Shown: one piece after another, positions 1 through 31,874 of the stretch
Layout: every line of letters begins with the position of its first letter
Numbering within the stretch: the first letter of the stretch is position 1
Virus record (IMG/VR): IMGVR_UViG_3300025168_000366
Location: 1-31,874 of that record
Direction: 5' to 3' (one strand)
From: a virus
DNA: 31,874 nucleotides
Notes under the pieces: model-generated
Seen by the model: only the letters and a program-made list of their open reading frames with translations
The model's database searches: none
Told to the model about the DNA's origin: nothing
Translations under genes and position numbers: made by a program

Positions 1-90
1 TACTTCTGCAGGCTTGTCTTTTAAAACTATTTCTTTCTCTTCATCTGAGAACATAGCCTTAATATTTTCTATAAATTTGCTTCTATCCAT
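1..90 (-). CDS. Scaffold-like protein, 5' fragment (repeat copy)
   Basis: This is the first 30 codons of the scaffold-like gene that is complete at 30968-31549. The sequence over this stretch is identical to the other copy. It is present here only because the two ends of the window overlap, so it should not be counted as a second gene. The start codon is at 90, preceded by the TTATATATA-type motif seen before several late genes. No stop is present because the window begins inside the gene. Confidence 0.85.
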   Translation of the reverse strand, partial: MDRSKFIENIKAMFSDEEKEIVLKDKPAEV

Positions 91-414
91 AACTTTATAT
101 ATATAAGTGTTTTACTTGTTCCATTTTTTACAATTCAGATACTAAAATGTTTATTTTGTCGTACATTTCAGAGTCTGTTAAGTCTTTATCGTTTACTATT
201 TTTTCAATAATTTCTAAAGTCTTTTCTTCTGACATCTTAACTATATTTTTAGAAAATACGCCCTCTATAGAAAAGCCAGAAACTTCACCGTTTTTCACTT
301 TTGCCCAAAGTTCCTCATTATCAACTTTATAAGATACAAACCAACTCCCTTCAGCTACATTTAAAAAGCCTAAAGCGTTTGACTTGTCATTGCTAGGGTC
401 TTTAACTATCCACG
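1..414. repeat. Terminal overlap, left copy
   Basis: Bases 1-414 match 31460-31874 and imply a circular unit of about 31.46 kb. The first 120 bases and the last 104 or so are identical. Between them, by hand alignment, there are about 13 substitutions and one single-base indel, all between about 127 and 303. A simple assembly overlap should match exactly, so the two copies come from different variants or from a real diverged duplication. Confidence 0.9.
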
Positions 415-772
415 ATTCGACAACCGTAGCACCTTGCAAAGTGTCGTCTTCGTGTTCTAAATTAGTTGTTTTAGTCTTTCCATATTTTGCAAAAACTTCT
501 TGGGCTTTTAAAATTGTTTCTTCAGTAAAAAAAACAAAATACGGTTTTCCTTCTGCGTCTAGTCTTACTATTTCCTGGTTTGGAATCATACAAGCACCCG
601 TTACGATTCTTTTTTCTTCGTCTGTAGACTTGAATTTAAAATTATCTACTTCACTATTGAAGTGCATGAAGTCTTTTTCAATTGCAGGCGCAGAAACGAA
701 ACTAATAATGTCTAAACCGTTTTCTTTGTCCTCTTCGTCTATATATAATTCTATTAGTATCTTTTTTTCCAT
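128..772 (-). CDS. Prohead maturation protease, XkdF-like
   Basis: This 214-residue protein resembles the putative phage serine protease family XkdF, which processes the prohead. Visible signatures are RIVTGACMIPNQEIVRLD (55-72), NLEHE with a likely catalytic His107, VVESWIVKDP with a likely catalytic Ser120, and a conserved GFSIEG block at 166-171. It lies between the tape measure gene and the acidic scaffold-like gene that comes before the capsid gene, the usual place for a head protease. The start at 772 follows a CTTATATATATT element by five bases. A second, variant copy of the 3' part is at 31588-31874 and differs by five residues (A/E, N/K, S/N, KT/NA, L/I are the sites seen). The family assignment is from recalled motifs. 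The catalytic residues are inferred. Confidence 0.8.
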   Translation of the reverse strand: MEKKILIELYIDEEDKENGLDIISFVSAPAIEKDFMHFNSEVDNFKFKSTDEEKRIVTGACMIPNQEIVRLDAEGKPYFVFFTEETILKAQEVFAKYGKTKTTNLEHEDDTLQGATVVESWIVKDPSNDKSNALGFLNVAEGSWFVSYKVDNEELWAKVKNGEVSGFSIEGVFSKNIVKMSEEKTLEIIEKIVNDKDLTDSEMYDKINILVSEL

Positions 773-810
773 ATCTTAATATATAAGTTTTTATTAATTG
801 TTTAACCTGC

Positions 811-2724
811 CTAACCTATTTGACTTAGTTGCTGAATGTTGTTAGCGTTAGTCTGTGAAGTTGTTATGTCGCTTTCAGTTACATAGGCTTTAATTATTTG
901 ACTACCGAATTCCTGAGTACCTGCGCTTTGTCCGTTAAAGCCTAAATCTGGCGTTGTTTGTCCTGTACTTGGTGCAGACCCCCCACCACTAGCACTCCCC
1001 CCCCCTAGTTGGGGCGCAGGTTGTTTCAATATACTATAAGCCTGTGCTAAGTTAGAACCTATTTGCAATAATCCTGTAGCGAATTGTATAGCACCTGCAC
1101 CCCCGAAAGTAACTGCGTTACCAGGGTTGGCACTTGACGAAGCAACTAAACTAGATATAGCCTTAGCCGTATCAATTCCAATTTGTGCTAGTGCTATGGT
1201 CTTCTGAATAGCTAAAGCCGTTTTGCTTTCTTCACCTAATGCAGTAGATAAAGAGTTAGCAAAATTTAATATTTGATTGTTTAATGCTTGTTCTAAGTCT
1301 GCTTTTTGCTTTGCAGTGTCAGAAGCTAATTTAATAGCGTCTTCAGAGTTCTTTTTGTCTAGCTCTTCTTTTTCTTTAATGGCTTCTAATTCTGCTTCTT
1401 TTCTTGTCTGTATAGCGTTTGCCTGTGCTAACTCTAGAGCGTTTTGTGTTTCTATAAAAATAGCCTTTTCCTGTAAGCCTAACTCTTTTAATGCTTCTAG
1501 TTTATCTATTTGTGCCTGTACTTCTGCGTCAGCTAATTTAGTAGCGTCTTTTTCTCTTATAGATAATAATTCTTTTTCTTTATCAATCAAAGAAGCTCTT
1601 TTGTCAAACTCTTCAGTTAATAAGGCCGTCTTATTTACTACTTGTTCGTTCTCTATTCCTGCACTCTCCCCTCTTAATTCCTGTATTGCTAAAAGTTGTT
1701 CAGCTTCTTTGTCTAGTAAGTCAGTACTATCACCTTCTAGTTTTATCCTGTCCTGTGTTAGTTTTAATTCTGCACTAATTAACGATAAAGACTCACTGAC
1801 TCTCTTTTTTTCTATCCTTCCTATTCTTTCATTCGCTTTTATTCTATCCTCTAAGCTTTGCGCCTCGTTATCTCTTATTAACTTTAACTTTTCAATATCT
1901 GATAAGTCTTTGGCATTTTGAACGCTCTGAAGCCTTCTAGCTTTTAAAAGTTGTTGTTCTCTTCTAGTTAAAGCAGAAAGCTTGTCCCCTAGTGCGTCAG
2001 CTTCTTTAACGTAATCTTTAACACCGTCAACAACTGCATTAACCCCGTCTGTTATGTCTTCTTTTATTTTCTTAGAAGCGTCTGAAATTATTTTTTGATT
2101 TACTTTTATTTCTTTTTCTACGCTTCTTAAATTTCTTTTTAATTTTTTTACTGCGCTATCATTTCCTAAAGCGTCGTTTATTGCTATTCTTATTTTAAGA
2201 AATTGTTTTTCTAGATTTAAAGCCATGTTAGAAACACCTGCTTTTAACGGTGCTATAACATTTTTTTTCATGTACTTTACACCGTCCTCAAAAGTCTTTA
2301 CTACTTTGTCCCAGGTTTCACCTGGCTTACTTACTGCGTCGGCTATAATATTAAACGCCTTAACTACTGCTTTTTGTAAAGGAACTATAAAACCTTTTAA
2401 ATATGAAAAGCCCTGAGAAAGTTTATTACTTGCACCCTCTGAACTTTCCAAAGCGTCAGTAACAAATTTAATAGCACCAACTAAAGCAATTAACACAACC
2501 CCTATAGGATTCATTACTATAGCCTTAAAGCCGTCTAACATACCCCCTAGACCCTTTTTAGTACCTTCTGAAGCTTCCCCCGTTCCTTCTATAGACTCAT
2601 TGAGTTCTTCAACGTCTTCAGAACTTTTACTTGCTTCTTTTCCTATGTCTTGGTATGCGTCTTTGACATCATCTACCCCCTTCGCGGTGTATTTAGTTTC
2701 TACAACTATCTTTTTTTTAGCCAT
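811..2724 (-). CDS. Tail tape measure protein
   Basis: This 637-residue protein sets tail length and forms the core of the tail tube. It has a polar N-terminus, a hydrophobic segment around 68-90 (MNPIGVVLIALVGAIKF), then a long charged coiled-coil region (about 180-480) rich in Lys/Glu and Leu. A hydrophobic Ala/Gly/Ile-rich region follows (about 490-580), with a Gly/Ser/Gln-rich C-terminus. This is the standard architecture of siphovirus tape measure proteins. It is at the short end for the family; at the usual 1.5 angstroms per residue the tail would be roughly 95 nm. It starts four bases after the stop of the preceding gene, so it is probably translationally coupled. It is far from the tail assembly chaperones at 12.4-13.1 kb, which normally sit directly before it. 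Confidence 0.88.
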   Translation of the reverse strand: MAKKKIVVETKYTAKGVDDVKDAYQDIGKEASKSSEDVEELNESIEGTGEASEGTKKGLGGMLDGFKAIVMNPIGVVLIALVGAIKFVTDALESSEGASNKLSQGFSYLKGFIVPLQKAVVKAFNIIADAVSKPGETWDKVVKTFEDGVKYMKKNVIAPLKAGVSNMALNLEKQFLKIRIAINDALGNDSAVKKLKRNLRSVEKEIKVNQKIISDASKKIKEDITDGVNAVVDGVKDYVKEADALGDKLSALTRREQQLLKARRLQSVQNAKDLSDIEKLKLIRDNEAQSLEDRIKANERIGRIEKKRVSESLSLISAELKLTQDRIKLEGDSTDLLDKEAEQLLAIQELRGESAGIENEQVVNKTALLTEEFDKRASLIDKEKELLSIREKDATKLADAEVQAQIDKLEALKELGLQEKAIFIETQNALELAQANAIQTRKEAELEAIKEKEELDKKNSEDAIKLASDTAKQKADLEQALNNQILNFANSLSTALGEESKTALAIQKTIALAQIGIDTAKAISSLVASSSANPGNAVTFGGAGAIQFATGLLQIGSNLAQAYSILKQPAPQLGGGSASGGGSAPSTGQTTPDLGFNGQSAGTQEFGSQIIKAYVTESDITTSQTNANNIQQLSQIG

Positions 2725-2728
2725 TTTA

Positions 2729-3190
2729 TTAATTTAAAGCGTTATAAAGGTTTATCATAGCCTTACTGGGTGTATTCTTATTGCCTTTTATTCTGTGTCC
2801 TATTCTTAAAAAACTACCAAAGATTCTTATACCTAGATATCTAATATTTGATTTATAAGCTTTGTACCCTGTTAGTTTTAGCATTCTTTTGTAAATAACA
2901 TCTACCATTTTGCCGTTTTTGTAGCCACTAGCGAACCCACTTCTATAAAAATAGTCATGAAAGAAGTTTGAGATACTAGGGTGTTTTTTATTTTTAATAA
3001 CTGTTGCCCCGTCGTACCCTTCAGCAACCCAAAAACGACTATTCCATGACTCAATTAATACGTCTGTAGTTTCTTCTGGTAGATTATAAGTTATACTTTC
3101 ACCTATTAAAGCGTCTAAAATTACTTTCTCTTTAATTTCAGGGTATATATCAAAACTGCATTCGTCTTTTGTCTTAAATACTTCACTCAT
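2729..3190 (-). CDS. Conserved phage protein of unknown function, DUF1353-like motif
   Basis: The 153-residue form starts at the internal ATG (MSEVFKT). The frame is open 12 codons further upstream to 3226, but that stretch (TTTNKT and similar) reads like an A-rich leader and contains a GTTTATATATTA element at 3211-3222. The middle carries WVAEGYDGATVIKNKKHPS followed by HDYFYRSG, reminiscent of the His-Asp block of DUF1353 phage proteins. The C-terminus is basic (GSFLRIGHRIKGNKN). There is no signal peptide or membrane segment. Directly before the tape measure gene, it could be a tail-associated protein or a host-lysis accessory. The DUF1353 link is weak. Confidence 0.6.
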   Translation of the reverse strand: MSEVFKTKDECSFDIYPEIKEKVILDALIGESITYNLPEETTDVLIESWNSRFWVAEGYDGATVIKNKKHPSISNFFHDYFYRSGFASGYKNGKMVDVIYKRMLKLTGYKAYKSNIRYLGIRIFGSFLRIGHRIKGNKNTPSKAMINLYNALN

Positions 3191-3275
3191 TGTTTTATTT
3201 GTTGTTGTTTTAATATATAAACACAAAATTAATGTTTTCGATAAACTGTTAATTAAGTCCTATGAAAGTCCTATA

Positions 3276-3941
3276 TTAAAGAATCATGAAAAAATCACCC
3301 CCTGAGGTATCAACAGAAGTAGATAAGCCTTTAATTTCAGTTCTATCTAAAGTTATACTTCCAAATGTTGAGGTAGACCGTAAAAGAATACTACCTGCAC
3401 TATGCCCAACGTTAGTAGAAATTGACCCAGTTGCTACTTGTCTGTTAGTGTTGTGTTGTGCGTATGTTTGGTTTGTTCCCGTTGGAATTTGTTGGCTTGT
3501 AATTGCGTTAATACTGCACGAAGTTATCATTATTAAAGAATCGTCTTCTACTGTTAAGCTTCCGTTATTTGGTGTTGATTGTCCTCCTACTCTAGTAGAT
3601 GCCCCTACGCCCCCACAGTCTGTAAAACTTCGAATGTGCATTGATATCGGATTCCATTGTGAGTTATTAAAATTAACTCTTAATTGATTATTTCCCGTTG
3701 GTGGATTCTCTAAATAAAAAAAAGCCATTCTTTGAGATAAACCACTTCTATTAATTTGGTAGAGTTGTGTCATTGCAACACCCCCATAAGTACAACTTGT
3801 ATATGTTCGCGCGTTTGACATTGTAAATTGAGCAATTATTAAACCGTTGTTACCCGTATTTTGAGTATGGTTCTGAGTCTTAAAATTTGCTCCAGGTGTA
3901 GGGTTTGCGTTTGTTACATTTCCTTTAGTTGGTACTGCCAT
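3276..3941 (-). CDS. Putative tail fibre or receptor-binding protein
   Basis: This 221-residue protein is rich in Asn, Thr, Ser and Gly and alternates polar and hydrophobic residues, as in a beta-sandwich. YGGVAMTQLYQ and MAFFYLENPPTGNNQLRV look like strand-loop-strand units common in phage and bacterial surface proteins. It has no Cys-rich region and no membrane helix. Its ATG follows directly on the TAA of the preceding gene, which implies coupled expression. The run of small fibre-like genes here (3276-4818) suggests it is an exposed virion component. No family was recognised, and the role is inferred from composition and position. Confidence 0.6.
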   Translation of the reverse strand: MAVPTKGNVTNANPTPGANFKTQNHTQNTGNNGLIIAQFTMSNARTYTSCTYGGVAMTQLYQINRSGLSQRMAFFYLENPPTGNNQLRVNFNNSQWNPISMHIRSFTDCGGVGASTRVGGQSTPNNGSLTVEDDSLIMITSCSINAITSQQIPTGTNQTYAQHNTNRQVATGSISTNVGHSAGSILLRSTSTFGSITLDRTEIKGLSTSVDTSGGDFFMIL

Positions 3942-4223
3942 TTACAATTCGTTTATATTGTTAACCTCTAATAATCCTAACCCCTCTATGTTTTCTACTT
4001 CTGTTCTAGCTTCATTAACATAAGAAGTATTAGCGAAAAAAGTACTTATACTAATTTCCCCTATTTCTAATTTAGTTCTATTCTCTCCTAAAAAAGCCCC
4101 TAAAGTTGCGTCGTATTGTTCGTTTATTTCGTTAATTATAGAAGCGTCTGTAGTATAGCCAACATCTGAATAGTTTAAATTATCAACTCCCTCTAGTTCT
4201 ATTTTACTTATTATTGTTACCAT
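3942..4223 (-). CDS. Small virion-region protein, unknown function
   Basis: The 93-residue form starts at MVTIISKIELEG. The frame extends nine codons upstream (to 4250), but those overlap the preceding gene, and the internal ATG sits five bases past that gene's stop, so it is the better start. The protein is acidic and rich in Asn, Glu and Ile, with no cysteine or membrane segment. DNLNYSDVGYTTDASIINEINEQYD is read here as two pieces: a short beta start and a helix. It sits between two fibre-like genes, so a small tail or fibre accessory is plausible. No family was recognised. Confidence 0.6.
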   Translation of the reverse strand: MVTIISKIELEGVDNLNYSDVGYTTDASIINEINEQYDATLGAFLGENRTKLEIGEISISTFFANTSYVNEARTEVENIEGLGLLEVNNINEL

Positions 4224-4227
4224 AATT

Positions 4228-4638
4228 TTAAGCTTGTTCTTTAACTGCAATAACGTCCCATTTTGTACTAGTACCGTTATAGATTAAACCTACATAAATC
4301 GTTTTATTTGCCGTTGTTGTTGTTGGTAGTGTTACCCCTATAACTTCAAAAATAGCATTCCAGGTTAAAGCCCTATTAGTTCCATTGTCCTTAATTCTAA
4401 TAATTAACTTTCTACCCTCTACAGGTGTGCCTGTTGGAACTCCTATTGTTAACCCTTCAGCCTGTGCAGTTATTATGCTTTGGTCTGTTATTGAACTATC
4501 AATTATTAATGTTGCCGTTGATACTGTTGAAACTGTCCTAGGGTCGCTAACGCCCTCTATAGAAACTCCTAAATTACCGTCTGCGTCTAAATTAACTTTC
4601 TTAAAAAAGTCATATTGATTGTCTATTCCTTCACTCAT
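4228..4638 (-). CDS. Fibre-like virion protein with FFxxVxLDxDGN head motif
   Basis: The protein has 136 residues. The N-terminus reads YDFFKKVNLDADGNLGV. The next upstream gene carries the parallel FFQNIALDDNGNMIVVV, so the two share a short module. The rest is a Thr/Ile/Val-rich beta region with GTPVEGRKLIIRIKDNGTNR and a closing YVGLIYNGTSTKWDVIAV, the style of small phage fibre or decoration domains. The stop lies five bases before the next start. A structural role is likely from context, but no precise family can be named. Confidence 0.6.
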   Translation of the reverse strand: MSEGIDNQYDFFKKVNLDADGNLGVSIEGVSDPRTVSTVSTATLIIDSSITDQSIITAQAEGLTIGVPTGTPVEGRKLIIRIKDNGTNRALTWNAIFEVIGVTLPTTTTANKTIYVGLIYNGTSTKWDVIAVKEQA

Positions 4639-4641
4639 TGT

Positions 4642-4818
4642 TTAATCGTTAAAAATGTTTAATTTGCCGTCTACGTCCATAGTTAATTTTTTCATAACAT
4701 TGTACTGGCTTTCTCCCTTTGTGCTTATTCCTGTTTTTGTGTTTACTACTACAATCATATTACCGTTATCGTCTAACGCTATATTTTGAAAGAATCTTTT
4801 TTTATTATTTACATTCAT
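4642..4818 (-). CDS. Short protein of 58 residues related to the next gene's N-terminus
   Basis: A small gene fills the 214-base gap between its neighbours. It starts with ATG at 4818 (MNVNNKKRFFQNIALDDNGN) and ends with TAA at 4642-4644, three bases before the next start codon. It contains two similar units: IALDDNGNMIVVV near the start and LTMDVDGKLNIFND at the end. The first also matches the N-terminus of the following protein, so the pair probably arose by duplication of a short beta-hairpin module. A TATATATA-rich stretch lies just upstream. It may be a fibre cap or connector peptide; the function is unknown. Confidence 0.6.
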   Translation of the reverse strand: MNVNNKKRFFQNIALDDNGNMIVVVNTKTGISTKGESQYNVMKKLTMDVDGKLNIFND

Positions 4819-4852
4819 ATTTTTATATATATTATTTTAATAATTGTTTATA

Positions 4853-7684
4853 CTAAAAAGAATAGTCTAGAGAAATCCTCCCCCACCCTAAAGAGGTTTT
4901 AATATATAAATAGCTAGTGTCAAAAGCTATACTTCCTTCACTCCCTTGTTCATCATCTGTAGCAATAGGCGTAAAAGTACTATTGATTTTCATATCTATT
5001 ATTTGCCCACTTTGAATAATCAAATCACCTATTGCCGTTGTATTTGATTCTGTTACGTTTATACTGTCACCTATTACAGTTACATTTTTAAGCCCTGACT
5101 GTATAGTATTATCTGACCCTGCTACATTTACGCTTTTTACGTCGCCCCCTACTATGTTATTATTACCGTTAACAATAGCTGAAGAGTTAGACCCTACACT
5201 ATTATTGTCCCCAATTGCTAAAACATTAACAGAGTTCAGCGTGTTTGTTGGGTTAGTATTAAAAGCCCCTACTGTACTATTATTCTGTGTTGCTAGTGTT
5301 TGATTAGAAGGTGCTATATTTATAGTAGGCGTTGAGATTGTAGGCGTAAAAGTGCTACCTTGTTCAATCCTTGAAAGCTCTACAGTTGTTAAACCGTCCT
5401 CTAGTGGCTTGTAATCAACTATTTTATTAATTATATAGTAACTGTCTTTAATAAATATTCGACTGTTTAAATTGTCTTTAATAAAGTTTATATCTGTTTC
5501 GTTTAAATAGAACTTAGAAGTAATTAATTTACCTGTAGAAATTTGATTGATATAGTTTGCCCAATAGTTATTGAATAAATTTCCGTTTGTTATTGTATTT
5601 AATAACACTCCGTAATATTCGTAAGTTACTAGCCCGAAATGTATGTCGATCGTTGGCGTATATGGGTTGTTGTAGTGTCCCCCGTAAGGGTATACAGAAG
5701 AGTTTAAAGTTGCGTTAGTTCCGAAAGTTATATCTACAGTTGACGCGTTACCGTTTTCGTCTTGTATAGTCGTAAGCCCACCCCAATATAATAAAACAGA
5801 TTTACGCTTTCCTTCTAAACTATTTAAAGAGGGTACTACAACGTCATTACCTTTATCACCTCTATAAACTAAAGGCGTAGTGCTAAATATAGATTCTATT
5901 TTTTTAACACCCTTCACAAAGTCATTATCGAAGCTTATCTTTTTTTGTCCGTATATATCACCCGTTGAAAGATTATAAGAGTCGTTATACTTCCCCCCGT
6001 CTGAAGCTACTATATCGTTAGCTTCTTTATAAGTAAATAATATTTCTTTGTTTTGCAACTCGCTTAAAAACTGTATTTTATCTTCGCTATTATAATCTTT
6101 TTTTTGTGTCCAGTCTAATACAGTAGGATTATTATAGTAATCATCTCTAGATTCTAGTATTAATGTTTTTGCTTTAGTTGGGTGTTTTCTTACATATACA
6201 TTATACCTTCTTATTACGTCGCTTAATATGTCTTTTTGCTTTACGTCTTTAGGAAGATATAAATTTAATTCTAAGTTGTCCCCGTCGTTTATATTTGTAA
6301 CTTTTACAACCTCATTAGAAAAACTAGAAGTACCCCCCGTTGATAATGTATCTTTAATATAAAAAGTAAGTGTTACCGTTTCGGGTGTTATAGAACTCCC
6401 CGTTCCTGTTGTCCATGCAAAACTATCCGTTGAGCTTCCTGCTATGTCGTTTACTAGTTGTAAATAAACTCTAACTTTTTGCCCTTCTAATAAATAAACG
6501 TCGCTAAAAATTAAAGTTGCGTCTGCTTCTACTGACTTAGTTACTTTAGGGTCTGAAGCGTTTGAAGTTGTTAAAGAGTTTAATTTTCCTAGTGTCGTTG
6601 TTCTAGAGCCGTTAGGAATAAAAGCCCCTGTGTCTGCGTCCCTAAGTACTGCCCTTATTCTTGCGTCGTTACTTGAATTACCTATAATTGAGCCACTAGT
6701 AGACCTCATTACACCCCTGCCGAAATAGCTGACCCCTGCCCTTATTTTTATTTCAAAGTTATATTTTCCTGTGTTGCTTGTTTCCCATTGAGAATAAAGA
6801 ATAGGCGCACCTAAATCAAAAGTATAATTTCCAGTATTATCAAAAAAAGGCGTTGTAATATCGTCAAAGTTTGTCTCTTGTTCTTGTATTTTACTAGAAA
6901 ATGATTGGAAAGTCCCTGTGTCTGTAGTTTTTAAAGTAGTTGTGCCACCTGTTAAACCTGCGCTAAATTCTCTTAAAAGTGCCTGACTATCTGTTATTGT
7001 TGGCGTGTTACCGTCCCAAGAAATTAATTCTTTTTCGTATGTAGTGTTATTAGTAATGAAAGAACCTTCTAAAGTATAGCCTGAAGCCTTAGCGACTTCT
7101 AATAATAAAGCCTTATGATAAAAAGCAGGTTTAAAGTCTTCTGTTTGATAACCTTGCGTTATCTTATCTAGCATTGGGTATTGATAAACGTCTGCAAAAG
7201 TATGATTATTCCACGCGTTTTCTATTGCCGTTTTACCGTATGTATGATTTAACGCGCTAAAATCTAAGTCCCTTACTTCTTTATCTCCTACGGTTTGTAT
7301 AAAATCAATAGAATCGTCAAACACTACTACTTCATAAGAAATTAAATTACCCTGTAAGTCTGCCTTATTTAGTTTTTTAACGTTAATTAATTGTAAGTAA
7401 CCCTCTAAAACAGGTGAACTGTCTACGACTATTCTAGCGTTTACTTTTTTATTAGGGTTGTATAAATCAAAAGAGCTATTAACGTCAAACAGACTACCGA
7501 AAGCGTTATTGTTTTTCTTTGTACCTGGTAAAGTTATTGTTTTACTATAATTACTATTCTTTTTATCTATGTCCCTAATATCATCTATTGAATACTGTAA
7601 GGCTATAGATATAGAATTATATATTAAATCTAAAGAAATTTGATTAGGGTAGTCCCCTAGTATTATCTCAACTTTTTTATTCAT
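4853..7684 (-). CDS. Tail hub/baseplate protein with C-terminal YadA-head-like fibre
   Basis: This 943-residue protein is the largest in the window. The N-terminal region (about 1-115) contains NSNYSKTITLPGTKKNNNAF and NPNKKVNARIVVDSSPVLEG, blocks I associate with hub or baseplate proteins of Bacteroidota phages. The central part (about 115-770) is mixed beta. From about 800 it turns into Asn/Gly/Ser repeats such as LAIGDNNSVGSNSSAIVNG and VTVIGDSINVTESNTTAIGD, which match the left-handed beta-roll of trimeric adhesin heads. It ends in YLYIKTSLGWGRISLDYSF, a fibre tip-like end. It probably closes the tail tube and carries a trimeric fibre. The hub role is inferred. The start follows the previous stop with no gap. 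Confidence 0.65.
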   Translation of the reverse strand: MNKKVEIILGDYPNQISLDLIYNSISIALQYSIDDIRDIDKKNSNYSKTITLPGTKKNNNAFGSLFDVNSSFDLYNPNKKVNARIVVDSSPVLEGYLQLINVKKLNKADLQGNLISYEVVVFDDSIDFIQTVGDKEVRDLDFSALNHTYGKTAIENAWNNHTFADVYQYPMLDKITQGYQTEDFKPAFYHKALLLEVAKASGYTLEGSFITNNTTYEKELISWDGNTPTITDSQALLREFSAGLTGGTTTLKTTDTGTFQSFSSKIQEQETNFDDITTPFFDNTGNYTFDLGAPILYSQWETSNTGKYNFEIKIRAGVSYFGRGVMRSTSGSIIGNSSNDARIRAVLRDADTGAFIPNGSRTTTLGKLNSLTTSNASDPKVTKSVEADATLIFSDVYLLEGQKVRVYLQLVNDIAGSSTDSFAWTTGTGSSITPETVTLTFYIKDTLSTGGTSSFSNEVVKVTNINDGDNLELNLYLPKDVKQKDILSDVIRRYNVYVRKHPTKAKTLILESRDDYYNNPTVLDWTQKKDYNSEDKIQFLSELQNKEILFTYKEANDIVASDGGKYNDSYNLSTGDIYGQKKISFDNDFVKGVKKIESIFSTTPLVYRGDKGNDVVVPSLNSLEGKRKSVLLYWGGLTTIQDENGNASTVDITFGTNATLNSSVYPYGGHYNNPYTPTIDIHFGLVTYEYYGVLLNTITNGNLFNNYWANYINQISTGKLITSKFYLNETDINFIKDNLNSRIFIKDSYYIINKIVDYKPLEDGLTTVELSRIEQGSTFTPTISTPTINIAPSNQTLATQNNSTVGAFNTNPTNTLNSVNVLAIGDNNSVGSNSSAIVNGNNNIVGGDVKSVNVAGSDNTIQSGLKNVTVIGDSINVTESNTTAIGDLIIQSGQIIDMKINSTFTPIATDDEQGSEGSIAFDTSYLYIKTSLGWGRISLDYSF

Positions 7685-9190
7685 CTATCCTCTTTGATTA
7701 GTGTTTGTGTTAGCGTGTTCGAATGATATAGTATAATTTATTAACTTTTCGTTAACTGTCTTTTTATCTTCGTAGCTATTAGTAGTTATGTTTATAGCTA
7801 TGTACTCACCTATTGAACTTTGTATGTAAACATTAGGAGAGTTTAACATTGCTATAACCATTTTAGAAGCGTCTTCTGTTATCCATTCAGAAGTACACGT
7901 AATAACTTCTTTAGTCGTTAAATCGTAAGTTGTTGTACCCCTGTCGTATGTAGTATAACCCCAAACGTTAGACACTGAGTCATAACTGCCGTAATTCTGT
8001 TTATAGTTGCTTCTAGTGTTTGTGATGTTCTTTTTACTAACCTTATTAAATGTAATAGGCAAGTAACTACCTAGCTTATCCATATAAAAAAACCTAATAG
8101 CTTCGTATTTGCTACACTCTTCTTTTACGTTTAAAGTAACCGTTTCACCTACTGCAGTAGTTAACAAAGCGTCTAAAGGCGTTATCTTAATAAAGGTAGT
8201 GTTAAGGTCTACTATAGGCAAAGAACCCGACACAGTTAAAAAAGTATCAGAGCTTTCTAGTATATCTTTAGCCCCAATTTTGTTTTGGTTAATAAAGTGT
8301 TGTCCTGTAGGGTTGAAAGTTTGTTCAACAGTGAAAACACCGTTATCTGTTTCTATCTTTAAACCTCTAAAATAAGTAGTGTCCATGAAGTTATTAATCC
8401 AGACCCTATCACTCAAAGTAACGTCAAAAGTGTTTAAGCCGTCTAATAAAAATTTAGTACTACTAGAAGAGGTGTTAGACATTCTATAGTTAAAAGGATC
8501 CCAATTCCTGAAGTCTTGAAAAGTTAAAGCACCATTAAAAGAATATACTAAATTTGTAGGTGAAATTATAACTTGTTCAATAGTTCTAGAGTTTGTATCT
8601 ACTAAATTAGACACTCCCCCTTCTGCAGTGGGTGTACTACTTACATAAGCTTTGTCTGTTAAAACAGTGTATTCGTCTACAACAACCGTAACAGTGGCTT
8701 GACCGTCATAACTTGAGTGTGTAGCCCCTGCGCTTTGTACTATGTTTATAACGTCCCCAACTATATAAGGGTGTTTATCTGTTGACGAAGTCCACCCGAC
8801 AAAAGTACCTGCAGTTGTATAGTTATTCTCAAAAGCCCAAACAGTATTTGAAAATTGTTCTTTTACTTCATAAGTCCATTTTAAGCCCTCATTAGTTACT
8901 TTATTACTAATCTTATCTACGTCTGCAGGGTAAAAAGAAGTGCTAATATTATTCTCTATATGTCTATGAAAATCAATTACCCCGTACCCTTCAGGATTAG
9001 GAAGGATAACAATAGTAGATAATAACTTATAGTCTGCTTCTGTTGACTCCCCCTTATATATATCTACAATCCATTTAAAATTTTTAGATTGTATATTAGG
9101 GGACTCTAAAACTACAATAGTTTCGTTGTAAGTAGGTGTTAAGGATAACGGTCTTACTTTTACCTGTGTTTGTGTTCCTGTTTGTGGCAT
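7685..9190 (-). CDS. Tail structural protein, unknown family
   Basis: This 501-residue protein is rich in Thr, Ser, Asn and Tyr, with many beta-strand-like stretches (YNETIVVLESPNIQSKNFKW, YGVIDFHRHIENN). The C-terminal half contains EAIRFFYMDKLGSYLPITFNKVSKK, given here only as a landmark: EAIRFFYMDKLGSYLPITF. There is no signal peptide or membrane helix. It is immediately followed by the large hub/fibre gene with no spacing, so the two are probably co-assembled in the distal tail. A distal tail or baseplate role is likely by context, but I do not recognise the family. An AATATATAAG element lies at 9209-9218 upstream of the start. Confidence 0.6.
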   Translation of the reverse strand: MPQTGTQTQVKVRPLSLTPTYNETIVVLESPNIQSKNFKWIVDIYKGESTEADYKLLSTIVILPNPEGYGVIDFHRHIENNISTSFYPADVDKISNKVTNEGLKWTYEVKEQFSNTVWAFENNYTTAGTFVGWTSSTDKHPYIVGDVINIVQSAGATHSSYDGQATVTVVVDEYTVLTDKAYVSSTPTAEGGVSNLVDTNSRTIEQVIISPTNLVYSFNGALTFQDFRNWDPFNYRMSNTSSSSTKFLLDGLNTFDVTLSDRVWINNFMDTTYFRGLKIETDNGVFTVEQTFNPTGQHFINQNKIGAKDILESSDTFLTVSGSLPIVDLNTTFIKITPLDALLTTAVGETVTLNVKEECSKYEAIRFFYMDKLGSYLPITFNKVSKKNITNTRSNYKQNYGSYDSVSNVWGYTTYDRGTTTYDLTTKEVITCTSEWITEDASKMVIAMLNSPNVYIQSSIGEYIAINITTNSYEDKKTVNEKLINYTISFEHANTNTNQRG

Positions 9191-9222
9191 CTTTTTAATT
9201 TACATTATAATATATAAGGGCT

Positions 9223-9618
9223 TTAGAAATGTTTTCCAACTGTACTATCTGAAGGGTAAGTGAAAAAATATTCTACAGAATCCGAAGTATCAAAGTTATC
9301 AGGAAATGTTAACGCAAATTCCATAGATAACAAACCTATTAACCTATTTTCTAATGTTTTATACTTCTTAGATTCAAAAACCTTTTCAGCTACTTTAAAA
9401 TAATGGGGAGAGCCGTCTATGTATTGGAAATAAAATACACTAGATACAAATATTTCCATTTCACCGTTTTTTCCTACAGTTATATTAACCGTAAACGAAT
9501 CACGCATTAAACCCGTATCAATTAAATCCTGCCTTATTACTTCAGCTTCGTAAAGTTTAGCGATTGATTTTCCTATTTTCTTAACCTTCCCTTTTAATTT
9601 GCTTCGTCTTTGAGCCAT
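9223..9618 (-). CDS. HK97 gp10-like tail completion/neck protein (paralogue 1)
   Basis: This 131-residue protein has a strongly basic N-terminus (MAQRRSKLKGKVKKIGKS), a helix, and the signature RQDLIDTGLMRDSFTVNITV followed by IFVSSVFYFQYIDGSP. The order DTG-x-M-x-D-S then a Tyr-x-x-Tyr-Val/Ile-Asp-Gly turn is that of gp10-like head-tail joining proteins. The same layout appears in the protein at 12006-12380, so the genome carries two diverged copies. Its first base overlaps the last base of the preceding gene. The assignment rests on motif shape, not on a search. Confidence 0.55.
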   Translation of the reverse strand: MAQRRSKLKGKVKKIGKSIAKLYEAEVIRQDLIDTGLMRDSFTVNITVGKNGEMEIFVSSVFYFQYIDGSPHYFKVAEKVFESKKYKTLENRLIGLLSMEFALTFPDNFDTSDSVEYFFTYPSDSTVGKHF

Positions 9619-9986
9619 TACAAGCCAGTAACAGTTATCTGTCCAACTAAAGAAGGTATTTGTTCCTCTAGAACTTGTTTATATCTATCGCAAACTCTAT
9701 AAATATCTTTTTTAAAGTCCGTAAAGCCCCCGTCTGTTGTTGGGTAGTTTTCTTTTCCTTCATCGTTTAATATTGCCCTATCTAAACCGAAAGGCAAATT
9801 ATCAAAAGTAACTGCTTTACCTGTTGCGTACTCTGAAGCGTCCCCATATTTCCAAACTGCTGAAAAGTACCAAGACACCCCGTTAGTCTTTACATTGACA
9901 AGTCCAGTTATCTTTTTCTTAATATCGTAAACAGGTAGTTCACCCGTTGTAATTCCACTGTTTTCGTTTAAATCAATCGTTATCAT
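9618..9986 (-). CDS. Small virion-region protein, unknown function
   Basis: This 122-residue protein has an acidic, Thr/Asn-rich N-terminal half (MITIDLNENSGITTGELPVY, GVSWYFSAVWKYGDASEYATG). A helical segment follows (FKKDIYRVCDRYKQVLEEQI), ending in SLVGQITVTGL. There is no membrane helix. It sits between the terminator/fibre fusion gene and a gp10-like gene, and overlaps the latter by one base, so it belongs to the tail/neck block. A small virion or assembly protein is the most that can be said. Confidence 0.55.
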   Translation of the reverse strand: MITIDLNENSGITTGELPVYDIKKKITGLVNVKTNGVSWYFSAVWKYGDASEYATGKAVTFDNLPFGLDRAILNDEGKENYPTTDGGFTDFKKDIYRVCDRYKQVLEEQIPSLVGQITVTGL

Positions 9987-9996
9987 ATCTTTATTT

Positions 9997-11994
9997 TTAT
10001 ACTATATTTAAAACTCCCCCGTTATTCCATATATCACCACTAGACAAACCTGCTGAAGATGTTGGTAAGTTAGAAGCGTTAATTACTCCATTGTTTTTTA
10101 CTTCTAATAAACTTGCATTAGTAGAATCTGTAACCTTAAAACCTGTTGTACTTGCTGAAGTGTCTGAGCCTTTTACAGTTGTGTCTGTTTCAAGGCTTAA
10201 ATTTCCCGTTGATTTTATATAACTATCAGTTGTTGCACCTATTACCATTGTAGGGGTTGCCGAATTGAAACCCACTGTTAATTGGTTTGTTGACGTACTT
10301 TTTAAAGCACTAGCACCCGTTGAAAAGCCTGTCCCTAAAACAACAGAGCCTGCGTGATTTACTTCGGTTGCTGAACCTAAAGCTAGACCCATATAAGCGT
10401 TGCTTTCAGTATTCCAGCCTAAAGCAGTCGCAAAATTAGAAGTGCTTTCGGCTTCATAACCTAAAGAAGTTGTATATTTGCCACTTGCTACGGCGCTTTT
10501 ACCTATTGATATAGCTCCCGTATTTGAAGAAGAAGAACCCGAACCGATACCGATTGAAAAATCAGATGTTGCAGAACCAAGCAAAGCAACTGCAACACCA
10601 CCTGCAACCGATCCGACCCCTATTGATACACCTCCAGTCGTTGCCGTCCCCCCGATCGCTATTGAGTTGGTTAATGTAGCAGAAGCGTTATAACCTATTG
10701 ATATCGCTTTTTCACTAAAACCTGCGCCTATAGTAGCGTTTTGACCTATAATTACATTTTGATTTTTTGACAAAGTATTATTATTTGTCGCTCCTTTCCC
10801 TATTATAAAACTACCGTCATTATCAATACTAAACAAAGTATCTGAGCCGTCTTTAATACTCCAATCGTTACCGTTTAAATCTGCGTTATATGTAGCATTA
10901 AAAGTTAAATCAGCATTAGAAATATTATCACCCCCTGAACTAGCAGAATTAATCTGTAATTCGTCAGCACTAGAAGTTAAAGTAATTCCTGTACCTGCAG
11001 TTATACTTTTAAAAGGTAAGTCAGAACCAACTTTTGTAAGTGCTAACCCTTCACCCGTTCCACTATTAGACGAAGTATTAACTTCCCCCCCACTAGGTAA
11101 ACCCGTAAGCCCTGAACCGTCCCCAACAAAGGCAGTTGCGTTAACCGTTCCCGTAACGTCTAAGCCGTTAAAATTATCTATTGAGGTAGTAACAGTACTA
11201 CCGTCGTTAAGTGTTAATACAAGGTTGTTATTATTACTATTATTAAAAGTTGCTGAAGTTACAAAAGTGTTAACGGTGTTTATATTTGATAAGTCAACTA
11301 ATACAGTTACACTGTCATTTCTTAACAACTCTAGATTATCGGTTAATGTGTTATAAGTACCACTAATTACAAAAGTATCTGACCCTACGCCACCTGCTAA
11401 AGAAACTTCTTTTGTAGTTCCCGTTGTAGTAACTACAATAGGATAAACGCCCGTTACGTCTTCAACAAATACGGGACATAATACGTTAACGTCTGGACAG
11501 TCTATACCTGGAAAAACAAACCCTGTTATGTCAGTAGCAGGAATACCACAAAAAGTTGTTAGTACAGGTGTCATTAAGGAAATCTCTGTAAGCCATCCAC
11601 TTACTTGTTCGTCAAACTCCTCTGTAAAAGCTTCAAAGTCTATATCACCTATTATATTAAGTTGACTATTAACGTAGTACGGGTGTCCTTTAAACTCTGT
11701 TATAATGTCTTTTAAGATATCTATAGTATCAGAAAGAACGTCGTTCTCATTGCTTTCGTCTTTGTTAACTAAATCAAATATTCTTATTTCAAAATCAATT
11801 TCAAATGTTTTATAACCGTAATCAGTTGAGGGCATAGAAGCACTAACGGGGTTAATCCACAATACAGGGTGCATATAAGCTTTGTCCGCTCCTATTTCCC
11901 ATTCATCACCAATACCAAAACCATTTATTTGGTAGTGTCTAGTAGCTATGTCTTTCCATACGCTGACTAGTTGGTTTATAGTTTGTATTTTCAT
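9997..11994 (-). CDS. Tail terminator-like domain fused to YadA-head fibre
   Basis: The protein has 665 residues. Residues 1-145 form a compact alpha/beta domain (GIGDEWEIGADKAYMHPVLW, FEIDFEIRIFDLVNKDE, LSDTIDILKDIITEF) of the kind seen in small tail terminator or completion proteins, which are normally about 140-170 residues and stand alone. From about 180 there are beta repeats. At about 395-560 there are classical YadA-head repeats (AISIGYNASATLTNSIAIGG, GAISIGKSAVASGKYTTSLG). The end is SAGLSSGDIWNNGGVLNIV, a fibre C-terminus. The fusion would place a trimeric or hexameric fibre at the neck, between head and tail. The terminator call is inferred from length, fold style and its place after the gp10-like gene. 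Confidence 0.6.
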   Translation of the reverse strand: MKIQTINQLVSVWKDIATRHYQINGFGIGDEWEIGADKAYMHPVLWINPVSASMPSTDYGYKTFEIDFEIRIFDLVNKDESNENDVLSDTIDILKDIITEFKGHPYYVNSQLNIIGDIDFEAFTEEFDEQVSGWLTEISLMTPVLTTFCGIPATDITGFVFPGIDCPDVNVLCPVFVEDVTGVYPIVVTTTGTTKEVSLAGGVGSDTFVISGTYNTLTDNLELLRNDSVTVLVDLSNINTVNTFVTSATFNNSNNNNLVLTLNDGSTVTTSIDNFNGLDVTGTVNATAFVGDGSGLTGLPSGGEVNTSSNSGTGEGLALTKVGSDLPFKSITAGTGITLTSSADELQINSASSGGDNISNADLTFNATYNADLNGNDWSIKDGSDTLFSIDNDGSFIIGKGATNNNTLSKNQNVIIGQNATIGAGFSEKAISIGYNASATLTNSIAIGGTATTGGVSIGVGSVAGGVAVALLGSATSDFSIGIGSGSSSSNTGAISIGKSAVASGKYTTSLGYEAESTSNFATALGWNTESNAYMGLALGSATEVNHAGSVVLGTGFSTGASALKSTSTNQLTVGFNSATPTMVIGATTDSYIKSTGNLSLETDTTVKGSDTSASTTGFKVTDSTNASLLEVKNNGVINASNLPTSSAGLSSGDIWNNGGVLNIV

Positions 11995-12005
11995 ATTATT
12001 GTTTT

Positions 12006-12380
12006 TTAACCTCTGTTAAGGCTATTAAATTCCTTTTCTATTTTTTTCCAGGCTCTAGACTTCATTGCGTTATCTAGTATATCAAAAACACCGTTTACAT
12101 ATTTCCAATAATCAACGGCATTAATCTTAGCGACTAAACCTCTATTACTTCCTATCGTAGCGTCTACTTGTATAGTATCAACCATTTTGCCTGTGTCTAC
12201 GTGTCCCTGCTTTCTTATCTGTTGTTTCAACACCCTTGTTAATTTCCTTCCTATTAATTTTAGTTCCTTGTTAGTTATTTGTTTTTTACCCCTCGACTTT
12301 TTACGACGGGCAAACTCCATTATTTCAGGGTTAGAAAGTTTAAATCTTTTAGTGTATATATGTGCTAACTCCTCAATCAT
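12006..12380 (-). CDS. HK97 gp10-like head-tail joining protein (paralogue 2)
   Basis: This 124-residue, basic, mainly helical protein has the gp10-type signature QIRKQGHVDTGKMVDTIQVD followed by INAVDYWKYVNGVFDIL. Proteins of this kind complete the tail end that meets the head. Its start overlaps the stop of the GT-like chaperone frame by four bases (ATGA), and the fused terminator/fibre gene follows after 11 bases. That order (chaperones, gp10-like, terminator-like) supports the call. A more diverged copy is at 9223-9618. Confidence 0.6.
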   Translation of the reverse strand: MIEELAHIYTKRFKLSNPEIMEFARRKKSRGKKQITNKELKLIGRKLTRVLKQQIRKQGHVDTGKMVDTIQVDATIGSNRGLVAKINAVDYWKYVNGVFDILDNAMKSRAWKKIEKEFNSLNRG

Positions 12381-12640
12381 TTATGCTTGTTCATCATTTC
12401 CTGCCTTTTCCTTAGTCGTTCTTGGTAGTCGTCCCTTTCTTTCCAGTAGCTTAAAGTATTTAAAGCCGTTATGTATGTTATCTTATATACTTCATTAAAC
12501 TTTGTTATGTCCCCATTTGCTAACCTTTCAATAATACTAAACCATTTCCAACGGTCTGAAAACTTAGGCACTGCAGGGGCTTCTATTTCGTCTTCGTCTT
12601 TATCTCCATTAAATAAAGCACTAAAATTATACATTATCAC
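12377..12640 (-). CDS. Tail assembly chaperone extension (GT-type frame)
   Basis: This 87-codon frame reads SDRWKWFSIIERLANGDITK, then a Lys/Glu/Arg-rich helix ending KRQEMMNKHK. The W-x-W-x-x-x-IERLA-x-GD pattern is typical of the second tail assembly chaperone in Bacteroidota phages, as I recall it. It is open upstream of its GTG (12640) and ATG (12634) starts, in the -1 frame relative to the preceding chaperone, right through a T9 slippery run. It is therefore probably made mainly as the C-terminal extension of a G-GT fusion by frameshifting. Independent initiation at GTG or ATG cannot be excluded, because the two frames overlap by GTGA. Confidence 0.65.
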   Translation of the reverse strand: MIMYNFSALFNGDKDEDEIEAPAVPKFSDRWKWFSIIERLANGDITKFNEVYKITYITALNTLSYWKERDDYQERLRKRQEMMNKHK

Positions 12641-13149
12641 CTTACGCCAGTCGAAAAAAAAACACTCATCCCTAGAACTGAATTTATAGACAAATTATCT
12701 TTAAATAGTTCTATACGTTCAGCGCATTTGTTAGAGTCAAACTCTTCGTTTTTAGGTCTTAAAATTACGCTTAGTATTATCGGTATAGCCTCAACAGAAT
12801 TAAAGCACCCTTGTTCTATTAAAGATTCTATACTTATATATTCCCCTACTGTTAATTCATTTAAATTATTACATAAAAAATACATTTCCCCGTTAATTTC
12901 TACAGATTTATTATCTAACTTTTCAGGCTCTGTGTTCATAAAAGACATTTGACCTACTATGTTTTCAAGGTCTGAAGTTTTAATATAGTCAAATATTTCT
13001 TCTAAGTCTTCATTACCGAATAACCGTAAAACATGAATATAATATTCAATAGGACTTTTATAGGACTTTAAGTCTAAAGAACTCAAAGAGATAAACTCCC
13101 TTAAAGTAACGTCATTCCATGAAGTCGGTATCAGTATTTCTTTATCCAT
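12637..13149 (-). CDS. Tail assembly chaperone (G-type)
   Basis: This 170-residue acidic protein starts MDKEILIPTSWNDVTLREFI, contains SPIEYYIHVLRLFGNEDLEE and a late LSVILRPKNEEFD block, and ends in MSVFFSTGVR. The layout (IPxSWxDVTLxxFxxL, then a repeated iLxLfG-like helix) fits tail assembly chaperones of Bacteroidota phages, which coat the tape measure protein during tail assembly. The strongest support is the in-frame T TTT TTT heptamer nine codons before its stop, with an open -1 frame beyond. Unlike most siphoviruses, the tape measure gene is not next but about 10 kb downstream. A GTTATATATATTAG element lies two bases before the start. Confidence 0.7.
   Translation of the reverse strand: MDKEILIPTSWNDVTLREFISLSSLDLKSYKSPIEYYIHVLRLFGNEDLEEIFDYIKTSDLENIVGQMSFMNTEPEKLDNKSVEINGEMYFLCNNLNELTVGEYISIESLIEQGCFNSVEAIPIILSVILRPKNEEFDSNKCAERIELFKDNLSINSVLGMSVFFSTGVR
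12654..12662 (-). other. Slippery site for programmed -1 frameshift
   Basis: On the minus strand the coding sequence reads AGT GTT TTT TTT TCG ACT GGC GTA AGG TGA. The heptamer T TTT TTT sits in the right register for a -1 slip (last T of GTT, then TTT TTT). After slippage the ribosome reads TTC GAC TGG CGT AAG GTG and continues into the 87-codon frame. This is the arrangement of the lambda G/GT system and its many siphovirus counterparts. No downstream pseudoknot was tested. Confidence 0.75.
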
Positions 13150-13178
13150 GCTAATATATATAACAGTTAAATAATTGT

Positions 13179-14495
13179 TTATGCCATTCTAATAAAATTA
13201 CCTAACGTATATTCAAATATCATTTTATATGCCATAGCGTCAGCGAAATCTGGTGAATGTCCTATTATCTTTTTTTGTTCATCCTTACTATTAATTTCCA
13301 TTTTAGATTCTGAAGTTTCGCGTACCTTTCTTTTAATACATAACAACTCCCCTTCTAGTTCTTTCTTGAATTTATTAGTTTTCATTTTTACTTTGCCGTC
13401 CCTTATAAGCTCCCCTAGTTTATAGTAAAGTTGAGATTTTAGATTCTTATAGTTTTCGTCTTTAAGTGGTCTACCATTGTTAGTTATAGCCTTAGACGTT
13501 CTTAAATATTGTTTAATATATTGCCCCACCCCGTCGCTATCGTAAGCTATGTATCTAGTTTGTATATCGTACAGTCTAGCAGTTTCTTTAATCTTATCTA
13601 GTACTATTTCATTCTTACCTACTTTTATTATATCAATTACGTCGTTACCTTCCCAAACGAATAGCACGCACCCATCTTGTTTGAAGGCAACATCTACAGA
13701 TAAAAATTTAGTTAAGCTTTCATTTTTATTAATTGAATGGTCGTACATTTCGTTTATATCGTCAGAATTTACTAGACTGTCTGGATCGTCTTGTGCTTCC
13801 CAATTACCCATAAGTAAACGACTAACTTCTGAAGGTGAAAGCGTTCTTTTAAGGTTATCAATATAGCTTTTTGATAAGTAAGGGTTATCCATTGCAGTAG
13901 CATTAACAAAACTACGCCACTTCGGTATAGTTCCTTCTTTGTCTGCTAAATAAAAGTCTTCATATAAGAAATTACGCGACGGGTTACAAGTCATTAACAA
14001 CAAAGGCTTTATATTATAACTGTCATTTCTCCACCTTCCTATCCTAGATTGTAGTATCTCTTTTCCCCTGTCGCTTGTTTCCCCTGCTTCGTCTATTACT
14101 GCAAAGGTTAAAAGTAAACCTCCTAACCTTGTATAGTCTGGGTCTGAGGGTATGTGCCTTAGTTCTTGAAATACTATTTCACTCCCGTTGTAAAATGTGA
14201 TTTTCCCCTCTATTGGATTATACTTGTAATGTTCATCCCTTTGTAATCCAAAACTAGGGAATACTTCAGACAATAAAGTAACTACTGTAGTTTTTTTAAG
14301 TGTTGTTAATTCATTCCTGCACAGTCCAACCCTAACGCCTTCGTACTGTAAACATTTAATAGTCATTAACGCACTAATTAAATACGTCTTAGACGCACCA
14401 ACGCCACCCCCAAATAGTATTTCCGTTGTGTTATCGTCTTCGAATAACTCGAATACTTTGTGTTGTTTTATAGTTGGTGCAAATGTTATATTCAC
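13179..14495 (-). CDS. terL: Terminase large subunit
   Basis: This 438-residue ATPase/nuclease cuts DNA and drives it into the prohead. Walker A is FGGGVGASKT (28-37), Walker B is FAVIDEAGE (131-139), and the coupling motif is LLMTCNPSRN (166-175). The nuclease domain shows SVDVAFKQDG (Asp268), YIAYDSDGVG (Asp319/Asp321) and HSPDFADAMAY near the C-terminus, giving the three acidic positions expected of the RNase H-like fold. Length and motif order are full-size and intact. The start overlaps the TerS stop by four bases (ATGA). Confidence 0.93.
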   Translation of the reverse strand: MNITFAPTIKQHKVFELFEDDNTTEILFGGGVGASKTYLISALMTIKCLQYEGVRVGLCRNELTTLKKTTVVTLLSEVFPSFGLQRDEHYKYNPIEGKITFYNGSEIVFQELRHIPSDPDYTRLGGLLLTFAVIDEAGETSDRGKEILQSRIGRWRNDSYNIKPLLLMTCNPSRNFLYEDFYLADKEGTIPKWRSFVNATAMDNPYLSKSYIDNLKRTLSPSEVSRLLMGNWEAQDDPDSLVNSDDINEMYDHSINKNESLTKFLSVDVAFKQDGCVLFVWEGNDVIDIIKVGKNEIVLDKIKETARLYDIQTRYIAYDSDGVGQYIKQYLRTSKAITNNGRPLKDENYKNLKSQLYYKLGELIRDGKVKMKTNKFKKELEGELLCIKRKVRETSESKMEINSKDEQKKIIGHSPDFADAMAYKMIFEYTLGNFIRMA

Positions 14496-14929
14496 TCTTC
14501 AGGCTTAACGTAGTTTATTGTTACGCCCTTATGTGTTACTTCCTCTTTAATTGGTGCGTATGCTCCTATGACTTTAGCAAGTTGGTCTAAGGCTTTTAAA
14601 CTTATCACGTGTTCTTTGCTGTCTTTTGTTTTATTTAAGATTAACTCTAATTCCTCTAGAACTCTTTTTCTAGTTATTAAAGCCTCTTTATCCATTTTTT
14701 TGTCCATCTCTTTATTCTTTTTTCTTAATTGCATTACTACATAAGGGTGTCTTACTAACTGATAAGATTTTTTTATCACTGTAGCCTTATTGCAATTTTT
14801 ATAAATTTGAGAATAAGACTTATTTGCATTACAGGAAATCATATACAACTGCACAAACCTATCGTACCTCATTTTCTGCGCTCTAGACCTTAAGCCGAAT
14901 CTTTTTAATACAGGGTCGTCAGTTAGCAT
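14492..14929 (-). CDS. terS: Terminase small subunit
   Basis: This 145-residue basic, helical protein recognises phage DNA for packaging. It shows the small-terminase style: an N-terminal helical region (LRSRAQKMRYDRFVQLYMI), SYSQIYKNC, then SYQLVRHPYVVMQLRKKNKE, followed by a coiled-coil oligomerisation helix (KRVLEELELILNKT) and LKALDQLAKVIGAYAPIK. The last segment, with its ALDxLAKxxGxY pattern, is common in TerS proteins. It overlaps TerL by four bases and overlaps the small upstream gene by seven. Confidence 0.85.
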   Translation of the reverse strand: MLTDDPVLKRFGLRSRAQKMRYDRFVQLYMISCNANKSYSQIYKNCNKATVIKKSYQLVRHPYVVMQLRKKNKEMDKKMDKEALITRKRVLEELELILNKTKDSKEHVISLKALDQLAKVIGAYAPIKEEVTHKGVTINYVKPEE

Positions 14930-15120
14930 TTATTATTTTTATGATATTTTTTTAATTTATTAAATACGTTCCTTATAACTGACGGGCATTTATTACAATA
15001 GTTTCGATTATCGTTAAATATTAACCTATTAAGATTATATATTCTAGCTATTTTTTCACCACTTACAGAGTTAAACTTAACCACTTCAGAAAGTTCTATG
15101 TATATTTCTTCTTTTGTCAT
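14923..15120 (-). CDS. Small Cys-containing protein, unknown function
   Basis: This 65-residue basic protein has an N-terminal helix (TKEEIYIELSEVVKFNSVSG) and a C-terminal YCNKCPSVIRNVFNKLKKYH. The single CxxC pair plus Cys65 at the very end could bind a metal, alone or as a dimer. It overlaps TerS by seven bases and starts directly after the methyltransferase stop. It may be a packaging or DNA-binding accessory, but this rests only on position and charge. Confidence 0.6.
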   Translation of the reverse strand: MTKEEIYIELSEVVKFNSVSGEKIARIYNLNRLIFNDNRNYCNKCPSVIRNVFNKLKKYHKNNKC

Positions 15121-15855
15121 TTAAAACAATTTACATCCTGCTTCTTCAATTCGTTTTTTTGCTATATCGAAATAGTTTTCGTCTTGCTCTATTCCTATAA
15201 AATTACGGTTAGTATTAACACAAGCGACACCCGTAGAACCGCTACCGCACGTAAAATCTAAAACAGTTTCATTTTCGTTGGTGTATGTTTTTATTAAGTA
15301 TTCCATTAATGCAACTGGTTTTTGTGTTGGGTGCAAACTTTTATTATTAGGATTAGAAAAGTACAATTTGTTTTTCGGGTAGTTTCCGTACTCACTGTGT
15401 CCGTATTCCTTTTCTTGCCTATAAATTTTATTACCTTCTACTTTTTTAGATTTTGAAGGTCTACTATTTTTAAACACTCCTTTTACTAATCCTTGTGGAT
15501 TATATATTGGTTGTTTTTTATAGAATAAACTAATAATTTCGTAAAGCCTTAAGGGTTGTTTTTTTGCATTCAAGTGATTTGTTGCACTTGTTTTCTCCCA
15601 GTACCAATCATATTTGTAATTTTTAATATTACTCATTCTTAAAGCACTACTAAAAGGCTCAGAACCAAATAAAACTATTGCACCATTCGGTTTTATTATT
15701 CTGTTTAGTTGTTCCCACATTAAATAGAAATCAATAACGCTATCCCACTTACAGGCAGTCGTTCCGTAAGGTGGGTCTGTTATTATTGCATCAATCGAAC
15801 CGCTTTTAATGGTCTTCATTAACTCTAAACAATCGCCTTTTAATAAATCAATCAT
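15121..15855 (-). CDS. DNA methyltransferase, N6-adenine/N4-cytosine type (beta-like order)
   Basis: The protein has 244 residues. Catalytic motif IV is DPPYGT (27-32) near the N-terminus, and the AdoMet-binding motif I is DFTCGSGSTG (200-209) near the C-terminus, followed by FIGIEQDENYFDIAKKRI. This order is that of the beta group. HPTQKPVALMEYLI precedes motif I, as usual. It would methylate the phage genome, probably to evade host restriction, and no partner endonuclease gene is next to it. It is in the late operon, overlapping the preceding membrane protein gene by four bases. A second, differently sited methyltransferase is at 28582-29208. Confidence 0.88.
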   Translation of the reverse strand: MIDLLKGDCLELMKTIKSGSIDAIITDPPYGTTACKWDSVIDFYLMWEQLNRIIKPNGAIVLFGSEPFSSALRMSNIKNYKYDWYWEKTSATNHLNAKKQPLRLYEIISLFYKKQPIYNPQGLVKGVFKNSRPSKSKKVEGNKIYRQEKEYGHSEYGNYPKNKLYFSNPNNKSLHPTQKPVALMEYLIKTYTNENETVLDFTCGSGSTGVACVNTNRNFIGIEQDENYFDIAKKRIEEAGCKLF

Positions 15856-16109
15856 AGTTTAATATCTGTACTTAATAAATACTTATCTATTAGAAAACCT
15901 ATTAAACTAATAAACCCACTTAATGGTGCGTCCCAATTCGTAAGCAATAAAGCAAACCAAAAAGAACTACACTTCATACAACTCATTATCTTTAAAGGTA
16001 CTTCAGTTATTAAAATAGGGTTGGCAATTATCATACGAAACTCCCTTAGGAACTCCCTATGATAACCAACCAAAAAAGCCAACCCCAAAACATGAAAAAC
16101 TACAGTCAT
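15852..16109 (-). CDS. Small membrane protein with CxKCxxFW motif (DUF1360-like)
   Basis: This 85-residue protein has three hydrophobic stretches: 2-15 (TVVFHVLGLAFLVG), 47-57 (CSSFWFALLLT) and 64-80 (GFISLIGFLIDKYLL). The motif SCMKCSSFW (43-51) resembles the CxxC-x-x-x-W signature of DUF1360 membrane proteins found in phages and bacteria. Overlaps of four bases on both sides (with the sigma-like gene and the methyltransferase) show tight coupling. It might be a spanin-like, superinfection-exclusion or host-takeover protein; none of these is shown. Confidence 0.6.
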   Translation of the reverse strand: MTVVFHVLGLAFLVGYHREFLREFRMIIANPILITEVPLKIMSCMKCSSFWFALLLTNWDAPLSGFISLIGFLIDKYLLSTDIKL

Positions 16110-16705
16110 AAAGTATAGTAATATATAAGCTTGTTATTAATGTTTTTCACTTCTGTTTTAAACAATTCAATAATTTTTATTCTATTCCTTGTTACTGTGT
16201 TATAAATAGAGGTCGAAGGAATACCCAACATGTTAGACAAACCCCTGTAGGTGTTTTCATCGTTGTAGTACATTTCAAACACTTTTTTATCATAGAAAGA
16301 AGTAGGCTTAGAAATTAATTGTTTATCTAAGTGTTTGTTAATTTTATTAATTAAAGATTGATATTCGTCTTCTAGTTGTTGTAGTATCTGATATTTTTCT
16401 GTATTATCGTCTTCATGCCTGAAGTCTATTTCTTCAGAGTAGCACCCCCCTATTGGTTTACGGTAGGTGTAATAATATCTACTATTTGAACTTCGTAAAT
16501 TATTTCTTATTATTATATATACGTATTGTTCTAGTTCATTAGCTTCGTATATTCTAAGCATTTTAGACTCGTTTTTGTCAGCCATTAAAACATATAAGTC
16601 TTGGTAAAAGTCTTCAGCGTCCCTTTTATTTGGTATCATGCCTAAGATAAATTTATTCATTAACTTGTTTTTGTTATCCGTTAACCAATTAAAAATCTTA
16701 TTCAT
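16106..16705 (-). CDS. RNA polymerase sigma-70-like (ECF-type) factor
   Basis: The protein has 199 residues. DAEDFYQDLYVLM (about 29-41) resembles sigma region 2 of ECF factors (aEDvvQevFl), and LEQYVYIIIRNNL continues it. YNDENTYRGLSNMLGIPSTS plus IYNTVTRNRIKI near 148-177 is a region 4 helix-turn-helix. There are no anti-sigma or signal domains. It lies in the middle of the late operon, two bases from the resolvase gene. The likely role is to direct host RNA polymerase to phage late promoters; the TTATATATT elements upstream of several late genes are candidates. A general DNA-binding regulator is an alternative. Confidence 0.65.
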   Translation of the reverse strand: MNKIFNWLTDNKNKLMNKFILGMIPNKRDAEDFYQDLYVLMADKNESKMLRIYEANELEQYVYIIIRNNLRSSNSRYYYTYRKPIGGCYSEEIDFRHEDDNTEKYQILQQLEDEYQSLINKINKHLDKQLISKPTSFYDKKVFEMYYNDENTYRGLSNMLGIPSTSIYNTVTRNRIKIIELFKTEVKNINNKLIYYYTL

Positions 16706-16706
16706 A

Positions 16707-17210
16707 CTATTTACATTTAGGCGTTATTTTATACTCACTAAACAACCTTTCTAAATGTATAGATAAATTACCTTTTTTGTCTTTGTAGATAGGTATTTCT
16801 TTTTTCCCTGCGTTGGCTCTTACTAGTTCATTATAACTGGACTTCATTAGTTTTAACTTTCTAGGTGATTCCGTAGGGTGTATTAACTTTTCTTTAGTAT
16901 GTATTTTATTATTATCTAAATAATTAGCTAAGTTTTTTAAGTACTCTACTAGGTCTATATGTTTATGAAGTCCTAAACGCTTAAAGGATTTTAATATTTT
17001 ACCCTCTAAGGCGTTAGCTTGGAAATGTATAGCACCTCTACATAAACCTTTCCCGTCTTCAGAAGGTAGTTCATTATTTAGTTTGTGCTGGTGATCTATA
17101 CAAAACTTATCAATAGGATAATGCTTTTTTAATATTGGGCAAATTCCGTTTTGTTCGTTATACCATTTAAGGCGTAAAGGTTTTATATCTTTTGGTTTTA
17201 GTTGTATCAT
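16707..17210 (-). CDS. Recombination endonuclease VII-like resolvase
   Basis: The protein has 167 residues. NGICPILKKHYPIDKFCIDH then QH (DHQH at 39-42), LCRGAIHFQANALEGKI (56-72) and FKRLGLH match the endonuclease VII family, which cleaves Holliday and packaging junctions. In the T4 protein two CxxC pairs bind zinc; here only Cys24 and Cys57 remain (CPIL and CRGA instead of CxxC), so the zinc site is lost or altered while the His-Asp-His core and Asn66 are kept. This is a known variation in relatives as I recall. It lies between the amidase and sigma-like genes. Confidence 0.8.
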   Translation of the reverse strand: MIQLKPKDIKPLRLKWYNEQNGICPILKKHYPIDKFCIDHQHKLNNELPSEDGKGLCRGAIHFQANALEGKILKSFKRLGLHKHIDLVEYLKNLANYLDNNKIHTKEKLIHPTESPRKLKLMKSSYNELVRANAGKKEIPIYKDKKGNLSIHLERLFSEYKITPKCK

Positions 17211-17234
17211 ATTCTAAATATAATACATTTTATT

Positions 17235-17678
17235 CTATAACATAAAAAGATAATCACATAAATTATCTAAGTCTTTTTGAACGTCATAAGAGGGACAAGC
17301 TTTATTAGATAATTCGTTATGCCCTTTTACTTCTGCGCTAGGGTTAGACGCTTGTAGACTTATAATTAAAGCCGATAAAGTTTTTTTCTGTGCGTCTGTT
17401 CTTGTGTCTTTTGGTTTACCGTCATCACCTTTACCCCCTGCGTAGCAAATGCCTATTGAATTACGGTTATACCCTTTGCAATGCGCCCCCATTTTCTCAA
17501 TGTCGCGCCCTATTTCAATAGACCCGTCTAAACGAACAACAAAATGGTAACCTATACCACTCCACCCCCTTTGTAAGTGCCATTCGTTTATTTCTTTTAC
17601 TCCTATGTTCATTCTTAAATAGGTGTCTGCGCAGTGAACAACTATTAAGTCTATATTTCTTTTGCTTTCTAAAATCAT
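17235..17678 (-). CDS. Endolysin, N-acetylmuramoyl-L-alanine amidase (T7 lysozyme-like)
   Basis: This 147-residue Amidase_2 domain, complete and without a signal peptide, cuts the bond between MurNAc and L-alanine. Zn ligands are His15 (VVHCAD), His120 (KGHNELS) and Cys128 (KACPSYD). Catalytic Tyr44 (GIGYHFVV) and Lys126 are also present. These sit at a constant offset of two from His17, Tyr46, His122, Lys128 and Cys130 of T7 lysozyme, so the active site is intact. It shares one base with the stop of the holin gene and is exported through that holin. Confidence 0.93.
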   Translation of the reverse strand: MILESKRNIDLIVVHCADTYLRMNIGVKEINEWHLQRGWSGIGYHFVVRLDGSIEIGRDIEKMGAHCKGYNRNSIGICYAGGKGDDGKPKDTRTDAQKKTLSALIISLQASNPSAEVKGHNELSNKACPSYDVQKDLDNLCDYLFML

Positions 17679-18064
17679 TATTTAGTATTATTTAACCGTT
17701 CGTTTATGTATTTTTTAACGTATTTAATAAAAGAAATACCCGTTATTTTTTGGAATGACTCACCTAAAGAAGTTATTTCTATAGTCCCTAAAAAAGCCAG
17801 TGATATTTTTGTAATAGGTATAAAAGGCATTAAAAACTTTTCACATACAAAACTAGAAATTAGAAGTAAATTATAAACTAACATTTTTACACAGGTATTT
17901 TTAAGCCTTAAAGACGTTATTTTAACGTTATTAACACGCGAAGCCGTCAAACCTAATATTAAATCTACTGAAATCAAAAAGCCTATAGCCAACATAGATT
18001 CTTGAAGGGGTGATAATAAAGAAATAGTAACTATTAATAAATTAGAAATTATTGTTTTAATCAT
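17678..18064 (-). CDS. Holin
   Basis: This 128-residue protein has about three to four hydrophobic helices (around 5-18, 22-40, 60-76 and 84-100) and a charged, Lys/Asn-rich C-terminal tail (KKYINERLNNTK). SVDLILGLTASRVNN, with an acidic residue in the helix followed by a basic loop, and KMLVYNLLL are typical of the phage_holin_4 type (toxin secretion/phage lysis holin). The next gene is the amidase, overlapping by one base, which makes a holin-endolysin cassette. The placement between the connector-like gene and the resolvase, instead of at the operon end, is unusual. Confidence 0.85.
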   Translation of the reverse strand: MIKTIISNLLIVTISLLSPLQESMLAIGFLISVDLILGLTASRVNNVKITSLRLKNTCVKMLVYNLLLISSFVCEKFLMPFIPITKISLAFLGTIEITSLGESFQKITGISFIKYVKKYINERLNNTK

Positions 18065-18088
18065 TTTAAATAAATAGCATTAATAAAT

Positions 18089-18658
18089 TTAATTTGATTG
18101 ATTATAGTCGCAACATTCGTCTGTATCTGACTTATAAACTTTAGTGGGTATATAGATACCACTAAAAAAACTAGTTTTGACTGGCTTAATATCGTCTATA
18201 TCTGAATTTCCTGTGTTGTATTCAGGGTATAACGTTAAGTTAGTTTTTAAAAATTTAGTCATTCTTTCGCTTAAATATTCAGCGTCATCTCTAATATCTT
18301 GACGTAAAAAATTAATTTCTGTTAAGTCTGAAGCTTCTGAATTATCTGAACTTTTTTTAAGTACTGCTTTATTAGTAAATTTATAATTAAAATAAGGTAA
18401 AGCTGTATATGTAACCCATTCAATTAAAGCAGGTTGAATATAATTCTCTAATAAGTTAACTATCCTAGTAGAAACTGTCCCCGCTTCTATTTCTGTAAGT
18501 ACTAAATTAAATAAATTACTCCCTAAGACTCTTTCTATGTTCATATTTTGAGCCTTTACAATATGGGGGCGTATTAACTCTGTGTCTACGTTTAGATTAA
18601 CTACAGAATTCCTTTTGTAGTAGTCTGCAGTAAACATTAAAACTTTATTTGTTGGCAT
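18089..18658 (-). CDS. Head-tail connector-like protein (DUF6712-like)
   Basis: This 189-residue protein is mostly helical in its first 130 residues (NVDTELIRPHIVKAQNMNIE, RVLGSNLFNLVLTEIE, NYIQPALIEWVTYTALPYF, DIRDDAEYLSERMTKFL). It ends in a Tyr/Asp-rich tail with FFSGIYIPT. The pattern of a connector helical bundle, directly after portal, matches DUF6712-type proteins of Bacteroidota phages as I recall them. It would sit under the portal and help attach the tail. The spacing to portal is 14 bases. Confidence 0.65.
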   Translation of the reverse strand: MPTNKVLMFTADYYKRNSVVNLNVDTELIRPHIVKAQNMNIERVLGSNLFNLVLTEIEAGTVSTRIVNLLENYIQPALIEWVTYTALPYFNYKFTNKAVLKKSSDNSEASDLTEINFLRQDIRDDAEYLSERMTKFLKTNLTLYPEYNTGNSDIDDIKPVKTSFFSGIYIPTKVYKSDTDECCDYNQSN

Positions 18659-18672
18659 GTTGTGTTATTTTA

Positions 18673-19860
18673 TTATTCGTTTGTTGTTTCTTCTGGTGTG
18701 TCTTCTGTTGGTTCTTCCTCTACTTCGTCAAGGTCAAAAGTTATTGACTGCTCTAGTTTTAAAGTTCCTTCTATACCGTTTAAATTCATTATTCTAGTAT
18801 AAGAATTTTCTAGTAAAGACTGGTAGCCGTCTATAACGTTGTGTTGGAACATTGCTTCCGCTTCTATTACTTCAGAAGACGCGCCCAACTTACCTGCTAC
18901 GGCAACCCCTACAACCTCATTACTTGCCCTGTGTCCGATAATTATTTGTTCTTTAACCTGTTGTGCCAAATCCTTATATCTTTCGTCTGAAGAGTTTAAC
19001 ATTAACGGTGTAATAACAGGCACTTGGCTTTCGTCTTCACTTACTGTTAAAAGAACCTTAGAAGCGTTCGAACTACCTGCGTAGTTTTCCTGCATTTTTC
19101 TCTCAAATGCTTTCATTTCATCGTCAGAAGGTACACCGATCAGATTAATCATCATACTAGGTAAAAAACCGTTTTTGCAACTATTCAAATGGTAAGAAGC
19201 AATTTCTGTATCTATAGCAATATAAACACTACAAGCCTGATAATCAGGCAACGGGTACACGTCTTCACTATTAGGCGAATACATAGGAACGTAAACAAGT
19301 TGTGTTGTTGCGTCGTTATATTCAGTACTAAAACCCTGTATTATTTTAGGCTTGTACTTTTCCTTTCTTTCCTGCGTCCAGTCTGAACTTATCATAAAAA
19401 AATCTACCCCGTCAGCTTGTCGCTTTTGCATTTCAGAGTCATCGTCTAACTCTTTAACTTTTCGCACCTTTGACCAATCCATATATTGTAAACGTGCTAT
19501 TGTTTTTTTATCCTTAGACCACGTAACGATATAACAGTACCCACCATATAAAGCCAAATCATAAGCGTTTTTATATGCAATTTGATCTAGTGTGTCGCTT
19601 CCGTTAATATTAGATACAAATGCTTTTTGCTCTACGTCTTCTATTATAAAACCTTTACTAGCTGACATGTCGGCTTTTTTCTTTAATATAGCATTATGAA
19701 GCCCTGATTGATTCATCATTTCTAGAAGTACAGAAGGGTAGTTATTGTCTTCACCGTAAAGAATATAATTTTTATTATTCTGCACTTTAAAAATTGGTGA
19801 TTCTATAGCCGTAGACGTAGCAGACACCATTTTAATAGTAGTATTTTTACTTTTTTTCAT
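18673..19860 (-). CDS. Portal protein
   Basis: This 395-residue protein forms the dodecameric ring at the packaging vertex. Visible features are the N-terminal YGEDNNYPSVLLEMMNQSGL, a typical portal opening, then YNDATTQLVYVPMYSPNSED and SYHLNSCKNGFLPSMMINLI. The stem helix region is GVPSDDEMKAFERKMQENY and the C-terminal half has QVKEQIIIGHRASNEVVGVA. An acidic C-terminal tail (VEEEPTEDTPEETTNE) is common in portals. It abuts the first gene of the operon with a one-base overlap (19860). TerS and TerL are about 3.7 kb downstream, separated by lysis and DNA-metabolism genes. Confidence 0.85.
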   Translation of the reverse strand: MKKSKNTTIKMVSATSTAIESPIFKVQNNKNYILYGEDNNYPSVLLEMMNQSGLHNAILKKKADMSASKGFIIEDVEQKAFVSNINGSDTLDQIAYKNAYDLALYGGYCYIVTWSKDKKTIARLQYMDWSKVRKVKELDDDSEMQKRQADGVDFFMISSDWTQERKEKYKPKIIQGFSTEYNDATTQLVYVPMYSPNSEDVYPLPDYQACSVYIAIDTEIASYHLNSCKNGFLPSMMINLIGVPSDDEMKAFERKMQENYAGSSNASKVLLTVSEDESQVPVITPLMLNSSDERYKDLAQQVKEQIIIGHRASNEVVGVAVAGKLGASSEVIEAEAMFQHNVIDGYQSLLENSYTRIMNLNGIEGTLKLEQSITFDLDEVEEEPTEDTPEETTNE

Positions 19861-20264
19861 TATTGGTATGTTATGTATGTGTTACTGTCGTTGTCAGTGT
19901 AAGAAGTTCTAATGGGCTTTAATTCCCCTTTAACGTAAACTTTGCCCCTTTCTATTATTCCACTAGCTAACGCAGGATTTAGATTAAATTGGCTAGATTG
20001 TTGGTAAACATTATATTTATAATAACCGTTTAACTCTAAGTCTATCAATCCTATTGTAGGGTCTGGCGTTCCATTTGTTAAGGTTATGTTAAATTCGTTA
20101 TATCTACAGGCGTTAGTACTTACGTCTTCAGCAGTAAAAAATACACTATTATAACTATCATCGCTTATTATTTCAAATAAGAAATAAGCAGGGGCGGTTA
20201 TAGTTACGTTTTCTGTTAATGTTAGTACAACTTTAGAAGTACTATTTTTATTTAATAACATCAT
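19860..20264 (-). CDS. First late-operon gene, beta-rich virion-region protein
   Basis: This 134-residue protein is rich in Thr, Asn and Tyr, with strand-like stretches (STSKVVLTLTENVTITAPAY, CRYNEFNITLTNGT, GYYKYNVYQQSSQFNL). It has no membrane helix. It is the leader gene of the late operon: the Bacteroidota-type -7 box TAGCTTTG is at 20310-20317 and a CTTATATATT element at 20270-20279. A second ATG follows the first (MMLL), and either could be used. I do not recognise the family; similar proteins are common next to portal in Bacteroidota phages as I recall. Confidence 0.6.
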   Translation of the reverse strand: MMLLNKNSTSKVVLTLTENVTITAPAYFLFEIISDDSYNSVFFTAEDVSTNACRYNEFNITLTNGTPDPTIGLIDLELNGYYKYNVYQQSSQFNLNPALASGIIERGKVYVKGELKPIRTSYTDNDSNTYITYQ

Positions 20265-20269
20265 ACAAC

Positions 20270-20279
20270 AATATATAAG
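20270..20279 (-). promoter_or_regulatory. TTATATATT motif upstream of late genes (representative site)
   Basis: On the minus strand the sequence is CTTATATATT, five bases before the start codon at 20264. Related elements lie before other late genes: 778-789 (gene at 772), 3211-3222 (3190), 9209-9218 (9190), 13152-13164 (13149), 16120-16129 (16109, inside the preceding gene) and 31554-31566 (31549). A weaker version is at 4821-4837. The distance to the start varies from 2 to 20 bases. It may be a late promoter for the phage sigma-like factor or an A/T-rich translation-start element. Similar strings also occur inside genes. Confidence 0.4.
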
Positions 20280-20309
20280 TTAATTTAATACGTTCATTAA
20301 CCAATAAAA

Positions 20310-20341
20310 CAAAGCTAAAATAATATAATATTAACATTCAA
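20310..20341 (-). promoter_or_regulatory. Late operon promoter, TTG-N21-TAGCTTTG
   Basis: On the minus strand a TTG at 20339-20341 and the -7 box TAGCTTTG (20310-20317) are separated by 21 bases. The -7 box matches the Bacteroidota consensus TAnnTTTG exactly. The TTG lies inside the inverted repeat TTCAAGTGAA, so any protein bound there would occlude this promoter. The predicted leader to the start at 20264 is about 40 bases. This would drive the portal-to-tail-tube operon. Confidence 0.6.
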
Positions 20342-20346
20342 GTGAA
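20337..20346. promoter_or_regulatory. Operator-like inverted repeat, site A
   Basis: TTCAAGTGAA is an inverted repeat with one central mismatch between two divergent promoters. The same element in perfect form, TTCAATTGAA, is at 28209-28218, again about 45 bases before a -7 box and within the shared string AACATTCAA(G/T)TGAAC. It is probably bound by a phage or host regulator. The helix-turn-helix-like product of 20824-21150 is one candidate. Confidence 0.5.
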
Positions 20347-20362
20347 CTTTTTTCATTTTATG

Positions 20363-20393
20363 TTTGATTATTACAAATAAATACTTATCTTAG
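20363..20393 (+). promoter_or_regulatory. Early promoter, TTTG-N19-TATCTTAG
   Basis: TTTG at 20363-20366 and TATCTTAG at 20386-20393 are separated by 19 bases, the spacing known for Flavobacterium. One base of the -7 box differs from TAnnTTTG. The start codon of the first early gene (20398) is only four bases after the box, so the transcript would be leaderless or nearly so. This would start transcription of the early operon. Confidence 0.6.
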
Positions 20394-20397
20394 TAAT

Positions 20398-20556
20398 ATG
20401 GAAAACGAAACGACTACTACGAAAGACTGGAAAGATGCACATATTGAAGTGTTAAACGGTTATATCAAAGAGTATCAAATACTTTGCGATAAAAAAGACG
20501 AAATGATTGACGGATTATTAAAAACATTAAACGAAAAAGACAAATGCAAATTTTAG
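20398..20556 (+). CDS. First early gene, 52-residue acidic helical peptide
   Basis: The gene begins ATG GAA AAC GAA directly after the early promoter and ends with TAG at 20554-20556. The protein (MENETTTTKDWKDAHIEVLN, then GYIKEYQILCDKKDEMID and GLLKTLNEKDKCKF) is charged and helical, with two cysteines and no membrane segment. The stop overlaps the start of the next gene (20544), so the two are coupled. Small acidic peptides at the start of phage early operons often act on host functions, but no specific role can be given. Confidence 0.6.
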   Translation: MENETTTTKDWKDAHIEVLNGYIKEYQILCDKKDEMIDGLLKTLNEKDKCKF

Positions 20557-20822
20557 AAAGCTATTACTTAAGCGAAAACGAAACATTATTACTAGATAAT
20601 AATAAAGTGAATTATTTTGTGTGCTATAACCTTATTAGGGAAACTAACTACGGGCAGGGTTTTATAGACTATGACACGCCCCCAGATTATGACGTAACCA
20701 CAACAGAAGTTGAAATGTTAGATTATTATATTTGTGATGATGACTTAAACAACATAGGTAAAGTTTCTAAAAAGGCTTTAAATGAAATAACAGATTATTT
20801 AACAGATATAAACAACTATTAA
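20544..20822 (+). CDS. Early protein of 92 residues, unknown function
   Basis: The protein is acidic and rich in Tyr, Asp and Asn (NLIRETNYGQGFIDYDTPPD, TTEVEMLDYYICDDDLNNIG), ending in helical KVSKKALNEITDYLTDINNY. The cluster of Asp/Glu in the second half could mimic nucleic acid, a known early-phage strategy, but this is only a possibility. It starts inside the previous gene (13-base overlap), and the next gene begins one base after its TAA. Confidence 0.6.
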   Translation: MQILESYYLSENETLLLDNNKVNYFVCYNLIRETNYGQGFIDYDTPPDYDVTTTEVEMLDYYICDDDLNNIGKVSKKALNEITDYLTDINNY

Positions 20823-20823
20823 A

Positions 20824-21150
20824 ATGAAACAGTACAGACAAAAAGATTTTATCCACTTAATAGCTAAGTCTAAAGAGATAACCTTAACAGAATTAGCTAA
20901 ACACTTAAAGCTAGAATTAAGTTCTTTTCGTGTTACTTTAGAAAGGAATAATTTAAAACTAAGTCAGTTTTTAAGTATTTATAAATATATCTATAAAAAA
21001 GAGTTTAAAACAGAAAGCGACTTTTTAGATATAATGAGGGAACTATATAATTTTAGTTTATCGCAATTCGTAGACGCTATGAAAGTAGACGATAACAAAA
21101 AAGTGGTAGTAACTCTCTACAAAAAAACAAAAATACAATTAATAAACTAG
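20824..21150 (+). CDS. Putative helix-turn-helix regulator
   Basis: This 108-residue basic protein has the segment ITLTELAKHLKLELSSFRVT (residues 19-38), followed by LERNNLKLSQFLSIYKYI. It reads like a helix-turn-helix: LTELAKHL, a turn, then LSSFRVTL as recognition helix. A second helical unit follows (KTESDFLDIMRELYNFSLSQ). It is the third early gene, just downstream of the operator-like repeat TTCAAGTGAA, and could bind that repeat to switch between early and late transcription. The DNA-binding call is tentative. Confidence 0.5.
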   Translation: MKQYRQKDFIHLIAKSKEITLTELAKHLKLELSSFRVTLERNNLKLSQFLSIYKYIYKKEFKTESDFLDIMRELYNFSLSQFVDAMKVDDNKKVVVTLYKKTKIQLIN

Positions 21151-21156
21151 TAAAGC

Positions 21157-22392
21157 ATGGGTAAAAAAGTTAAATGGTTAAATAAATCAGAAGCTTATTT
21201 TTTAGGATTAACAGTAAAAGAAGACGCAGAAGGTAGAAAGCAAAATAGGTATAGCATAACAAAAAGCCAATTTAACGAAATATTAAAATTAAGAACTACG
21301 CCCAACAAAAGAGAGTTCATAGAAACTATTAAAAAGCTAGACAAAAACGGTACAATAATTTCTAGCACTGAAAAACTACAAAGCAAACCTATTGAAGTAC
21401 CTGAAAACTTCGAAGTAATAAAAGTAAGCACTTCTAAAACTACGGGGCAACAGTGGATTCAATACGCACCTAAGAAAACAGAAGCTTCTGAAGTGGTTGA
21501 AAGCTTTAACTTTAAAAGTATTATTGAAAAATACATAAAACCTGTAGTATCTCCAAATGTTACGATTAAGTATGTTAATAGTAACAAAAAAGACTTTGAC
21601 AAGTTAATTATTACAGACGTACATACTGCAATGGACACAGACGCAGACAACAACACTATGTATAAAGGGGAATGGAATAAAGAAGAGCTTTTAAAGACTG
21701 CACAGATAGTAATAGATAACACTATTAAAGAGCAAGAAAGCGACATTTTATATATTGACGAATTAGGGGACTTACTAGACGGTTTTAACGCACAAACCAC
21801 AAGGGGGGGGCATGGTTTACCACAAAATATGACTAATGAAAAGGCGTTTGATTGTGCGCTAGAATTTAAGTTAAAAATACTTTACGGCTTAATTGGTAAC
21901 TATAAAGAAATACATTTTAATAATATATGTAACGACAACCACTCAGGGGCTTTTGGGTATTTTGTTAATGAAGCCTTTAAGCAAATAGCAGAAATACAAT
22001 TTAAAAATATTACCGTAACTAATCATAGAAAGTTTATTAACCATTATTTTGTAGATAATATATGTTTTGTTATTACTCACGGAAAAGACGATAAGTCGTT
22101 AAAGTTTGGCTTTAAACCTCATTTAGACTTAAAGGGTGCTGAAAAGATAGACCAATATTTAAAACAAAACGGGGTCTATAAAAAATCGGATTTAATTATA
22201 TTTTGTAAAGGTGATAGCCACCAGGCTTTATTCGACTTATGTACTTCTGACGATTTTTATTATTTCAATTACCCTGCTTTAAGTCCTTCTAGCAACTGGA
22301 TAAAGAACAACTTTAAATTAGGGCGCAGGGGCTTTGTAAATGAGTCTTACAAAGGCTTAAAACATTATCAAAAAATACACTTCATAAAGTAA
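21157..22392 (+). CDS. Calcineurin-like metallophosphoesterase with N-terminal extension
   Basis: This 411-residue protein has a C-terminal metallophosphoesterase core of five blocks in the right order: DVH (154-156), GDLLD (204-208), NDNHSG (259-264), THGKDD and GDSHQA. These parallel the D-x-H, G-D-x-x-D, G-N-H-D/E, H and G-H-x-H motifs that bind two metals. The final block is GDSHQ instead of GHTH, a variation to note. The first 145 residues (MGKKVKWLNKSEAYFLG onwards) form a basic extension with no recognised domain. In phages such enzymes act on nucleotides or DNA ends. It sits before the recombination genes. Confidence 0.7.
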   Translation: MGKKVKWLNKSEAYFLGLTVKEDAEGRKQNRYSITKSQFNEILKLRTTPNKREFIETIKKLDKNGTIISSTEKLQSKPIEVPENFEVIKVSTSKTTGQQWIQYAPKKTEASEVVESFNFKSIIEKYIKPVVSPNVTIKYVNSNKKDFDKLIITDVHTAMDTDADNNTMYKGEWNKEELLKTAQIVIDNTIKEQESDILYIDELGDLLDGFNAQTTRGGHGLPQNMTNEKAFDCALEFKLKILYGLIGNYKEIHFNNICNDNHSGAFGYFVNEAFKQIAEIQFKNITVTNHRKFINHYFVDNICFVITHGKDDKSLKFGFKPHLDLKGAEKIDQYLKQNGVYKKSDLIIFCKGDSHQALFDLCTSDDFYYFNYPALSPSSNWIKNNFKLGRRGFVNESYKGLKHYQKIHFIK

Positions 22393-22473
22393 TAAAAACA
22401 GTTTATTATTTTAATTAACAATAATTAATAAAAAATAAATAGTTCAATCGGTCTTTTTTCAATTATAATTAAC

Positions 22474-22481
22474 TATATTAG
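22474..22481 (+). promoter_or_regulatory. Possible promoter for the recombination genes
   Basis: The 114-base gap before the ERF gene has TATATTAG at 22474-22481, of the same TAnnTTAG form as the early promoter's -7 box. There is no TTG at the expected upstream distance. The gap also has AGTTCAATCGGTC, a half-site resembling the operator arms, and CTTTTTTCA, shared with the early promoter region. The leader (AATTAAAACCAAAAACATG) is A-rich with no Shine-Dalgarno. This is a weak call. Confidence 0.4.
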
Positions 22482-22506
22482 CATTCTAACAATTAAAACC
22501 AAAAAC

Positions 22507-23061
22507 ATGAAAAATTTATTTAAAGCCTTAGCAGGTTTTCAACAGGAAGTGCCAACGATACACCAAGGCACAAAAGGTTATGGCTATACTTATAGCAATC
22601 TTAACACTATTTTTAAAGTAATTAATCCAATATTAAAAAAGTACGATCTAGGATTTACGCAATTAATAGAAGGTACTAGCATTAAAACTATTATTTTCCA
22701 CACTGAAAGTGGTGAGTTTATTACAAGTGTTACAGAGATACCACAAGGCATAATTTTAAAAGGTATGAATACTTATCAGGCCAACGGATCGGGAATAACG
22801 TACTACAGAAGATATTCTTTATCCAGTGCTTTATGTTTAGTGACTGATGTTGATAGCGACGCAACAGGGGAAGAGATTAAAAAGACTAGCAGTGAAATAG
22901 CTGAAGAGTACAACAATAGTATAAAAACGGCTAAGGCTAACTTAAAAGCTTCTAAGGATTTAAACTCATTAGTGAAAGCATGGGGAAGGTTAACAGTAGA
23001 CCAAAAGAATAATAAAGAAGTAACAGAGTTAAAAGATTCATTAAAAGTAAAACATTCTTAA
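22507..23061 (+). CDS. erf: ERF-family single-strand annealing protein
   Basis: This 184-residue protein promotes annealing of complementary single strands in phage recombination and repair. Signatures of the ERF superfamily are YGYTYSNLNTIFKVINPILK near the N-terminus, LGFTQLIEG, and ANGSGITYYRRYSLSSALCL followed by DVDSDATGEE. The C-terminus is helical and polar (EEYNNSIKTAKANLKASKDL). It is followed after one base by the YqaJ exonuclease gene, which gives a complete annealing/exonuclease pair like lambda Red. Confidence 0.88.
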   Translation: MKNLFKALAGFQQEVPTIHQGTKGYGYTYSNLNTIFKVINPILKKYDLGFTQLIEGTSIKTIIFHTESGEFITSVTEIPQGIILKGMNTYQANGSGITYYRRYSLSSALCLVTDVDSDATGEEIKKTSSEIAEEYNNSIKTAKANLKASKDLNSLVKAWGRLTVDQKNNKEVTELKDSLKVKHS

Positions 23062-23062
23062 T

Positions 23063-23725
23063 ATGTATATAGACTACGATTTAAAACAAGGCACTGAAGC
23101 ATGGCACGAAATTAAGAACGGTAAAATTTCGGGGACTAGAGCGAAATCAGTAATGGTTAAAAAAGATATATCTAGTGCCGTTATCTTTGACGAAATAATG
23201 AGCGAAAGAAATACAACTTTTAAACACGTTGAAGGATTCACTAACGACGCAATGAAAAGAGGTATTGAATTAGAGCCGTTAGCTATTAAAGAAGTAACAA
23301 GAAAAACAGGTATTATCTTTTACGAAGCAGGTTTATTAGTGAGAAACGAAAACCACATACATAGTCCTGACGGCATAAGCATGTGCGAAAGAATAGGGTT
23401 AGAAATTAAATGCCCTAGTGCTAAGGTACATAATAGCTATGTAAGGGAAAATAAAATACCATTAGAATATGTTTATCAAGTAGTAAATTACTTTGCAATG
23501 AGTGAAAGTATAGAAAGATTGATATTTGCTTCTTATCATCCAGACTACAATTTAAAGCCTTTGTTTTTATTAGAAATAAATAGACAAAGCGTTATATTTA
23601 CAAGTAAAAAAGACAGTGATACAATAGAAAATCTAGTACAAACCTTAAATAAAAACGTAGATAATTTAATAAATGAAATAGAGAAAGAAGAGGAATTAAT
23701 TAAACAATCAAATAACAAATTTTAA
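23063..23725 (+). CDS. YqaJ-family recombination exonuclease
   Basis: This 220-residue PD-(D/E)XK enzyme is the partner of the ERF protein. It opens QGTEAWHEIKNGKISGT (9-25), then GIELEPLAIKE (67-77), HSPDG (Asp103), LEIKCPS (Glu114, Lys116) and VYQVVNYF (Gln139). These are the lambda-exonuclease-like catalytic positions. The core is intact, and the C-terminal Lys/Asn-rich tail (KQSNNKF) overlaps a 33-34 base sequence that is repeated before the next two genes. Confidence 0.87.
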   Translation: MYIDYDLKQGTEAWHEIKNGKISGTRAKSVMVKKDISSAVIFDEIMSERNTTFKHVEGFTNDAMKRGIELEPLAIKEVTRKTGIIFYEAGLLVRNENHIHSPDGISMCERIGLEIKCPSAKVHNSYVRENKIPLEYVYQVVNYFAMSESIERLIFASYHPDYNLKPLFLLEINRQSVIFTSKKDSDTIENLVQTLNKNVDNLINEIEKEEELIKQSNNKF

Positions 23726-23739
23726 AACCAAAAATTATG
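23706..23739 (+). repeat. Duplicated gene leader, copy 1
   Basis: The segment from AATCAAATAACAAATTTT to the start codon of the 23737 gene recurs almost exactly at 23984-24016 before the SSB-like gene (one A fewer in the A run). Here the first half encodes the last residues and stop of the YqaJ gene (SNNKF), and the second half is the A-rich leader. It could serve as a translation leader and marks a recent duplication or insertion. Confidence 0.8.
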
Positions 23740-23985
23740 CATCATTTACTAGAGAAAATAAATATATTAAGAGGTAAAAGTGTTTTTACAGTTGAAGACT
23801 TCATTAAAGTATTAAATAAATTAGACCCTGAATGCGAAGTGATATTTGGCGTTTATAACGGTAATTCGACTTGCTTTAGTCAAGACGATAATTTAATATT
23901 TAACTTAGACCAAAACGATAGAGAACACGAAGCAGAAGGGAAATACGTAGTTCAAATAATAACAGCTAATAAAAACAACTTTTAA
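23737..23985 (+). CDS. Early protein of 82 residues, unknown function
   Basis: The protein is acidic. It shows an N-terminal helix (MHHLLEKINILRGKSVFTVE), then FIKVLNKLDPECEVIFGVYN, then Asp/Asn-rich NLDQNDREHEAEGKYVVQII. The compact LDPECEVIFGVYNG turn resembles small phage proteins of the DUF6225-like style, though I cannot confirm this. It is bracketed by two copies of the same leader sequence, and the second copy also repeats the tail of the YqaJ gene. It therefore looks like a gene inserted between recombinase and SSB. Confidence 0.55.
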   Translation: MHHLLEKINILRGKSVFTVEDFIKVLNKLDPECEVIFGVYNGNSTCFSQDDNLIFNLDQNDREHEAEGKYVVQIITANKNNF

Positions 23986-24016
23986 TCAAATAACAAATTT
24001 TAAAACCAAAATTATG
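23984..24016 (+). repeat. Duplicated gene leader, copy 2
   Basis: This is the second copy of the leader described at 23706-23739. It follows the stop of the 82-residue gene and precedes the SSB-like gene. In this copy the bases TCAAATAACAAATTTTAA are non-coding, yet they are identical to the coding end of the YqaJ gene. That makes the repeat a scar and not a simple shared ribosome-binding signal. Confidence 0.8.
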
Positions 24017-24370
24017 AATACTTTACAATTTACGGGAACGATTGACACGATCAAAGAAACGCAACAAATTAGCGATACATTTTCTAAAAGAGAATTCGTG
24101 CTTACTGACAAAAACGACAAGTACCCAAAATTTATAGCGTTTGAATTAGTAAAAGATAACTGCGTGTTATTAGACGAATTTAAAATAGGTGAAGAAATAA
24201 CAGTTAATTTTAACCTAGAGGGGCGCAAGTGGACAAACCCAAAGACTAACGAAGAAAGAACTTTCAACACTCTTAAAGTTTGGAAAATTGAACAAGGCGG
24301 AAATAACGCCAAGTTCAAACCAACAATAGAAGAAAGCAAACCTAACGTTACTTCTGACTTACCATTTTAA
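24014..24370 (+). CDS. SSB-like OB-fold protein (DUF3127 type)
   Basis: This 118-residue protein has an OB-fold-like body (NTLQFTGTIDTIKETQQISD, FSKREFVLTDKNDKYPKFIA, IGEEITVNFNLEGRKWTNPK). Its C-terminal tail is flexible and ends SDLPF, the tip by which bacterial SSBs recruit partner proteins. The length and ending fit the DUF3127 family of Bacteroidota phages and bacteria. It would coat single-stranded DNA during replication and recombination. The helicase at 26698-27690 ends in the similar EELPF. Confidence 0.8.
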   Translation: MNTLQFTGTIDTIKETQQISDTFSKREFVLTDKNDKYPKFIAFELVKDNCVLLDEFKIGEEITVNFNLEGRKWTNPKTNEERTFNTLKVWKIEQGGNNAKFKPTIEESKPNVTSDLPF

Positions 24371-24423
24371 TAATTACTAACTAGGGGTTGACTGTGCAGG
24401 TTGACCCCTTTAAAAAAAACATC

Positions 24424-24855
24424 ATGGAAAATAAATTTTTTAATATCAAAATAAAGTACTTAAAACAACTAGAAGACCAGTCTATAAAAAAAGTATCTGA
24501 ACAATATGTTTTAAAAGCTTATTCTTTTACAGACGCAGAAGCAAAAATAGTTAAGAACTTAGAAAACATTATACCTGAATTTAATATTACTTCATGCAAT
24601 CCTTTTAACATTCAAGACGTAAGATTTGACAAGTCTAGAGAAAACTTTTTTAAAGTTAAAATAGCTTATGAAAACGTAGATATTGATACAGGTAAAACAA
24701 AAAAGATAATAGAGAACTATATAGTACAAGGGGACGAAATAAAAGACGTTACAAACTCAACTAATCAATTGTTAAATGGGTGTACTATGGACTACACTAT
24801 TGAAAACGTACAGTTAACCAAAATTAAAAACGTTTTTTATGAAGTAAGTAAATAA
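24424..24855 (+). CDS. DUF4494-like protein
   Basis: The 143-residue form starts MENKFFNIKIKYLKQLEDQS. The frame is open 12 codons upstream, but MTVQVDPFKKNI looks like a non-coding leader (the A-rich AAAAAAAACATC stretch), so the inner ATG is chosen. The features VSEQYVLKAYSFTDAEAKIV, FFKVKIAYENVDIDTGKTKK and the late NYIVQGDEIKDVTNSTNQLL follow the DUF4494 pattern, a family confined mostly to Bacteroidota. Its function is unknown. It is in the replication block, 53 bases after the SSB-like gene. Confidence 0.7.
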   Translation: MENKFFNIKIKYLKQLEDQSIKKVSEQYVLKAYSFTDAEAKIVKNLENIIPEFNITSCNPFNIQDVRFDKSRENFFKVKIAYENVDIDTGKTKKIIENYIVQGDEIKDVTNSTNQLLNGCTMDYTIENVQLTKIKNVFYEVSK

Positions 24856-24858
24856 AAA

Positions 24859-24935
24859 GCCCACAAAAGCCCACAAAAGCCCCTAAAACCACTAAAACCA
24901 CTAAAACCACTTTTTAAACCACTAAAACCACTTTT
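24859..24935 (+). repeat. Iteron-like direct repeats in the DUF4494 / zinc-ribbon gap
   Basis: Two GCCCACAAAA units (24859-24878), one GCCCCTAAAA (24879-24888), then CCACTAAAA at 24889, 24898 and 24919 with CCACTTTT variants at 24907 and 24928. The unit is 9-10 bases and the array fills almost the whole 86-base gap between stop and start. It may bind a replication initiator or be a regulatory leader. Replication slippage could also create it. Confidence 0.75.
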
Positions 24936-24941
24936 AAAAAA

Positions 24942-25415
24942 ATGGAATATTTACAGAAAGTTTGTCCTTGTTGTAATGATGTATTTCAAACAACAAAAAG
25001 CAATAAAAAGTACTGTGATTCAGTTTGTAAGAATAGACACGCGCCAACATTAAGAGAAAGCGCAGAACCTAAATTCAAGGACTTTGTACAATATAACACA
25101 GAAAACAACATAAGCCCTTTACCTGGTGATTGTGTAAGGTTAACACGTGATTATGAAAATTTAAAGTCTGATACTTTAGGAATTATAACAGGAATAGTAG
25201 CAGAAAAAAAAGAAGAGTACGAAATAACATTCAATTCTATTTTACCGCCTTATATAAACGTAAATAAAGCACTTAAATGCGAAGGGGGTACTACATTAAA
25301 GATTAAAAAAAATAACCTTTTACACGTTGGTAAAATAAATATGCTTTTTTGTTACCCAGACCGTAAAAAAGCAGACGACTTATTTTTAGTTAATAATTAT
25401 AAGGTACTTCTTTAA
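24942..25415 (+). CDS. Zinc-ribbon protein, unknown function
   Basis: This 157-residue protein has an N-terminal zinc-finger-like motif, VCPCCNDVFQTTKSNKKYCD then SVCKNRH, with Cys pairs at about 8/11 (CPCC) and 25/29 (CDSVC), resembling the DUF2116-like zinc ribbons. The rest is a mixed alpha/beta domain (LPGDCVRLTRDYENLKSDTL, IITGIVAEKKEEYEITF) that looks like a small SH3-like or KOW-type fold, and ends in FLVNNYKVLL. It begins right after the iteron-like array. A DNA- or RNA-binding role is possible, but no family was confirmed. Confidence 0.55.
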   Translation: MEYLQKVCPCCNDVFQTTKSNKKYCDSVCKNRHAPTLRESAEPKFKDFVQYNTENNISPLPGDCVRLTRDYENLKSDTLGIITGIVAEKKEEYEITFNSILPPYINVNKALKCEGGTTLKIKKNNLLHVGKINMLFCYPDRKKADDLFLVNNYKVLL

Positions 25416-25708
25416 TGACTACTAGGGAAAATTATACACTGCAAAAAGTAAACGATATTGAACAACAAATTTTAATTTATTTAACTACTAACCACGAAAA
25501 ACACGAAATAATAACAGAAGACACTAGCGACTTTCTAGAATTTGAAATACAGTACTTTATGATTGAGCGCGAAACCATAACCGTAAACCTCAATTTCTAC
25601 CGTAACGACGACACCGAAAGCGCACCGATTTGGCTTTATAGGAAGCAACTAGTAATTAATGAAAAAGAGTTAATAGAGCGTTTAGAGGTGTTAACTTCCT
25701 ATGAATAA
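25415..25708 (+). CDS. Early protein of 97 residues, unknown function
   Basis: The start overlaps the previous stop by one base (TAATG). The protein is acidic and rich in Glu and Thr: MTTRENYTLQKVNDIEQQIL, then FLEFEIQYFMIERETITVNL, then NFYRNDDTESAPIWLYRKQL, ending with a helix (KELIERLEVLTSYE). No cysteine pair, no membrane helix, and no recognised domain. It is the last gene before the repeat-rich gap that precedes the replication initiator. Confidence 0.55.
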   Translation: MTTRENYTLQKVNDIEQQILIYLTTNHEKHEIITEDTSDFLEFEIQYFMIERETITVNLNFYRNDDTESAPIWLYRKQLVINEKELIERLEVLTSYE

Positions 25709-25726
25709 GGCTTTTATATAGTATTT

Positions 25727-25848
25727 AACGTTTTTAACGTTTGTTAAATTCGTTGCAACGTTTTCAACTGTTATAGTAATAGTAATAGTAATAGTAATAG
25801 TAATAGTAATAGTAATATATAAATATAAATACGCATTTTAAAAAATGC
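25727..25848. other. Candidate replication origin
   Basis: The 181-base gap before the initiator-like gene holds three AACGTT sites (25727, 25736 and 25757), the 10-base palindrome CGTTGCAACG (25751-25760), seven exact TAGTAA hexamers (25774-25815), an A/T-only stretch, and the palindrome GCATTTTAAAAAATGC (25833-25848). Repeats plus an easily melted A/T tract next to an initiator gene is the layout of many phage and plasmid origins. This is inferred from arrangement only. Confidence 0.45.
25774..25815 (+). repeat. Perfect hexanucleotide tandem repeat TAGTAA x7
   Basis: Seven exact copies of TAGTAA follow one another at 25774-25815. The array lies upstream of the initiator-like gene and does not encode protein, because TAG and TAA are both stops in one frame. 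It may be a melting element or a hypervariable microsatellite whose copy number changes by slippage. Confidence 0.9.
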
Positions 25849-25889
25849 TGAGTATTTTTAAATTAACTTTATAAACCAAAAAAATAAAA

Positions 25890-26705
25890 ATGGCATTAGA
25901 CAAAAGTGGTTTTATTTTACATAAAAACCTTCTAGAAGTTTTAGAAAATATACCAAACGAAAAAGCAGGGGAGTTGTTCAAACATATTTTAAGATACGTT
26001 AACGACTTAGACCCACAAACAGACGATTTAATATTAAAATGCTTATTTATACCCATAAAACAAAGGTTAAAAGCAGACCTGGACAAGTGGACAAGTAAAA
26101 AAGAAGGCTTTTCGAAAGCAGGGTTAAGGTCTGCAGAAGTTAGAAGAGAAAAGAAAGCTTTATCTACTACCCCAATAAAACAAAGCACTGGAAAGATTGA
26201 ACAATTTGAGAAGTTTTGGGAAGTTTACAATAAAAAGATCGACAAAAAAAGGTGTTTAATTAAATGGTTGAAATTAAAAGAATCTGATATTAAAAAAATA
26301 TTTGAAACACTAGAAAACTATGTTAAATTAAACGATAATATACAATTTAGAAAGAACCCCGTAACCTATCTAAATAACTATTCATGGAATGACGAAATAA
26401 CACCAATTAAAAAAAATAACGCCTTAAATACTACCGATAAAGTAATAAATTTATTCGATAATACAGACTTAACTAGCACTGTAAAAAAGTACAAAAGCAG
26501 TAAAGAACGACTTAAAGAAAGGTTAACTGAATTTCTAGAAAAAGAAGTAATTAAAGCAGGTTTTAAGAATAGACAAACCCCTGAAGTCTTAACCCATTTT
26601 ATCAATAGTTTAGAATTTAATCGCCCCGTAATAGTTAAAAACATTGACCCAAACGCAAAAGCCCCGTGGGTGATTTATGCAGAAAAACACAATCAAAATG
26701 ACTGA
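25890..26705 (+). CDS. Replication initiation protein-like (DUF6291 N-domain, DnaD-like C-part)
   Basis: The protein has 271 residues. The N-terminal part is FILHKNLLEVLENIPNEKAG, then LFKHILRYVNDLDP and FIPIKQRLKADLDKW, matching the DUF6291 type often found in Bacteroidota phage replication proteins. The middle carries EQFEKFWEVYNKKIDKKRC, then a Trp-containing helix, and the signature RKNPVTYLNNYSWNDE, where YLN..W is typical of phage initiator C-domains. It would bind the origin and load the helicase encoded next. The overlap with that gene is 8 bases if the inner ATG is used. The origin-like repeats lie just upstream. Confidence 0.7.
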   Translation: MALDKSGFILHKNLLEVLENIPNEKAGELFKHILRYVNDLDPQTDDLILKCLFIPIKQRLKADLDKWTSKKEGFSKAGLRSAEVRREKKALSTTPIKQSTGKIEQFEKFWEVYNKKIDKKRCLIKWLKLKESDIKKIFETLENYVKLNDNIQFRKNPVTYLNNYSWNDEITPIKKNNALNTTDKVINLFDNTDLTSTVKKYKSSKERLKERLTEFLEKEVIKAGFKNRQTPEVLTHFINSLEFNRPVIVKNIDPNAKAPWVIYAEKHNQND

Positions 26706-27690
26706 AATAATAAACCCAATGTTAACCCCTTCAGATGCACTTTTGGAACTTGACGACATTAGATTAAACAGGGTAGAAAAAGGCTACACTATTGGAAATG
26801 AGAAATTTGACGAACATATAGTTTTTAAACGGGGACAGTTTAACATGGTCAACGGGCATGATAATGTAGGAAAAACAGATGTTATTTTATGGTACTTCGT
26901 TTGTTTAGCTAAAAAACATAACATGAAGTTTAACATTTACAGTTCAGAGAATACGCACAGAAGTCAAGTATTTAAACTCTTTAACTTTTGGACTGGTAAA
27001 AGATTAGATAAAGACTTCACGAAAGACACTAGAGGTTTTCATAATACTTTAAATGAACTTACAGACTGTTTTAACTTCATTAGAGCCGATAAAAGATATA
27101 GCGCGAATCAAATACTAGACATTGCAACTAATAACCCTGCAGACGGTCTTTTAATTGACCCGTTCAACAGTTTAATGACTGAGTCAGGGAATAAGCACCA
27201 AGAAGATTACGACACTTGCGCAAATATTAGAATCTTTTGCGATAGCACTAAAACAACCACTTTTGTAAATGCCCATTTAGTTACACAGTCAGCGCGAAAC
27301 GTGTACGGGAAAGAAAGCGAATTCGAAGGAAATTTAAGACCTGGAGAAAAAGCAGACACAGAAGGGGGGCAAAAGTTTGCGAATCGGTCAGATGACTTTT
27401 GGACTGTCCACAGAATGACACAACACCCTGAACATTGGAGCCGTACAGAATTACACGTCAGAAAAGTTAAAGAAACTATAACGGGGGGAAGTTGTACCTT
27501 GAGAGATAGTCCGATTTATATGGACTGGGAAAATCATTGCAAATATACTATTAACGGAAAAAACCCACTAGCTAAACACTATAACGAAATTGGAAACACT
27601 GACAAAAGCAACCTAGCAGAATTAACACCACAACACAAAGCACTCAAAAAAATGTCTTACGGTGCAGAAACTGAAGAATTACCTTTTTAA
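26698..27690 (+). CDS. DnaB-type replicative helicase (RecA-like ATPase)
   Basis: The 330-residue form starts at MTEIINPMLTPSDALLELDD. An upstream in-frame ATG at 26677 adds only MQKNTIK and lies further inside the previous gene, so the inner start is preferred. Walker A is GHDNVGKT (53-60), Walker B is LLIDP (151-155). The domain is the RecA-like core of DnaB helicases, without the N-terminal primase-binding domain, so it is about two thirds the length of a full DnaB. It ends in EELPF, like an SSB tip. It follows the initiator-like gene. Confidence 0.75.
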   Translation: MTEIINPMLTPSDALLELDDIRLNRVEKGYTIGNEKFDEHIVFKRGQFNMVNGHDNVGKTDVILWYFVCLAKKHNMKFNIYSSENTHRSQVFKLFNFWTGKRLDKDFTKDTRGFHNTLNELTDCFNFIRADKRYSANQILDIATNNPADGLLIDPFNSLMTESGNKHQEDYDTCANIRIFCDSTKTTTFVNAHLVTQSARNVYGKESEFEGNLRPGEKADTEGGQKFANRSDDFWTVHRMTQHPEHWSRTELHVRKVKETITGGSCTLRDSPIYMDWENHCKYTINGKNPLAKHYNEIGNTDKSNLAELTPQHKALKKMSYGAETEELPF

Positions 27691-27699
27691 AATAAAACT

Positions 27700-28044
27700 A
27701 TGAAAACCGAAACTAAAAACAATTCAAAACTAGTAAAATTATATAAACAAACTAAAGACGCACTGTCAAACGACGTTGTAACGTGTTTTAAGACCGATTT
27801 AAGCTCGATTCATGCTTCTTTGGTATACTTACACCAACTGTTCAAAAAGAAAGGCTTAGAGAACGACGCAAGCAAGTTAGTAGAAAAAGGATTAGAAGAT
27901 ATGTCTTCCTGGTTTGCTTATTACGACATTTTAAGGTTTGAACTAATCAATTACAGAGAACACAACAAAGCTTTAAAAATAGAACTGGATAGGTTAAGAA
28001 CTGAAAACCTTTTATTAAAGCAAGATAATGAGCTTAATAAGTGA
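27700..28044 (+). CDS. Coiled-coil protein, unknown function
   Basis: The protein has 114 residues, mainly helical, beginning MKTETKNNSKLVKLYKQTKD. The C-terminal third is a leucine-heptad coiled coil (LKIELDRLRTENLLLKQDNE). A tryptophan-containing loop (EDMSSWFAYYDILRF) sits in the middle. It shares GTGA with the next small gene. It could be an accessory of the replication complex, since it directly follows the helicase, but nothing in the sequence shows this. Confidence 0.6.
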   Translation: MKTETKNNSKLVKLYKQTKDALSNDVVTCFKTDLSSIHASLVYLHQLFKKKGLENDASKLVEKGLEDMSSWFAYYDILRFELINYREHNKALKIELDRLRTENLLLKQDNELNK

Positions 28045-28202
28045 TTCACTTATCTTTATTTCCAAACACTAAATGCGTAATTTGTAGTAAAAAAGTAAAT
28101 AATAACGCTTTGCATTGTAAAAAATGTTATAAAAAATTTATTAAATTATGCGAGCCTAAACCCAATGATATCAACGACTTGCAGGATTATTGTAAAGAAT
28201 GA
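28041..28202 (+). CDS. Zinc-knuckle mini-protein, GTG start
   Basis: A 53-residue gene is tucked against the previous one, starting GTG at 28041 (overlapping TGA, as GTGA) and ending TGA at 28200-28202. It reads VIHLSLFPNTKCVICSKKVN, then NALHCKKCYKKFIKLCEP. Two CxxC pairs (CVIC and CKKC) 11 residues apart make a compact zinc-binding unit. There is a stop just before the GTG and no ATG in frame until far downstream, so the GTG start is the best reading. It could bind nucleic acid or protein. Confidence 0.6.
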   Translation: MIHLSLFPNTKCVICSKKVNNNALHCKKCYKKFIKLCEPKPNDINDLQDYCKE

Positions 28203-28206
28203 ATAA

Positions 28207-28266
28207 CATTCAATTGAACTTTTTTTAAAAATAGATTAGGAAAAGACAAATAAAGGCTTATCTTTG
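28207..28266 (+). promoter_or_regulatory. Second early-type promoter with perfect operator repeat (site B)
   Basis: TTCAATTGAA (perfect inverted repeat, 28209-28218) is followed about 45 bases later by the -7 box TATCTTTG (28259-28266), an exact TAnnTTTG. TTAG at 28236-28239 stands 19 bases before the box in the -33 position. The first early promoter has TTTG at the same distance and TATCTTAG. The two promoters share ACAAATAAA just before the -7 box and CTTATCTT across it. This drives the membrane peptide and probably the methyltransferase cassette. Confidence 0.65.
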
Positions 28267-28290
28267 TAAGGAACGCAAAAACAAAACAAT

Positions 28291-28386
28291 ATGAAAACTA
28301 AAGAAGAACAAGAAAGAAACCACAGACTAATAGCGCAGTTATTATTTGGTGTATCGGTAATGTATTTTTTATTTAGTAATATCTAA
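28291..28386 (+). CDS. Small membrane peptide of 31 residues
   Basis: The gene starts 24 bases after the -7 box TATCTTTG and ends with TAA at 28384-28386. It encodes MKTKEEQERNHRLIAQLLFG then VSVMYFLFSNI. The charged N-terminus followed by one hydrophobic helix (residues 13-31) is a single-pass membrane peptide. Its stop codon lies inside the ATCTAAC attC-like core site, as in typical integron cassettes. The function is unknown; a toxin-like or membrane-modifying peptide is possible. Confidence 0.5.
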   Translation: MKTKEEQERNHRLIAQLLFGVSVMYFLFSNI

Positions 28387-28476
28387 CGTTTTGTGTATGG
28401 TAAAGTTTTGTCGCAAATATAGCATAAATATGCGACAAAGTTTAATAACAAAACTTTACTATACACTTTGTTATGT
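28381..28476 (+). mobile_element. Long attC-like palindrome, site 0
   Basis: ATCTAAC (28381-28387, RYYYAAC form) and GTTATGT (28470-28476) frame a long double hairpin. The outer arms GTGTATGGTAAAGTTTTG (28393-28410) and CAAAACTTTACTATACAC (28449-28466) pair over 18 bases with one G-T. The inner arms TTGTCGCA (28408-28415) and TGCGACAA (28431-28438) pair perfectly. Length and layout resemble a large attC site, but the right core deviates from GTTRRRY. Confidence 0.55.
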
Positions 28477-28511
28477 GCAGTTTGATTGCTTGATGGTGTT
28501 GGCTAAATTAC

Positions 28512-28563
28512 ACCTAACGGTTAGTGTAAGAGGCGTTTTAATGCCTTTTACACCTTGTTAGGC
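28512..28563 (+). mobile_element. attC-like site, site 1 (upstream of methyltransferase)
   Basis: ACCTAAC (28512-28518) and GTTAGGC (28557-28563) both fit the integron core consensus RYYYAAC and GTTRRRY and are almost complementary. Between them, GTGTAAGAGGC and GCCTTTTACAC pair over 11 bases (one G-T) around the loop GTTTTAAT. The total is 52 bases, just under the length usually quoted for attC sites. It lies just before the methyltransferase start. It is read as the recombination site left upstream of an inserted cassette. Confidence 0.6.
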
Positions 28564-28581
28564 ACTTTTAATTTATATGAT

Positions 28582-29208
28582 ATGAAGATAACAAACGAAG
28601 ATAATATGGAATTAATGGCAAGGTATGAAGATAACCACTTTGATTTAGCCATAGTTGACCCACCTTACGGAATAAATATGTCTATGGGGCATAAAGGAAG
28701 TGAGAAAAGAGGTGATAAGAATAAATACAAAAACTTTGCTGGTAACGATAACCAAACACCACCTCAAGAGTATTGGGATGAGTTGTTTAGGGTAAGTAAA
28801 AACCAAATAGTATGGGGTGGCAATTATATGATGGAATACTTGAAATCATCACCTTGTTTTTTAATATGGGATAAGGTACAGCCAGAAGATTTTACAATGG
28901 CAATGGCTGAGTTTGCTTGGACTAGCTTTAAATCACCTGCTAAAATTTATCAAAAAAGAGTTGTTGGAGCAGACCCAGACGGAAGAATACACCCAACACA
29001 AAAACCAATTAAATTGTATGAATGGACTTTGGATAAATATGCAGAAGAAGGTAATAAAATACTAGATACTCATTTAGGAAGTGGTAGTATTGCGATAGCC
29101 TGCCATAATAGAAAGTTTGATTTAACGGCTTGTGAACTTGATAAAGAGTATTACGACAAAGCAATGAAAAGACTAAAAGAACATATGGCACAGCAAAGGT
29201 TATTTTAA
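28582..29208 (+). CDS. DNA methyltransferase in an attC-flanked cassette
   Basis: The 208-residue form starts at MKITNEDNMELMARYEDNHF; the open frame reaches back to a TTG at 28555, but that part is the attC-like site. Motif IV is DPPYGI (26-31) and motif I is DTHLGSGSIAIA (162-173), the beta order, with HPTQKPIKLYEW before motif I. It would modify the phage or host DNA. Aspartate codons are GAT 12 to GAC 4 by hand count, against 9 to 14 in the nearby helicase gene, which is a sign of separate origin. The other methyltransferase (15121-15855) is only distantly alike. Both carry intact motifs. Confidence 0.85.
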   Translation: MKITNEDNMELMARYEDNHFDLAIVDPPYGINMSMGHKGSEKRGDKNKYKNFAGNDNQTPPQEYWDELFRVSKNQIVWGGNYMMEYLKSSPCFLIWDKVQPEDFTMAMAEFAWTSFKSPAKIYQKRVVGADPDGRIHPTQKPIKLYEWTLDKYAEEGNKILDTHLGSGSIAIACHNRKFDLTACELDKEYYDKAMKRLKEHMAQQRLF

Positions 29209-29212
29209 TTGT

Positions 29213-29264
29213 GCCTAACACCAAAGTAAAAGCCCGTTTTAATGGCTTTTAAAGACTGTTAAAA
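29213..29264 (+). mobile_element. attC-like site, site 2 (downstream of methyltransferase)
   Basis: GCCTAAC (29213-29219) begins four bases after the gene's stop. TAAAAGCC and GGCTTTTA (29227-29234 and 29244-29251) pair around the loop CGTTTTAAT. GTTAAAA (29258-29264) is the right core, one base off GTTRRRY. Its left core is the exact complement of the GTTAGGC upstream of the gene. That is what a circularised cassette would predict, since its own 5' end would complete the downstream site. Confidence 0.55.
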
Positions 29265-29281
29265 CACGTTTTAATGTGTTT
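29262..29281 (+). repeat. Third hairpin with the GTTTTAAT loop
   Basis: AAACAC (29262-29267) and GTGTTT (29276-29281) pair around GTTTTAAT (29268-29275), the loop found in attC-like sites 1 and 2. It follows immediately after site 2 and may be the remains of another site. Confidence 0.6.
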
Positions 29282-29317
29282 ACTTAAAGTATTAAAGAAG
29301 CAAGTTAAATCAGAGGG

Positions 29318-29347
29318 GCATCGGTGCGAGTGTATCGGTGCTTTTTT
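29318..29347 (+). terminator. Intrinsic terminator of the plus-strand (early) transcripts
   Basis: A 24-base hairpin (29318-29341) forms 10 base pairs, three of them G-U, around the loop GAGT, followed by T6 (29342-29347). The G-U pairs only work in plus-strand RNA, so the direction is clear. It ends the early and cassette transcription. Confidence 0.75.
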
Positions 29348-29353
29348 GTGCAT

Positions 29354-29387
29354 AAAAAAAGGGTTAACAACTAAGCTAACCCCTTTT
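29354..29387 (-). terminator. Intrinsic terminator of the minus-strand (late) operon
   Basis: On the minus strand GGGGTTA (29383-29377) and TAACCC (29366-29361) pair and are followed by T7 (29360-29354). It lies just beyond the tail tube gene and faces the plus-strand terminator. Confidence 0.75.
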
Positions 29388-29405
29388 AAATACTGTTGAA
29401 CTATT

Positions 29406-29918
29406 TTAAGACACTGAAAGAGTATCAAAAGCCGTTTGGGACATTTGTCTTGCTGGTGCGCTTTCTTTACCTTCAAAAGATACAGTAGACCCGTTTAAGT
29501 CCCCGTAAGCCTTACCAGCCCCAACTGTTGAAGCCGTTAAGTCTGCACCGTTAGACTCACCAACTACCCAATAAAGATTGTTCTGATCTTTAACGATAAT
29601 TAAAAGCGTTGACTGTGCTAGTACTTTTAATATGTTTCTATTTGTTGCGTCGTTCTTAGTGAATACCAAACTCACCATTTGCGACCAAAAATTAGTTCCA
29701 TTCTCTACTGAATGATTACCCGTTTGAGTAAATTCCCCTTGTTCGTTTCTCTGTGCAAAAGTAAAAAAGTTACCCCCTGAAGTAACGGTATCAATGATAT
29801 CGTCAGAGTCATAAGTGTAAGTTGTTGCGCTTGAAAACGAAGCTATATACGCTTCCTTAATTCCCCCTAAAGAGTCCTTGCAACCTAGTGCAATTCCACT
29901 TGCTAAAATACATGACAT
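29406..29918 (-). CDS. Major tail tube protein
   Basis: This 170-residue protein stacks in rings to form the tail tube. It starts MSCILASGIALGCKDSLGGI and is Thr/Ser/Asn-rich with alternating strands (AYIASFSSATTYTYDSDD, FFTFAQRNEQGEFTQTG, LIIVKDQNNLYWVVGESNG). It then has STVSFEGKESAPARQM. The size and beta-rich layout are those of tail tube proteins in Bacteroidota siphoviruses. It is the last gene of the late operon, after the capsid gene with a terminator-like hairpin in between, and before the operon terminator. A head decoration protein is a less likely alternative. Confidence 0.75.
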   Translation of the reverse strand: MSCILASGIALGCKDSLGGIKEAYIASFSSATTYTYDSDDIIDTVTSGGNFFTFAQRNEQGEFTQTGNHSVENGTNFWSQMVSLVFTKNDATNRNILKVLAQSTLLIIVKDQNNLYWVVGESNGADLTASTVGAGKAYGDLNGSTVSFEGKESAPARQMSQTAFDTLSVS

Positions 29919-29947
29919 AATTATATGTTTTAATTTGTTATAAAAAT

Positions 29948-29979
29948 AAAAGGGGTAAGGAATAACCCAAACCCCTTTT
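29948..29979 (-). terminator. Hairpin between capsid and tail tube genes, probably partial terminator
   Basis: On the minus strand AAAAGGGGT (29979-29971) and ACCCCTTTT (29956-29948) pair, then comes ATTTTTATA. It lies in the 84-base gap after the capsid gene. Read-through would express tail tube; stopping here would favour capsid. Confidence 0.6.
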
Positions 29980-30002
29980 TAAAATTGTTATTAATTCTTT
30001 AA

Positions 30003-30935
30003 TTAAGGTACTAAAGTAAATTCTACTACTAACTCAGGAAAAGCAACCTGAACACCTAGTTTGAATTTAGATATGAAACGTACTTCGTCATTATCTTGAG
30101 AATAAAAAATACTGAAGTCTTCAGCATCATTTAACATATCAACCCCTACATAAAGATTTGCAATTCGCGAAAGGATTAATCTGTTAGTTCCGTTCAATCC
30201 TTTTACTGCTACAACTTTTACGTTTGTACCTGGAACCATTTGCATAAAGTCGCCCCCTTGATTTTCTGCACCTGTATAAGCGAACAAATTAGCATCTCTT
30301 AAAGCTTTTGCATAAGTTCTGTACTTGTCATAACCTACATATAAAACTAAGTCTTCTGCGTCTATAATGTCAGCAGGTACAGAAGAAACTATACCGTCAA
30401 TGATATCTACAACGTTAGCCGAAGTTATACCCGTTGCAACAGTTACCCCGTCAACGTTTCCATCTACTGCAGAAACACCGTCGATTACTTTTAAAAGACC
30501 GTCTGCAAGTGCTAAATTTCCTGAACCTGTAGTGTCCCCTTTCCATAAGATCGTCTCGATCATATCGGAAATTTTGTCTGCTTTGTCTTCTGCAAAAATT
30601 TGTTCGAATGGTATGTTCTCATTGTAAGAACCTGCATTCATCATTTTTTGAGTGTAGTAACTTTCTAAAGTATTAACACAAATAGATTCATTTACTTTAA
30701 TAGGTGCTACCGATAAAGTTCTCTGAGTTAATGCAGTTGTTCCACTAGAACTAAAACCACAAGCCCCCGCCTGGCCTACTAAAGTAGAATCAATAATATT
30801 GATAGTTGCACTAGATTTAATATCTGGTTGGATAGTTACATATTCTAAAGTTCTACCTTCTAGGATTGATTTCTTAATCAAGTCCATTTTGTTCTCGTCA
30901 GTATATACCGACAGTCCGCTTACGTCTAAAGCCAT
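30003..30935 (-). CDS. Major capsid protein (HK97 fold)
   Basis: The protein has 310 residues. An N-terminal arm (MALDVSGLSVYTDENKMDLI) is followed by SATINIIDSTLVGQAGACGF, then a helical spine region (EQIFAEDKADKISDMIETIL), a Gly/Val-rich domain, and C-terminal FSIFYSQDNDEVRFISKFKL then GVQVAFPELVVEFTLVP. This is the pattern and size of HK97-like capsid proteins in small siphoviruses. The protease and scaffold-like genes lie directly before it in transcription order, which supports the call. It lies near the 3' end of the late operon, which is unusual. Confidence 0.85.
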   Translation of the reverse strand: MALDVSGLSVYTDENKMDLIKKSILEGRTLEYVTIQPDIKSSATINIIDSTLVGQAGACGFSSSGTTALTQRTLSVAPIKVNESICVNTLESYYTQKMMNAGSYNENIPFEQIFAEDKADKISDMIETILWKGDTTGSGNLALADGLLKVIDGVSAVDGNVDGVTVATGITSANVVDIIDGIVSSVPADIIDAEDLVLYVGYDKYRTYAKALRDANLFAYTGAENQGGDFMQMVPGTNVKVVAVKGLNGTNRLILSRIANLYVGVDMLNDAEDFSIFYSQDNDEVRFISKFKLGVQVAFPELVVEFTLVP

Positions 30936-30967
30936 TTTGTTATTATTTAATTATTAATATTTATTTA

Positions 30968-31549
30968 TTATTTTCTCTTTGATAAAAATTTTAATTTTTC
31001 ATCTCTAGAATTTGCCTTCTTTTGTTTTGCACTTACTGTTTTGCTTAGTTTTATTTCTTCTTCAGCTGGTTGATTTGCTATAGTAGAAACTACTTTACTA
31101 AGTTCATCGATTGCAGACATAGATTCTGCGATGTTAGAATTAGCTAATTCAATAGCCTCTAGTCTAGACATTAAAGATTCTGCCCATTTTGGTAAAGCTT
31201 CAGACATTTCTTCTTCTACAACTTCTTCTTCTTCTTCTTTTGGTGCTTCCTCTTCTGCTTCAACGATAGAAACTATTACACCTTCAGCGTCTAAAGTAAC
31301 TACTTTACCTTCTACACTATACTCACCCTCAACGGCAGGGGCAACAGTTTCTACACCTTCCTCGTCGACGCTAACTATCTCCACTTTTTCGCCTTCTATC
31401 ATTCCAGCTTCAGCAGTTCTTAAGATAATGCCGTCTTCAGTTGTAACGTCTGCGAACTCTACTTCTGCAGGCTTGTCTTTTAAAACTATTTCTTTCTCTT
31501 CATCTGAGAACATAGCCTTAATATTTTCTATAAATTTGCTTCTATCCAT
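30968..31549 (-). CDS. Scaffold-like acidic protein
   Basis: The protein has 193 residues. The first part is MDRSKFIENIKAMFSDEEKE then beta-like SVEGKVVTLDAEGVIVSIVE. A strongly acidic run (EEEEEVVEEEMSEALPKWAE) comes next, followed by a coiled-coil (SRLEAIELANSNIAESMSAI) and a basic tail (KQKKANSRDEKLKFLSKRK). Acidic middle, coiled coil and basic C-terminus are typical of scaffold proteins, whose basic end touches the capsid. It lies between the protease and the capsid gene. Its first 30 codons are repeated at 1-90. Confidence 0.75.
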   Translation of the reverse strand: MDRSKFIENIKAMFSDEEKEIVLKDKPAEVEFADVTTEDGIILRTAEAGMIEGEKVEIVSVDEEGVETVAPAVEGEYSVEGKVVTLDAEGVIVSIVEAEEEAPKEEEEEVVEEEMSEALPKWAESLMSRLEAIELANSNIAESMSAIDELSKVVSTIANQPAEEEIKLSKTVSAKQKKANSRDEKLKFLSKRK

Positions 31550-31874
31550 AACTTTATATATATAAGTGTTTTACTTGTTCCATTTTGTTATAATTCAGAC
31601 ACTATAATGTTTATTTTGTCGTACATTTCAGAGTCTGTTAAGTCTTTATCGTTTACTATTTTTTCAATAATTTCTAAAGCGTTTTCTTCTGACATCTTAA
31701 CTATGTTTTTAGAAAATACGCCCTCTATAGAAAAGCCGTTAACTTCACCTTTTTTTACCTTTTCCCAAAGTTCCTCATTATCAACTTTATAAGATACAAA
31801 CCAACTCCCTTCAGCTACATTTAAAAAGCCTAAAGCGTTTGACTTGTCATTGCTAGGGTCTTTAACTATCCACG
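31460..31874. repeat. Terminal overlap, right copy
   Basis: This is the second copy of 1-414. It contains the scaffold start, the TTATATATATA element and the 3' part of the protease gene in a variant form. See the left copy for the alignment. The two copies differ at codons that change five residues, so the difference is in the DNA and is not only noise. Confidence 0.9.
31588..31874 (-). CDS. XkdF-like protease, 3' fragment in a variant copy
   Basis: These 95 C-terminal codons of the protease end at TAA 31588-31590. The copy reads LWEKVKKGEVNGFSIEGVFS and SEENALEIIEKI, where the other copy has LWAKVKNGEVSGF and SEEKTLEI. The final residues are NIIVSEL instead of NILVSEL. The motif GFSIEG is kept. 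The gene's start is outside the window on this side, so it is a fragment caused by the overlap of the window's ends. Confidence 0.85.
   Translation of the reverse strand, partial: WIVKDPSNDKSNALGFLNVAEGSWFVSYKVDNEELWEKVKKGEVNGFSIEGVFSKNIVKMSEENALEIIEKIVNDKDLTDSEMYDKINIIVSEL

Follow-up and report, generated by a model that had tools for sequence, protein, structure and literature searches.

A probable integron-type methyltransferase cassette within a cluster of attC sites in a phage genome

Ordinary integrons place the gene ahead of its attC site (R'' TAACAA... body ...CGTTA R'), and complementary cassette ends are a hallmark of the system. The gene-then-attC order was seen in the Shewanella array and in an array from a Bacteroidota chromosome (G056). 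An earlier note on the locus described here had called integron cassettes in phages rarely reported. This claim of novelty has to be qualified, since attC clusters (CALINs) and methyltransferase (MTase) cassettes in phages had already been published by Qi et al. 2023 (PMC9892861). According to the same paper, one attC site of P12002L, a lytic Bacteroidota phage, was recombined by IntI1 on the bottom strand only. Here we describe a locus that we interpret, with high confidence, as a phage-borne CALIN (an integron attC cluster without its own integrase) carrying a DNA methyltransferase cassette, for which we propose exchange by a host-supplied recombinase. This reading draws on the sites, the unit boundaries, the polarity, the payload bias and a pair of occupied and empty sites among relatives of the system, as they stand in the sequences compared.

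The stretch of DNA analysed (the window) is an IMG/VR virus record of 31,874 bases. Its ends, 1-414 and 31460-31874, repeat each other at 96.6% identity (last 415 versus first 414 bases), which makes it probable that the genome is terminally redundant and nearly complete; the phage is a virus of aquatic bacteria. The cassette block begins at a 31-codon ORF on the + strand (28291-28386), whose stop codon TAA opens the TAAC of the first site. Small homologous ORFs stop at the equivalent place ahead of other genes in three other contigs (L153, L151 and L164). The first site, attC1 (28381-28476), has its canonical attC orientation on the - strand; read on the + strand, R'' is ATCTAAC and R' is GTTATGT. 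Its body and a further 38 bp form a unit without an ORF (28387-28517, + strand), which is bounded by TAAC at 28384 and 28515 and has nearly complementary ends (GTTATGTG / CACCTAAC, 7/8). The second site, attC2 (28512-28563, - strand; ACCTAAC at 28512-28518 and GTTAGGC at 28557-28563), is the attC of the MTase cassette and lies 5' of the MTase gene (28582-29208, + strand, 208 aa). It is followed after the gene by attC3 (29213-29264, - strand; GCCTAAC at 29213-29219 and GTTAAAA at 29258-29264), a resident or next site. A small terminator-like hairpin, CACGTTTTAATGTG (29265-29281, + strand), forms the right edge; it is kept in L153 and has one pair changed in L151. To the right lie convergent structural-side genes, the nearest at 29406-29918 on the - strand. 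All of the core boxes that the earlier note had placed upstream and downstream of the MTase are present, and the two flanking sites exist as described; the third, longer site directly upstream, attC1, had been missed. The early region of the window also contains a 44-bp direct repeat (23706-23749 and 23984-24026, 91% identical).

Compared with the consensus RYYYAAC/GTTRRRY, both boxes of attC2 fit, and attC1 and attC3 each have one box one base off, in agreement with the fit noted earlier for the two flanking sites. The hairpins of attC2 and attC3 share the loop GTTTTAAT, again as had been noted. On the - strand, fold z-scores relative to dinucleotide shuffles were -4.2, -3.0 and -1.5 for attC1, attC2 and attC3, respectively, and attC3 is consequently weak as a fold. 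An imperfect hairpin with paired R, an unpaired spacer and paired L is present in attC1 and attC2. The attC2 fold has no bulged base and attC1 has no clear extrahelical bulge either; the strand asymmetry of the two sites stems from a G.T pair, not from an extrahelical base.

The cassette-start core GTTAGGCAC (28557-28565, + strand) is the exact complement of the cassette-end core GTGCCTAAC (29211-29219, + strand). The complementarity between the downstream left core and GTTAGGC that had been pointed out before is thus longer than was stated, at 9 nt exact and 14/16 across the longer arms. It is the sole GTTRRRYNN...closing 9-mer pair 150-1500 nt apart on the + strand of the window, and the single such pair on the - strand is the same pair in reverse reading. 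Of the 56 distinct sites compared, 36 are followed downstream by an exact complement to their 8-mer; when the keys were reshuffled 500 times, the average was 1.4 and the highest count was 6. In phage cassette ends a conserved ATTR-like stretch often comes just ahead of four variable bases and the TAAC, and the stop codon is nearby or overlaps.

A pattern derived from attC1 and attC2 (TAACGNNTNGTGTANR...TACACNTTGTTA) matched 55 stretches in IMG/VR, among which a few hairpin bodies recur ahead of many different genes. Covariance model R1 was built on 32 sites from other phage contigs, leaving the window out, and its top two matches in the window were attC2 (68 bits) and attC1 (49.7 bits, E 1e-9, filters off). 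A second model, R2, was built on 13 attC ends from Shewanella prophage M16-3, which has an annotated integron integrase and array; the ends were first trimmed to their conserved outer parts. The earlier note had named an attC covariance-model search as a check on its claim; the best match of R2 in the whole window was attC2, on the - strand, with E 5e-4 (next place, E 0.2). R2 gave only E 0.24 for attC1 and left attC3 unmatched in the window, and attC3 is weak under both models. In 48 other loci R2 yielded 19 matches up to E 1, all of which coincide with R1 sites. By this outside, Shewanella-derived standard the attC identity of the sites is upheld at the level of sequence models; attC3 is backed by junctions in other contigs, not by its fold. 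An Rfam search returned chance matches and no matching family, and DNA searches of a phage collection with attC2 and of plasmids with a related hairpin gave no match.

We also compared the boundaries of the unit among phages. The window and the phage contig L105 match at 121 of 126 positions, counted from the attC2 TAAC into the MTase gene; the sequences are unrelated upstream of that TAAC and diverge immediately after GTGCC/TAAC at the other end (the slash marks the boundary here and below). The mobile unit is therefore about 28518-29218 on the + strand, consisting of the attC2 body and the MTase gene and ending at TAA/C, with TAAC at both boundaries. The mobility suggested by the earlier note stands, and the extent of the cassette has to be redrawn: it comprises attC2 and the gene and extends to the TAAC at 29216-29219, and attC3 is the resident or next site. 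The middle of the MTase gene has diverged between window and L105, with 64% protein identity overall. The attC3 body follows the MTase gene in the window, an exonuclease-like gene in the relative L153, whose neighbouring protein is 91% identical, and a third gene in L164; the junction is always TAAC.

Beside the cassettes, the lytic Polaribacter phages P12002L and P12002S have a 5-kb stretch in common at 99.7% identity. The empty site in P12002L reads ...TTGCAGG/TAACGTTTGG, and the occupied site in P12002S reads ...TTGCAGG/TAAC-body-GTTACCTGG-MTase-TTGTTGC/TAACGTTTGG, which makes a clean occupied/empty pair for an MTase cassette. The remaining block boundaries in these two phages lie at TAAC, CAAC or GAAC, and [TC]AACG occurs at 0.2% of positions in the region. 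The integron-type cassette that had been suggested from the window is thus supported by the R2 model, by closure over the 56 sites, by the L105 unit and by gain or loss in P12002L/S. Among the observations that the earlier note had set against its own reading was that all relatives would carry the gene, with unchanged flanks, at fixed positions; this was looked for and did not occur. No empty site of the window's own block was found among the relatives examined. In three relatives (L154, L156 and L157) the structural genes are directly joined and the window's 9-kb early region (20264-29406) is located elsewhere or rearranged; these are uninformative on the empty site because the whole region is absent there.

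In Synechococcus phage S-CBS2 (L165 3997-4963), a dcm gene of 32% G+C with the same 55-bp hairpin lies between flanks of 44-45% G+C, inserted at the TAA-C of a stop codon. S-CBS2 is a cultured cyanophage, and since it carries a cassette with the same hairpin, the cassette pool may pass between phages of distant hosts. Two further observations concern other loci. In P12002L the same 68-bp element (AACGGATAAAACAAGTTTTACCAAAC...; L162 about 29172-29239 and 37200-37268) directly follows two different cassettes. The P12002L element may be a resident site resembling attI, and short elements similar to it trail cassettes in L121 and L124. An unrelated viral contig (L009 57-840) carries a second MTase cassette with GTTATACG...CGTATAAC ends, a different hairpin body and the same 5' polarity.

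The canonical polarity, gene plus downstream attC, was assumed at first and was overturned by L105, P12002L/S and model R2. The order of the phage unit is TAACG...body...TTGTTA-gene-TAAC, with the attC body 5' of the gene, opposite to chromosomal integrons; this placement follows from the unit boundaries in window/L105, P12002L/P12002S and S-CBS2. R2, which gives the canonical orientation, and R1 lie on opposite strands in 19/19 sites, 18 of the 19 being in phage or viral loci. In 28 of 31 phage sites the gene strand forms the more stable hairpin; in 11 of 13 Shewanella sites the bottom strand does. Among closed phage cassettes that hold an ORF, the orientation of the ORF relative to the site is identical in 54 of 55, and in Bacteroidota chromosomes it is the opposite in about 15 of 17 readable sites (counted by eye from a table). 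The difference is significant by Fisher's test (p about 2e-12), for sequences that are partly non-independent and with the chromosomal count made by eye. Structural asymmetry determines which attC strand gets used (PMC2727003), and the gene strand is therefore predicted to recombine in the phage sites. Since the polarity is unlike that of chromosomal arrays, the phage pool is not simply borrowed from those arrays.

These junctions and this polarity bear on the possibility that the unit is a true integron cassette that is inert in the phage, having been built in a host integron and spread by homologous or illegitimate recombination, routes suggested by Qi et al. (PMC9892861). Such a history would agree with the fact that no phage integrase was found, and the conserved attC bodies could act as short homologies. 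However, the junctions of P12002L/S, of window/L105 and of the contigs with the attC3 body lie at the crossover position, where just 4-5 bases are shared, and the phage polarity differs from that of chromosomal arrays. We regard an inert cassette as unlikely, though deserving of some weight.

No integrase was found in the window, as the earlier note had said, or in any viral locus fetched. A tblastn search with two Bacteroidota recombinases found no relative across viral loci totalling 1.2 Mb, the window among them, and the G056 integrase used as a query against IMG/VR found none in a scan that reaches close relatives only. The block is a CALIN, an attC cluster without an integrase: attC1 and attC2 lie within 0.2 kb, attC3 is 0.7 kb further on and no homologue of the XerA/IntI-like recombinases was found in the window. 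It is not a complete integron, which would have adjacent intI and attI, and tblastn found no such recombinase in the window.

R1 sites are also present in 28 of 395 Bacteroidia genomes. In two of these genomes, G056 and G277, a XerA/IntI-like recombinase oriented as the cassettes is no further than about 1.5 kb from the sites. The G056 and G277 recombinases score 224 and 228 bits with TIGR02249 (IntI) against a cut-off of 265, matching in two separate stretches, and exceed the cut-off of NF040815 ('site-specific tyrosine recombinase/integron integrase'). R1 sites occurred in 9 of 19 neighbourhoods of XerA/IntI-like genes and in none of 19 control regions taken from those genomes; the genomes were preselected for R1 sites, so the test supports co-location, not prevalence. 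Arrays of the same family next to such a recombinase were observed at L196 9609-12121 (G056), L197 117-2678 (G277), L215, L217, L219, L222 and L224. We propose the Bacteroidota XerA/IntI-like family as the likely helper for the phage sites. A TIGR02249 search of the 395 genomes gave one full-length match, G147, which was set aside; it lies on a short locus without a clear attC array.

The recombinase neighbours also bear on whether another hairpin-based mobile system, IS200/IS605- or REP-like or using an unknown phage recombinase, has ends that are merely attC-like. The 5' position of the body, the absence of an integrase and the lack of a clear extrahelical base are what such a system might show. 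We nevertheless consider it improbable: the Shewanella model finds the sites, always on the expected opposite strand; the same sites adjoin XerA/IntI-like recombinases in chromosomes; no transposase appeared in the fetched annotations or searches; and complementary cassette ends typify integrons. That the sites are ordinary intergenic terminator hairpins with chance core-like ends is hardly credible. In its favour, the bodies are terminator-like in an A+T-rich genome, the MTase gene converges with structural genes and attC3 is weak; it is opposed by R1 E-values of 5e-14 and 1e-9, an R2 E of 5e-4, closure of 36/56 versus 1.4 and exact unit boundaries.

The window MTase matches PF01555 at 1.7e-14 and PHROG 67 at 5e-37 and has DPPYGI ... 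LGSGS motifs. Its closest homologues in other phages (71-85% identity) are mostly without cassette packaging, and the packaging is therefore a trait of the window's lineage rather than of the MTase gene; in Muminvirus MTase clusters no R1 sites were found. Among 47 sampled phage cassette ORFs there were 15 N6_N4_Mtase, 4 C5-methylase, 4 Mom, 2 D12 and 1 MT-A70 matches, where one protein may count under more than one family. DNA-modification enzymes make up about half of the 47 sampled cassettes. A swappable pool of modification enzymes would fit evasion of host restriction.

In the phage CALIN that we propose, the recombinase, the single-strand chemistry and the anti-restriction benefit would come together as follows. 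During infection, the strand of an attC site that codes for the gene would become single-stranded and fold. A tyrosine recombinase, provided by the host or by another element and with the Bacteroidota XerA/IntI-like recombinase as the best candidate, would then join the folded attC to a TAAC (complement G/TTA) that belongs either to another site or to a stop codon. In this way a unit made up of attC body and gene, ending at TAA/C, could be gained, lost or swapped, and its product may methylate the phage DNA, with plausible protection from host restriction. We put forward more tentatively, and as rather less than an even chance, that phages of aquatic Bacteroidota, together with at least one cyanophage, have a common pool of reversed-attC DNA-modification cassettes of their own, exchanged between lytic phages by a host XerA-like recombinase that is not a classical IntI; if true, phages would in effect have an integron cassette system of their own alongside that of chromosomes. 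A widespread cassette pool seems to be traded among phages, probably as a disguise of their DNA. Phage-borne attC sites thus move from a curiosity to a plausible working system, given lytic phages that differ by exact gain or loss of a cassette, a payload heavy in DNA modification and the same hairpin across phages of unrelated hosts. The reversed polarity gives a clear prediction, namely that the gene strand should recombine. Searches that require the IntI signature would probably miss the non-IntI recombinase beside these sites in Bacteroidota chromosomes.

Of the described systems, the CALIN of P12002L (NC_028924) resembles the window in having attC sites of the same family (R1 matches at 30004, 38031, 38875 and others) and MTase cassettes without an integrase. 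The main text of PMC9892861 notes 'divergent directions'; it does not describe the 5'-attC arrangement, and contains neither the P12002L/P12002S occupied-empty comparison nor the wider metagenomic phage family. In the open-access PMC literature we found no report of the reversed 5'-attC polarity in phages, of the P12002L/S comparison or the S-CBS2 cassette, or of the breadth of the family in IMG/VR or a recombinase beside the same sites. Orphan phage MTases (PF01555, PHROG 67) belong to the same protein family and have the same presumed anti-restriction role as the window MTase, but most close homologues, unlike it, have no flanking attC. Chromosomal integrons (Shewanella M16-3, Bacteroidota G056 and G277) share the R''/R' cores, the spacers, the end complementarity and one ORF per cassette; there R'' (TAACAA..) comes after the gene and the attC body is on the gene's 3' side, whereas in the phage cassettes the body is 5'. 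Phage CALINs and MTase cassettes, together with IntI1 activity on a P12002L site, were thus known; what appears to be new is the reversed polarity, the comparison of P12002L with P12002S, the cassette of S-CBS2, the spread of the family through IMG/VR and the recombinase that neighbours its sites.
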